A DNA stretch of 64,000 bases from Trichobilharzia regenti (lineage: Eukaryota; Platyhelminthes; Trematoda; Strigeidida; Schistosomatidae), in contig OX235270.1 in the NCBI GenBank assembly GCA_944472135.2, positions 44,206,352-44,270,351 on the forward strand. The letters run 5' to 3'. Below are positions 1 to 64,000 of this stretch, one piece after another; position 1 is the first letter of the stretch; each line of letters starts with the position of its first letter. The position numbers and the translations under genes are program-made. The notes below the pieces were generated by a model that saw only the letters and a list, made by a program, of their open reading frames with translations, made no database searches and had not been told where the DNA came from.

Positions 1-600
1 CAGTGGAATGAAGGTGCTTAGCTACACCCTCTTTTCTACTCGGGACGTCAGAAATGAAAGACCGAGTCCTAATAATGACAATGATAGCAGTAATAAAGTC
101 TTCTTGTCTCTAAATATAGGCTGGGTAATTCGACCAATCTATGCAGGCGTCTTTCATGTGTTACTTCCAGTCATGCTTTTAAATTCTGGTGTATTTTCAC
201 AAGGGCTTATATTCATGAAGCAAAATAAGTTCACCACTAATATCCTAAACGTACATATTTACACACATACTTTAATAGTGCATTCACCCAACATTTTGTG
301 GAAGTACAATATGAAGTGAATGTCTTAAGATGCGTCAATGTAAACAACAAACAATCTATCACAAATGTGCTTAAATTTGCTGAAACAGTAGCGTATTACA
401 TTATTTTGAGCATGATTAGTGTCTAGCTTTCTGTTGAACAAGTTGATTTAATTTCATCTTGTACTTGCTATTTCACTTTAATTATGACATGAAATCTGAA
501 ACTGATGTCAAATTATAGGTTATTTAGGAAGAGTAAATTATGCCAAGTTTACTTTGTTAGAAGTCATATTCATGAATAACTGTTCTCTTTTAACTGCAAG
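1..600 (+). other. Intron upstream of the first visible NDST exon
   Basis: No exon or mobile element could be recognised here. The stretch is AT-rich and ends in a pyrimidine-rich tract and an AG at 599-600, which is the 3' splice site of the exon that follows. A 103-codon open frame at 8-319 has no recognisable motif and no matching splice borders, so it is treated as chance. Confidence 0.6.
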
Positions 601-909
601 GTTGGAGAGCTACCACTCTACATCCATCGACTTGAAAAGCCTCCGCAGGGGCTTTACACATCAAAGAGTTCACCACTATTCAGGATCACACGTCCTAACC
701 GGATGAACCCAGACATACTTGATATTCAGGAACAAATTTATGGCACGCAAAACATAACACGCACTCAACATGTCTGTTGTATGGCAACGTTGGTTCCTGT
801 TTCAAATAATGTACAATCATACAGAACTGTTGCATTTACGAAAACTGGTGAATATTTTGGACCTATGTCAACTTATGACTCATTACCGGTTAATATGAAA
901 AGTTGTGAG
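601..909 (+). CDS. NDST: NDST exon 1 of window (N-deacetylase domain)
   Basis: This exon has 103 codons, starts and ends in phase 0, follows an AG at 599-600 and precedes a GTGAGT donor. The peptide begins [13 protein letters not shown] and contains [13 protein letters not shown]. This aligns with the segment of vertebrate NDST that reads PLFLHSNLGL and then SPLLYVTRPSE. The internal ATG at 703 is not a start codon, because the homology continues upstream to the splice site. Confidence 0.9.
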
Positions 910-3900
910 GTGAGTTAACTTTTATAATAACAAATGCAGTGGTTAATGCGGAATATTTATCCAGTACCTCTCGATTGTAATTTATTTTACTTGCACATAA
1001 TTGCGTGAAACGCGAAAAGAAATCTTCGGAAAACAAATAATAAGCCTAATAAACAGTCACCTCTCTATCTCACTCAACTTCATCGACTTTGAAAAGGCCT
1101 TCGATAGTACAGCGTCGATCGAGAGGTGATTTGGAAACTACTTCGCTACTACGGTGGGGTGTCATCGACAATTATACATCTCATCCAACAGTTATACGAT
1201 AATGCTGCATGCGAAGTAATCCACAACGGGAAACTTTCGGAAGCCTTCGAAGTGAGGACGGGAGTAAGACAAGGCTGCCTACTATCGCCAATGATTTTCC
1301 TGGTTGCAGTAGATTGGATAATGCGACAGACAGTAGCGGGCAATGAAGAAACAGGCATAAAATGGACTCACACAAAAAGAGACTTGGAGGATCTGGACTT
1401 CGCCCTTGATGACATATATATGTCTGATTTCCCACAAACTGGAAGATATGCAAGTCAAAAGCAGCAACAAGTTGGCAGAAGAAGCATCCAGAGAAGATTG
1501 GACTTCAGGTGAACATAGATAAAACAGAGGTGATGAAGATTCCTGGCCAACACCACCAACAGCCACAACAACAACAATCAGCCGGCATAAATGGGAGGAA
1601 CCTGAAAGAAACAACCTCCTTTACCTACCCACCGGACTGGGAAGCATCGTTTCAACTACAGGCGAACGGAAGTGACGAGGATATCAAAGTGAGAATCGGA
1701 AAAGCAAGACAGGGTTTCATTACTCTCACCAAGTCTGTGTGGAGGTCAACATCACTCACCATCAAAAATAAGATCCGGATCTTCAACTCCAATGTGAAGT
1801 CAGTCACAGCTACTTTCTATGCGGATCAGAGACTTGGCCAGCGCGTCATAAACAGCATCTCAAACAAACTTCAGACCTTCATTAACAGTTGTCTTCGCTC
1901 AGTACTCCGGTCAAGATCAGATGGCCGGCCAGAAAAGATCAGCAACAGGGAGGGATCTCTGTCAATGAGCGAACCAACTCAGCAGGAACCGATTGTGAAA
2001 CAAATAGGCAGGAAGAAATGGAGATGGATTGGCTGGCCATACTCTGAGGAAACCATCAAGTGACATCACTAGACGAGCCATCGCTCGAGTGGTATCCGAA
2101 AGAGAAGCGGGCGGCGTCAGTGATAGGGTGACTTGGAGGAGGTCATGTGAAGGGGAGATGAAAGCATATGGGCAGACTTGGAGTGGGGTGAAAAAGTTGA
2201 CAGAAAACAGAAGGTAACGGAGACACGCAGCTGAAGCCCTATGTTCCTCTAGGAGTTAAAGGATATAATAATAATAAAATTATTTTTTGTAGCCAAGTAG
2301 GATTCCATTGAAGTCGGTGTGGTGTCATTGTAACAGTTGAAAGTGCTTCCGTATTGTTAACCTCCAGCCCGAAATCTTTATAATGTTCTCCACTACTTAC
2401 AAATTTGTATTGCATAGTCATATGCGTTGTAGATTCAAAAGCTTTAAATTATTTCTTTGAACGGCGATATGCACTTATTTGTCATAGGAAAACAGAAAAA
2501 CAGTTGCAGCGAAGAGAAATTTTTATTCTTGGCGAAGTCGTCATGAATGTAGCCCATAGAAGTGCTATTTAGAATTCCTGTTAGAGAAATGTGTCCTTCG
2601 AAATATGTTAACACTCATGAAAACATCATGTGGGAACACATGTGGAGTGGGGACATACAACCAGAAGTTAGAGATGTTCTTAAACAATGCTTCGATGTGA
2701 GTGGTCTTTCCCTACGCCTGTGAAACGTAATCGCTTCAAGCTGAGGATATGTGGCTACGTTGCATACTCTATCCTCGCACCGTTTTTCTACTTTTGTGTG
2801 AAATATGGAGTGTGGCAAGTTAAGCTGCTACATTTTTCTATATGAAGTTCTACGTTGAAACTCAGTCAGTTTGACAGTTGTATTTTTCAAGTTACAAATA
2901 AAGCTGTATTGCTTTACTAATGCCTTTTCTTACTCGATAGACATGTTACTATTAACTAGAGACTATCATGACAAGAATCATATTTAACCCCAGAGAAAAG
3001 TCGAGTAAGCACTAAGTGGGGATTAAATAATGAGGACTGTCGTTCACTTGCAGAGAAATGTCTGAAGTAATGAAATCCAGATGTGAACGTAAGAAATGTT
3101 AAGTGTCTCCCTTGTTGTTTGATTTCATTATGGACTGTATAACTCATTTTTCCGAAAGTTGGCAGAAACCCTACTCAAATTTCTTTAGTTTCAAGATCCC
3201 TCATTCTAATTAAGTGTAGGATAACTAAGAGGTCCGTAGTCCAGTCGCTTTTGAGTTTCGCAGAAAGATTTCCCTTGCTACTGACACAATTGCGTTTTTA
3301 GAGTATACAAAAAAGCATCATTCCTTAGCTTAATTCCAATCAGTCGGATTGATTTCTTTTGGATTTTATCTTCAAATACATTAAACTCAAGCTGAGCTAC
3401 CCTTACTGCTGCATCCCCATTTCGAGGACTTTCTCACATTTAGCGACCATTGCAAAAGCGTTACAATAATGCCTCAGTTACTTTATGTTCTAATAGCGGT
3501 TCGGTCTGAGGAGTATTTCAGCTTGCTTCCATAGTGTCCCATTCCTTGTTTCAGTTATGTACCCATATATGTGATCCAACACAGTTCCATTGGATTGGTG
3601 AAGATCATTGATCTTCACAGTTTACGTAAAACGAAAAAAAAAATCGAAAGGTGACAAAAGCAGATGGATCAGGTTAACTGACATTCTAGGTTTCTGCGAT
3701 AAATCAGAGGGACCCAGAATAGAAGTAACCTAAGAGAATCAAGAAGGCCTATTGGCATGGCTGTACCTTCACCTGTCAACAGGTTCTAATGTTGTCTTTC
3801 CCGGTGATGACGTTGACAAGATGCATATGCCTAGGTACCCAGATACATACTACGCATGTATAATGATGGATGCATTCGCGAAACCATTGCTCACAAGTAT

Positions 3901-6900
3901 TACCAAACCTGTGGAACAAAATCGTAGCTAATACTTTAGATGCAACTGGTTAGAGACAAATAATTTGATGACTGTCACATCCATTACGTTGGCCATTTTT
4001 TGAGGACATGCACTATGATGGGATACTTTCACCAGAGTTTCTTAATTGTCAAGGATTATTTGCCTAAGACAAGTTTTTAATACTACTTAAGTATTTGAAG
4101 TTCCTTTCAGACTCCCCTGTGTTAGGTGGTGTTAGTTAACGACGGTGCACTGTACTCTATAATAACTAATATTAGGACTGTCTGTCATCTGAAATGTTTC
4201 TCAGATTGTCCTATGCAGCTTTCTATTTTGTCAGTGGCAGGCAGCCAGACCATCTCACTGACATCATTCTTCTTACTACTAGTGGTTTGGACAAGCCTGG
4301 GCAGATTATGACTATCGCCAAATACAGCTGCTGATTCCGCGTTACATGTACATTCTGACCAAAAGGCTTCTAGACCCGTAACTGAACACTGTTTGATATC
4401 ATGCGCAATAGTCTTACACACAATATCATACACACTATCTGCAGGAATTGACCTACAGTTTCATATTCGACTTTAGTAGTGAACACAACCAATTTACTTG
4501 CATCAGTCTTTTCGAATGACATTTATAATTACCACCAAATCACAAGATGAAGATGGCTCACACTTAAACATGATCGGAATCCAGAGAAGTGCTCCAGAAG
4601 GTAACTGATATAGATGTATTTTGTTTGAGTCGATGCTTGAGTGGCTAAGGTAAGACGCTAGTTGGCACTGTAGCGATGACTATGCTGGGAGTTGGATCTG
4701 TTTAGAAATAGGTTGTAATCGGCTCAAACCCACAGAGAATACTCCCCATTATCTGACGTGTAGCCATCTAGTGCTTACGGAGTACCTAAACAACTCTCTT
4801 TTGAGCTTAGATTCCTGACCTTCGCGCTGGATTCGTCGGCTAAAGCTATGTCAAGCGAGCCCTGTTGAGAAGGGGCATAGCCAAAAGTGACGAAAAGAGA
4901 GGGCTTCTCTGATTGGTCGCTTCCTACCCTGATATAACCTTCAAGAGTAATAAGACATAAACGACTTTTAATGGAGATCCATTCGATTAATTCTGCTGCA
5001 GCCCTGATGTTTAATGCGACGGCAGTACCAGCTAATATGGACCCCGATGTCTCAGGGAACACAGATAAGCGCACATGAAACATACTGTTCTTATCTGTAA
5101 GTGGAAGAGGTACTCTAAGCCCTTCACTGAAATTTTTTATGTGAGTCCCTGAGATGCATCCATAATCCACATCGAGGCTTTCCGGGTTCTCTGGATTTAT
5201 CTGCCTGTTCTTGGATTTACATTAGTGTGCAAATATTGTAGGTACCAAGTTTTAACGCCTTGTCACAATAACCTCATTAGAAATCGCATTTGAGGCCAGT
5301 TTTCTGTAGGCAAGTAACTAGCAACCCAAAGTGTTACTCGGAGACTGACATCCAAGTCAATAATGAACGGTCGACGCACATGAAGATAAAGAAAAACGTA
5401 AAAATAGAAATAAAGAGAAATAGTTTATGTAAAAATCTTTATGGTATTAGATGAAATCACTGAATATTCAATTTGTGGATTAATTTACAAGAACGTCGGT
5501 GGCACAGTGGTTAGGACTCTCGCCGACCATCCACATGGTCCGGGGTTCAAGCCCACGCCGGCGCACACCTGATATCTATGTTCGGCCTGCAAAATTTGGA
5601 CTACCGATATCACATGCTAAAAATTCCATACTTGTAGCAAAAATACAGTGTGGAATCAAGCTGTAAATAAAAAAAATATAAAAAAACATACAGGCGAGTT
5701 GAATTTTCTGCTTGTTTATTATTATCATTTTATCCCTTAACTCCTAGAGGAACATAGGGCTTCAGCTGCGTGTCTCCGTTACCTTCTGTTTTCTGTCAAC
5801 TTTTTCACCCCACTCCAAGTCTGCCCATATGCTCTCATCTCCCCTTCACATGACCTCCTCCAAGTCACCCTATCACTGACGCCGCCCGCTTCTCTTTCGG
5901 GTTCCACTCGAGCGATGGCTCGTCTAGTGATGTCACTTGATGGTTTCCTCAGAGTATGGCCAGCCAATCCATCTCCATTTCTTCCTGCCTATTTGTTTCA
6001 CAATCGGTTCCTGTTGGGTTGGTTGGCTCATTGCCAGAGATCCCTCCCTGTCGCTGATCTTTTCTGGCCGGCCATCTGATCTTGACCGGAGTACTGAGCG
6101 AAGACAACTGTTAATGAAGGTCTGAAGTTTGTTTGAGATGCTGTTTATGACGCACTGGCCAAGTCTGTGATCCGCATAGAAAGTAGCTGTGACTGACTTC
6201 ACATTGGAGTTGAAGATCCGGATCTTATTTTTGATGGTGAGTGATGTTGACCTCCACACAGACTTGGTGAGAGTAATGAAAGCTTGTCTTGCTTTTCCGA
6301 TTCTCGCTTTGATATCCTCGTCACTTCCGTCCGCCTGTGGTTGAAACGATGCTTCCCAGTCCAGTGGGTAGGTAAAGGAGGTTGTTTCTCTCAGGTTCCT
6401 CCATTTATGCTGGCTGATTGTTGTCTGTTGTTCTTGTGGCTGTTGGTGGTTTTGGCCAGGAATCTTCATCACCTCTGTTTTATCTATGTTCACCTGAAGT
6501 CCAATCTTCTCTGGATGCTTCTTCTGCCAACTTGTTGTTGCTTTTGACTTGCATATCTTCCAGTTTGTGGGAAATCAGACATATATATGTCATCAAGGGC
6601 GAAGTCCAGATCCTCCAAGTCTCTTTTTGTGTGAGTCCATTTTATGCCTGTTTCTTCATTGCCCGCTACTGTCTGTCGCATTATCCAATCTACTGCAACC
6701 AGGAAAATCATTGGCGATAGTAGGCAGCCTTGTCTTACTCCCGTCCTCACTTCGAAGGCTTCCGAAAGTTTCCCGTTGTGGATTACTTCGCATGCAGAAT
6801 TGTCGTATAACTGTTGGATGAGATGTATAATTGTCGATGACACCCCACTGTAGTAGCGAAGTAGTTTCTAAATCACCTCTCGATCGACGCTGTACTATCG

Positions 6901-9900
6901 AAGGCCTTTTCAAAGTCGATGATGTTGAGTTAGGTGAAGGGGTGACTTCAATTCCAAGCTTTGCTCAATGATGATTCGTAGAGTGGCGATTTGATCAATA
7001 CATGATTTGTTTCTCCTCAATCCGGCCTGTTGCGGTCGAGGTTTTTCATCCAGCGTGGCGTGTTCGATTCTCTCCAGGATGATGTGGCTTAGTATTTTGC
7101 CTGGATTGGACAGGAGCATAATTCATATTTTTCATATTGATAATTCATATATTTCATATTCCTAATTTCATATTTTGTATGTAGGCTGAGTTATAAGCCG
7201 GTTGGATAGAGCCAAGCAGATGGTTATCTTCAGGAACGACTCCCCAGCCCTTACCCTGAGCTGTAATGCATCAAACGGCATTGAAACGTCAGGATATGTG
7301 TTGCTATGGTATCTAATATTTGAAGTTGGCTCATATGCCATTCTTTTCTTTGGGGTCGTGAGTTGCACATGGACTATAGGTTTGCAGTTAGGGTGTTCTA
7401 ACTTCTCTATTGTAACTTTCCATGTTCACTGCTCTGCTTGTTAGTGACGTATATCCTTGTTCACCCTTTCAGTTTTTTAAGAGCAAGCCCCTACTGCATG
7501 AAGGACTTACGAGGTAGAGACTGGGAGTGCGCTGATACACAATGGCATTTAGTGGGAAAACTGGAGTCGATCCACTCCCGGCTGCACCTGCTCATTTATG
7601 ATGGCTATTGAAAACCCACCTACTACGTTGTGTGAATTTTATATTATCGCGAAACTACTCAAAGTAAAGTCACTTCCTATGCATGTGCCGACAGAAGCAT
7701 TGTTTTATGATTTAGAATGTCGGAAATTTATCCATAAGTTATAGAAATCAAATACTTCGCTGTTCAATATTACGGATGGCTCCAAGGTGATAAACACTTT
7801 GTTACCTATACTGGAGTCAGTGGGACAGTTTTCAGAAGTGGAAGAGGAACACCATCTGAGATTATTAGTCAAGAAGATCACAAAACCAATAGAAATTAAG
7901 CTTAGTGAGGACCATACTGCAGTAATGAAGTAAGTCGTTAGCCAAATTCGCCTTCATGCAGCATAATATGGAGTGGTGATCGAAACTGAGGGTTGACATG
8001 AGGTGTAATCCTGTTCATAGTTCTGTAAGTATTCATATTGACTTCAGTTAGGCAAACAACTGTTTTGTGATACTACTTTTATCATAATAGTTAATACAAG
8101 GCTCTCCATCCATTTTGGTAGTCATAAGTCTACCTTACTTTGCATTACTGAGTTGTCTAGTAGTTCTCATTCCCTAAATCTGTGATAATTAATCTGTTCA
8201 TGTATAAATTATATCATTGTCTTTTTGTATAAATAAAATTTCAGAATTCCTCTACGGTGTCTGACAATAGTACCCATTCAATTTTCCAGAGCTTAGTTTT
8301 AGAAGATGTTGGTTTGTTTGATGGGATTCGACGTGTTCTGTTTGCTTTCCGTCCTGGAGGTATTTGGATCTCATCGTTGCTGCTACTTGACACTATTGTT
8401 TACCTATCAAATGGGAGTTTTCATGCTTCACCACCGTCATCTTATCCTTTCACTTCTAAGTTTGAAGAAATCGTCTCGAAAATGAACCAATCAACATGTA
8501 TGTTTGGGTATCCATCTTTTATAATCCTTATATACTCGCTGTGTTTTTAACAGTGTATAGTTTCTCCTGTTTACCTTGTCATTACTAGTAAATTAACTTT
8601 GAGTTATTATTAAAAATTTATTATTAAAAATTCTAAAAACATAAGCAATAGCCTTACTTTTCGCTGGAATCGGGGAAGTGAAATGACGCAGGCTGGTGAA
8701 AGCCTTCGGGAAGCCAGTCAGCCGATGTGCCTTCTTTCGATGAAAGCAAAAGTAAGGATGGGTACCTGGAATGTTCGCACAATGTACGAAACTGGAAAGG
8801 CTGCCCAGATAGCCGCTGAAATGAGAAGGTACAGAATAGAAGTGTTGGGAATCTGCGAGAGCAGATGGAACGGAACTGGAAGGTGCCAACTACCTACTGG
8901 AGAGACAGTAATCTATTCCGGCCACCTAGAGGACAACCATGAGCACACCGAGGGAGTGGCCATCATGATGTCACCAACAGCAACCAAAGCTCTCATGCAG
9001 TGGGAACCAATCTCCTCCAGGATAATGACAGCCAGGTTCAACTCAAAAGGAAGGAAAGTTACAGTCATTCAATGTTATGCGCCTACAAACGTCTCAGAAC
9101 AAGAGAAGAAGGAGGCGTTCTACAGACAACTACAAGCAATAATGGACAACGTCCCAAATGGCGATATCAAAATCCTGATGGGCGACATGAATGCGAAGCT
9201 GGGACGAGACAACACAGGAAGAGAACTCACCATGGGTCGTGAGGCCCTCGGTGAAATGAACGACAATGGTGAACTCTTCTCAGACTTCTGCGCCTTCAAT
9301 GATTTGGTGATTGGCGGTAGTGTGTTCAAACACAAGGATATACACAAGACGACATGGATTTCACCAGATGGAAACACCAAGAATCAAATAGACTTCATCT
9401 CAATTTCAAGAAAGTGGAGACGGAGCCTACTGGACACAAGGTCAAGGAGAGGAGCAGATGTGGGTTCAGACCACTATCTAGTACAAGGGACTTTCAAGGT
9501 GAAACTAAAAGCCTCGAGGATAGCTGGGGATAGGCCACAATGCAAGTTCAACACTCAATTACTGAAGGACACAACCACAAAAGACACCTTCACTGCAACT
9601 GTCAGAGCAAAGCAGGAAACACTACGCGACATCACTGAAGAATCATGCGTGGAAGAACATTGGAAGTCTCTGAAGGCGATTCTCAACGAAACGTGTTCAA
9701 CGGTTCTAGGAAGAAAGAAGAGACAAGACAAGGAATGGCTCTCAACGGACACTTGGAAATTAATAGAAGAGAGGAGAATGGTGAAAGAGAAAATGATTCA
9801 ATGCAAGGACGGACAGGAGAAGGAGACGATGAGCTCAACTTACAAAGCATTGGACAAAGAAGTGAAGAAAAGTGCTAGGAAGGACAAAAGACGATTCTAC

Positions 9901-12900
9901 GACAATCTAGCTACTGAAGCTGAAAAGGCAGCAGGCAAAAGGGACCTGAGGACACTATATCAGATAACCAAATCTCTATCCGGGAAGAGACCAACACAAG
10001 CGAAACCTATAAAAGACAGCCAAGGGAAGCCCATTACCAAGGAAGAAAAACAGATTAAACAATGGGCGGATCACTTCAAAGGACTCTTGAACCGACCATC
10101 ACCTGCAACCCGTCCAGAAATACCAACAACAGCGCGCACACAACTGCAAGTTGACACCAATCCTCCAACGAGAGCTGAAGTCTTGAATGCAATCAAACTT
10201 CTGAAAGCTGGAAAAACAGCCGGACCAGATGGAATACCCCCTGAAGCACTGAAAGCAGACCCAGAGACGACAGCAGACATGCTGACTCCATTATTGCAAA
10301 AGGTCTGGAAGGAGGGAAAGGTGCCTACTGACTGGAGGAAAGGTTACCTCGTGAAACTACCAAAGAAGGGCGACTTAGGACTCTGCAAGAACTGGCGAGG
10401 AATCATGCTCCTATCGACGCCAAGTAAAATCCTGAGTCGCATCATCCTGGAGAGATTAAAGGACGCACTGGAGACAGAACTCCGACCAGAACAAGCTGGA
10501 TTCAGGAAAGGCAAATCATGTACTGACCAAATTGCAACTCTACGCATCATCATCACAGAACAAAGCATGGAATGGCAATCAAACCTCTACCTCAACTTTA
10601 TAGACTTTGAGAAGGCCTTCGACAGCGTTGATCGTGAAGTAATTTGGAAATTACTCGAGTACTATGGCGTACCCCAAATATTCATCAACCTTATTCAACA
10701 GCTGTACGACAACGGCACATGTCAAGTGATCCACAACGGAAAACTCAGCGAGGCGTTTGGAGTAAACACAGGAGTCAGACAAGGGTGCTTACTATCACCA
10801 ATGATATTCCTAATTGTGGTGGACTGGATTATGCGTCAGACAGTGGGAAACGAGAAGACAGGAATATCCTGGACCGACGTGAAGAACCTAGAAGACCTGG
10901 ATTTCGCGCGTGGATGATTTATGTTTGATGTCACACAAAATCGAAGACTTACAAGCGAAAACCGACAAACTGGTCGAAGAAGCAGCAGCGAAGACAGGAC
11001 TCCAGGTGAACATAGACAAGACGGAGGTTATGAAAATAACCAACCAACAACAGCAACAACATCCAACGTCAATCACCATCAACGGGAGGGATTTGAAAGA
11101 GGTTACTTCATTCACTTATCTAGGGAGCATTGTCTCAACTACAGGAGGAGCGGACGAGGATGTCAAATCGAGCGAGAATCGGGAAGGCGAGAAACACATT
11201 CATCAGCCTGAAATCAATCTGGAAATCTTCGTCACTCAGCATCAACAACAAAAGTCGGATTTTCAATACAAACGTAAAGTCAGTTCTTCTATACGGATCA
11301 GAAACTTGGCGGCGGGTCACAAAGAATATTTCCAACAGGTTGCAGACCTTTATCAACAACTGTCTTCGCTCTATACTGAAGATCAGATGGCCGGAAAGAA
11401 TCACCAACAAGAAGCTATGGGAAAAAACAAAGCAAGAACCAATCGCCCAACAAATATGCAGGAGAAAGTGGAGATGGATCGGACACTCGCTGAGGAGACC
11501 GCTGGGTGACATCGCGCGCCAAGCCCTCGAGTGGAACCCGAAAGGGAAGCGGCGAGTGGGACGTCCAAGGGTGACATGGAGGAGATCGTGTGAAGAGGAG
11601 TTGAAAGAATATGGATTAACATGGATGCAGGCGAAAAGTATAGCAGAAGACAGAAGAAAATGGAGACGTGCAGTTGAAGCCCTACGTTCCACTAGGAACC
11701 CAAGGGAGCAATAAATAATAAATAAATAAAAACTTTGATTTTGAAATGCTTTCATAGTCGGGTGTTACTTAAATTGATTAAGCTAGAAATAAGTGATTGT
11801 CTTGTGTTTAACTATAAATTTATCATGGTAATACTGGCTAGTCAGGAATAGCTATAGCTACAGTTAAAATTCATACTCATTCACTCCTGTGCATCGAAGA
11901 ATTTGGTTTTCAGTAAACACGGTCCTGCTTGATAATAAAACAAATAAACATTTTCAACGTGTTTGTGGGTATCTATTGTGTGGTACATCTTGATAATGAG
12001 ATATATCATATCTTGCCTTTTTTCATTCGAAAGATCACATCTGACTAATTTTCCCTTTATTTTTCATTCCTTATTGTTGTATTATATTGTTGTATTATTA
12101 TCCTGTCCACGAATTTTTCGAGTAACTAGTACAGTGACACCACATCAAGTACTGGAGTAGCCTTAAGACTAACTTAAAATAATCACAGGCCTATGGAAAC
12201 GACTTTTTTTAAATTGAAAACACTCGGATCGTGATAATGACAATCAATCAAATCCCTATAAACCAATACTTGAATATCGATAAGATGCTCACTGGCGAAT
12301 GGCCTTATTCAGGTAGGTAGTTACCTGCGATCCTAGTGAGAAGTCGTGACCAGTAGGATACAGCACGTCAGGCGTGAGGACAAATACTCGCCGAAGAAAT
12401 TGGCTAGTGGTCGCAATATGTCGTGAATTGGCAGAAGTTGGAATTCATGGACTGGCTGGTCACTGGATCGGGTCCCAGTGGCTAAATGGTCTACGAGCTA
12501 GCTTGCCTTGTAACCAGAAGGTCCTGGGTTCGAACCCTGGCGCGGTGGTGTGTTCGTACTGCTGAAGAGTCCCAAACTACTGGGATGAAGCAGCTGTCCA
12601 GTACTCCCATCTGGTTTTCCAATGGTTCTCTAATTGATGTCAGCTCATGATGAAATCCCGTAACCAATCAATCAAATCCCTTCAACCCAATACTTGAATA
12701 GTCTTTTATTTATTTGATATTTTTGATTGCATAGTGATGCTAGCACTCATAAAGCAAATTTTTATAACGACAGTTGCAGTTGACATGGTTACGCTTAACT
12801 TGTTTTTTATATAGCTTGTCTAAGTGATGCTTAACCCCATTGTATTCACTGCTCAATCATATATCTGTTTAACCTTGTCCATAGAAATGGGTCTTTAAAA

Positions 12901-15900
12901 TGCAAGTTTCTTTTGCTCAACTGACTACTTGTGTTTGGTGTATTTGCACTTTTCTCAAGGCTTTTATGGTTAAACTACCAAATTAGTAAAAGTAGACTAA
13001 AGAGTTTCTTTTCATGTCCTAAAATCAGAAAAATAATATAAACTTCGTAATTTTATTTTAATGACTACTTATCACGGACACTTGTGTTATTTCTCACCCT
13101 TAAATCCTAGCGCCAAATGAAATCGATCTACTCAGATGGGTACTAGTTGATGTGGACGATGTATTTGTGCCCAATCGGCATGTTTACCTTACGATCGATG
13201 ATATAAATGTGAGTCTGAGTTTTCTAATAATTAAATATTCGTCGAGACAGTTTGGAGTATTTCTCTCTAATTAAGCATTAAAAGTAAGTGTTAACTTACT
13301 ATTTATTTTTAACGAATATCTACTGGGAGTTCCTCTCCAAATATTACTTGGATATCCAATTTTCATAAGAAGTATGTTGTTGTGCGTCGGTAGCATAGCA
13401 GTCAGGACGCTCACCGACCATGCACATTGTCCGGGGTTCGATCCCCGGCCGACCCACTCCTTTACCTCGCTAACCCAGAAATAATGCTGGTAAAGAGGAA
13501 AGGTTGGGCATGAGACTAGCAACCCCATCCTGTAAAATAAACACTGCTACAGAAACTTCAAGCCACTAGCTTGAAGCCCTATATTCCACTGGGGAACGTG
13601 AAGGACAAAAATGTTGTTGTTAGCGTGGTTTTACTTAGTTTAGTGTTTCTATACAGCCGTTAAAGTAACAATTTAGCACATAGTCATATGGCATAGAATG
13701 AATTCTGCGGTAAAGGTCACTATTATGAATATAAAGAATTTTGACGTGGTATCGTAAAACTCAAAGCTCACGTGACTACTAAGGTACATAAACTTTTCGA
13801 CCGCTTTTCACAGTGTCGCTGGGAGGGTGAGCGCCAGTCATGCGCTTGGACTGTCTAATGACATTGCTGTACCTATTAACACCGACCACCATTTGACTGA
13901 ATGTAATTTGAGTAGCCTGTATATTAGTCCATAGTGAGGTGATAACGTCTCACTGCAGCTGATACAACACGTTCAATCACTTGATTCCCTATCTTAAAAC
14001 TAGGAGTCAGTGCTGAGCAGTTCTGTAATATTTGAGAGAGATGAATTCCATGTCAAACATGGTTTCTGCTCAAGGTGTTGAGAAGACCGAATTTTTTCAG
14101 TGTCTCACCTAGGAGGATAGTATCATCTGCATACTCTATGTCGATTGGAGTGTACTATGATAACAGTTCGACCCCCTAAGTCTCTAAAGGCACTTAAGAC
14201 TGACTGACTGGTTTCAAAGTAAGTGTTAATTTTGCCGTAGAACTCATTCTGCAAGCTTTGAAAAGCCTCAGGGTAATTTCGTGCACACGTGTCCACGTGC
14301 GTCGGTGGCACAGTGGTTAGGACTCTCGCCGACCACGCACATGGTCCGGGGTTCGAGCCCGCATCGACGCACACCTGATATCTATGGTCGGCCTGCAAAA
14401 TTTGGGCTACCGATACCCATGCTGAAAATGCCATACTTGTACCGAAAATACAGTGTGGAATCAAGCTGTAAATCAAAAATAAAAAAAATAGAACTTTGCA
14501 CTGATGTGCAGTGGTTTGAGTTGACACACTCTATGTTGCACACAAAGCAAGAGAAGAGAGTAAAGCGAGAGAAATAATAAACAGAAATGTGAGGCAAAAA
14601 GAATAGTAATATGGAAGAACAATAGAATTTTATTGGATATTATAAATCACAAAGAGTGAATGCATCTGCGCCATATCACCAATTGTCTCCAGCCATCGGT
14701 TTTTACCATCCCGAGGACCCCAAGGCAGTTGAGATCCTATTCATTATTACATCTGTGATGAAATTAATCAAAAAAATGGAGACATTGAGTTCGTGTAGAG
14801 TGTCTCGATTTGTGTGATATACAGTCTTGGCATTCACTTCACTGCCAGACATTTCCATAGCACCCATCTGTGGATGTATTCAAATATCAACTTCAGGTAA
14901 AAAAATATAACAAGTTTCGCACACTGTTAGGTGTGTCTATGTTCTGGAATCTGTCAAAAAGTGAATAGTGTCTACATAAGTGTTCCTGAAGGAGCGGTAG
15001 TCTTCTACAGACCCCATCGATAACTTACAAGCAAGTGATATGCTTAACCCCGTCGTTGATGTGATGATAAAGGTAGCCGATTGAGGCTGATGAGGAACTG
15101 ACTGTTATCTCAAAAGAACTGTATATCATGATTGCCGTTGACGACAATTCATTAGTGCTACCAATATACTTTATGACTAGGACAGCTTCTATACTTGATC
15201 ATTGAATTTGCCTGTAAAATGACTATATCTGAGCGTTTTGTTATCAGTAACAAAACAGGATAGATTTTGATAAAACATCCTTGACTTCGTCCAAACTGCA
15301 GTGGAAAAAATCATCGACAGGTATCTCAGTTTTGCCACCTTTTAATGGATGGTTCTAGCTGGTCAGCACACTTATGACTATTCACTGGGATCCAGCTAGG
15401 GTTAGGGATTTTCCGTCTTTAATGTTATTCTTACACTTGAGGTCCTCGTGAACTAGCCGAACAATCTTCCGATACTCGTAAGGTGAGTTTTGTAGGTTCA
15501 CCATGTTGGCCAAGTGAGCGTTAAGTGAATAATCAAGCTGGCGTCTTGTATGCCTGTCTTCCATGGCTCTTGACAGCAGATATCTGGTTAGTGATGTGTG
15601 TTGTTTGACCTGGTGAAAGAGTCTTGAAGTTGAATATTTTAATATGAAGTCTGCAGCGTGGTTTTAAGAGAGTATAAGTAGTGGTTTTCTGGCCGCGGTC
15701 TCTATTCGCCAGCAATACGAGTTGATCTTCAAACTATTACTGTAACTGCTATTCAAACGACTTTTCCGGCTTGGTAGAACATGTAAAAAAGGTTTTGTTT
15801 CAGCCGGCATAGCTCGGTGGGCCATCGTGATATGCAAGCGTATTCACTACGTGATGGTCGGATTGTATGTCGTCACTTTACCTTAGGTGTTTTTGTTTTA

Positions 15901-18900
15901 TGGAGTTTAGTATTTTCATAAGCTTTCAAAGTACAATTGGGTTAACTTCGAAAATTTTGCGTTCTCTCTTACAGTACGGCATCCAGTCGCTGGATGCAAG
16001 GCATTCTGTTTTGAATGAAACTCCTCCTGTAGGTAGACCGCGTTAGACGGGCATTTAATAGTGGTCTCCTAAGTTCTGCTGTTACCTAAAACTAGTACTA
16101 TTTCTGTACTTCAAGAAGAAATCAATTTCCATAGTTCTAGTAGTCTGCAAGAAGCATTTGTGCGTCGGTGGCATAGTGGTTAGGACTGTCGCCGACCATG
16201 CACATGGTCCGGGGTTCGATCTTCTGCCGACGCACACCTGATATCTATGGTCGGCCTGAAAAATTGGGGCTCATGATATCACATGCTGGAAGTTCCATAC
16301 CTGTACCGAATATACGGTGTGGAATCAAGCTGTAATAAAAAAAAGAGAAAGAGTTAGGCATGATCAGATAAAACACAGCACCAATCCCTGAATTCTGCGA
16401 CTGTTCGTTTAAACCATATAGGGAAGAGCAGATTGTCTGGTTTGTGTCATGTTTAAAGATGGCTGGTGAGATGGCTGGAAATCGTTCACAACGGTGCAGC
16501 TGTATTAACTACTTATGATCGACTTATCACTTACCTGCATCTAGTTTGAATATATTTTCATTATGAGAATAAGGGAATAAAGTTAAAGCAATCAAGTATT
16601 TACGGCAATTTCTCATCAGGCTTTACCATTATATAATAAATGTATTCAGAGAGTGCTGAGAAAGTAGTGGTACTCGAGTCACTCCACTCAGATTATTATA
16701 GTCTTCTTGAAGCATAGAGATAGTTGGTCAAGCACCTCCATTGTTATTTGGTTTCATTATGTATGCATTAATGTACTGCACCCTGGTAAACTTCTGAGGG
16801 ACTGACTTGTCACCAGGTGGTAGTTTCGTTGATCTCGATTATGCAGATGATGTATTCCTTCTATCTAAGTGATGATGCCAACTGTACAGAAGTAACTGTA
16901 TGTGATGTTGATTTAATCACAAATACATTTGGTCAGTTCTAGGTAAGGATCGGTCAGCCATATCGTAGTCTGAATATTACACAAAGATGACTAAAAGAAG
17001 GCGCGTTGGTGGCACAGCGGTAGAATGCTCGCCGGCCCGGGATTCGATCCCTGGCCAACGCATTGCTATATCTCACTAAGCCAGTAATAAAACTGATAGA
17101 GAGGGAAGGTTGGGCATGAGGCTAGCAACCCCATCCTGTAAAAATGAACACCACTGTCGCTGAAACTTCAAGCCTCTAGCCTGAGGCTCTATGTTCCATT
17201 GGGAACATACAGGAATAAAATAATAAAATATAACTAAAAGAAAGTGACATTTATCTTCTCTCACTTCCTGTCAACTTGAACTGTTGCGCTTTTATGCGGT
17301 TCTCTGCGCTAATAAACCCTCCAGTCTTTCAGTTTAAGATGACGTTATCCAATGTTCCTACATGGAAAAACCAGTCTTGTGTACACTCACGTGGTTGATA
17401 GGTTGAACCGGATACGTATTTGTAGGTTCCGTGAAAGCATTGAAGCTGCACATGGAAAATTCTCTGTACACAAATAAAGATGCCGGAATAATATGAAATA
17501 ATTTTTTTATAGATCCAACTGACTGGGTATTTCTAATTCCACCCACCTAAAGTAGTATTACATTGTAATCTTTTGAATGTTTTTTTATGAATTCTGCTGT
17601 TTGAAGCTGTTGACAGTACTCATAAATACTGCTGCCTACAGTTTCCCTCTATACTAAATTTAAGTGGTTTGTGTCCTCTTATTCTATCTGAAAGGCGATG
17701 ATTAAAGCTCAAAACTACTGGCGCACATTCATACCGAGGTTCACATTCAATATGGGTTTCTGTGGTGCATTTTTCAGTAAATCCCGTTGGTCAGATAAAA
17801 TTGTTTACAATCACCTGCTTGGTAAGTGTATTTATCTTTTAATCTATCTTTTACTGATGTTTTTATTTATGCTGAATAAACTGAGAAGACAATATCGGAA
17901 TACTTTTAGCCTGGTTTTGTGTTTAAGTAATCTTGTGACTTAATTTCATTCCTATGATTTGCATCAAGAAAACAGGAATTCTATTAAAATATGTAAATGG
18001 TGTGCACGCAACTCTACCAGCTTGTTCGACGAGTTTTGTGTTGCAGTACAGTTAAAATCAAAGTTTTGTGGTTTCTTTTTTGTTTCCAAATCGTAAGTAT
18101 TACTTGTTTATTAGAATGAATAACTCATGTTTATGAGATTTTAAAGATCTACTTCGCCTTTCGTTAACTGTCCGTAAATAGAATTACCAAACTATGAAAC
18201 ACTTTATTGATTGCTTTCTTTCATTTGAACTCAAATAAGTGTATTTTAACTTGTCCATTGATTTCTTCCAAAATTGGAAGAAAAATTCGTGGAAAAGTGA
18301 GAACTCAAAACTGATGTTTTCTGTCCACAACACACTAACCACTGGTTATCTAAAAGAGAAGAGTTCACGATTTAGGACTGTCGTAACACATCCCGATTAT
18401 TATTATTATTGCTCCCTTGGGTTACTAGTGGAACATAGGGCTTCAACTGCACGTCTCCACTTGCCACTTCTGTCTTCTGCTGTACTTTTCACCTGCATCC
18501 ATGTTAATCCATACTCTTTCAACTCCTCTTCACACGATCTCCTCCATGTCACCCTTGCACTGACGTCCCACTCGCCGCTTCCCTTTCGGGTTCCATTTGA
18601 GGGCTTGACGTGCGATGTCATCCAGCGGTCTCCTCAGCAAGTGTCCGATCCATCTCCACTTTCTCCTGCACATTTGTTGGTTGGCGATTGGTTCTTGCTT
18701 TGTTTTTTCCCATAGCTTCTTGTTGGTGATTCTTTCCGGCCCGGCCATCTGATCTTGAGTATAGAGCGAAGACAGTTGTTGGTTGATAAAGGTCTGCAAC
18801 AGGCTGTTGGAAATATTCTTTGTGACCCGCCTGCCAAGTTCCTGATCGGTATAGAAGAGCTAACTGACTTTACGTTTGTATTGAAAATCCGACTGAATTT

Positions 18901-21900
18901 TGTTGTTGATTCTGGCTGAGTGACGAAGATTTCCAGATTGGTTTCAGGTTGATGATTCCCAATTCTCGCTCGACTTGACATCTTCGTCCGTTCCGACTGC
19001 CTGTAGTTGAGACAATGCTTCCTAGATAAGTGAATGAAGTAACCTCTTTCAAATCCCTCCCGTTGATGGTGATTGTCGTTTTGATGTTGATATTGTTCTT
19101 ATTGTTGGTTGGTTATTTTCATCACCTCCGTCTTGTCTTTGTTCATTTGGAGTCCTGTCTTCGCCGGCTGCTTCTTCGACCAGTTTGTCGGTTTTCGCTT
19201 GTAAGTCTTCGATTTTGTGTGACATCAAACATAAGTCATCCACGCGCGAAATCCAGGTCTTCTAGGTTCTTCACGTCGGTCCAGGATATTCCTGTTTGCT
19301 CGTTTCCCACTCACAGTCTGACGCATAATCCAGTCAGTCCACCACAATTAGGAATATCATTGGTGATAGTAAGCACCCTTGTCTGACTCCTGTGTTTATT
19401 CCAAACGCCTCGCTGAGTTTTCCGTTGTGGATGACTTGACATGTGCCGTTGTCGTACAGCTGTTGAATAAGGTTGATGAATATTTGGGGTACGCCATAGT
19501 ACTCGAGTAATTTCCAAATTACTTCACGATCGACGCTGTCGAAGGCCTTCTCAAAGTCTGTAAAGTTGAGGTAGAGGTTTGGTCGCCATTCCATGCTTTG
19601 TTCTGTGATGATGATGCGTAGAGTAGCAATTTGGTCAGTACATGATTTGCCTTTCCTGAATCCATCCCGAAATTTGTATTAATTTCAAAAATAGTTTTTC
19701 TGTTTGAATTTTTCAATGAACTTTTTCCCTTTTGATATGGTTGGTATTACAAGTGGTTGTTGACCGTAGTATGAATGCTGTGTTATTTATCTTTTTCAAC
19801 ACATCCGTTGAAAAAGGCAATGGCTTTTAATTGCTTGCATTGACATCAAACGTTTTCAGCTCATGAAAGCTAATTTTACGATGTGTATTAGTAATAATTC
19901 TCTACACTTATCAACCCTTTTTAAGTGTTAATAATAATAATAGTTATTATTATTACTATACTTTTAGAAAATCGTCATAAATTTTGGTGGTTCGACCATC
20001 TATGGCATCATCGTAGGCCACATATCATGAATAAAACTTGTATCCAGCAGGATATTGAACGTAATCGTCAGTTTGCCAAGGTAATCTACATTTATTATCT
20101 CTTGTTTTGTAATTCTGAGGAGGATAATATATTGAAAGCTAGTTGTATGTTGGGAAACAAGTGTTTTTTTTCCTATTTAAACCCTGCCCAGAAAAATGGT
20201 AGAAGTTAAGTGTCCAAAGAGAGAAATTTCTAAATAGGTGTTTGAAATTCTCCTGCACTACTCAACTCCAAATGGTAACGTGAATCTCTACATATGGTCA
20301 GACATTTTCTTACTAATTCATTCGATGTGTTATTGTATCAACAGGTTATCTACATAAGTCAGAGGGTCTATATTTAGTCAATTGAATCTTGTTCTATTCA
20401 TTATTGTTAGTTGATCAAGGAATAAAGTGTAGGAAGCACATAAAAATCAAAATTTTCCTTTGAATTAATTTTATCACTACTGTCACATTAAGAAATAAAG
20501 CATTTAACAGTTTAGCTTAGCGTAGGAGAAGGTCTTACGGAGCTACAGTGGAAAACGTTGCTTTTGAAGAAGAAGAAATATGACATACTGCGTTATCTGT
20601 AAAAGAAAAGCACCGCCTAATGTTTTCAAGAATTAGTTTTTAAGGATAATATTTATTTCAGGTTAGACCACGGATTGATATCAGCAACAGAACCACTGAG
20701 AACCAGGGAGTCCTGGACCGTTGTTTCGTCCTAGTTTGTGACTCATCGACAGTATGCACCCACTAGGTTCCCAACCCAGGATCTTCCAGTTACAAGGCAA
20801 GCTGCTGGGACCCGATTCAACAGTCTGTGAATTCTAACTCCTACCGATTTGTGGTGTTTAGCGCGACCACCAATTAATGTTATCCACCCGACAGGGTGGC
20901 CCCCACTTGTCACGACTTCTCACTAGAACTGCAGGCAACTTCGTCCTGTAGCCCCAGTCATATCTGCGTACTGACGATGTTTCTCAAACTAGGACGAAAC
21001 AGCTATCCAGTACTCCCAAGTTCTCAATAATCCTCCAAATGATATCAATCTGTGGTTTAACCTGAAACCCATTTATGTATATGTAGTGGAGAAGATTTGT
21101 GGCCCAAGTGGATGATTTCGGTGTATTTGTGTTCTCTGAGCTGGATAGTGCCTATTATGGCTTAATAGTTTGCTTTATTTCTTCTCATTTGTCCTAGGGG
21201 TAATAGAATCTTCCAGATGTCCGGGCCAGGTGTTGAATCATTCTCATCATAGGTGTTATGAGTTGGTTCCATAAATAAAACTCCAATTATTAACATGTTC
21301 CAGTAAATAATACTGTTTCACTGTGATAAATCTAATAAATAAATTAACATGGAATAACGTACTAGTACAACACCTAAGTTGTACACATATTAACTGTTTC
21401 ATACTTATACTTATTTCCAGGATCATGATATCCCAGTTCAAGCTGGCTATTCAATTTCACCTCGTCATTCTGGTGTTTATCCAGTATATCCAGATTTATA
21501 TGATGCTTGGCGTGCTGTCTCCAATGTAAATGTTACATCTACAATACATTATCCTTATGTCAGACCATCGGATTTCCGTCTAGGCTTCCGTTATAAAAAT
21601 ATTCAGGTAATTACTTAATACTTTATTGATTTGTCCATTTTTTTTCTACGCCTTTCAACTTGTGCAGTTTGTTTCATTGAAATTTTATGCAGGTATGGAA
21701 CTACACATAGATCCATGGGCTGCTGTGTAGACCGGTAATAAATCGATAAAATAAATCGATAATTATTAGAAACCTTCCATTTACTTCGTTCACCGCCGAC
21801 TATCTAGGTAACGTAAGATTGATTTCTTCTAGTATCCTGGTGATCACAATGCACTTCTATGTTACAGACAGTGATATCACCTTCTTGTTCTATCTGAGGT

Positions 21901-24900
21901 TAGATAAATAGTATATTCGACATCTGTAACACCAATGTTTGTGAGTAGTATACTTAAATCAAATTGTTACCAACAGCTTTTTATGAGGCACTACAGTTTC
22001 ATTGAAAATATGAAGTTGTAAAGTAATTCTAAACTGTTATCCAGCCCATTAAAACTTCTTCAGATTTCTTTCGTTGAATAAATTTGAAGGTTTATGTCGT
22101 ATCATCCGACTTCATCTTTGCTAACCAACCACAAACCCCAAAAAGAATTTTAATGCCAATTAACACAAACATTCTTATCATTGGATTAGTCAACCTGATG
22201 ATGGTAAGCATCATTATTGTGTAATTAAGTTAAGCCGGTGATATCATGAGAGGAGGCAGTGAGTGACCTAGTAGTCATGTGTGGAAATATCACACAGGAA
22301 GAAAGTTGGATAGTTTTATGGAATGTTAAGTCTCAACACATTTTACGAAGAAATTATAGGATCTAAACAGTTTATACTATTCATAGTAGGTCGAATGGAA
22401 GCTAAATAGGAAGGCCAAGAGTATGATCCAAAATGCTTAATAAAGAGAGTTATCTCATGTATGTTGTGCATATAATTAGAGAGTTAAGAATTTCATCATC
22501 ATAAATTTCTTGCTGTATTGTCATTTACGCATTGCAATGATATTAAACCTATGATGTTTAAGTCATATATTCTAGACTGTGAGTAAAGCATTTAGTTTAA
22601 AGTGGCAATTACTATTCAGTTACTCAAATCCTCGTTAGTGAAACACATTGTACACCCGTTAATTCTTAGTTGAAAGTTGATTGTTTAGACCAGCGAAACA
22701 GGTATTCATTTTAAGTATAGTCATTGTTGAATCATATTCGTCTATTCTCATTCCTGATACGGAAACGAGAATCGCTCGTGCATTATTTCCCGATGCTATC
22801 GACCGAATACAATCGTCTGGATGCCGATATTACTGTAGTGCTGAAAAGAGGAAGATTTGTTTTCCCGACAATGAAATATTTAATTCCTGTAGCAATGATA
22901 GCTGTATAAAATTGTCGATAAAACTAACTATCTACCTGCCTGTTCGTGTGAAGCTAGGTATATCGGTCGTTCGACTCGAGTTTTGCCCACGAGACTGCAT
23001 GAACACTATCCTGCATGGTTACAAAGAGGTGGAAGCGGGGATATAAGAAGCGCGAACATTGAACGTCTGGTCGATAATCATCACCCTATCTCTACAAAGC
23101 CAGTCTTTAAAGTCATCTACAAGGCGAAAAGTAGTCTGTCGAAATCACCACGTATCTGACTCATTTGTATTGCTGAAGCACTGGTCATCGAAACAGAAAA
23201 GCCAGATCTCTGTGTACAGAAAAAGTTCGTTCAACCCCTCCAACTTTCATGGTCTTAATCCCTCTATGCTAAAGTGTGACAATCCCAATTCATATTCTGG
23301 CTCAACTTATTTTTCATTTCGTCTATTCAATTTGTATACTCACCAATTATAACGTCAATTGTTACTATTACTATTCTCACTTTGAACTGTCACCGGTATT
23401 ATTTCACTTGTCATTCGAAATCGATTTTGTCTTACGGCGTTAGATTCTATGTTATCTTATTTCACACAATGTAACGTAACGTCTTTATTTTCATTCTATT
23501 CGCCTACTAATCCTATAATTTCACACTTCTTCCAACTTCTGGACATCTTATGAATTGTTCTATGTATGATATTAATTGCTTTTCCAATTGATATTTAACA
23601 ATGGTTATAATCACAAACATTTTAATTTTAATTGCATTTAATTTTTTTTCCCTTCACATTCCCCAGTGGAACATAGGGCTTCAACCTGGTGGCTTGAAGT
23701 TTCTGTATCAGTGTTTATTTTACAGGATGGGGTTGCTAACCTCATACCCAACCTTTCAGCTTTACCAGGATTATTTCTGGCTTAGCGAGGTAAAGGAGTG
23801 GGTCGGCCGGGGATCGAAGCCCGGACAATGTGCATGGTTGGCGAGCGTCCTAACCGTTGTGCCAACGATGCACAAATTGCATTTCACACTATTATTATAT
23901 ACATTCAAACCTATGATTCAATCCCCTCACCAGATAAAGTTTCTTAAAAACCATATATATATATATATATATTTGAACAATGCAAGAACTACAGTTTTAG
24001 CAGAATAAAATGGTACCATCAGTGTTTATTTCGTTGCCTTCTCGTCATCTGCTTACATGGCAAAGACATTATTAAATATATCTACAACAACAATTTTAAC
24101 ATACTTGCACAGAGTTCATTTTTAAACAAAAATCAATCGATCAATATACTCATACACTAAAAGTATATACATATATAAATATGCACTATTAACCACTATT
24201 CCGAACAATAATAATCATACACAATGGAAACTTTTAGCATTTCACTTTCGGATGAAAGAGAGGTGAAATTATCCAGCTACCAGGGCAAAGAAAGGCTGAT
24301 AACCGCTTCTTTCTGAACGCATAAATCAGGTTTCATGCGCTTGATGGAAATGGCTTCAGCAAACTTAAGGAGAATTGAGCTATTTTGCTTATTGATAATT
24401 TTGAACGACTTTTCAACGTCCACCTCATGACCCGTATATATATTTATACGATTGTACGGCTTGATGATAAATTCGTTGAAAAGAGTCTCTTCGCTGAATC
24501 ACTGGTTTCGATTTTCTGTATTCATAGTCAACATATGAAATATTTCAGCCAGATCACATCTAGTGACACTAAAGTGATTTAAGAAGGATTTGTTGGGAGA
24601 AAGAGATTTTGAAAAATAGAAATTTTGTTTGACGATTAATTACTCAACAAGCATTAATGCAGTTCAGAACTTTCTTTCTAACAGTACAAGATGACGGATA
24701 TTAAAAGAAGATAAAATTGAAAACAGTGATAAAGCGTGTCAACTATTACCTCTCGCAGTCCACAAGATAAACAAATAGTTTCTACTGCATTCACCATAAA
24801 GAACAAGATTAGAGTTTTCAACATTAATGTCAAGTCATTGTTTCTATATGATTCAGAGTTTTGGTGCATTTGAAACAATCTGAAGACTTTCATCAACAGC

Positions 24901-27900
24901 TTCTTTCATCCCGTATTGAAGATCAGACGTCCGACCGAAAGGATAAGAGACAAAGAACTCTGCCCAACAAATATGCTAAAGGAAGTGGCAATGTATCCGA
25001 CGCGCGCTTAGAAAACCGTCGGGTGATATTAACCGCCAGGCCATCGAGTGGAATACAAATGGGAAATGACAAGTTCTGGCGTCCGAGGAGATAACGTGGA
25101 GGTCGTGAGAAGAAGAGGTCGGGGCTTATAGGCAGTCATGGAGCCAAATGAAGAGGACGGAAGGAATATGTGCTTTTGCAAGCCCTATGTTCGACTCAGA
25201 ATTTAGGGGAATAACAATATTAACAATGATTTTTCCTAAATCACATCGATAATTGTGGCGTATCAATAAATTATGTCCTTTTGAAAGTCTTATCTATGCA
25301 TCTAATAACTTGTCACACTGATTAGAGTGATCATTATTGTTTCCTTTCCTCTTCTTCATCTTTATTTTACTGTACTTCATAATCACTTTCAAATTTCTAT
25401 CCTATTTTTGTATTTCTGATAGTGTTAGATCAATAATATTACTTAATCTGATTTTCGGTAAGACCAAATTACCCGGAATTAATGGAGTAAAAATTATGTC
25501 CACAGAACTGAATGACATCGTGATAACAATTATGATGCAACAAGTGATATAATAAATAAATAAATGTTTGCTTTATTCCAAAAACAGTACTCATGATACA
25601 GCAAGGAATTTTCAGCATTCAGTACAATATTGCATCTAATTTACTCAAAAACGACAAAAAAAATTAAAAATACACATTACATAATAGTAATAAAACGATT
25701 GTTATAGCAGCTACGTAGCAAAATACTGTGTGCCATACGGAGAAAAATATGTATAAAGTACAAAATTGTAGTAATAATAGTAATACCAACTAAAATAAAA
25801 TAGCAGAGTAACGATTTAAACGATAGAAAGTGTGACACCATAAAATACAGAAAGATGAACGATAAAAGGGTCGATTCACTGTGCTAATTACATAGTAACT
25901 TGTAAGTTTCACGTCTAACAGAGTCTTCGTCACATAAAGTACGCGCTAAATGGGTATTGTAGAATTTCTATACTTAGTAGTACGAGCATATAACTTTTTA
26001 TATTGACTTCTCGTCCTACCTGATGAGATACAAGGGGACAGGTGTGAATAAAGGGGGTGCAGAGGGTCTGACATTATAGCCTTTGCCCATTTCGTACAGG
26101 AATTTATATGCCTCTCGACTATAGTATTAGCGAGCTCATGCAGTGGCAGACCACAAGCTCTACTCACAGCATTTAATACTCTTCGTAATATGATATAATC
26201 TTTTTTGAGAAGCCCAGGAAAGATTAATGGAGAGCAATAGAGTACAATAGGTAAAATACAGGAGTTTAAAAATTGCAAAACTAAAGGTTGGTTGATACCT
26301 GATTGTCTTAACTTTTTAATGTAGAAGGTAAGACGAAACATTTTCTTAGAGATAGATAAGATATGGGATGACCATGAAAGGTCAGAGGAAAAAACTAATC
26401 CAAGGTATTTAATGCTTGATTTGGTTTCAATTTCCGTGCCATCTATGCTACAGGGATCATGAGAGTTAACTAGTTCAAGTAAGTCACGTCGATGCTTGAA
26501 AGTAAAGTCAACCGCCTGACATTTGGAAGGATTTAATATAAGACCATTTGACTTGGACCAGTTGTTGATGTCCAACAGAAAGCTATTAAGTTTGGAGCTG
26601 TCAGACTCGGAAGTGATAGGCAGTGATACAGTCAGATCATCTGCATATTTGACAAAGTTAGTTTCGTTTGAATGAGGCAGGTCATGTAGGAAGAAAGAAA
26701 AAAGAAAAGGAGAGAGGACAGCACCTTGTGGAACACCGGATTTTGTAAGCGAGGTAGAAGAAGATTTGCCGTTATATACAGTATACTGCATTCTATCAGA
26801 AAAATAGGAATGCAACCAACTCTTAGCCCAGGATCCTGTTTGTGTCAACGATAGCTTATTTAACAAAAGGCCCCTAGGTACAGAGTCAAAAGCAGATGTG
26901 TAGTCTAAGAAAGCACTACGAACATATTTAGCACCTTTGTCTAAACAAGAGACAACATTGTGATATAAGACAACCGCAGCATCCAAGGTACTTCTACCAT
27001 GTTTGTATGCAAATTGTTTAGGATCATTAAAAGGTTTCAAAGCGGGTTCAAGACGAAGTAAAAGTAATTTTTCCATCAATTTTAAAAAGGGGGAAGTAAT
27101 TGCAATAGGCCGAAATTTAATATCAGAACCAGAAGATGGTTTTGGTATAGGGATAATTTTAATGTTTTTCCATGCAAAAGGTAGAACGTTACCGGAAAAA
27201 GAAGCATTAAAAATGTTAGTAAGAGGATAACACAAAATATCAGCACAATTCCTGAGGACAATGGCAGGTATGCCGTCAGGACCAAGGCTTTGAGAAGGCT
27301 TAAGAGACCGGAGACATTTAAGCACATCAAGGGTATTAAAACCACTAAAGTTATTGTCAATATGATTTGTATCATTTGGAAGGGTATCAACAGAAGAGCG
27401 TATGAAAGATTTATTAAGAGTGTCAACATTAAGAGATGGAACAGAAATACATCGCTTACCGTTAGTAATTTCTTTGAAAAGTTTCCATAAATTAGAAGGG
27501 GTTTTACATGACAAAAATCTTTGATTATATAAAACATTTAGTCTTTTTATTTCCAGTTTTATCAGCATGTTTAACTTTTTTACACCAGGCTTATCATTAG
27601 TTTTGAACAACAGTTCTTTATTTCTACGTAGCTTTTTGAGATATGGCGAAGATAAGCGATCAAATCGAATGAATAATGTTTCTTTAGGACAACATATTTC
27701 GAAACAGAATTTAAGATAATCGGTAGTGTTTGTGATTGTTTCATCTAATGTTTGTTCTGTAAATAAGTCCCAGTTAGTGTCTTTCAACATGCATCTGAGC
27801 TTGTCTAGGTTGTCTTTTGAGTAGCATCTCCGTTGAACTTTACTGTAGAGGTGAGAGAGGACACCTTTGTGTGATTTGGAATATATTTTAGGCAGTACAC

Positions 27901-30900
27901 GTATGATGCAGTGGTCAGAGTTAAGTAAAGGAGCACGTTTGCGAGCTTCATATATACCAACATCATTGATAAATACTAGATCCAGTGTTTTACCAAGACG
28001 GGTGGCAAAGTTAACAATATTGTCATGACCAAGTGATATAAGGAAGGAGCAATCGCTTCCATTGAAGTCGCCAGTTACTATTGATAAAGAGTTCTCGAAA
28101 CAAGCTGCAGCAAAAGCGGTGAATTCATCGGCGAACATAGATAAATCCAATATGGTACAGCCAGGAGAGACATAAACATTAGAAATATAAATGAATTTGT
28201 ATTTTGACAGGTGTTTCGGGCGACATCTCACAGTGATGCAATCAATGAAGTCATTCGAGAATTTGAAACAAACTTTGTTAGAAATGGACCATTTTGAGTG
28301 AATAAAAGTTGCAACACCTCCACCACATTTTTTCTTGGAACAAACACGGTCTTGTCGAAAAACATTGAAATTGTTTAGAGACACAATATTGTCATCGTAT
28401 GAGTCATGGAGCCAGGTTTCTTGTAGAGTGACAATACCAGTATTGTGGTAGGTACTAGAAGACAACAGAGACTGAAAATCCAGAATTTTATTAGGCAGGG
28501 ACCGGCAGTTGGTACTAATGATAACTGGAACAGTGGTGTGATGTATGGGTGTAGATTTTAAGGCACGCTGCCAACCTCCATGGTGCTTTTTCTTGAGTTT
28601 ATTGCAAATATGAAAGTTTTTGGGTTTAAAACGTTTTATAAAATCCCGGGAGTGGATAATACGATTAGAATGCATAATGTGATATGTAAATACCAATAAA
28701 ATACGAGTAAATAGATGCAAAATGTACATGAATGACTGAGTGAGTGTAGTGTTTGCTTATTTCGACTTGGTTCATCTTACCGGTTATGTATTTATTGGTT
28801 AACATGCTTCTGTAGGTCCTTCCTCGACAAACCTGTGGAATTTACGCTCATACATTACATCCAGAGGATATCCAAGGTGGAATGGAAGAGTTGAATGAAT
28901 ATATTTTGGGGGGAGCATTATTTCGCACATTTCTATTTAACCCGGTATGTTTACTGTCTGCATTATTATTATTATTATTTTTATATCATTCAATAGTGTT
29001 CATAACGTTGTGTTGAACTGCATGCCTTTTGCCCATAGGTTTTCTGATCCCAAATTAATTTAATGCTTTCTTGAAATATGTAATCTTTTGCATAATTTAA
29101 CACCCTGGTTGTCTTACCTAGGTTTGTTCATGTGGCTACTGAGCTACCTAAACCATCCAAAATGCGATTCTCTTAGTCTGTTGTTGTCGGTAGATAGTTT
29201 ATCTTGCGAATACTTACTTTTTTTGTGTGAATTACTACCATTTGTGTGTTTTGATTCTGGATAACATCCTTGTCAGTAAAGCTGAGGAGGAAGAACATAC
29301 CTCATCAATCGTTTGTTATTTTAACTCAATAAATTATCATGAGATGAAGTTAAGTCATAATGAGAGTTTATCTGAATTGTTCCTATACCTTCATGTCCAA
29401 TATTACAAATTCTTCATTTTAATTTATTCTTGTTACTTAGGTTTCTATCTTTATGACACACCTTGTCAATTATGGAAATGATCGCTTAGCGTTGTATGTA
29501 TTCAATACAGTCTTTGAATTTATTTCTAACTGGACAAATATTAAACTGGTGACATCATCTCCACTGGAATTAGCTGAAATATACATTGAACGTTTCAAGT
29601 TGTATGGCGTTAGTGAACTTCCTTTATATTCGGATCCTTGTCGTAATGTACATCTGTATGAATTGTGGCCAAGTCACTGGCCGTGTGGTTCAAATCACTT
29701 GCCAAATTTTATTATTATTGGACCTCAGAAAACTGGTTTGTTATTATTTTATGTGTTATTTTCCATCTATGTATTACGTATTTCGTAATACCTGTTTCCG
29801 ATTTTTATTATTATTATTGTTTCCTTGGGTTCCTAGTGGAACATAGGGCTTCAACTGCACGTCTCCACTGGCTTCTGTCTTCTGCTGTACTTTTCACCTG
29901 CATCCATGTTAGTCCATACTCTCTCAATTCCTCTTCACACGATCTCCTCCATGTCACCCTTGCACTGACGGCCCATTCGCTGCTTCCATTCCAGGTTCCA
30001 CTCGAGCAATGGTCTGACGCGGACGCGATGTCACCCAGCGGCCTCCTCAGCGAGTGTCCAATCCATCTCCACTTTCTCTTGCATATTTGTTGGGCGATTG
30101 CTTCTTGTTTTGTTTCTTCCCATAGTTCCTTGTTGGTGATTCTTTCCGGCCCGGCCATCTGATCTTGAGTATAGAGCGAAGACAGTTGTTGGTTGATAAG
30201 GTCTTGTATGCAACAGGCTGTTGGAAATATTCTTTGTGTCCTGCGAAGTTTTCGCTTTTTAAAATCTGTCTAATAGCAACCGATTTATACAATAGTTAAT
30301 ACTACTGAGGTAGTTAGCTACTGAATTGTACTAGGAATATAATTGGTGAAAATAATTACTCCACGTTGTCACTGATTAGAAGGCATGCTGTTTCGTGTTA
30401 GCAATCGCTGGCGACTAACAATGTGAGCAATCCCACTGAAATTTCCTCTGTAACTTTGATCAACAGTCAGTGACTCCATATGTGATGCAAATTTCTGCTG
30501 CTTCGTGGTTGTTTCTTTTCAACTAGTTTATATGTAACTCTTCTACCTTCTGCTCTAGTTCTTTCATTCCCAAACAGTGCTTCAGTATACTAATTTTTGG
30601 TTATCTTCAATATTGTCATTTCCGTTACTTTTAGTAATCATTTTTGAAGATGGTCAATGCAACTCCAAAGTAAACTATGTTTTTCTGATATTCTTATGAC
30701 TAAACAATCTGTTTCGATGCTGACAGAGTTCTCATTACACTAATCAGTTTCATGAATGTAGAAGAATTGCTTCATATTTTTATATACTTGAGTAATTCGT
30801 TTTTTTATTTGTATTTCAAGGTACATATACTAAATTTTCAAGTATTGGTTTTGTAGGGATTTTGTTTGATTGTATGGGGGATTTCACCATGAGCTGACAT

Positions 30901-33900
30901 CAGTTAGAGAACCACTGGAAAACGTGGGAGTACTGGACATCTGTTTCGTCCAAGTTTGGGACTCTTCATCAGTATGCACTCACCCCGTGGTTCGAACCCG
31001 GGACCTTCTCGTTACAAGGCTAGCGAGCTCGTAGACCATTGAGCCACTGGGACCCGATCCCTTGGCCCTTGAGTTCTAACTTCTGCCAATTCATAACATA
31101 GCGCGACCACTTCGCAATGTTTTCTCCGATGAGTTACTGCCCTATCTTTGACCTGCTGTACCCTACTGGTCACGGCTTCCCACTAGAACCCCAGGTTAAC
31201 TGCCTGAATAGGGCCAGTCGCTAGTGAGCATCAGATTAATTTTCAAGTATTGGTTTTGTAGGGATTTTGTTTGATGATTGGATGGCGGACTTCACCATGA
31301 TCTGGTCTACGAGATCGCCTTGTAACCAGAAGGTCCTGGTTTCGAACCCGGTGGGTGGGTAATGCTGAAGAGTCCCATGCTAGGACGAAACGGTCGTCCA
31401 GTACTCCCAGGTTTTCCAGTGGTTTTCTAACTGATGTCAGCTCATGGTGAAATCCTCCATACAATTTACTAAATTAGCACCGTTTAGGAACCTACTGGGA
31501 AAATTAAAGAAGCATTGCACAGACTTTATGTCATGTTCTGTATACTATTAGTCCTTAGTCCCTTAGAGTCTTCTGACAGAATTGTCCTGTGATGGTTAAG
31601 GCTAGCATTGGAAGTGAAAACGTTGTGTTGCATGTTTTCTGCAAGTTAGAATTAGTTGGGCGACGTTAGCATTAAAAAACAGAGCTATTGTAGATAAATT
31701 TACATTAAAAAAAAGGACAATAGCAATAAAGATACGACAGAAAACATCGAGAGACAAATCGCAAAAGTGCCTAAGGAACTCAAAAAAAAAGAAACTGATC
31801 GACAACCAACTCATACCCTAATGGATCCCGTTTACTTTTAGTGTGTGGACAACTAAAAATATATAACGAGAACTTACTTATTAGGCCTATTCTGTCTATG
31901 AGTCAATTTCCCTAACCATAAACTTACTTGCCGGTTAGCACAAAAGCTAGAAAATATTCGGGAAAAATTATCAACCTACACCTTAAAAGACTCGTTTTAT
32001 TCTGTGAAAAGAAAAGAAGAATTCAGTGTATCCGAGAAAATTATGATATCCTATGGTATACAGTCCCTGTTTATGAGCATTCCCCTTCAGGAAACAATGA
32101 TTATCATCTGTCGATGTACAGGACACATCCATTACCAACGGCTGATATAAGACAACTCCTCCTCCTCACTTATACCAAAGATGTCCAACTGGAATTTAAC
32201 TTGCTATATAGGCAAGTAGACAGATTAGCAATGGGCAGTTTGTTGGATACAGTAATGTCTGATATTTTCCTGTCCCATCTAGAAAATACTACCTTAAACT
32301 CTGCATTCACAGCAAGTTTGGTTTATTCAAGGTATACAGATGTTATTTTTATTGTAGCTGGTGACGCTCATCATCCAGAAATAATTCCACAGATGTCCAA
32401 CAGTATTTATTCCAACATCAGATTCATAATGGCACATGAAGTCAGAGGATAACTCCACTTTCTTGACTTATGCATGAAAAAAGCAGATGGAACAACAGAA
32501 TAGAGTATTCATTGTCAAACAATCTGGAGTAGTCAGTACTTAAAATTCAGCCTCTTCTACCCTATAAACTACAAAAGAGACAGCAGAAAACCTTTGCTCC
32601 AAAGGAACATTACGCAGCGGAATCAATCTCGTCAATGAATGTTTAAGGGACAATGGATATTCAGAACTATTCGTAGATAAGTAGTGTAAAGGTGGTAATT
32701 GGAAACCATTGTTCCTTCAGTTAGAATTCAAAGGTGATGAATAGGAGACTCCAGTATCAAGGACGTATACAACCTCCAAACTAGTGCTCCTGTATAAAAC
32801 AGTCTGTTCACCTACATAGTCTAAACTAGACCAATTTTCCGCTCTCATTAGCTCCTGATTTGTTTATGAAATCATATGTAAATGCAATAGCAAATAAGTG
32901 GGAAGAATAAAGACCTTATTTTCTTTGAATAACTTTCTACATGACTACCTAATAATCTCCACTTATGCCTGCGTTATCCTTGAATTCCAGGACTTTTTCC
33001 TCTCCTTTTTAATCATAATTGATTATTCCAACTTTGTGTAAAATTTGTACTTCAACTGTCACTCTATGAGGTTGTAAGGCTGTATCGGTTGAGATGCCTA
33101 GGATACCTTTTACGCATGTCTAGCTATCGCCTTCCTTGACGGGCAATGTTAGCTGATATAAGATCAGGTTAAAAAGAGCTAGTGATTGTCAAACCAAAAC
33201 ATGGCTTCATCAGTCAATGAAATCCTCAACCGTCAGTTTAAGCCATGTAGGGAGGTGTAGACTGTCTGGTTGGGGTCCTCAGGATGTCAAAAATCACTGA
33301 CTGGAGACAGTTGGTGATATGGCTCGAAATCGATTTTAGTGGTCCAGATGCATTCACTCGTTATAATCTGCCATGTAGTGAAAAAACCCCATTGTTTTTC
33401 ATTTAACCATTCTTTCCCCCTTACACTCCTGCTTATAATCACTCTTTTGCATCTCTTTTTTTGTCTTCATTTGTGTGATACATGGGGTGTGGTAAGTTGA
33501 ATTTTTGCATTTTTGTGCAAAATTCTATGTTGAAACCAGTCAATCTCCGTTTTCAGTGTATTATTTCACTGTTATAAAGTCAACTGACTCATTTAAAGTA
33601 TGTTCAAATTATGTTACACCCTGATTGCTTATACAGTTTTTATTATTCAAGGAATATGTAGCTGATGAAGACCCTATGAAATAAAATGCATTCATGTTAA
33701 CCTGCAAAAGTTTTTGTGATTGCGTTATTCAAACTTATCAAGGGAACTGATTATGTGAAATAATCATTCTACTGAATTAACATGCTGCATAATTCATCCT
33801 CTTCTTGTCCACATTATGCTTTTGTGCACATTATTATGTAAGATTATTTTGATATTCAGTCGCTTTTGTTAGAGTGTGTTAAAAAATGAATAATCATCGC

Positions 33901-36900
33901 TGGACATATCTGATAATTCACTGGAAGTTATGTGCATAGTATTTCCTGAAATACACTGTAATATATATATATATATTATCCTATTACTTGTGGAATTGTG
34001 AATAATGTGATCAACTCACCGAACAAGTGAAAGACTAATCTATAAGAAACTGTTGGTAGCAGGTTACCTCAGTGTTATTTCTATGGCTAGATTTGATAAG
34101 ATATGAGGAAACTGGAACATCTTTGGCAATATTGATGTGTATTATGAGATTTAAAACAGAACACAGTTTGTATCTAAATGACTTAGGCGTATCGCATTAA
34201 TTATTCTTATGCCTATTGTAGCTCTGCTTAGCGGTTAGGTTTTGTACCTGTTTAATTAACTTGGGCGCTATAGCGCCAACTAGTGGCCACTGATCTAAGT
34301 CTTAGAGTGTTTTACGTTCTGTTTAACGTCACTTGCTTCATCTGGATCAGTAATTGTGTGTATGTGTGTTTTTACCATTTTTTTTACCAGGCTCAACAGC
34401 TTTACTACAATTTCTGTTGTTGCATCCTGAATTAATTGCTAATCGATTCCAACATAATTCTACTTTTGAAGAACTACAGTTTTTCAGTTCTGATGATATT
34501 TATTCACGTGGTGTACATTGGTATATGAATCAGTTTTCAAATGCTTCAATGTTACCACTTAGTGATGTCCAACGAAATGAAAGAATCGTTAACGATACTT
34601 ACTCTACAGACGAAGATGTCCCTTTATGCGATTTGAAAAGTCAGCTACATATTTTGATAGTCCTAAGTCTCCAGCCCGAATTCATGCCTTAATGCCGAAA
34701 ATAAAACTGATTGTGCTTCTTCGTAATCCGGTGGATAGAGCGTATTCATGGTACCAGGTGAGCTTTTTTGTTTATGTAAATTCAACATTTTAATTCGAAC
34801 AAGTTTACATTTCTAACTTTTAGTTTTTCCTGTCATATTTCGCTATCTGATCAAAGAGGAAATTTCTCTACCGCCTGAATGGTTTATATTATATCCTTCT
34901 TCGTGTCACTGTGTGATATTGGGTGTTTTATGATTGTTCGACATAACTACTCAACCTTTACAATACATTGGTGTTATATTTACTTGACAACCAGTGTATT
35001 TAGATAGTTATTATCTACTTTAAACAATCTTCTCAGTGTAAAATAAGTGTGAAGAAGAGTTCCAGGAAAGACAAAAGACAATTCTACCACATACACACAC
35101 ACTGGCCGGCAGCTGAAGCAGAACGGGCAAGGTGCAGGTAAAAGAGGCCTCAGGAGATTATATCAGATAACAAGATCTCTATCCAAGAAGAGAACAACGC
35201 AGGTGATGCCTATAAAAGATGGTCAAGGGAACTTAATTACCAAACATGAGAGGGAGAGATAAACAATGGATTGAAGGACTATTGAATCGAACATCACTTG
35301 CAAATCGACCAAATATACACCACTACCAACAGCATGCACAGAACTGCCTGTCAGTGGACACCAGTTCTCCGACGAAAACAGAAAACCTGATTGCGATCAA
35401 GCTACTGAAGTCGGGTAGGCAGCGGGACCAGACGGAATCCCCCTCTGAAGCACTGAAAACAGACCCAGAGACTGAGGCAGATGTGCCCACGCCATTATTG
35501 CAAGAGGTTTGGAAAGAAAGAAAGGTACCTACCTATTGGAAAAAAGGCTACCTTGTCAAGCTGCCAGAGAGGGGCGACTTAGGTTTCACTCTGCATGAAC
35601 TGGCGTGGCCATGGCCAGTAAATACTAAGTCGCATCATCCCGGAGAGGATAAAGGATACATTGGATACAGAACTCTGCCCACAGGAACAAGCTGGATTCA
35701 GGAAAGGAAAATCATGTGCCGATCAAATTGCAACTCTACGCATCGTCATCGAACAAAGCATAAAATGGCAGTCAAACCTCCACCTCAACTTCCTTCATCG
35801 ACTTCGGAAAGGCCTTCACTACACAGCGTTGACCAAGAAGTAATTTGGACACTACCTAGACATTGTGGCATGTAGTGCCCAAGTCTTTATCAACCTCATT
35901 CAACAGCTGGCTATACGACAATGCCAATTGTCAAGTGATCCACAACGGAAAACTCCACGAGGCGTTCGAAGTGCATAGAGGAGTAAGACAAGACTTCCCA
36001 CTACTATCACCTATGATATTCCTAATTGTGGTGGACTGGATTATTCATCAGACTGTGGGTAGCGAGGAGACAGGAATACGTTGGACCACCTTAGACTCTA
36101 GAAGATCTGTACTTCGCAGATGATTTCTGTCTAGTATCATACAACGCGCCCAACAATACCAACAACAGAAGCAGAACTACCAGTGAACATTGCTCCCCCG
36201 ACAAACTCAGAAGTCCTGAATACAATCAAGATGCTAAAAGCTGGAAAAGCACCAGGACCAGATGGAATCCCAGCAGAAGCATTGCAAATGGACCCAGAGA
36301 CAACAGCGGACTTGATGACCCCATTGCTAGAGAAGGTGTGGAAAGAGGGTAAAGTACTTGAGGATTGGAAGAAAGGATACTTATTCAAACTACCAAAGAA
36401 AAGAGACATAAGTCAATGTAAAAACTGGCGCGGAATTATGCTCCTATCTATCCCAAGCAAAATACTAAGCCACATCATCCTGGAGAGAATCGAACACGCC
36501 ACGCTGGATGAAAAACTTCGACCGCAACAGGCCGGATTGAGGAGAAACAAATCATGTATTGATCAAATCGCCACTCTACGGATCATCATTGAACAAAGCT
36601 TGGAATGGCAGTCACCTCTCTAACTCAACTTCATCGACTTTGAAAAGGCCTTCGATAGACAGCGTCGATCGAGAGGTGATTTAGAAACTACTTCGCTACT
36701 ACGGGGTGTCATCGACAATTATACATCTCATCCAACAGTTATACGACAATTCTGTATGCCAAGTAATCCACAACGGGAAACTTTCGGAAGCCTTCGAAGT
36801 GAGAACGGGAGTGAGGCAAGGCTGCCTACTATCGCCAATGATTTTCCTGGTTGCAGTAGATTGGATAATGCGACAGACAGTAGCGGGCGATGAGGAAACA

Positions 36901-39879
36901 GGCATAAAATGGACTCACACAAAAAGAGACTTGGAGGATCTGGACTTCGCCCTTGATGACATATATATGTCTGATTTCCCACAAACTGGAAGATATGCAA
37001 GTCAAAAGCAGCAACAAGTTGGCAGAGGAAGCATCCCGAGAAAATAGGACTTCAGGTGAACATAGATAAAACAGAGGTGATGAAGATTCCTGGCCAAAAC
37101 CACCAACAGCCACAACAACAACAACAACAATCAGCCAGCATAAATGGGAGGAACCTGAAAGAAACAACCTCCTTTACCTACCCGGACTGGGAAGCATCGT
37201 TTCAACTACAGGCGGACGACACTAACGAGGATATCAAAGCAAGAATCGGAAAAGCAAAACAAGCTTTCATTACTCTCACCAAGTCTGTGTGGAGGTCAAC
37301 ATCACTCACCATCAAAAATAAGATCCGGATCTTCAACTCCAATGTGAAGTCAGTCAGTGCTACTTTCTATGCGGATCACAGACTTGGCCAGCGCGTCATA
37401 AACAGCATCTCAAACAAACTTCAGACCTTCATTAACAGTTGTCTTCGCTCAGTACTCCGGTCAAGATCAGATGGCCGACCTGAAAAGATCAGCAACAGGG
37501 AGGGATCTCTGTCAATGAGCAAACCAACTCAGCAGGAACCGATTGTGAAACATTTAGGCAGGAAGAAATGGAGATGGATTGGCTGGCCATACTCTGAGGA
37601 AACCATCAAGTGACATCATTAGACGAGCCATCGCTCGAGTGGAACCCGAAAGGGAAGCGGGCGGCGAGTTGGCCGTCAGTGATAGGTTGGGGTGACTTGG
37701 AGGAGGTCATGTGAAGGGAGATGAAAGCCTGTGGGCAGACTTGGAGCGAGGTGAAAAAGTTGACAGAAAACAGAAGGGAATGGAGACGCGCAGTTGAAGC
37801 CCTATGTTCCTCTAGGAGTTAAAGGATATAATAATAATAATCATACAGACTCGAAGACTTACAGGCGAAAACCAACAATCTAACAGTAGAAGGTGGAGAC
37901 GAAGATGGGACTTCAAGTGAACATATAGAAGACGGAGGTGATGAAGTTAACCAACGAACCGCAACAACCAGCATCAATCACCAACAACGGGAGAGATTTA
38001 ACAGAGGTTACCTTCTTCACTCATCTTGGAAGCATAGTTTCAGCTACAGGCGGAACGGATAAAGATGTCGAAGTCCGAATCAGAAGTGCAAGATAGACCT
38101 TCATCAATCTGAAACCAGTTTGAAAATATTATGCACTCCGCAGCACAAAGTCTAAGATTCGTATTTTTAACACCAATCTGAAGCCGATCCTTCCACAGTG
38201 GTCAGAAACTTGACTAGCGTGTCACGGAGAGGATTTCTAACAGGCTACTGTAGACTTCCATCGACAGCTGCCTTCGCTGGCTCCATAATGAAGACCAAAT
38301 TACCAGAAGAGGTTAGTACCAAAATACTCCTGGAACAAACTAAGAGCCGACCGCTCGACAAATATGGCGAAGAAAATGGAGATAAATTGGACAAACGCTG
38401 AGGAGACCGTTGGATGACATCCAACGTGGACCAAGCTGAAGAGGATAGCAGAAGATAGGAAAAAGTGGAGATGTGCTGTTGAAGACGCATGTTTCATTCG
38501 AAACCCAAGGGAATAATGATAAGGGTATGAAATGCAATTAAAATTAAAATGTTTGTGATTATAACCATTGTTAAATATTAATTGGAAAAGCAATTAATAT
38601 CATACATAGAACAATTCATAAGATGTCCAGAAGTTGGAAGAAGTGTGAAATTATAGGATTAGTAGGCGAATAGAATGAAAATAAAGACGTTACGTTACAT
38701 TGTATGAAATAAGATAACATAGAATCTAACGTCGTAAGACAAAATTGATTTCGAGTGACAAGTGAAATAATACCGGTGACAGTTCAAAGTGAGAATAGTA
38801 ATAGTAACAATTGACGTTATAATTGATGAGTATACAAATTGAATAGACGAAATGAAAAATAAGTTGAGCCAGAATATGAATTGGGATTGTCACACTTTAG
38901 CATAGAGGGATTAAGACCATGAAAGTTGGAGGGGTTGAACGAACTTTTTCTGTACACAGAGATCTGGCTTTTCTGTTTCGATGACCAGTGCTTCAGCAAT
39001 ACAAATGAGTCAGATACGTGGTGATTTCGACAGACTACTTTTCGCCTTGTAGATGACTTTAAAGACTGGCTTTGTAGAGATAGGGTGATGATTATCGACC
39101 AGACGTTCAATGTTCGCGCTTCTTATATCCCCGCTTCCACCTCTTTGTAACCATGCAGGATAGTGTTCATGCAGTCTCGTGGGCAAAACTCGAGTCGGAC
39201 GACGGATATACCTAGCTTCACACGATCAGGCAGGTCGATAAACGTAGAGATTTTGTTAACTGCGGGATCTTGTCCCTCAGATTGCTGAAAAGTAATGGTC
39301 AATTAGAAAACGCTTTTCTCAACGATGTAGCAGGGGATATCTTTCTCAGGGACTATGACGTCCTTCTTTTAATGATTTGGGCGGCGAAGTCACCTTTGAA
39401 TTCCAGGCTCGTGTACAGCATTTTCTTGATTGATAGACGTTAAGTTACATTTCTTAAGTTTTGGCTGTATGTTCTTCTTTATAAAACGTGTCGGAAATCC
39501 ATTTTCTACTAGGATTTTTCTTAGGGCATTTAACTCTTTCTCCACATCATAATGGCTGCATATGCGCCGAGTGTTAGGGACAAGTAGCCGGATCAGGTTT
39601 CGTTTTCGACCAATGGATACTCAGCTGTTAAAATTTGTCAATTGACCATTCCATGACTGCTTTCTGCACATCGACCTCCTTAGGGTCCCATCGGTCCTCC
39701 TCGATAAGTTCACATCTAGGCAATGAATGCTATACTCCTTTTCCATTTCGAGTGTGAATTTTATCGCTGGATGGCAACCATTAAGTGGATTTAATATATT
39801 ACTCAAATTATAGTCGTTATTACAAATAATATGCATTCACACCTCAGTCAATTTCCTCAACGGTTATAATTTCTTAAAA

Positions 39880-39926
<47 letters not shown>

Positions 39927-42900
39927 GATTGTACAGCTTGCTAATAAATTCGTTGAAAAATGGTCTCGTCACTGAATCACTTGCTTTGATTAGGCATAAT
40001 TCGCTCGTATATACGAAATATGCAAATAGCAGTTGATATACAATAACTATAATCGATTTTTCTAGAGAGCATAAAGGCAATTAATACTCACTATTTTCTC
40101 TCTTTCGCTCTCTACAAATAAGTATGAACTGATTATTCGTTCAGGAATCTTACGTGTTCTACATTTTCATTGATCTCTTATTGTTTGTTTGTTTTTTACT
40201 CCCAAAGCATCGTCTTGCCCATCGAGATATCGCGCCACAACTTTTATCCTTCAATGATTTAATGCTATACGGTCATAATCTAACTGAAACCGATCTACTG
40301 ACTATTGTATCTGCTGAAAAACTCAAAAATTCTCCATCGACATTAGAGATTCAGATATGCTAAAGAGTATTGTTTCAAGTATCCATCACTTATGGTCACG
40401 GTGTACTGGTCCAGGAAATTATGAACAACACTTACTCAACTGGTTGAATTATTTTCCAGCTTCACAGGTTTGTGCATTCACTCTACTTATATGTTAACCT
40501 TTTATTATTATTATTACTATTATTATTATAATATCCTTTAATTCCTAGAGGAACATAGGGCTTCAGCTGCGCGTCTCCATTCCCTTCTGTTTTCTGTCAA
40601 CTTTTTCACCCCGCTCCAAGTCTGCCCATATGCTTTCATCTCCCCTTCACATGACCTCCTCCAAGTCACCCCACCCTATCACTGACGACCAACTCGCCGC
40701 CCGCTTTTCTTTCGGGTTCCACTCGAGCGATGGCTCGTCTAATGATGTCACTTGATGGTTTCCTCAGAGTATGGCCAGCCAATCCATCTCCATTTCTTTC
40801 TGCCTAATTGTTTCACAATCGGTTCCTGCTGAGTTGGTTTGCTCATTGACAGAGATCCCTCCCTGTTGCTGATCTTTTCAGGTCGGCCATCTGATCTTGA
40901 CCGGAGTACTGAGCGAAGACAACTGTTAATGAAGGTCTGAAGTTTGTTTGAGATGCTGTTTATGACGCGCTGGCCAAGTCTGTGATCCGCATAGAAAGTA
41001 GCACTGACTGACTTCACATTGGAGTTGAAGATCCGGATCTTATTTTTGATGGTGAGTGATGTTGACCTCCACACAGACTTGGTGAGAGTAATGAAAGCTT
41101 GTTTTGCTTTTCCGATTCTTGCATTGATATCCTCGTTAGTGTCGTCCGCCTGTAGTTGAAGGGATGCTTCCCAGGTAGGTAAAGCCTAAATATGACTCTG
41201 GAACAGAGATTATTAATAATGAGTTTGTGTGTTCACTCTGTATAGCTATGAAACAATATTTTACGCATGAAATTATATCTAAATTCGGTGGTGATGGATT
41301 TAACATTGAATGTAAGTTTGTAGTTAACAAGAAAATCGATTTCGAGGAGTGAAAAGCTAGCGAACATCTCAGCAGCATCAGTCGGAATGGATTTATAGAG
41401 ATGAGCGAACTGTAGATATCGGTAAATATTACTTTTAACTGTCGAAATAAGCGAATGTAATAAACTCAGAATTCATACTATAATCCCTGGCGAAGTAGCT
41501 AGTCAATAGTTATGGAAAGGTCACCAAAGCCTGTGTAGTGTAGCCTCTAGTTGAAGCACAGCAACGTACTCTGCCTAGTTAGAAGTGTTAGGGATTAGTC
41601 TACTGGAAATTCTGGACCCAAAACAAAGACTTTTATTTGCAACTGTCGGGCAGTCTGTATTTCACTTTGTTGATTCTGCTAACCAAATGTAAGACGGAGT
41701 TATCCATTCTGTAACTTATAGTTTCCCCAATAATACTTTTGTCTACATATGTTGATTATCAAGTGAATACTAAGGGTGAGTCACGAAGTTACTGTATCGA
41801 TCTTTTTCTTGATGACGTAAATGAAAAGTGATTTAGGACTCTAAAAATCACAACCCGTTAAATGAAAGTGTTATTAAAGTTTTAACGGTGAGCAATGGCA
41901 AATCTACCTTGTTAAATATTCGGAAATAATAGAGAGCTTTGAAGTGCTCACAAGAATGGGCTATTTAAGAAATCACGTGCATATTTTGACAAAATACATA
42001 AACTGCTTAAAATATATGTGTAAAACTTGTACACTGTGGTGATATGTAATTCTTTATTAATTTGCTTATTGAATACATATTCCTCAGTGAAATAGTGTTA
42101 TTCACTGGATGATGTTTGGAACACAGTTTATTGTTTATAACCATATCAATTGTAAGTATTCAACTTCGAAATTAAATTCTCTTAGTTGTCCTTCTCCCAT
42201 CATATTCATTGTAAGGGTAGTAGGATTTTCCAGATGTTCGGGGGAAACATCTAAATATTCCTACTGAACGTATTCTCAGTTGATTCCATAAATAAAACTT
42301 CAGTTATTAGGGCGGCGGGGGGGGTGGAATTTAAAATATCAATTCTTAAAAAAGTGAGAATAAAAGTGGTGTTCAAATTCTGTGAAGCCCAGTAAACAAA
42401 TCAATTCACATTATCCAATACCTTGAAATGATTGTGAGCTCAAAGTGATATGCCAGGGTGGTTTAGATTAGCGGAGCGCAAAATGTTGAAGAATTCTCAG
42501 TACTGTGCGTCGGTGGCACAGTGGTTAGGACTCTCGCCGACCATGCACATGGTCCGGGGTTCGAGCCCACGCTGGCGCACACCTGATATCTATGGTCGGC
42601 CTTCAAAATTTGGGCTACCGATATCCATGCTGAAAATTCCATACTTGTAGCAAAAATACAGTGTGGAATCAAGCTGTAAATCAAAAAAATAAATAAATAA
42701 ATAATAAATAAATAGTGACACAACTGTATAATAGGAGGTGACAAAATAATATTACTAAAATCTGTTGTAACGGAGTGAAAGGATTGATGACTGGAACTCC
42801 GCATGGAGTCAGCTGAGGATACGTTCATTAGGAATGATGAGATGCTTCTCCTGAACACCTGGAAAACTCCACTACGCTTGCTACAAATACGATGGAAGAA

Positions 42901-45900
42901 CAACAAGTACACAAATTGAGTACTAACAATTGATCTGATTATGAGCATAAAGTTGTGTTTCTCAAACGTCATCGAGTGAATAATACTGTTTCACTGCATG
43001 ATATTTTCGATAAGCAAATTAATGTGGGATTGGATTACATAGGGTTCTGTTCTGGGTACTTTTCACGTTGAGTTACAAGTTAGAATATCGGTCTAAGATA
43101 TTTGTGTCAGGTGCCTTCAGAAATGCAACATATAGTTACTAATTATTGGTTTGAGGTGTTACCGAATGAGGATTCTCACAATGCTGACACTGAATACTCT
43201 TGCGTCGGTGGCACAGCGGTTAGGACTCTCGCCGACCATGCACATGATCCTAGGTTCCATTCCTTGCCGACGCACACTCTGATATCTGTAGTCGGCCTGC
43301 AAAATTTGGGCTAACGATATCACATGCTGAAAATTTCATACTTGTACCAAAAATACGGTGTGGAATCAAGTTGTAATCAAAATAAAAAACAAAAATAAAT
43401 AAAAATTTGATTTACAATTATTCTGAATGGTTATGTGTATTGTCTCTTCTAAAGTGTTCACTAAATTATTCTTTCTGCAACACTCATATTGGCTGATGGC
43501 ACATCTACACAATAAAGTAATGTTGCATGAATATCTTAACTTTCTGCTGCCTACTTAGCGAAGAGCGATTGACTTTCATGTAGAAACAAACTTTTGTATA
43601 GAGATAATATGATAGAGATCAATGTGTACTACAATAACTGTTGAACGATAGTCTATTATTTCAAGTTACTATATTTTAAACTCTCGTAAGAGAGTTTCCT
43701 AATTGTGGTTGACTGGATTATGCCTCAGACAGTGGGAAACGAGAAGACGGGGATATCCTGGACCGAAGTGAAGAAGACTTGGATTTCGCGCGTCGATGAT
43801 TTTTATTTGATGTCACACAAAATCGAAGACTTACAAGCGAAAACCGACAAACTGGTCGAAGAAGCAGTCAGCGAAGATAGGACTCCAAGTGAACATAGAC
43901 AAGACGGAGGTTATGAAAATAATCAGCCAACAACAACATCACCAACATCAAGCGCCAATCACTATCAACGGGAGGGATTTGAAAGAGGTCACTTCATTCA
44001 CTCAAGTATCTAAGGAGCATTGTCTCAACTACAGGAAGTTCGAACGGACGAGGATGTCAAATCGAGTGAGAATCGGGAAGGCGAGAAACACATTTATCAA
44101 ACTGAAACCAATCTGGAAATCTTCGTCACTCAGCATCAACAACGAAATCCAGTCACTTATTATACCGATATTCAAGAAGGGGAACAAGTCCTCGTGTGAT
44201 AATCATAGGGGAATCAGCCTAACGAACATAGTTTCTAAAATCCTAGGCTCAGTAATCATGCATAGGCTAAGCAGAACTCGGGAGGAACAGACAAGGGAAA
44301 ATCAAGCAGGCTTTAGACCAGGTAGATCATATCTTCACTCTTCGACAGATTCTAGAACATAGACACACTTTTCGGCATCCGACAATTGTCATATTTCTTG
44401 ACTTGAAGGTGGCCTTCGACTCCGTGGATCGAAAGGTACTATGGCAATGTCTGACTGTGAAGGGAGTGCCAAGAAAGTACATTGCACTAATCAAGGCACT
44501 CTATTCAAACTCATGTAGCCGTGTAAGGGCTTATGGGGAATTGTCATCTGAATTGATAACAACCATTTGTGTCCGACAGGGATGTCCACTTTCCCCATTC
44601 CTGTTTAATTTCATCATTGATATGCTGATGGAAGTATCCTTAACTGAACGTAATGACTTAGGAATCGACTTGTTACCAGGGAATAAATAGTCTTATGGAC
44701 TTAGAATATGCAGATGATATAGTCCTGTTACAGGAGGATTCTGACAAAATGCAGAGTCTTCTGAACACCTTGAGCAGCAATCTTCGTATGTTTGGCATGC
44801 GATTCGCCCCTGTAAAATGTAAGATGCTGCTACTGGACTGGACTGGACTACGTCAACTCGTAGCTTAGTGATAGGGAGTGAAGTGATAGAACATGTTGAC
44901 CACTTCACCTATTTGGGAAGTTGTATCAGCACCAACGGACTGATTGGCGGCGAAATCTCAGCACGGATCCAAAAAGCTCGAGCTGCTTTCGCTGACTTAC
45001 ACCACCTCTGGCGTAGGCGTGACATCCGGCTATCAACCAAGGGACGCGTGTACTGCTCAGCAGTTCGCTCCGTCTTTTTCTATGGCTCTGAAACATGGCC
45101 AATACGAGTTGAATACATGAAAAGGTTGACTGCTTTCGATCATAGATGTCTGCGATCTCTGTCTCACGTTAGGTGGTATGATAAGGTAGTTAATGCTGAC
45201 GTTAGGCGTAGAGTGTTGGGCAAAGAGGGAAAATCAATCGACGAGGCTATAAAGTTACATAGATTGAGATGGCTAGGTCACGTGGTGCGCGTGCCTAACT
45301 ATCGCCTCCCCCTACGGGCATTACTAGCTGATATAGGTGCAGGTTGGAAAAGAGCCAGTGGTGGCCACACAAAAACATGACATCAATCCATGAAATCCTT
45401 GACAGTTAAAGTGAGTCAGGTAGGTAGGGAGATGCAGACTTCCGGGTTGGGGCCCTCGGGGCTCTAGGAATCAATGGCTGGAGACAATAGGTGACATGGC
45501 TCAAAATCGTTTTCAATGGCGCAGATATATTGATTCTCTTCACTCATCTTCTTGTCTACCTCTGTGTGCTATTTGGAACGTGGTAACTCGAACTGCTGCA
45601 CTTGGTGCCAAGTTCTATGTTGAATCCAGACAGACAGTCGGATTTTCAATACAAACGTCAAGTCAGCTCTTCTATACGGATGAGAAACTTGGCGGGCGGG
45701 TCACAAAGAATATTTCCAACAGCCTGTTGCAGACCAGACCTTTATCAACCAACAACTGTCTTCGCTCTATACTGAAGATCAGATGGCTGGGCCGGAAAGA
45801 ATCACCAACAAGGAACTATGGGAAGAAACAAAACAAGAAGCAATCGCCCAACAAATATGCAAGAGAAAGTGGAGATGGATTGGACACTCGCTGAGGAGGC

Positions 45901-48900
45901 CGCTGGGTGACATCGCGCGCGCGTCAGGCCATTGCTCAAGTGGAACCAGGCCGAAATGGAAGCGGCGAGTGGGACGTCAGTGCAAGGGTGACATGGAAGA
46001 GATAATGTGAAGAGGAGTTGAAGCAGTATGGATTAACATGGATGCAGGTGAAAAGTACAGCAGAAGACAGAAGCAATTGGAGACATTTAGTTGAAGCCCT
46101 ATGTTCCATTAGGAACCCAAGGGAACAATAATAATAACATTTTAAACTCTAAGGAATACAGATAATCAGTATATCCTAAGTATTTAACTAAACTGATTGA
46201 TTAGTTTATAACTAAGAAGAAGTTTAAAATACCAAGGCATGCAGAACTACTTGGGAATAAATAATCTTTAAGTGTTCAACTGAAATATGTATCTATTGTC
46301 TGTCTATGCTGTTTCATTTAATTTTAACCAACTAGTTAACGGGTAGGGGTTCAAAAGCCTTTTTGTAACAGCAAAGTTGCTTATATATCGCAAATATACA
46401 TACATATTTTTTCTATCTAAAAGGTAATTTTGTAACAACAGAAGACAAGGGCCAGGCAACAGATCGTTTGTTTACGAAATCAACAGATATTTATATTTTC
46501 ATGTACATTATTATAGATTATATTATGGAGACAAACACAGTCTTCTGATTGGTGGTTTCTCGCTGAACATTAATTTTTTCATCTGTTTGTGGCCGTTTCT
46601 TGAAGTTCAGATTATCTATCTGCAAAATGTATCCGCCTACGCAAAGTCTTCTGCGATTGGTTGTTAAGTCAGTCTTTATTCTTATTTTTCTCATGACCAA
46701 TATTAGGGACGTAAATTATTGTCTACCAGTTTGGCTAGCAGCCTCCAGCTCTCACCACACTTTTATTAACACAGGAATAATATTTTCTGGATAGATGGAT
46801 TAGGCAGCCAGTGTCTCTCTGTGTGCAGGAGTGTTATTTCACTTAAAAGATGTAAGTGGTTATGATCAGTGAGAGAACACTCCCAACATAAGACCAACTT
46901 ATTATATACATGGCATTCAATCCTGTGTTATTTACAAATGATGTGCTTTAACGCTGTGTCCGACTAATTACCTTTGTAATCAAAGGTATACATTGTTTAG
47001 ACGTTGATGTAACGCCATATGTGATAGAAATCTACGTAGTTCTGCACTTCATCAGAATTTTATGACTTTTTTCAAGGATGTGTCTTGTGTTGTACAATGT
47101 TACATTTCTCTACTGCTACAGAAACTTCAAGCCACTAGCTTGAAGCCCTATGTTCTACTGGGAAACGTGAAGGAAAAAAACATACTTTTTTCTAGAAATT
47201 CTGTTTTTATACCCTTTTAATTAATTGAACCGGGTACGTTTAGAGGATATCAAGGTATGCGTTGATGCAAAATGGAGGTTGATTTTTGACAGTTGTGTTT
47301 ATTTCATTTCACCTTTCTTGTCTGTATTATGATTTAATGATTCATTTATATTTTTTAACATGTTGTCGACATTATTTGAAGATGTACTGTTTAAGATTTT
47401 GCAGAGCAACCAATCAAACTGCAGTTTTATGTCGTGTTAATGTCTTTGAATTACTACTACTCCAGTCCTAGTTGGCGTGTTTATTTATGTCTGTGAAACT
47501 TCTTTTCAGATATTACTATTAGATGCTGACAAGTTTTCTCAAAATCCTGTACCTGCTATGGAGATAGTGCAACAGTTTTTATCGCTCCGTCGACAGTTGG
47601 ATTATTCACAGTATTTACAGTAAGTTAAGCAAAGACTTTTGGTGCATCATGTTTTCTAAACTCTAACAGCCACCTAAAAATGATAATCCGTATTGCATAT
47701 CGTAAAAATGTAGTCATGTGTATTTGCCACAACAATTACTCTTGGCGGTCATATCATGGTAGATAAGTCGGTTGCACAGAAATAAGAGTGAACGTGTATT
47801 TGCCATTGATATTGTGAACGTTTAACACTATAGTGAGTGTCTAAGCGACAAGTTTTACTTCTGATATAAAGAGGTTTGTTGACGGTAAGGTATTTCTTTC
47901 TGTTACCCACTATATCGATTATTGTCTTTTCATTCGGTAAAGTAAAGACCTCAAGGACTACACATGCAGACCTACCTTCACCAAACCATATGTTATAGAC
48001 TCCAGTCAGACGTTTCCCGAGCTCTGTCGTCGCATGGAGTTCATGCTTTCTCTCCTTCAATTACTGCAATAAAAAAGAAATTTTCTACAGTGTGTGTGAG
48101 CAGCTGGAAAGACATGACATAGATTTATAGGGCTTTAGGACATTAATATGAGTCAAGTAGGAAAAGTACACATCCTGGTTTAGACTGTCAAAGTCTATAG
48201 CTGGAGACTTGGTTATGTGATTTGAAAATTAAGAGAATTATGCAAGTATATTCTCTTATTATACCGGCTTTAATTTTAATCCCAATCTGTTTTTGTCCAC
48301 TTCTTTCTCCTGTGCTTTTAAAACAACTGTTGTGTTTTATTTACCTTTTTGAGCAAGACAACTCACCTTTCATAAAGTCGCATTTTGCTTATGCAACTAC
48401 AAAGCTAATTATCTTTTGCATTGCTCTGTGTTAACACCAACCTGATATGTGATAATTATGAGAAGTGGACTTTCTAAGATGATGTTCGCTAACACTCTGA
48501 AGTATGCTATTTGTAAATTTTCGGTGTCTAGGTTATCTTTGACAAAGGTAGATTGTAGTGGACATTTAATTGTCTAGAAATAAGCACTTCAAATTACGAC
48601 GTTATTGAACACTTCCGAACATTATTCCATCTACAACAGATGTGATGATGACTTTGTATGGAAAGTAATGAAATGTGGTCGATTTACGAAGTTGAAATAC
48701 CACATCAGTCACCCTTTGTATGGATAACAAAAAGAAATTAGATCGTTTATTTGATAAACTGGTTTATTTTTGGAAAGTATCAGAAAAATGTAAAACGGTG
48801 AAATACATGAACTAAACAATGTCGAAATTATTCTAAATGTAATTAAATATCATCAGGTTAATCAACCAGTGACAGTTAAGATGATCTTTTGAAGACAGAA

Positions 48901-49669
48901 GTGCCTTGTAGTTGTGTTACAACTCTGCAACTGATTGAATTTCTTTAAATTAACCAATTCCTTAGGCAACATATTAACGTGTATTGTGGTCATCGTGCAG
49001 ACCTCAGTCGGTTATAAAACTTACGAACTCTAACTAGAATATCAGATATATAAGGATGCTGAGAAATTTACTTTAATCAGTATATGTGTCGGTGGCACAG
49101 TGGTTAGGACTCTCGCCGACCATGTACATGGTCCGGGGTTCGATCCCTTGCAGACGCACACCTGGTATCTATGGTCGGCCTGCAAAATTTAGGCTACCGA
49201 TATCACATGCTGAAAATTCCATACCTGTACCAAAAAATAGGGTGTGGAATCAAGCTGTAACCAAAAGTAAATAAAAAATAAAATATGGTATCATGTAGTT
49301 TTAGAAAGCTTTCTTTTGAGTTTAATATAGATATGAACACGGAAAAAAAAATCAGTGGAATTCAAACACTGGTCTTTACTCTATTTCTGTTTCAGCTTCA
49401 ATTCAAAGAAGGGTTTTTACTGTACATCTCCGAGAATGGTACAAGGCCAACAACAACAAAGGCAGCAGCACCGTTACCATGACAGTTGCTTAGGTCAGAG
49501 TAAAGGAAGAGTATATGAGCGGTTGGATCGTGAAGTTTTAATACCGAAATTGATGAATTTACACTTTTCTAAGGCTAATCATAAACTTTATCAATTGTTA
49601 CAAAAGCAACCTGTATGGTACAGAATGCTATCGATGAACTCAAAAAGCCTTCCTGTGTGGATTATGTAA
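601..49669 (+). CDS. NDST: Heparan sulfate N-deacetylase/N-sulfotransferase (gene span, 5' partial)
   Basis: NDST is a Golgi type II membrane enzyme. It removes the acetyl group from GlcNAc residues of nascent heparan sulfate and then N-sulfates them using PAPS. Twelve exons were placed at 601-909, 8245-8497, 13111-13208, 17695-17821, 19968-20080, 21421-21606, 28816-28944, 29441-29735, 34391-34757, 40208-40467, 47510-47619 and 49396-49669. Intron phases agree across every junction except for one frame change inside each of exons 9 and 10. About 840 codons are present, matching the animal protein from roughly residue 185 to its C-terminus. The transmembrane anchor and N-terminus lie outside the window. 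Key motifs are [24 protein letters not shown] (5'-PAPS loop with the catalytic Lys) and DRAYSWYQ (3'-phosphate site). Identification is firm. Whether the locus is intact depends on the two frame breaks. Confidence 0.93.
1025..2268 (+). mobile_element. 5'-truncated RTE LINE, defective A' sublineage, copy 1
   Basis: The sequence encodes the second half of an RTE-type reverse transcriptase and its C-terminal region. Visible blocks are [10 protein letters not shown] in the first frame, then [27 protein letters not shown] and the catalytic box as FALDDIYMS, then [10 protein letters not shown] near the end. The frame breaks at about 1107 (extra bases in the AFDSVDR block), near 1500 and near 2060. 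The 3' end reads through GAAGCCCTATGTTCCTCTAG into an AATAATAATAA tail. It shares its lesions with the copies at 5712-7118 and 36145-37832, and cannot make a working protein. Confidence 0.8.
2770..2885 (+). mobile_element. 3' tail of family-B LINE
   Basis: The text from GTGTGAAATATGGAGTGTGG to ACGTTGAAACTCAGTCAG is a diverged copy of the 3' terminus of the LINE at 44149-45635, where the equivalent reads GTGGTAACTCGAACTGC and ends GTTGAATCCAGACAG. No coding part remains in this fragment. Confidence 0.55.
2940..3185 (+). pseudogene. Degenerate reverse-transcriptase fragment
   Basis: One frame reads RKKC, a stop, then [13 protein letters not shown] around 3088-3140. This corresponds to the [18 protein letters not shown] block of non-LTR reverse transcriptases. 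The region just upstream (2900-3060) also resembles 56490-56650. It is broken by stops and too short to place in a family. Confidence 0.5.
3185..4770. other. Unassigned intronic sequence
   Basis: Nothing recognised. Short open frames occur on both strands (for example 4126-4311 plus and 4185-4433 minus), but none shows a family motif or exon-like borders. Confidence 0.5.
4775..5230 (-). pseudogene. LINE endonuclease-domain fragment
   Basis: The minus strand holds an open stretch of about 131 codons with [20 protein letters not shown] followed by [12 protein letters not shown] and [12 protein letters not shown]. This pattern (GVALS...ALLDWIPVNSRLC...FVVSVYAPT) is the middle of the apurinic-like endonuclease domain in the SR3/Perere-3-like LINEs, so I read it as a 5' piece of family B. 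The catalytic GDMNA and SDH blocks are absent. Assignment is by pattern only. Confidence 0.55.
5493..5687 (+). repeat. tRNA-derived SINE, type S1, copy a
   Basis: An internal pol III A box (TGGCACAGTGG) is followed about 40 bases later by a B box (GGTTCAAGCCC). Next comes a conserved body through CACACCTGATATCTATG and TGTGGAATCAAGCTGTAA, and an A-rich tail. Closely similar copies lie at 14299, 16162, 42507, 43202 and 49085. It carries no ORF. Confidence 0.85.
5712..7118 (-). mobile_element. 5'-truncated RTE LINE, A' sublineage, copy 2
   Basis: This copy runs on the minus strand with its tail (AATAATAATAAAC equivalent) at the low-coordinate end. Reading inward it gives [26 protein letters not shown], the altered catalytic box [21 protein letters not shown], and finally [20 protein letters not shown] near 7000. 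It has the same GATAGTACAGCG lesion in the AFDSVDR block as copy 1. It is non-functional. Confidence 0.8.
7119..8244. other. Unassigned end of intron 1
   Basis: No element or gene recognised. The last 20 bases form the acceptor of exon 2 (TAAAATTTCAG). Confidence 0.5.
8245..8497 (+). CDS. NDST: NDST exon 2 of window (N-deacetylase domain)
   Basis: This exon opens in phase 0 after TTTCAG at 8244 and ends with one spare base before a GTATGT donor at 8498. It encodes [20 protein letters not shown] and [13 protein letters not shown], matching VVQDLGLHDGIQRVLFG and FVDAVAFLTGK of the vertebrate enzymes. The GTG at 8257 is internal, not a start. Confidence 0.92.
8600..11728 (+). mobile_element. 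Near full-length SR2-like RTE LINE (copy A1)
   Basis: The element has a short leader, a 744-codon frame (8683-10917), a continuation in other frames to 11714, and an AATAAATAATAAATAAATAA tail. The endonuclease runs from [14 protein letters not shown] through CYAPTN and GDMNAKLG to GSDHYLV. The reverse transcriptase shows [35 protein letters not shown] and [13 protein letters not shown]. The main frame then stops at 10917, exactly at the FADD catalytic box, because of four extra bases (TTCGCGCGTGGATGAT). A second four-base excess near 11160 moves the rest into a third frame. A possible target duplication AACTTTGA occurs at about 8597 and 11731. The copy is inactive as read. Confidence 0.88.
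8683..10917 (+). pseudogene. SR2-like RTE polyprotein, N-terminal 744 codons (frame broken at FADD)
   Basis: Endonuclease at roughly residues 25-260, a linker rich in Lys and Glu, then reverse-transcriptase palm and fingers from about residue 480. The ending LDFARG should read LDFADD. The two missing aspartates, and the C-terminal thumb with its [14 protein letters not shown] motif, continue in other frames at 10910-11509 and 11130-11714. The start at 8683 follows a 5' leader. The true start could instead be the ATG just before KVRMGTWN (8740), since the endonuclease homology begins there. Confidence 0.8.
11729..12240. other. Unassigned intron 2 sequence
   Basis: AT-rich, with no recognisable gene or element. 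Confidence 0.5.
12241..12700 (+). repeat. S3 (Sm-alpha-like) SINE unit with direct terminal repeats
   Basis: The tRNA-like head has a strong B box (GGGTTCGAACCCTGG near 12526). A hammerhead-like segment and a tail follow. The sequence AATCAAATCCC...CAATACTTGAATA occurs at both ends (about 12243-12275 and 12666-12699) in the same orientation, 423 bases apart. The same terminal sequence borders the copy at 30834-31275. This suggests the inserted DNA is slightly longer than one unit of a tandem or circular repeat. Confidence 0.75.
12556..12604 (+). ncRNA. Hammerhead ribozyme motif H1 (partly decayed)
   Basis: Stem I is GTACTG paired with CAGTAC. The core is CTGAAGA, followed by a stem II hairpin GTCCC/GGGAT. 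The second core strand reads GAAG instead of GAAA, and a minimal stem III ends in TGTC at the expected cleavage point. One core change makes activity doubtful. Confidence 0.6.
13111..13208 (+). CDS. NDST: NDST exon 3 of window (metal-site block)
   Basis: The exon follows TCCTAG, supplies two bases to complete a Ser codon with exon 2, and ends in phase 0 before GTGAGT. It encodes [20 protein letters not shown], matching [20 protein letters not shown]. The Asp-Asp pair is the conserved acidic block of the deacetylase domain. At 98 bp it has no ATG-initiated frame of its own and is easily missed. Confidence 0.92.
13384..13614 (+). repeat. tRNA-derived SINE, type S2, copy a
   Basis: A and B boxes (TAGCATAGCAG and GGTTCGATCCC) precede a body with GGTTGGGCATGAGACTAGCAA. 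The 3' part reads TTGAAGCCCTATATTCCACT, a close relative of the SR2-like LINE terminus at 11680-11710. Confidence 0.8.
14299..14490 (+). repeat. tRNA-derived SINE, type S1, copy b
   Basis: Intact A box TGGCACAGTGG and B box GGTTCGAGCCC, S1 body, and tail AATCAAAAATAAAAAAAATA. Confidence 0.85.
14600..14725 (-). mobile_element. Family-B LINE 3' tail, minus orientation
   Basis: The reverse complement reads GGTCCTCGGGATGG, then CTGGAGACAATTGGTGATAT and GCATTCACTCTTTGTGA. This matches the 3' region of the LINE copy at 50040-51385. Confidence 0.6.
14726..16160. other. Unassigned intron 3 sequence
   Basis: No recognisable gene. Open frames of about 60 codons on the minus strand at 15382-15715 have no family motif. 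Confidence 0.45.
16162..16346 (+). repeat. tRNA-derived SINE, type S1, copy c
   Basis: A box TGGCATAGTGG, B box GGTTCGATCTT (degraded at the end), S1 body and A-rich tail. Confidence 0.8.
16375..16520 (+). mobile_element. Family-B LINE 3' tail
   Basis: Contains CATATAGGGAAGAGCAGATTG, then GTCTGGTTTG and GGAAATCGTTCAC. The order matches the tail of the copy at 50040-51385, though it is strongly diverged. Confidence 0.45.
16680..16930 (+). pseudogene. Degenerate reverse-transcriptase fragment with YADD box
   Basis: One frame reads [13 protein letters not shown] and, after a stop, [18 protein letters not shown] (about 16720-16872). These are the SPLLF block and the YADD catalytic block of a non-LTR reverse transcriptase in the right order and spacing. 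No longer frame survives. Confidence 0.6.
17003..17232 (+). repeat. tRNA-derived SINE, type S2, copy b
   Basis: The tRNA-like head is shortened between the A and B boxes. The body holds GGTTGGGCATGAGGCTAGCA. The tail ends CTATGTTCCATTGGGAACAT then AATAAAATAATAAAATA. Confidence 0.8.
17695..17821 (+). CDS. NDST: NDST exon 4 of window
   Basis: The exon follows an AG at 17693-17694 and ends with one spare base before a GTAAGT donor. It encodes [20 protein letters not shown] then [10 protein letters not shown], aligning with [20 protein letters not shown] and GYSGKFFHTG. The ATG at 17698 is internal; phase continuity with exon 3 fixes the start at 17695. Confidence 0.92.
18398..19663 (-). mobile_element. 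5'-truncated SR2-like RTE LINE (copy A2)
   Basis: The minus strand encodes [33 protein letters not shown] and the thumb region, with the low-coordinate end as the 3' end (ATTATTATTATT, CCAAGGGAGC). At the catalytic box it reads TTCGCGCGTGGATGAC, the same four-base excess as copy A1. Several other short insertions match copies at 29805 and 45636. It is non-functional. Confidence 0.82.
19968..20080 (+). CDS. NDST: NDST exon 5 of window (FWWF block)
   Basis: The exon follows ACTTTTAG, completes a Glu codon begun in exon 4, and ends in phase 0 before GTAATC. It encodes [20 protein letters not shown], which matches [20 protein letters not shown]. The two His residues of the HLWHH segment fall where the family has its conserved histidines. 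Confidence 0.92.
20710..20756 (-). ncRNA. Hammerhead-like motif H4 (decayed)
   Basis: The minus strand reads ATACTG, then TCGATGA in place of CTGANGA, a GTCACAAACTAGGAC hairpin and GAAAC. The first core strand has lost its invariant order, so it is probably inactive. Confidence 0.4.
20968..21012 (+). ncRNA. Hammerhead-like motif H5 (decayed)
   Basis: GTACTG and CAGTAC stem arms and the GAAAC strand are kept. The first core strand reads ACGATGT and stem II is disrupted. Confidence 0.4.
21195..21360 (+). repeat. Unclassified dispersed repeat
   Basis: Text such as GGTTCCATAAATAAAACTCC and AATAATACTGTTTCACTG recurs in diverged form at 42195-42310 and 42972-43040. The family was not identified. 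Confidence 0.4.
21421..21606 (+). CDS. NDST: NDST exon 6 of window (HSGVYP block)
   Basis: The exon has 62 codons in phase 0 between TTTCCAG and GTAATT. It encodes [20 protein letters not shown] and [18 protein letters not shown], matching [20 protein letters not shown] and VQLYEAWKQVWSIRVTST of vertebrate NDST1. The conserved HSG turn is present. Confidence 0.93.
21607..22685. other. Unassigned start of intron 6
   Basis: No gene or element recognised. Confidence 0.5.
22690..23640 (+). mobile_element. Penelope-like element fragment with GIY-YIG domain (copy P1)
   Basis: One frame reads [20 protein letters not shown] followed by [18 protein letters not shown]. This is the GIY-YIG endonuclease of Penelope-like elements in its RYIGR...HYPAWL form. 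Another frame gives [17 protein letters not shown] and a segment like QLSW, the usual C-terminal block. The reverse transcriptase is missing. Frames are broken at least twice. From about 22935 onward it is nearly identical, in inverted orientation, to 38531-39225. Confidence 0.78.
23645..23876 (-). repeat. tRNA-derived SINE, type S2, copy d (minus)
   Basis: The reverse complement has A and B boxes in the order GGCACAACGG and GGCTTCGATCCCCGG, the GGTATGAGGTTAGCAACC body, and the TTGAAGCCCTATGTTCCACT tail. Confidence 0.78.
23949..23972. repeat. (AT)n microsatellite
   Basis: About 24 bases of AT dinucleotides. The 20 bases before it (TTTCTTAAAAACC) match those before the longer AT run at 39882, so the run belongs to a dispersed repeat. 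Confidence 0.9.
24190..24400 (-). pseudogene. Penelope-like C-terminal fragment (copy P2)
   Basis: The minus strand reads [20 protein letters not shown] then VISLSLPW. This equals the block [17 protein letters not shown] seen in copy P1 at 23175-23225. No upstream domain is attached. Confidence 0.6.
24785..25222 (+). mobile_element. Degenerate RTE LINE 3' fragment (copy A7)
   Basis: Contains diverged versions of the thumb region (ATTCACCATAAAGAACAAGA, TTTCATCAACAGCTTC) and of the terminus CAAGCCCTATGTTCGACTCA. It is more decayed than the other copies and has no usable frame. Confidence 0.6.
25551..28740 (-). mobile_element. CR1/Rex1-type LINE with intact ORF2
   Basis: A minus-strand element whose protein frame spans 25946-28729. 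It is followed by about 390 bases of 3' sequence ending near a TTTATTTATTTATT stretch at 25551-25565. The 5' end lies near 28740, only about 75 bases before NDST exon 7. Insertion is antisense to NDST inside intron 6. No ORF1 was found upstream, so the copy is 5' truncated or the family lacks one. Confidence 0.82.
25946..28729 (-). CDS. CR1/Rex1-type LINE endonuclease-reverse transcriptase
   Basis: An uninterrupted frame of 927 codons. The endonuclease occupies roughly residues 70-290: [27 protein letters not shown], then NSDHCII. The reverse transcriptase occupies roughly 460-780: [63 protein letters not shown] and the catalytic [13 protein letters not shown]-terminal region of about 150 residues follows. 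All catalytic blocks look intact, so this copy could encode an active enzyme. The clade (CR1, Rex1 or related) is my judgement from the RPIAITS and YADD context. The first 30 residues are hydrophobic and may not be translated. Confidence 0.88.
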   Translation of the reverse strand: MYILHLFTRILLVFTYHIMHSNRIIHSRDFIKRFKPKNFHICNKLKKKHHGGWQRALKSTPIHHTTVPVIISTNCRSLPNKILDFQSLLSSSTYHNTGIVTLQETWLHDSYDDNIVSLNNFNVFRQDRVCSKKKCGGGVATFIHSKWSISNKVCFKFSNDFIDCITVRCRPKHLSKYKFIYISNVYVSPGCTILDLSMFADEFTAFAAACFENSLSIVTGDFNGSDCSFLISLGHDNIVNFATRLGKTLDLVFINDVGIYEARKRAPLLNSDHCIIRVLPKIYSKSHKGVLSHLYSKVQRRCYSKDNLDKLRCMLKDTNWDLFTEQTLDETITNTTDYLKFCFEICCPKETLFIRFDRLSSPYLKKLRRNKELLFKTNDKPGVKKLNMLIKLEIKRLNVLYNQRFLSCKTPSNLWKLFKEITNGKRCISVPSLNVDTLNKSFIRSSVDTLPNDTNHIDNNFSGFNTLDVLKCLRSLKPSQSLGPDGIPAIVLRNCADILCYPLTNIFNASFSGNVLPFAWKNIKIIPIPKPSSGSDIKFRPIAITSPFLKLMEKLLLLRLEPALKPFNDPKQFAYKHGRSTLDAAVVLYHNVVSCLDKGAKYVRSAFLDYTSAFDSVPRGLLLNKLSLTQTGSWAKSWLHSYFSDRMQYTVYNGKSSSTSLTKSGVPQGAVLSPFLFSFFLHDLPHSNETNFVKYADDLTVSLPITSESDSSKLNSFLLDINNWSKSNGLILNPSKCQAVDFTFKHRRDLLELVNSHDPCSIDGTEIETKSSIKYLGLVFSSDLSWSSHILSISKKMFRLTFYIKKLRQSGINQPLVLQFLNSCILPIVLYCSPLIFPGLLKKDYIILRRVLNAVSRACGLPLHELANTIVERHINSCTKWAKAIMSDPLHPLYSHLSPCISSGRTRSQYKKLYARTTKYRNSTIPI
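28816..28944 (+). CDS. NDST: NDST exon 7 of window
   Basis: The exon has 43 codons in phase 0 between CTTCTGTAG and GTATGT. It encodes [20 protein letters not shown] and [12 protein letters not shown], matching [20 protein letters not shown] and GGELFLTVLLNP. It lacks an ATG-initiated frame. Confidence 0.93.
29441..29735 (+). CDS. NDST: NDST exon 8 of window (domain junction, start of PAPS loop)
   Basis: The exon follows GTTACTTAG in phase 0 and leaves one base before the GTTTGT donor at 29736. It encodes [20 protein letters not shown], then the inter-domain linker, and ends [13 protein letters not shown]. The 5'-PAPS loop GPQKTGSTAL is thus split by intron 8 just after the catalytic Lys, between the Lys-Thr and the Ser-Thr-Ala part. 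Confidence 0.94.
29805..30240 (-). mobile_element. SR2-like RTE LINE 3' fragment (copy A3)
   Basis: The minus strand encodes [20 protein letters not shown] and [16 protein letters not shown]. The 3' end is at about 29805 (ATTATTATTATTG then TTCCTTGGG). It shares short extra inserts (GGCCGGGCCGG, GTTGGTTG) with copies A2 and A4. Confidence 0.8.
30834..31275 (-). repeat. S3 (Sm-alpha-like) SINE unit with 37-bp direct terminal repeats
   Basis: A minus-strand S3 unit with tRNA-like head (B box GGTTCGAACCACGG in reverse near 30995) and hammerhead-like motif. An identical 37-base stretch starting ATTTTCAAGTATTGG stands at 30834-30870 and 31239-31275, 405 bases apart. The copy at 12241-12700 has the same sequence at its ends, so these are unit ends and not ordinary target duplications. 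Confidence 0.75.
30930..30975 (-). ncRNA. Hammerhead-like motif H2
   Basis: The minus strand shows ATACTG, then ATGAAGA (first core base C changed to A in this register), stem II GTCC/GGAC, GAAAC, minimal stem III and GTC before CAGTACT. An alternative register reads CTGATGA with three extra bases before stem II. Confidence 0.5.
31276..31470 (+). repeat. Partial S3 SINE, plus strand, abutting the minus copy
   Basis: Contains TCTGGTCTACGAGATCGCC, B box GGTTTCGAACCC, hammerhead motif H3 and the S3 tail CTAACTGATGTCAGCTCATG. With the preceding copy it forms an inverted pair, as at 20661-21062. Confidence 0.7.
31359..31404 (+). ncRNA. Hammerhead ribozyme H3 (core intact)
   Basis: Core strand CTGAAGA at 31365-31371 fits CUGANGA. 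Stem II is GTCC (31372-31375) with GGAC (31383-31386). GAAA is at 31387-31390. Stem III is two base pairs, A-C with G-T, around a GGTC loop, leading to the GTC cleavage triplet at 31396-31398. Stem I is GTAATG against CAGTAC with one mismatch. The short stem III is typical of the Schistosoma Sm-alpha ribozymes. This is the best-preserved copy in the window. Confidence 0.75.
31928..32720 (+). pseudogene. Penelope-like reverse-transcriptase fragment (copy P4)
   Basis: A 174-codon frame reads [20 protein letters not shown] then [10 protein letters not shown] and [11 protein letters not shown]. This corresponds to FYRQVDGVAMGSPLGPVLAN and the YVDD block of Penelope-like reverse transcriptases. 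The catalytic aspartates are lost (YTDV). After the stop at 32452 the same homology continues as [14 protein letters not shown] and [16 protein letters not shown]. The copy is inactive. Confidence 0.75.
33060..33590 (+). mobile_element. Family-B LINE 3' tail
   Basis: Contains GCATGTCTAGCTATCGCCTT, GGGCAATGTTAGCTGATATA, AAACATGGCTTCATCAGTCA and the terminal GTTGAAACCAGTCAATC. These are in the same order as in 50940-51380. Confidence 0.65.
33591..34390. other. Unassigned end of intron 8
   Basis: Includes a short (AT)n run at 33959-33976. Otherwise nothing recognised. It ends in the T-rich acceptor TTTTTTTACCAG. Confidence 0.5.
34391..34757 (+). CDS. NDST: NDST exon 9 of window (sulfotransferase; internal frame change)
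   Basis: The first half reads [40 protein letters not shown] and MNQFSNAS, matching TTALYLFLGMHPDL, FEEIQFFNGHNY and the FPIPSNTTS region. The second half, in another frame from about 34625, reads [17 protein letters not shown], then ARIHALMPK and [12 protein letters not shown], ending before GTGAGC. This matches [20 protein letters not shown] and [11 protein letters not shown]. The shift needs one extra base or two fewer between them. A 59-bp intron at 34551-34609 (weak GTTACC donor, CTCTACAG acceptor) would also restore phase. The CCCTTT run at 34621 is an alternative site for a lost base. Confidence 0.88.
34758..35037. other. Unassigned start of intron 9
   Basis: Nothing recognised beyond the GTGAGC donor. 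Confidence 0.5.
35038..36144 (+). mobile_element. Old RTE LINE copy with intact FADD box (copy A5)
   Basis: Broken frames encode [45 protein letters not shown] and [19 protein letters not shown]. The catalytic box at about 36113 reads TTCGCAGATGATTTCTG (FADDFC), without the extra bases of copies A1, A2 and A4. Many other indels make it inactive. It ends where the next element begins. Confidence 0.72.
36145..37832 (+). mobile_element. RTE LINE, A' sublineage, copy 3 (longest)
   Basis: Begins in the region before the reverse transcriptase ([20 protein letters not shown]), continues [16 protein letters not shown] and [13 protein letters not shown], then breaks in the AFDSVDR block (GATAGACAGCG). 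It resumes with [25 protein letters not shown] and [14 protein letters not shown], ending CTATGTTCCTCTAGGAG and ATAATAATAATAA. It is the longest A' copy and useful for defining the sublineage. Confidence 0.82.
37842..38518 (+). mobile_element. Degenerate SR2-like RTE LINE fragment (copy A6)
   Basis: Starts at CAGACTCGAAGACTTACAGG, matching the post-catalytic region of copy A1, and ends GAAACCCAAGGGAATAATGA. Frames are broken throughout. Confidence 0.65.
38531..39840 (-). mobile_element. Penelope-like element fragment (copy P3)
   Basis: The minus strand has the end of the reverse transcriptase ([48 protein letters not shown]) at 39836-39621. It then has the GIY-YIG part and the C-terminal block. 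The last 700 bases are nearly identical to 22935-23640 in the opposite orientation. The catalytic core of the reverse transcriptase is absent, so it is defective. Confidence 0.78.
39882..39924. repeat. (AT)n microsatellite
   Basis: About 43 bases of pure AT dinucleotide, between Penelope-like sequence and an 80-base dispersed repeat. Confidence 0.95.
40208..40467 (+). CDS. NDST: NDST exon 10 of window (internal frame change)
   Basis: The exon follows TCCCAAAG in phase 0 and ends in phase 0 before GTTTGT. It starts [20 protein letters not shown], matching [20 protein letters not shown]. It ends, in another frame, with [20 protein letters not shown] and PASQ, matching [20 protein letters not shown] and HANQ. 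The first frame stops at 40363. The shift again needs one extra base, for example in the A5 run at 40317. Alternatively an 83-bp intron at 40272-40354 (GTCATA donor, GATTCAG acceptor) would fit. Confidence 0.85.
40520..41190 (-). mobile_element. RTE LINE, A' sublineage, copy 4
   Basis: The minus strand encodes [20 protein letters not shown] through [16 protein letters not shown], almost identical to the end of copy 3. Its FTYLGS block (41183-41160) lacks the extra bases seen in copies 1-3. The 3' tail lies only about 50 bases downstream of NDST exon 10. Confidence 0.8.
41191..42505. other. Mostly unassigned intron 10 sequence
   Basis: A dispersed repeat resembling 21195-21320 lies at 42195-42310 and is followed by a G-rich run (GGGCGGCGGGGGGGG). 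The remainder is not recognised. Confidence 0.45.
42507..42714 (+). repeat. tRNA-derived SINE, type S1, copy d
   Basis: Intact A and B boxes, S1 body and a tail of AAATAAATAAATAATAAATA. Confidence 0.87.
43202..43407 (+). repeat. tRNA-derived SINE, type S1, copy e
   Basis: A box TGGCACAGCGG is kept; the B box is altered (GGTTCCATTCC). The body and A-rich tail are present. Confidence 0.83.
43696..44148 (+). mobile_element. SR2-like RTE LINE, 5' half of interrupted copy A4
   Basis: Starts at [20 protein letters not shown]. The catalytic box reads TTCGCGCGTCGATGAT, again with four extra bases. The copy breaks off inside the LSINN block at about 44148, where another LINE is inserted, and resumes at 45636. 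Confidence 0.8.
44149..45635 (+). mobile_element. Family-B (SR3/Perere-3-like) LINE nested in copy A4
   Basis: Encodes [68 protein letters not shown] and [13 protein letters not shown] (YADD intact), then a thumb region with [25 protein letters not shown] and [13 protein letters not shown]. Frames break near 44310, 44690 and 44850. The element is 5' truncated, lacks the endonuclease and ends GTTGAATCCAGACAGACAG. Its insertion splits an older RTE copy. Confidence 0.8.
44868..45380 (+). pseudogene. Family-B LINE C-terminal frame
   Basis: A 170-codon frame holds the post-catalytic region: [40 protein letters not shown] and [20 protein letters not shown]. It is a fragment of the reverse transcriptase polyprotein, not a separate gene. 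Confidence 0.8.
45636..46138 (+). mobile_element. SR2-like RTE LINE, 3' half of interrupted copy A4
   Basis: Resumes at CGGATTTTCAATACAAACGT and runs to AGGAACCCAAGGGAACAATA plus a short AATAATAA tail. Compared with copy A1 it has many short insertions, such as CAGACCAGACC, CAACCAACAAC and GTCAGTGCAAGG. It is non-functional. Confidence 0.8.
46139..47509. other. End of intron 10
   Basis: Apart from a 3' fragment of an S2 SINE at about 47112-47178 (TTGAAGCCCTATGTTCTACT), nothing is recognised. Confidence 0.5.
47510..47619 (+). CDS. NDST: NDST exon 11 of window
   Basis: The exon follows TTCTTTTCAG in phase 0 and leaves two bases before GTAAGT. It encodes [20 protein letters not shown] and [16 protein letters not shown], matching [20 protein letters not shown] and QKFLGVTNTIDYHKTL. 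No ATG-initiated frame covers it. Confidence 0.93.
47620..49084. other. Intron 11, mostly unassigned
   Basis: A weak family-B tail is visible near 48090-48230 (ATAGCTGGAGACTTGGTTAT). A minus-strand open frame of 103 codons at 47749-48060 has no motif I recognise and may be chance. Confidence 0.4.
49085..49281 (+). repeat. tRNA-derived SINE, type S1, copy f
   Basis: A box TGGCACAGTGG, B box GGTTCGATCCC, S1 body and A-rich tail. The SINE ends about 115 bases before the last NDST exon. Confidence 0.85.
49396..49669 (+). CDS. NDST: NDST terminal exon (C-terminal cysteine loop)
   Basis: The exon follows CTGTTTCAG and uses one base to complete a His codon with exon 11. It encodes [10 protein letters not shown], a Gln-rich insert, [16 protein letters not shown] and finally SLPVWIM before TAA at 49667-49669. 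This matches FDPKKGFWC, KCLGKSKGRKYPEMD and TLPTWL of vertebrate NDST. The two Cys that form the family disulfide are present, but the loop between them is about 21 residues instead of 9. Confidence 0.94.
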
Positions 49670-50039
49670 GAAGTTCGCATGAGATGATTTGACAATCACA
49701 ACTGTTAGTATGTTTGTTTTTTCGTTGTTGTTTTTTTTATCACGCTTTTACATGACGTATTTTAGTAGCTTTGCATTTCACTGTTTATATCCTGGATATT
49801 TTAAAATGCCTTGAATTTTTCACAACTGAACTTTTGATTTCTCTCTATTTATATATTTTATAAACCAAAAATACTGAACATTCTCTGTAGTACTTTCTAT
49901 TAATCTTTTTTTTCAAACTGCATTTTTTAGTTTTAAAAAGTATAAAATTATTTACTGAGAAGATATTTCTTGTAAACAATGTATGTTTGAATGTTAGTGA
50001 TAGTAATTCACACTTGGAGCTAGCTATCCATCGATCAAT
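49670..50039. other. NDST 3' flank
   Basis: T-rich sequence, presumably 3' UTR and downstream DNA. I do not see a clear AATAAA signal. Confidence 0.5.
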
Positions 50040-51385
50040 TCTTGACATGAAAGCTGCACTAGATTTCGTCAACTGAGAGTAGCTATGGTGATGTTTAGCT
50101 GTGAAGAGAATACCGAGAAAATATATTGCACTGATCAAGACACCCTACTCGAATTCATGCAGCCAAGTAAGAGCTTATGGCGAGTTATCAGCTGCAGTGG
50201 CGACAACTAATGGTGTACGTCAGGCAATCCCACTATCCCCATTTCTATTTAATTTCATCACAGATATCGTATTAATGGAATTAACCCTAAGTGACTTCAG
50301 CGACTCAGGGCTTGACTTGTTACCAGGGAGTAATCTCACTGACTTGGAATATGTGGATGATACAGTCTTTCTAGGTGAAGACGGCGACAGAATTTGGAAT
50401 CTTCTGAACTCCTTGGGGAGCAGAAATCTTCGAATGTTTGGCATGCGATTCGCTCCCATGAAATGTAAGATGATGCTACAGGATTGAACTACATCGACTT
50501 CGAGCTGAAAGCTGGGAGTGAGTGAAGTGGTAGAGTGTGTTGATCACTTCACTTATTTTGGGAGTTGATCGTAGCGCGGATGCAGAAGGCCTGTCTGGCA
50601 CATGCTAACTTACGCCATCTCTGGCTGAGTAGACGTGATTTCCCGCTGGTTGTCGACCAAATGACATGTGTACTACTCAACAGTTCGCTCTGCCCTCCTT
50701 TACGGCTGTGAGACATGATTATTGAAAGTGGAATATACTAAAAGGCTTGTTGTCTTTGATCATGGGTGTCTGCATTCTTTCTCCCGTGTTAGCTAAGTGG
50801 TATAATTAGGTGAGCAATACCGAGGTTAGGCTTCGGTGGAGTGCTAGATGAGGAGGGGAAATTAGCTACTATAGGGGATATTGGTGATCATATGAAGTAA
50901 TAAGCAGGGAAAATCAATCGACGAGGTTGTAAAGCTACACCGATTGAGATGGTTAGGACATGTTTTACGCGTGCATGCCTAGCCATCGCCTTCCTCAACG
51001 GTTAATGTTAGCTGACAAAGGATCAGGTTGAAAAAGAGTTAGTGGTGGTCAAACTAAAACATGGCATCAATCAATGAAATCCTTCAAAACAGTTAAAGTC
51101 ACGTAGGGAGGTGTAAACTGTCTGGTTGAGGTCCTCGGGATGGCGGCGGTTGGAGACAATTGGTGATATGGCTCAGAATCGTTCTTAATCACAGCGCAGA
51201 TACATTCACTCTTTGTAATTTATCATATCCACATTACTTTTCTTTTTCTCTCATACTTCTATCCATTATCTCCCTTTACTCGCTTCTCTTGCTTTATGTG
51301 CTACATGAAGTGTGGCAACTCTAACTGCTGCACATCTGTGCAAATTTCTGCGTTGAATCCAGTCAGTCATCCGCTGATCGATTTT
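50040..51385 (+). mobile_element. Family-B LINE, 5'-truncated copy
   Basis: Encodes MKAALDFVN (degraded FLDLKAAFDSVD), [32 protein letters not shown] and LEYVDDTVFLGED, with YVDD in place of YADD. Later parts are fragmented: TCTACTCAACAGTTCGCTCT, GATTGAGATGGTTAGGACAT. The 3' end is at CGTTGAATCCAGTCAGTC. It is non-functional. Confidence 0.77.
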
Positions 51386-51440
51386 GATACATCAATGAGT
51401 CACCGTAGGTTAATGGTGATCTGAATAACTTGATGTTAAA

Positions 51441-51660
51441 GTCGTCGTTGGCACACCGGTAGAATGCTTGTCAACCACGCATATGGTTCGATCCCCGGCC
51501 GACGCACTCCTCTACCTCGCTAAGCCAGTAATAAGACTGGTACAGAGGAAAGGTTGGGCATGAGGCTAGCAAAAATAAAGACCACTGCTGCCGAAACTTC
51601 GAAGCTCTAGCTTGAAGCTCTGTGTTCCACTCGGAACGTAGGGGAATAAACTAATAAATA
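51441..51660 (+). repeat. tRNA-derived SINE, type S2, copy c
   Basis: Degraded head, B box GGTTCGATCCCCGG, body GGTTGGGCATGAGGCTAGCA, and tail GCTCTGTGTTCCACTCGGAA then AATAAACTAATAAATA. Confidence 0.77.
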
Positions 51661-52089
51661 CCATGAGTTTTTAGTAAGCTCAAAATGTACGTGTAAATCT
51701 TTCTTTCAATGTACTCGTACTAAAAGAAAGCACCAGTGATACTTTCACCGTGAACTAAAAGTTTACCTAGACGGTTGTGTATACTGGAAACTGCATCACT
51801 ACACTTTTCGTAAATAATTATCATGAAAAGAGGAAAATAATTCGATGAAAAAGTAAGTATATGTGTATGATGGATTTAAATGATGAAAGTGCAACCAGCT
51901 GCAATCTCCCATGAGTACTGCTTCACGTAAACAACTCGACAGGTAACTTAGTCTAAATGTAAGATAACCCATGAGTACTGAAATGGGGTTTTCAGTAAAG
52001 TTATATTCTTGCTCACTACTCTCGTGAAACACTATTAAAAGACTAAGTTAAAATCTCATTACTATAAAATCTTTTGTATTTCCCAATGA

Positions 52090-52840
52090 ATGAAAAGAAA
52101 AACATTCATGCTATCCAGAGTTGGAATTCACTCTTTTTGTAAAACAAATATGAAAGCCAACGGAACCGTAAGACAGTGTATCTATAGGAAATCCATATCG
52201 GATCCATCAACTAACAAGTTCCTACATCTGATGTCCATTGGACAAAGACGAAATTTAATTATATCCCTGGCCATTCACATCTGACGTACTTGCATCCTAG
52301 CGGTTTTAGAAAAGGAATTAGACTTAGGAGAAGTCTACATTCAGTACGGATATCCACTGAGATTAAGTGACGAGAAAATCAAAGTGGATATTCAGAGACA
52401 TGAAACATCTTGAATCTCGATTTCGAAGGTGAACCTTTGATAATTTCCTTATGAAAACAATTTCAACGTCCCTGAGGAGATTCTTCGCAGCAATGCTAAG
52501 AGTTGTATTCTGCAGAAGACGAGATCTCTCATCTGACTACTTCTATATGCATGTGGAGCCAGGTACATTAGTCGTTCGACTCTTATCGTCTAAAAGGGTT
52601 CAATAACACTATCGTGCATCGTAGCAGTGACTCTTTAGGGAGTACAATAACTGAACACCTCGATGACACTTGCCATTCTGTCTCAACGAATTGCTTTTTC
52701 GAATTGATCTATCTATAAAGTGAAATGCAACTATCAAAGGCAATACACTTTCTCATTTTTTGTGTTACTGAACCGCTGGTCATTCAGGTAGAGAAGCCTG
52801 AGCTCTGCATAGAAAAATGAACTCGTCAGCCATTTCTGTT
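52090..52840 (+). pseudogene. Degenerate Penelope-like element (copy P5)
   Basis: The first frame reads NMKANGTVRQCIYRKSISDP, equivalent to [14 protein letters not shown]. Around 52548 the DNA TGTGGAGCCAGGTACATTAG and GTCGTTCGACTC matches the GIY-YIG core of copy P1. At about 52765 one frame reads EPLVIQVEKPELCIEK, the C-terminal block. No long frame remains. Confidence 0.65.
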
Positions 52841-53099
52841 GTTTTCAGCCAATTTGTTTTTTTTTTTAACTCTCCCATTCGTTCCTATGTGCATCTTGAG
52901 CACAATACGTAACTATATCAGCCTTATACAACTTTTCTAATAAGTTGACTTATATTAGCAACTTTGGTTACGACAGCTCATCTCTTTTGTTACTATCTTC
53001 CTTTGCGGAGAAAACTGTTTAAATGCGATTGTACAGCTAAAGGAAATGAAATGGCCCAAGATAGTCTCTTCGCTGAACCGTTTTTATTTTCCGTTGTGT

Positions 53100-54294
53100 C
53101 ACAATCTTCACACAGTTTGTATTTTCACTCGCTAAGCTGAACTCAGTATTAATCCGCCTATTTAACCAATTGTTTCTTAACGTAATCATCCTTTCAATGC
53201 CAGTCTCTCCTTTCGTACTTTTCATCACATTATGTACAAATAAACTATAGTTGTTCAGTTAATACCTGTCTTGTATACATACCTCTTGTTCTGTTACTAC
53301 GCTAAGAATTATTACATTCCCTTCCATTTGAAATAATTTCGATGTTATATATTCACATATTTAGACTGTCAATAGCTGAAGAAAGGCCGTGAAATAACAG
53401 TCCGTTCTTTTTTGTCCTGAAAACGTATTCGTTGTAGGATTATTCAATCAATCTAGGCAACAGTGCCTCCTGAGCTGCATATTTTCAGATGGTTTTATAG
53501 TTGTGATCTGCAGAGGTGTAAGACTCTATTTATGTCACTCCACTTGTTTTAAAACTAAACAGCGGTTGTATTTTGCTGATTCCCTCTGACTATTCCTGTG
53601 ATTTGTCTTCTTCAGCTAATAACTATGACATTTTTTAATAGAATTTCCTACTGTTCTGTCAGCTTTCTCCTTCTCTCTCTCCTTTGTTATCTGTCACAGG
53701 TGACGGTTGTTGCATCAACTTCAGTCACCCTAATTGTTATTTCGTCATACGTATTATCGTGAGCGAGGTTTGTTAGTGTGCAGTTTTGGAGCATTCATTA
53801 ACTTGAATCAGATTACTGAGATCAGTTTCAAACATTAGTGAATTACCTGATCATCAGTTTCAGTGCGTAAAAACACTCAACAGCAATTACTAAAACACAA
53901 CTTTCGGTTACTATACTTAGCAATGTTACAGTAACCCTCTAGTATATTATGTCATGGAAACTACTACTTACTGAGAATTTATACAATAAATCAGCGGACA
54001 ATCGGGAAATATGCCATTGTTACAGTTCACCACATGTGGTGCACTATAACATTTTAAAAACATGTACACTCCATTGTCAGTTAGTCAAACTTTGTATTAT
54101 CAAAATATATCAAAATAAGAAGTTCAACCGACTGAGACAATACAAAAATCATATTTCTATTTACAAACTTGATAGTTTAGAAATGTAAACTGTTCATGAC
54201 AGCGGACAGGTTAGGTCATAACAATTTTGGATTCCCAATTCCCACTGAGTCACTTTCGTCTCAACAACTAAGTGTATTGCCAGCAATTGATTCT
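53100..54294. other. Intergenic, likely including the SGF11 3' UTR
   Basis: No recognisable gene. A 79-codon plus-strand frame at 53949-54188 is antisense to the expected 3' end of the minus-strand gene and shows no motif. Confidence 0.45.
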
Positions 54295-54526
54295 TTAACT
54301 TCCTTGATTTTTTGATGACTGATCTGACTTCCCTGAACCACCTGATACCAGAGAAATTGTCAATTTTAGAGGTGACTGGTGACGATTGACTGATCCGTTG
54401 GAATATTTGCATTCGAACTGACCAGATGCATTCGCAGAGCTCTTGTAACGAACCACGCCTCTAGACGATGACACACGGTAATTGTCTTCTGTTTCGTCTT
54501 CTAGACGCTGCTGTTCTGCTATACGT
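54295..54526 (-). CDS. SGF11: SGF11 homologue exon 2
   Basis: One base completes a Lys codon; then 76 further codons and a stop follow. The join reads NSSRRANKRIAEQQRLEDE, which parallels NSSRIANRRIA of the vertebrate protein and supports the splice. Confidence 0.85.
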
Positions 54527-55287
54527 CTAAAAATAAAGGAACTAATTTACTCATACGCAATAATTACCAAATAAAAAATGGTACTTTAGTTGGCTGAAAT
54601 AACAAACAATGAGTTTGCTGAACAAATCACTGGAATATGTTTGATGTGTAACTCATGGGACTTAGAGAAAATACCGTTTATTTTTAAGAGGTTCGATTTA
54701 ACGAGTATCAATGTGTGCATTTCTGCTAACGATTTACTAGTAATCCTATAGTGTATTAAGCTTGTAATAAGCCTATGTAGCTTTCCCATTTGTCGCCGAC
54801 GACCTTTCCACACGTGAAGCAGCGTATAGGAATAATCATTCGCAGTTACACCATGCAATAAATCACAAGAGTAAAACCGTGACGGTTAGTATCCTATAGT
54901 ATCCATGAGGAGAAAAATCAGTTAGAAATATCACTGGCAGAAAGGTCTCACTTACTTGTTTGCCCGTCTTGAACTGTTTCTTCCCAAACCCATACAATTA
55001 GACAAATGAGCAGCATAGCGTGTTGCAGCAACTTTACAATTACATTTTCCACATCGACAGCAACTTGTATTTTTGTTTGGATCCTTGCTAGAACCTGAAT
55101 TTGAAGCACTATTGTTGTCAGAGAAATCTTGATTAGATTCGGCAGCAATAATATGAAAATATCCTAGCTTAATTGCACGATGCATTATTAGAATATCATC
55201 CATTATACATGAATCAATTAAATCTGAGATGAATTCTTGTAGGACTTCTTGAAGATCAGCTTTGTCAATCGAAAATGACTTTTGCAT
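54295..55287 (-). CDS. SGF11: SAGA-associated factor 11 homologue (ATXN7L3-like), two exons
   Basis: SGF11/ATXN7L3 is a nuclear adaptor of the SAGA deubiquitinase module. It activates the ubiquitin protease that removes ubiquitin from histone H2B and docks the module on the nucleosome. Exon 1 (55287-54956) encodes LQEVLQEFISDLIDSC, MHRAIKLGYF, an acidic/Ser-rich linker and the zinc finger CGKCNCKVAATRYAAHLSNC followed by MGLGRNSSRRAN. The ligands are Cys, Cys, His, Cys. The donor is GTAAGT and the acceptor TTTTTAG. Exon 2 (54526-54295) encodes KRIAEQQRLEDETEDNYRVS and a Ser-rich tail to the TAA. The total is about 187 residues, shorter than vertebrate ATXN7L3 and without its C-terminal SCA7 domain. 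The start ATG at 55287 fits the family N-terminus. Confidence 0.88.
54753..54887 (-). pseudogene. RPB10: 3'-truncated retrocopy of trans-spliced RPB10/POLR2L mRNA
   Basis: Inside the SGF11 intron, same strand. The first 36 bases (54887-54852) equal the schistosome spliced leader (starting AACCGTCACGG, ending TTGCATG) with one mismatch as I recall it. A 12-base leader follows, then ATG at 54839. Codons 1-27 read MIIPIRCFTCGKVVGDKWES and YIGLLQA, matching the start of RPABC5, the small zinc-binding subunit of RNA polymerases I, II and III. Codon 28 is TAA where the family has Glu (GAA), then Tyr, and the copy ends. ACTATAGGATACT precedes it and ACTATAGGATTACT follows it, a likely target-site duplication. 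No introns or poly(A) tail are present. It cannot make the full protein of about 67 residues. Confidence 0.9.
54852..54887 (-). other. Genomic copy of the 36-nt spliced leader (as cDNA)
   Basis: The 36-base match is followed by GTGTAACTGCGA and the RPB10 ATG. It is not followed by the rest of an SL RNA gene, so it arose from a trans-spliced mRNA and not from an SL RNA locus. Confidence 0.88.
54956..55287 (-). CDS. SGF11: SGF11 homologue exon 1
   Basis: 110 codons plus two bases. It carries the N-terminal helix that packs against the other module subunits and the Sgf11-type zinc finger. Confidence 0.88.
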
Positions 55288-55984
55288 TCGGGCGATGTAG
55301 AAACACAAAAATTATTATCTGTTTACATACGAAAATAGAATACAAAAACATTATTGAGAAACATGATACATTAACTTACATACAAGTGCCAACTTAATAC
55401 AGTATGCCTACATGAAAGCTTATAGGCAGTCGTCGCATCAGCTGTAAGCTATGGCAGATAGTGGAGTGCAGTGATGTACAGATAAAGCCCATTGTTCTAC
55501 TTGGAATACAAGAAATAAATGATGTTATAATACAGTTGAGAAGAGGCAGATACAAAAAATAATCCGAATACTGCAGGCAAATCCGGTTGTTCTAATTGTT
55601 AATTTTATGAGGGACGAAGAGTTATCATGCATATTTTGAGAACTTGATACTGGATAATTTTAGAGTAAATTACCTGATGTTTCTGAAAGTAGTTATCCGT
55701 TATCCTCATACACCTACAACTCCTCCAAGTCTTGCATTCAGTTAATACTTACGAAAGTAGTGGAATATTAGTCAGTAACCACTAGTATGTGCATTCTTAT
55801 GAAGACCTCAGGACTCTAGTATAACCGTAAACACTGCCGACTGTCTTATTTAGGTGTGCACTCACTTATTCAAATGGTTGTATTGATATAACAGACGCCC
55901 GACCAATAACTGCTACTTCGATGAGCAGTCGGTGTTGCACCTTACAATGACACAACGAGTTACATTGGCTGGCTCCTGGTAGTA
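55288..55984. other. Upstream region of the SGF11 homologue
   Basis: A CAG at about 55320 on the minus strand could be a cis- or trans-splice acceptor just before the start codon. A decayed RTE 3' terminus (AAGCCCATTGTTCTACTTGG, GAAATAAATG) lies near 55415-55525. Confidence 0.4.
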
Positions 55985-56500
55985 GTGCTCTAGGAGGGTG
56001 AGAAAGGAAAGTCAATCGATGGAGTTGTGAAGCTACATGGATTGAGATGGCTACGTGACGTGTTGCGCTTGTCGAGCCATCTCCTTCCTTGACAAGCACT
56101 ATTAACCTACATGAAATTAGGCTGGGAGTTAGTGGTGGACAATCCGAAACCAGGTATCGATCCATGAAATCTTAGATAGTTGAGCCATGTAGGGATATAC
56201 AGATTACCTAGTCTGGGTCCTCTAGATGCTAGAAACTATTGGTGATACGGTTCAAAACCGTCCTCAATAGCGGGAATGCATTCACACTCTTTGTGACCTC
56301 TCATATCCATTAAACCCTTATGCTTTTGCAATGTTACCATTCTTTCTCTCACAAATTTCCACTTATTCTAGATTTTTTAATCTTTTTGCTCTTTTCTTAA
56401 CCTTTGTGTGCTATACGGAGTGTGGCAAGTTGGACTGCTGCACTTCTGTCCACAGTTCTAGGTTGGAACTTAGTATGACAGCTCTTCTTTCAAATTCCAA
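55985..56500 (+). mobile_element. Family-B LINE 3' fragment
   Basis: Contains AAGCTACATGGATTGAGATG, TCGAGCCATCTCCTTCCTTG, TGTGTGCTATACGGAGTGTG and a terminal GGTTGGAACTTAGTATGAC. This is the same order as 50930-51370. Only the last coding part and tail remain. Confidence 0.65.
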
Positions 56501-59050
56501 ATAAATTGTATTGCCTTGTTAATACTTGTTTTTACTTGATAGATATGTTAATGTTATCTGGGAACTATAACGGCAAGTATTGCGTTTAAGTCCTTAGAAA
56601 AGCGGAGTGAGAGCTAAGTAGGATCCAGATAATGGGGACAGCCTTCTACAGTTACATATAGAATACAGTGTATCTCCAAACAGCACCAACTTTCGACCGA
56701 GACATGGCTATGGTGTTATTCGGCTTTCTCCACTCCCTCATCAGATCGCGGTTATCTAGTAATGATTTGATTACAAATCTGCTGCACTTCAGAATGGAAA
56801 TTATTATCACTTCTCACATAGGAAGTATGACAGCTAGGAACATAATTAAGCGGGCCGATATTAAAGAACCGAAGTTGATAGTGTTTTATTAGGGAATACT
56901 TCCAACAGTGTGTGAAGACTATCTTTCGCGAAGTGATTTGCGAAAATAGGAATTTTGATAAGTAGGGGAAGTGCTTTCATTTACTAATGTTCTTGTTCAC
57001 CACGTCAAAACAAGGCTAGGCGACTTGTTAGAAATATGAATCTTAGTAGTCACCACTTTCATAAAAAGAGTGAACTACACTACCGAGTATTGGAATTATA
57101 CAACAAATTCAAATGTTATTCGACCGTTCACGGAAGTAAAGCCGAAATGTCAATAACTTTAGGTTGTGCAGAATAAACTTACGTAGAGCGAATGTGGATT
57201 TTGTTAAACTTAATCAGACGACAGGCTTTGACGAGCAACTCCACATACTTCAAGGCTATTATTATTATTATTAAATAGTTAATGAAAGCAGAGAATTATC
57301 TGGGTTTCACAGGAAGTTACATACACATCGACGGTTGACCAATGAACTTTTAATCAGAATGATCGTGTCTTGTAATCATCACTAACACATCACCTATATA
57401 ATATTCGCAAAGGGTACGTAATGCACTTTTTTGTGACTGCAAAACTCATTGACTTACGACCAATTTTAAGAATGGTTAGCAGTGATTAAGCCATAATGTG
57501 GAATAAAACTATGAAGTCATTTACCCCTGAACTGATTCACACAGTAGGGTGTTAAGTGTTTGGATATAATCAGTGAATGCATAGTTTAAGACTTCAAGTA
57601 AAATAGTTCTAAATACATCACTTTTAATCACTCCATATCCATAACTCTAAAAAGCACTAAACTCTTTGTTAACGTCGGTCCACTCTTGTACCGTTATACA
57701 ACTATTCTTTTGAGTGCTGTTTTCGACTTAAAAAACTTGAAGTAATGCACTTTTGTGGTAATTTACACAGCGACCTATGAGTCAGTCAACTCGCTACTTG
57801 AGCGAAGATGGTATCGAGAAGTGATCAGATTTTTGGTTATGCTTCCCGTCAATTTTTACTCTCATGCATTTTCTAAAGTCTGTATAATGCGACAACCATT
57901 CCAGTAATATTACCTTATAGAAGAAATAAAGTCTCTAGCTATTGCTAGAACTTAGACTGCAATTGATATTAAAAGCTGGTATGCGAGTGTAGGTCGGTGT
58001 GTTTCAATTGGGCAAGCTGACAGTTGCCTGGTAAACGTCAGACATGTTGCAGGCGCAATGTCGTTGATACCAGTTCTGCTTTCGAATGGTTAGACAACAA
58101 CGCGCCTCAAAGGTCTTTAAAAAAGGATTTTCCCAAGAATTTTACCAATATTTTCTAAGATTCCAGTCGGGGACCTTCCAGATGATGCAACGACGTCCAA
58201 CACCCTATTGTCGCTGATCTTGACCGAAAACAGGTTTGAGGATAAGTGCCTCATTTAGCGTTTCTTTCCTAACACTGCTATGTGTACGGACTAGTGTTTG
58301 AAGATGAGTATAACTCAATGCAGTAGTCTATCTATCTATAAATCTGTTAGCACGGGATGCATTGATAGTCAACATGATACTACGTCATGACGCAATGTCT
58401 CCTGAAGTATTTATGAGCAGCTGAGTATGCATCTGGAAAAATATGCTAAACAAATGTCATTCTGTGACAGTAAATTAAGCCTAGTAACAAGTGCTACAAT
58501 GAACTAAAACCAATCTTCATAATCGATTATTTAGATCATATTTAAATCACTTAGATATACAGTTGGAAACTGCTTGGGAAAAATACTACTCCTTTTGCTG
58601 CTTGATATACCTGAAATCTACAACATATAGCACAAGGTATTCAACCCACGGCTTGATTTCGTGAAGCGATCGTTTATTGTAAAGCGTATGTATTAACGTT
58701 GATACTTTATTTCTGCCGTCTCGTTCGATGTGGTCACAGGTCATCGAAATAACCAACTAAAACGCCACCGAGTATCGTCAGAATGAAAACAAGGGATGAC
58801 TTCATTTTACTTGTACCCATGTCGCATTATAGTGAAAATTAGCAGGCACTCAATACATTTTATGAATTATAGAGTTTCTAACTAAAATATATGCGCTTAC
58901 ATAGGATTAAATGGAAACTGAGTAAATTTCAAAAGGATAATGCCCACAGATAGAGAGTAAGGTGAGGAATACTAAGCACTCTACATTCTGTCCGCTACAG
59001 CCTCTCAGCGATCACACAGTAGTGACCTTAAAAGAGGAGTATTAAAACAG
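56501..59050. other. Intergenic, unassigned
   Basis: The first 150 bases resemble 2900-3050. A 74-codon frame at 56668-56892 has no motif. Nothing else is recognised in this 2.5 kb. Confidence 0.5.
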
Positions 59051-59052
59051 TA

Positions 59053-59430
59053 CAGTATCGTTTTCACAAGCCTGTGTTAACCGAGTGGATTTTCTTCGAT
59101 CTCTTCTCGGTTGTACAGAAAAGGTTCCTGGTCTGTGTTAAGCTTCTGCATAGTGTTCCTGCGATTTGACTGTCGTAGTCTTGGCTGATTCAAGTGGTGC
59201 TGCGGGAAGTGGTTGTATGGGGTGTTATGACCATCCAATATCCAATATCGTTTTTACGAGCTAGTATAAACCAATTTGATTTCTTTGTGCTCGCTTCTTG
59301 ATTGTGAGGTATAGGTTCTTGATCTTCGGTAAACTTCTGCGTAGCTTGTCCCGCCACTCGACTGTCGTAGCTTTGGTTGACTCCAAAGGGAGTAGTGCTG
59401 GGATTAATTATATGTGGTTTGTAGTATGAG
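59053..59430. repeat. Diverged tandem duplication, unit about 190 bp
   Basis: Two successive segments (59053-59242 and 59243-59430) share blocks in order: AGTATCGTTTTCAC/AATATCGTTTTTAC, AAGCTTCTGCATAG/AAACTTCTGCGTAG, and CGACTGTCGTAG-like text. No coding function was seen. Confidence 0.6.
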
Positions 59431-59514
59431 GTATGTTAAGACTGTTACTACTGTGATTGGAGTTGATCCTTTCGCCAGTTAGTCCTTCGGTATTGTCGAC
59501 AAGAGAAAAGAGAT

Positions 59515-59690
59515 AGTAATAATAATAATAATAGTAATAATAATAATAGATATAATTAGTGAAGCTATTCAGACTAAGAGACAGAAACGAAAATAGGAAA
59601 CGTAACAACAGTCAGCTCATGAAGTTTGAAGAATAATATATATATCGGTAATAGTAATAATAATAATAGTAATTATAATATTAATAAGTT
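59515..59690. repeat. AAT/AATAGT simple repeats
   Basis: Runs of TAA trinucleotides at 59515-59549 and of AATAGTAATAATAATAAT at 59650-59690. The second is where the minus-strand LINE ends and is probably its 3' tail. Confidence 0.8.
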
Positions 59691-59770
59691 GTCAGGAGAG
59701 TAAGACGGGAGAGAATGTAAAGAAGTAAAATGACGAGTTTAATTATCTACCCTGATTGGTAAATGCGATT

Positions 59771-62569
59771 TTAAGGAGATAGGCCATTTGGATGCAGTCC
59801 TTGTATCGCTGCATGGTTGTCCAGCCTTCGCTTAAAGGCGTCCAAAGACGGTGCCATAGCTACATCTGCCGGTAAGGAATTCCAGGGACGACAAACCCGC
59901 AGTGAAAAGAAGTGGGAGCGCACCCGGGTCCTTGCCCTCTGGTGAGCTATCCTTCTGGGATTTCCACGTGGAAGCCTATACCTACTCAATGGCAGAACAC
60001 CTTTGTTTGGGTGATTCTGGTCATTTGTTATTTTGTAGGCAGTAATCAAATCCCCCCTAAGCCGACGGTAACTAAGTGTGAACAGGCCTAATTTCTTCAG
60101 CCTTTCATCATATGGTTTGTTTCGGAGACCAACCACTCCTTTTGTTGCCCGTCGTTGGACTCTTTCCAAGAGGTTGGCATCTCTTCTCAGCATTGGGGGT
60201 GCAATAATATTATGCACCTCAAGGTGTGGCCTGACGTATGTTTTGTACAACATTAGAAAGAGCTCAGGAGTGAGTGCACCTAACTGTCTATGCGTAAAGT
60301 GTATGACCGCATATGCCCTCGCTACATCCCCTGTGTAATTTACGCTTGTGTCCATTTTTTCCGTTAGAACTAGACCTAAGTCGCGTTCCGACGTTGTGCA
60401 GGACAAGCTTTCATTGCACAGGGTGTAACTTGCATTCTGCAGTCTACAGGTGCGCAACTTCACTACTTTGCACTTTTTCAAGTTGAAAGTCATGCCACTG
60501 GCCACCGCCCAGTCTTCCAGAAGGTTTAGGTCTTCCTGTAGCCTATCTGAGTCCTCCGGACACTTTATCGCCCTCCATATTTTTACGTCGTCAGCGTACA
60601 GGAGAGTCGGGCAGCTCAGACGGCGTGGTAGATCATTGATGAAAATCAAAAACATCAGTGGTCCTAGGATAGAACCCTGCGACACTCCTGATGACGATCT
60701 GTGCCAAGATGATCGGACTCGGTTAACCTTAGTGCAAAATTGCCTGTCGGCTAGGTAGTCCTTCAACCATGACAGAAGTGGCTCACCTATGCCTGCCTGG
60801 CTTATTTTATGTAGGAGAAGGTCATGGTGAACAGTGTCAAATGCCTTCTCAAAGTCTAGGAAGACCACATGGACTGGTACGTTCAAGTCCCAGCATGATG
60901 TCCAGTCGTCCCAAGCTGACAGTAGGTTAGTGACGCAGGATCTGCCTTTTCTGAAACCATGTTGGGCTTCATGTAGTATATTAGTCCTATCGAAATATTC
61001 CCTGATGTGGTCGTCAATAATACTTTCCAGTACTTTTGATACCACTGGGAGTAGAGCTACTGGTCTATAGCTAGCAGCGTTTTGCCTGTCCCCACCCTTG
61101 AAGATTGGAGAAAGGATGGCTCTTTTCCACTCCCTTGGCAGGGTCCCCGAATCCATTGAGTGTTGGAACAAGTCGCACAGGGGTCTACAGAGAGCCTCGG
61201 CGCACTGTTTCAGAACAGATGGCCTGATGTCATCACAACCTGGGGACTTCCCAGGTATGAGTCGCTGTAGCTTCCTTAGTACTATTGCGGGGTTTATTTG
61301 GGGAGTAGTCGCTAGGTCTTCCTCCTCTGAAATAGTGGTGCCACCATTTTGGTCCGTAACTGTAATATCCACATTGCTGTTTAGCTGTTTAGCGAAGGCT
61401 GAACTGAATGTTTCAGCCATCTCCAGACTAGTGAGATATTGACCGTTTGGGCCTACTAAGGCGCATGCCCCTTGGTTTGTCGGTTTTCTTTCCGACATGA
61501 ATCGGTACAAGTTTTTAGGGTTTGATAGGAGTTTTTTAGCAAGGTTAGCCTGGAATGACCTTCTGTCCCTCCTAACTCTTGCATTACACCGGTTCCTGAG
61601 TTCGAGGTATGCATCATGGTCGGTCTGACTCTTAGATACACGCCACGTAAACCAAGCCCTCCGCTTTGCTTGCAGAATACGTTGCGTGCCTCTCTTCAAC
61701 CATGACGTCTTTCTCTTAGGCTGTGTTGTGACTAAAGGGACGGTATCCGAGATTGCTGCATGGATAATCTTTTTTACCACTTCCCAGTGTTCATCCACAG
61801 ATAGGTCGTCCCATGCTAAGGGCCAGTCTGCGTCGGACAAGAGCCTCCGCATTTCAGCATAGTCAGCCTTGCTGTAGCACAGACATGGTCGCGTAACATC
61901 CCATTGCAAACGCTCACGGAGGACAAGATCGAAACCTATGACTGCATGGTCACTGCTTCCCAGAGGAGTCATGATCTGGACCTTTTCGACGAGTAGCTGG
62001 TCACTAGTTAGAATATAATCTAGTTTTGATGACTTTCCACTAGGGCCCCACCTAGTGTCGTCTCCAACATTCTCAGTCAGTCCCGTGTTTCGAATAGTTT
62101 GCAGTAGGTTTCGGCCAAATTTTCCCTTAGCACACCCGGAGCCAAGGTTCAGTGATGGAGCATTGAAATCTCCAGCTATGGTGATTTGGTCGTAGCCCAA
62201 ATCTCGTATTCCTGTGATAGTGCTGAGCAGTAGCTGATTGTGCTCTGCCCCACAGGTGGGAGATCGGTAGATGCCACCCAGTAAGTGCTTGGTGTGGCCT
62301 ACGGTGAAATGACACCATATGGAGTCTGGGAGTTCGATAAGTGGTGGGTCCGTTGCGCGCACACATTTAAGTTGCCTATCAAAGTATATAGCAACTCCCC
62401 CTCCTTCCTTATTATCCCTGTCTCTCCTGACCAGTACCATATCACCTATACTGATTTCATTGTCGGCGATAGTGGGGTTTAGCCACGTTTCAGTAAGAAT
62501 GATTATTTTCAGTTGAAGGTGTGCTTGGAGATTTCGGAGTTCACCTACTTTCCCTCTCAGCCCCCTCAC
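59771..62569 (-). CDS. CR1-type LINE endonuclease-reverse transcriptase (ORF2)
   Basis: 932 codons as counted from the GTG at 62569; the open frame extends about 100 bases further upstream. The endonuclease covers roughly residues 1-220: ILTETWLNPTI, GGGVAIYFD, IAGDFNAPSLNL, SKLDYILTSD and GSSDHAVIGFD. The reverse transcriptase follows: SPGCDDIRPSVL, SPIFKGGDRQNAASYRPVAL, HGFRKGRSC, FLDFEKAFDTVHHDLL, SSGVSQGSILGPLMFLIFIN and the catalytic LLYADDVKIW. The C-terminus ends with the RSHFFSLRVCRPWNSLPADV motif common in CR1-type LINEs. All catalytic residues appear intact, so this copy may be recent. Confidence 0.88.
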   Translation of the reverse strand: MRGLRGKVGELRNLQAHLQLKIIILTETWLNPTIADNEISIGDMVLVRRDRDNKEGGGVAIYFDRQLKCVRATDPPLIELPDSIWCHFTVGHTKHLLGGIYRSPTCGAEHNQLLLSTITGIRDLGYDQITIAGDFNAPSLNLGSGCAKGKFGRNLLQTIRNTGLTENVGDDTRWGPSGKSSKLDYILTSDQLLVEKVQIMTPLGSSDHAVIGFDLVLRERLQWDVTRPCLCYSKADYAEMRRLLSDADWPLAWDDLSVDEHWEVVKKIIHAAISDTVPLVTTQPKRKTSWLKRGTQRILQAKRRAWFTWRVSKSQTDHDAYLELRNRCNARVRRDRRSFQANLAKKLLSNPKNLYRFMSERKPTNQGACALVGPNGQYLTSLEMAETFSSAFAKQLNSNVDITVTDQNGGTTISEEEDLATTPQINPAIVLRKLQRLIPGKSPGCDDIRPSVLKQCAEALCRPLCDLFQHSMDSGTLPREWKRAILSPIFKGGDRQNAASYRPVALLPVVSKVLESIIDDHIREYFDRTNILHEAQHGFRKGRSCVTNLLSAWDDWTSCWDLNVPVHVVFLDFEKAFDTVHHDLLLHKISQAGIGEPLLSWLKDYLADRQFCTKVNRVRSSWHRSSSGVSQGSILGPLMFLIFINDLPRRLSCPTLLYADDVKIWRAIKCPEDSDRLQEDLNLLEDWAVASGMTFNLKKCKVVKLRTCRLQNASYTLCNESLSCTTSERDLGLVLTEKMDTSVNYTGDVARAYAVIHFTHRQLGALTPELFLMLYKTYVRPHLEVHNIIAPPMLRRDANLLERVQRRATKGVVGLRNKPYDERLKKLGLFTLSYRRLRGDLITAYKITNDQNHPNKGVLPLSRYRLPRGNPRRIAHQRARTRVRSHFFSLRVCRPWNSLPADVAMAPSLDAFKRRLDNHAAIQGLHPNGLSP

Positions 62570-62667
62570 ATTGCTATATAGGCAACTGACAGTGAGTCTA
62601 ACAACCTCAGAGTGTTGTGGGGTAGTTGACGTGAAACCGTCTGCTGGTGGGGGACTTGATGTTGGAA

Positions 62668-63759
62668 CTAGTTGGCCGATTCCGATAGAACCGGCCCGTT
62701 GTAGTTTTTTTCAATGGATTTAGGCAGGACACTTGGGAGACACAGACTATTATTCTCAGAGCTGCATCGCTCTAGTGTCACCGAAGCTTGGGGTCGTATT
62801 AAAGCCTCAGTTTGCTGCCTCCTTATATTTCTGGGTCTGCTTTCACAGCATCGGATGTGTCCTCCAATTTTTCCCTTGGTCTCATACCACCGTTGAAGTG
62901 ATATGGACAACTGCTCCGGGGAGTTGAATGTGACACACAGCAGCTTTGGAGAGTTAATCAATGTTAGATGAGCGGGACGAGGTAGTCGGAAAATGGAGAT
63001 GGCTCCAGAAGCGCCAGGGGCCATCTGAGATGACAGCCATCTCCATTGTTGTACGTCGTGCATGTGTTTTTCACAAGCAGTGCCGGTTTCCAGCTCCGGA
63101 ACACCGTGTACCACCATAGAGGTGGAAGGCATCAGTTCCGGTGACTCCCTCGCCATATTTCTGACGGCCCATGGTCTATCTTGCCGCGCTCTTATGTTAG
63201 AACTTCTGTCCAGGGCTAGTACCTGAGCCATTAACAGTACTTTTTCGGCCTCTTCGGCAGAGTCCAGTGTAACCCGTAATGGGGGTGGCTTACCCTGAGG
63301 CGTGTGGACACCCCTGTACAGTCTGCACAGTTTTGCTGAACTAATGTTCAGACCTAGTTTGCCACACAGGTTGGACCACTGTTCCTGATCAAACAGGGCC
63401 CGTTGTTCGAGCAAGCTATCCGTGCTCACAGGTACGTTAAAGAGGATGAGAGAGTTAGACCGACTACCCTCAGACTTAGGTTTTGCCTTCGGCTTCTTGC
63501 AGTCCTTTGCATCATTAGCAACATTAGGCTTCGTCGGTACCTGGACAGCCTTTTTTGTGTTGCCAGGCTTGCTAGTGGATGCAAGTGGTGCCTTTGTAAT
63601 TTTGCCCTCCCCTGATGTGGATGGAACCTTGCTAATCTTCACCTTGTGAGAATTGGCATTTCCAGTCAGTAGGGCTGGTGTGTCCTTCTTTAAGTCTTTG
63701 ACCAGTTTCGGCAGTGCGAGTTTAGCAGGGGGGAGCTGCATGATACTGTGTTGGGGCAC
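62668..63759 (-). CDS. CR1-type LINE ORF1, C-terminal part
   Basis: A 363-codon frame: a basic, Pro/Ser/Lys-rich region up to about residue 100, then SNSLILFNVPVSTDSLLEQR, which looks like an RNA-recognition-type fold (LILFNVP...), and a second related block (STSMVVHGVPELETG). The frame upstream of 63759 continues from the PHD-finger part in a different frame, which suggests a one-base indel near 63740-63760. The protein would bind the element RNA. Confidence 0.7.
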   Translation of the reverse strand: MPQHSIMQLPPAKLALPKLVKDLKKDTPALLTGNANSHKVKISKVPSTSGEGKITKAPLASTSKPGNTKKAVQVPTKPNVANDAKDCKKPKAKPKSEGSRSNSLILFNVPVSTDSLLEQRALFDQEQWSNLCGKLGLNISSAKLCRLYRGVHTPQGKPPPLRVTLDSAEEAEKVLLMAQVLALDRSSNIRARQDRPWAVRNMARESPELMPSTSMVVHGVPELETGTACEKHMHDVQQWRWLSSQMAPGASGAISIFRLPRPAHLTLINSPKLLCVTFNSPEQLSISLQRWYETKGKIGGHIRCCESRPRNIRRQQTEALIRPQASVTLERCSSENNSLCLPSVLPKSIEKNYNGPVLSESAN

Positions 63760-64000
63760 AAGAGCATGTTATTTCTGCTATCCGCAGACACGCTTTGTGG
63801 GACTATGCCAGGGCGACAAAGTGGACACACGTACCAAAACCATGGGCATGGGTTATTTCTCATAAACTCATAGTATGCTTTCGGTACTTCTTTGTCACAA
63901 CGGCAGTGCACCCATCGTTTGCAAAAATTACATTCAAACGCTGAATCAGTTTTAGAAACTGTGATGCTGCACGCCTGGCATTCATCCCCTTTCCTTGATG
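63690..64000 (-). CDS. CR1-type LINE ORF1, N-terminal PHD-like finger (partial)
   Basis: Reading from the window edge: CQACSITVSKTDSAFECNFC, KRWVHCRCDKEV and later WFWYVCPLC. The spacing Cys-x2-Cys ... Cys-x2-Cys ... His-Cys-x-Cys ... Cys-x2-Cys is that of a PHD-type zinc finger. The start lies beyond the window. The frame runs out at 63690, while the rest of ORF1 continues in a neighbouring frame. Confidence 0.72.
   Translation of the reverse strand, partial: SRKGDECQACSITVSKTDSAFECNFCKRWVHCRCDKEVPKAYYEFMRNNPCPWFWYVCPLCRPGIVPQSVSADSRNNMLLCPNTVSCSSPLLNSHCRNWSKT

Follow-up and report, generated by a model that had tools for sequence, protein, structure and literature searches.

A 5'-complete, 3'-truncated copy of a trans-spliced RPB10 mRNA within an SGF11 intron of Trichobilharzia regenti

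Introduction

How did the beginning of one gene's mRNA, spliced leader (SL) included, come to lie inside an intron of another gene, complete at its 5' end and cut short at its 3' end? The question is raised by 135 bp in an SGF11 intron of the trematode Trichobilharzia regenti, which the original prediction had read as a retrocopy of an SL trans-spliced RPB10 mRNA. We examined this locus in the window (the whole stretch of DNA analyzed, 64,000 nucleotides on contig C8) and searched the 954-Mb genome assembly (G000) for its relatives.

Relics of SLs in genomic DNA are known from dinoflagellates and flatworms and tailless retropseudogenes from mammals and a lizard, the two separately. Dinoflagellate retrogenes are marked by SL relics (PMC6050394). 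Work on Schistosoma mansoni reported 32 extra SL loci, of which six are merged with transposable elements (PMC5832876), and a study of 24 flatworms discarded 597 SL loci near mobile elements (PMC12582326). Both papers suggest that trans-spliced retroelement RNA was integrated, and the former also allows for mis-assembly. Tailless retropseudogenes have been described in therian mammals and the green anole and are held to depend on L1 (PMC5322556), and the schistosome LINE clades reported by 2005 were CR1, RTE, and R2 only, with no L1 among them (PMC1291365).

Results

The copy occupies positions 54887-54753 of the window on the minus strand and corresponds to the 5' end of a trans-spliced RPB10 mRNA. 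It is composed of a complete 36-nt SL (54852..54887), a 12-nt RPB10 leader running from the trans-splice acceptor to the ATG (54840..54851), and RPB10 codons 1 to 29 (54753..54839), with direct repeats of 13 and 14 bp outside. Read on the minus strand within the intron, the order is ACTATAGGATACT, the 135 bp of SL, leader, and RPB10, and then ACTATAGGATTACT. We assign the two repeats to a target-site duplication whose 5' copy (54888..54900; 13 bp) is one T short of the 3' copy (54739..54752; 14 bp); the flanking-repeat score was equalled by 19 of 200,000 random placements within the window. The 27 intact residues encoded by the copy match RPABC5/RPB10 in the PDB (E value of 1e-13) and the RNA_pol_N family in Pfam (3.9e-12). 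The copy has TAA at codon 28 where the gene has GAA; this breaks the reading frame, and no function is predicted for the copy.

The SL pattern of S. mansoni (PMC3795323) has a single match in the window at up to 3 mismatches, and none of 100 shuffles contained any, which rules out a chance occurrence. The leader of the insert is one base off the S. mansoni form, and the original prediction had counted this base as a mismatch. The same 36 nt, with no mismatch, are present in 14 tandem copies at C6:6739948-6755687, spaced by about 1.2 kb (1,202 bp between the two examined), which rules out a mutation in the insert and identifies its SL as the species' own leader, complete from base 1. The SL pattern gave no match in the genome-contig and viral-contig collections scanned, and our literature look-up found no mention of the variant TGATTTATTGCATG.

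With the insert as query, the RPB10 gene was found on a different contig from the window, at C1:143255499, with its 67 codons in a single open exon (L002, 1514-1714). Directly upstream of this exon lies a pyrimidine-rich stretch that ends in AG, and the acceptor TTTTTCAG^GTGTAACTGCAAATG falls exactly at the SL junction: the insert reads SL followed by GTGTAACTGCGAATG, and its first base past the SL is the first exonic base of the gene. Compared with a spliced model consisting of the SL and the gene from the AG acceptor onward, the insert is identical at 132 of 135 positions, in agreement with the retrocopy and the coordinates that had been predicted. The three differences lie in the leader (11/12 identical) and in the codons (2 in 87 nt), at codon 8, where the change is silent, and at codon 28. 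The template was a mature trans-spliced RNA bearing the SL, and the locus shows that RPB10 mRNA has undergone trans-splicing in this lineage, as had been claimed. Given that the coding region of RPB10 has no intron, RNA processing is visible at the SL junction only.

The BLAST match between gene and insert is confined to the interval between the SL junction and nucleotide 9 of the repeat, and the flanks of the gene are unrelated to those of the insert. A duplication of the RPB10 locus as DNA is ruled out by the point at which the match begins, the SL junction. Likewise, the insert is not a copy of an SL-tagged transposon, since its body is RPB10, found at two genomic locations. Searches with the protein and with 400 bp of gene DNA, which score the best candidates only and in an assembly that may be incomplete, each returned the gene and the insert and no third RPB10 match.

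The host intron (54527..54955, minus strand) measures 429 nt, or 281 nt once the insert and one repeat are subtracted. It separates an upstream coding exon that encodes the Sgf11 zinc finger (54956..55287, minus strand; start taken from the protein match) from a downstream coding exon that includes the stop codon (54295..54526, minus strand). Two Trichobilharzia szidati proteins are 95% and 78% identical to the upstream exon, and a T. regenti protein is 74% identical to it. A second SGF11 gene is located at C1:92966633-92967511, its first exon 77% identical to P0053. SGF11 is thus duplicated in this lineage, and two such proteins are also present in T. szidati.

This duplication provides an empty site for comparison. 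The test proposed for an orthologous intron was run on the paralogous one, which lies at the same place in the second gene and measures 318 nt. It contains no insert sequence and carries the target 14-mer once, as ATTATAGGATTGCT, with 2 mismatches (6 for the next best 14-mer) and at the position aligned with the target in the window, as expected for an insertion. The presence of GGATTGCT in the paralogue favors the view that the ancestral repeat was the longer form with TT. The lengths of 318 and 281 nt indicate that the introns also differ by other indels; 27 extra nucleotides of the paralogue adjoin the target in one alignment and lie further upstream in another.

The window also contains mobile elements. 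A LINE at 59771-63768 on the minus strand has an open 979-codon endonuclease-reverse transcriptase frame, with domains at 59771-62710, and, overlapping it upstream, a 366-codon frame with no Pfam match. The original prediction had credited a local LINE with the copying. Although the window LINE encodes both an endonuclease and a reverse transcriptase, nothing ties it, or the partner LINE of the SINEs, to the insert. Six near full-length tRNA-type SINEs (at 5494, 14297, 16160, 42505, 43201, and 49085) show no clear target-site duplications, and none has a flanking repeat comparable to that of the insert. The 13/14-bp duplication of the insert is near the 10 to 12 bp given for the RTE element SR3 (PMC1291365). 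Three type I hammerhead ribozymes at 12556-12604, 30930-30975, and 31359-31404 fit a schistosome-like repeat content, such ribozymes having been described for the SINE-like Sm-alpha elements of schistosomes (PMC2770079).

We then turn to the 3' end. As had been noted, the copy includes SL nucleotide 1 and is therefore complete at its 5' end, while at the other end codon 29 directly abuts the repeat, with no A tail. Past codon 29 the gene continues with GCTGAAGGAGATGC, and in the insert the target repeat follows; codon 30 is GCT in the gene and ACT in the repeat, so the mRNA-derived part stops exactly at codon 29. An exon end at this codon, a check suggested with the original prediction, is ruled out by the single coding exon of RPB10. 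Of the routes to the 3' loss that had been listed (internal priming, template switching, or a partial transcript), we find internal priming the likeliest. Our preferred reading, to which we give a probability of roughly 0.8, is that the insert is a 3'-truncated tailless retropseudogene of a trans-spliced mRNA, made by internal priming at a nicked site in the SGF11 intron.

By this mechanism, the SL-bearing spliced RPB10 mRNA would have been reverse transcribed directly onto the nicked intron. The endonuclease of a non-LTR retrotransposon would nick the bottom strand beside ACTATAGGATTACT, and the freed 3' end (...TCCTATAGT) would pair imperfectly with GCUGAAGGA in the mRNA (codons 30 to 32). 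From the paired end, the reverse transcriptase would extend to the 5' end of the RNA, and a second nick about 14 nt away would yield the duplication.

Beyond codon 29, 8 of 9 target positions can pair with the mRNA when G·T pairs are counted and 6 of 9 under strict identity, the last primer base forming a G·T pair only. The 8/9 pairing was equalled at 2 of 587 positions of the mRNA model, the junction among them, and by 426 of 127,972 14-mers in the window (0.3%), though a length of 9 flatters the pairing and the model extends past the poly(A) signals. When the pairing length was left free from 6 to 12, 745 of the 127,972 14-mers did as well (0.6%), and for strict 6/9 identity the figures were 10/587 positions and 1,318/127,972 14-mers (1.0%). 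At other fixed lengths, the pairing was equalled at 46/590 (length 6), 3/588 (length 8), 6/586 (length 10), 31/584 (length 12), and 78/582 (length 14) model positions. The priming stretch is not especially unpaired when the mRNA is folded on its own, as 212 of 280 windows are equally or more open (253 of 319 when the model includes the second poly(A) signal); in this predicted solo fold the truncation point does not lie in a single-stranded region. Such poor accessibility would weaken membership in the class of tailless retropseudogenes rather than the mechanism itself.

A different origin would be an RPB10 cDNA made elsewhere by any reverse transcriptase and captured as filler in a staggered double-strand break, with fill-in of the overhangs producing the 13/14-bp repeat. 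Such capture requires neither a tail nor end specificity, no LINE is attributable to the insert, and the tRNA-type SINEs of the window do not have repeats of this kind. This genome also contains a locus (L058, described below) in which an SL-tagged frame lies directly behind what we take to be LTR-element-like sequence. However, the junctions contain no filler, the copy begins at the first base of the mRNA, and target and mRNA pair at the junction, so that we regard cDNA capture as improbable.

We also consider it unlikely that the template was an RPB10 RNA 3'-truncated by degradation or cleavage at codon 29 and that its end was copied directly. Some LINE reverse transcriptases initiate at RNA ends lacking a tail, which would suit this route, but it does not predict the pairing between target and RNA past codon 29, which is seen, though imperfect, and codon 29 is no exon end. 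For the mammalian tailless copies, such truncated RNAs were sought and, by the published account, none were found (PMC5322556).

Deletions are common and the mRNA sequence GCTGAAGGA resembles ACTATAGGA of the repeat at 6 of 9 positions, but it is very improbable that a full-length tailed retrocopy later lost codons 30 to 67, the 3' UTR, and the tail, because the deletion would need to end precisely where the 3' repeat begins, a joint at the shared AGGA or CT would have retained the GCTGA or G of the gene where the junction has the ACTAT of the target, and no further RPB10 match was found among the best candidates scored in the assembly. Internal priming needs no such later deletion, since the duplication begins at the base right after codon 29 (the preceding T and C differ).

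Across the assembly, the SL pattern at up to 3 mismatches has 70 sites and a reversed control has none; the survey demanded a near-complete SL, so 5'-truncated copies were missed. The flanks of all 70 sites were classed by the sequence following the SL. Eighteen sites are SL RNA genes or fragments (14 of them in the array), 13 are pieces of SL RNA joined to a tRNA-type SINE at the SINE's 5' end, 14 belong to three other repeat families, 3 lie in two palindromes, and 7 are others, including the RPB10 copy. The remaining 15 share the same junction in a repeat family that we take to be a Pao/BEL-like element (L004, L005, L007, L008, L020, L062, L066, L067, L068, L075, L076, L077, L080, L083, and L084), an SL-bearing element that multiplied.

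The 13 fusions with SINEs are in sense orientation and dispersed (L006, L022, L037, L038, L060, L061, L063, L065, L072, L074, L082, L085, and L088). Their SL RNA is either nearly complete or shortened to about 85 or 55 to 60 nt; with the linker counted, the SINE joins at SL RNA position 93 to 97 in nine, at 85 in one, and at 55 to 60 in three. The linkers are mostly different (shared in L006 and L061 and in L072 and L082), and a single amplified subfamily is not expected to give such variety. The fusions look like template jumps comparable to the U6/LINE-1 chimeras, in which a small nuclear RNA likewise stands in sense orientation at the 5' end of a retroposed element (PMC13174262); the RPB10 copy, unlike those chimeras, is not fused to an element. 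Among eight fusions checked for flanking repeats, an 8-bp repeat in L010 abuts the SL and follows the A-rich tail of the SINE, and the best repeats of the other seven do not abut the SL.

Two palindromes are centered on the 5' end of the SL, one of about 570 bp (L035, 1177-1744; C2:21.95 Mb) and one of about 133 bp (L036, 1797-1929; C8:135.88 Mb). The SL begins with AACCG-TCA-CGGTT, so that its cDNA could form a hairpin at the 3' end and serve as its own primer.

The other sites outside these classes comprise two copies of one unknown sequence (L096 and L071), a second unknown sequence (L087), and two loci with open frames. In L058 (C1:88068275), an SL with the S. mansoni-type G is followed by a 161-codon frame that starts at the ATG of the SL, is presumably coiled-coil-like, and has no Pfam match; it lies directly behind the RNase H end of what we take to be gypsy-like sequence and is a possible fusion of an LTR element with an mRNA. 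L073 holds two copies of an SL and TDP2-like mRNA (C7:37723123 and 37724952), inverted and identical over 1,151 bp, whose frame starts at the SL's own ATG. In a relative at C8:42.6 Mb (92% identical), the two stretches joined in L073 are separated by about 3.7 kb, so that this copy looks processed too. Between the SL and the first match, L073 has 41 nt that were not found in the 8 kb examined. The similarity stops near a GTAAGT in the relative, and a search for flanking repeats gave no clear duplication, so we do not extend the tailless pattern to this locus.

Discussion

The original prediction had described the truncation as the reverse of the usual loss of 5' sequence. The orientation holds, and 5'-complete, 3'-truncated copies are a described class (PMC5322556). 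The tailless retropseudogenes of that account are, like the insert, complete at the 5' end, truncated at the 3' end, without a tail, and flanked by target-site duplications; mRNAs are among their sources, and their sites are complementary to the RNA at the truncation point over 2 to 18 nt. The insert differs from them in its schistosomatid host, its trans-spliced template, and its imperfect pairing, and its priming stretch is not predicted to be especially unpaired, whereas the mammalian truncation points are reported as single stranded (PMC5322556).

As in the insert, the DNA leader upstream of the copied mRNA body marks passage through a trans-spliced RNA in the retrogenes of dinoflagellates; the account of these emphasizes large numbers of surviving genes, whereas the insert is a dead fragment of 135 bp with a readable footprint (PMC6050394). 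The SL loci of flatworms share with it a genomic SL outside the SL RNA genes, but the sections consulted in the two studies present no locus with a parent gene, a duplication, an empty site, and a 3' junction (PMC5832876, PMC12582326). No flatworm SL-mRNA retrocopy with its target site was among the literature matches listed, and one could be in print, e.g., in supplements. The novelty is modest: an SL-mRNA retrocopy and the tailless class are combined, in a lineage for which that 2005 account reports no L1 (PMC1291365).

Taken across the genome, these sites suggest that SL RNAs are recurrent substrates of retroposition in T. regenti. We tentatively propose, as a possibility that we would not call probable, that an L1-free schistosomatid machinery repeatedly captures SL RNA, that the SL is a common handle into retroposition, and that tailless copying extends beyond L1. 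Three routes might then be at work: end-to-end template jumps from SINE to SL RNA, with varied junctions in the 13 fusions; snap-back copying at the 5' hairpin of the SL, in the two palindromes; and target-primed copying of an SL-mRNA from an internal site, at RPB10. The terminal hairpin and special cap that these RNAs share through the SL may steer them into retroposition.

At this locus, the retroposition of an animal trans-spliced mRNA can be read throughout, from the parent gene and its acceptor through both junctions and the duplication to a paralogous empty site. The RPB10 copy suggests that tail-independent internal priming also occurs outside L1 systems, and because the SL acts as a tag, any flatworm genome can be screened for such events.
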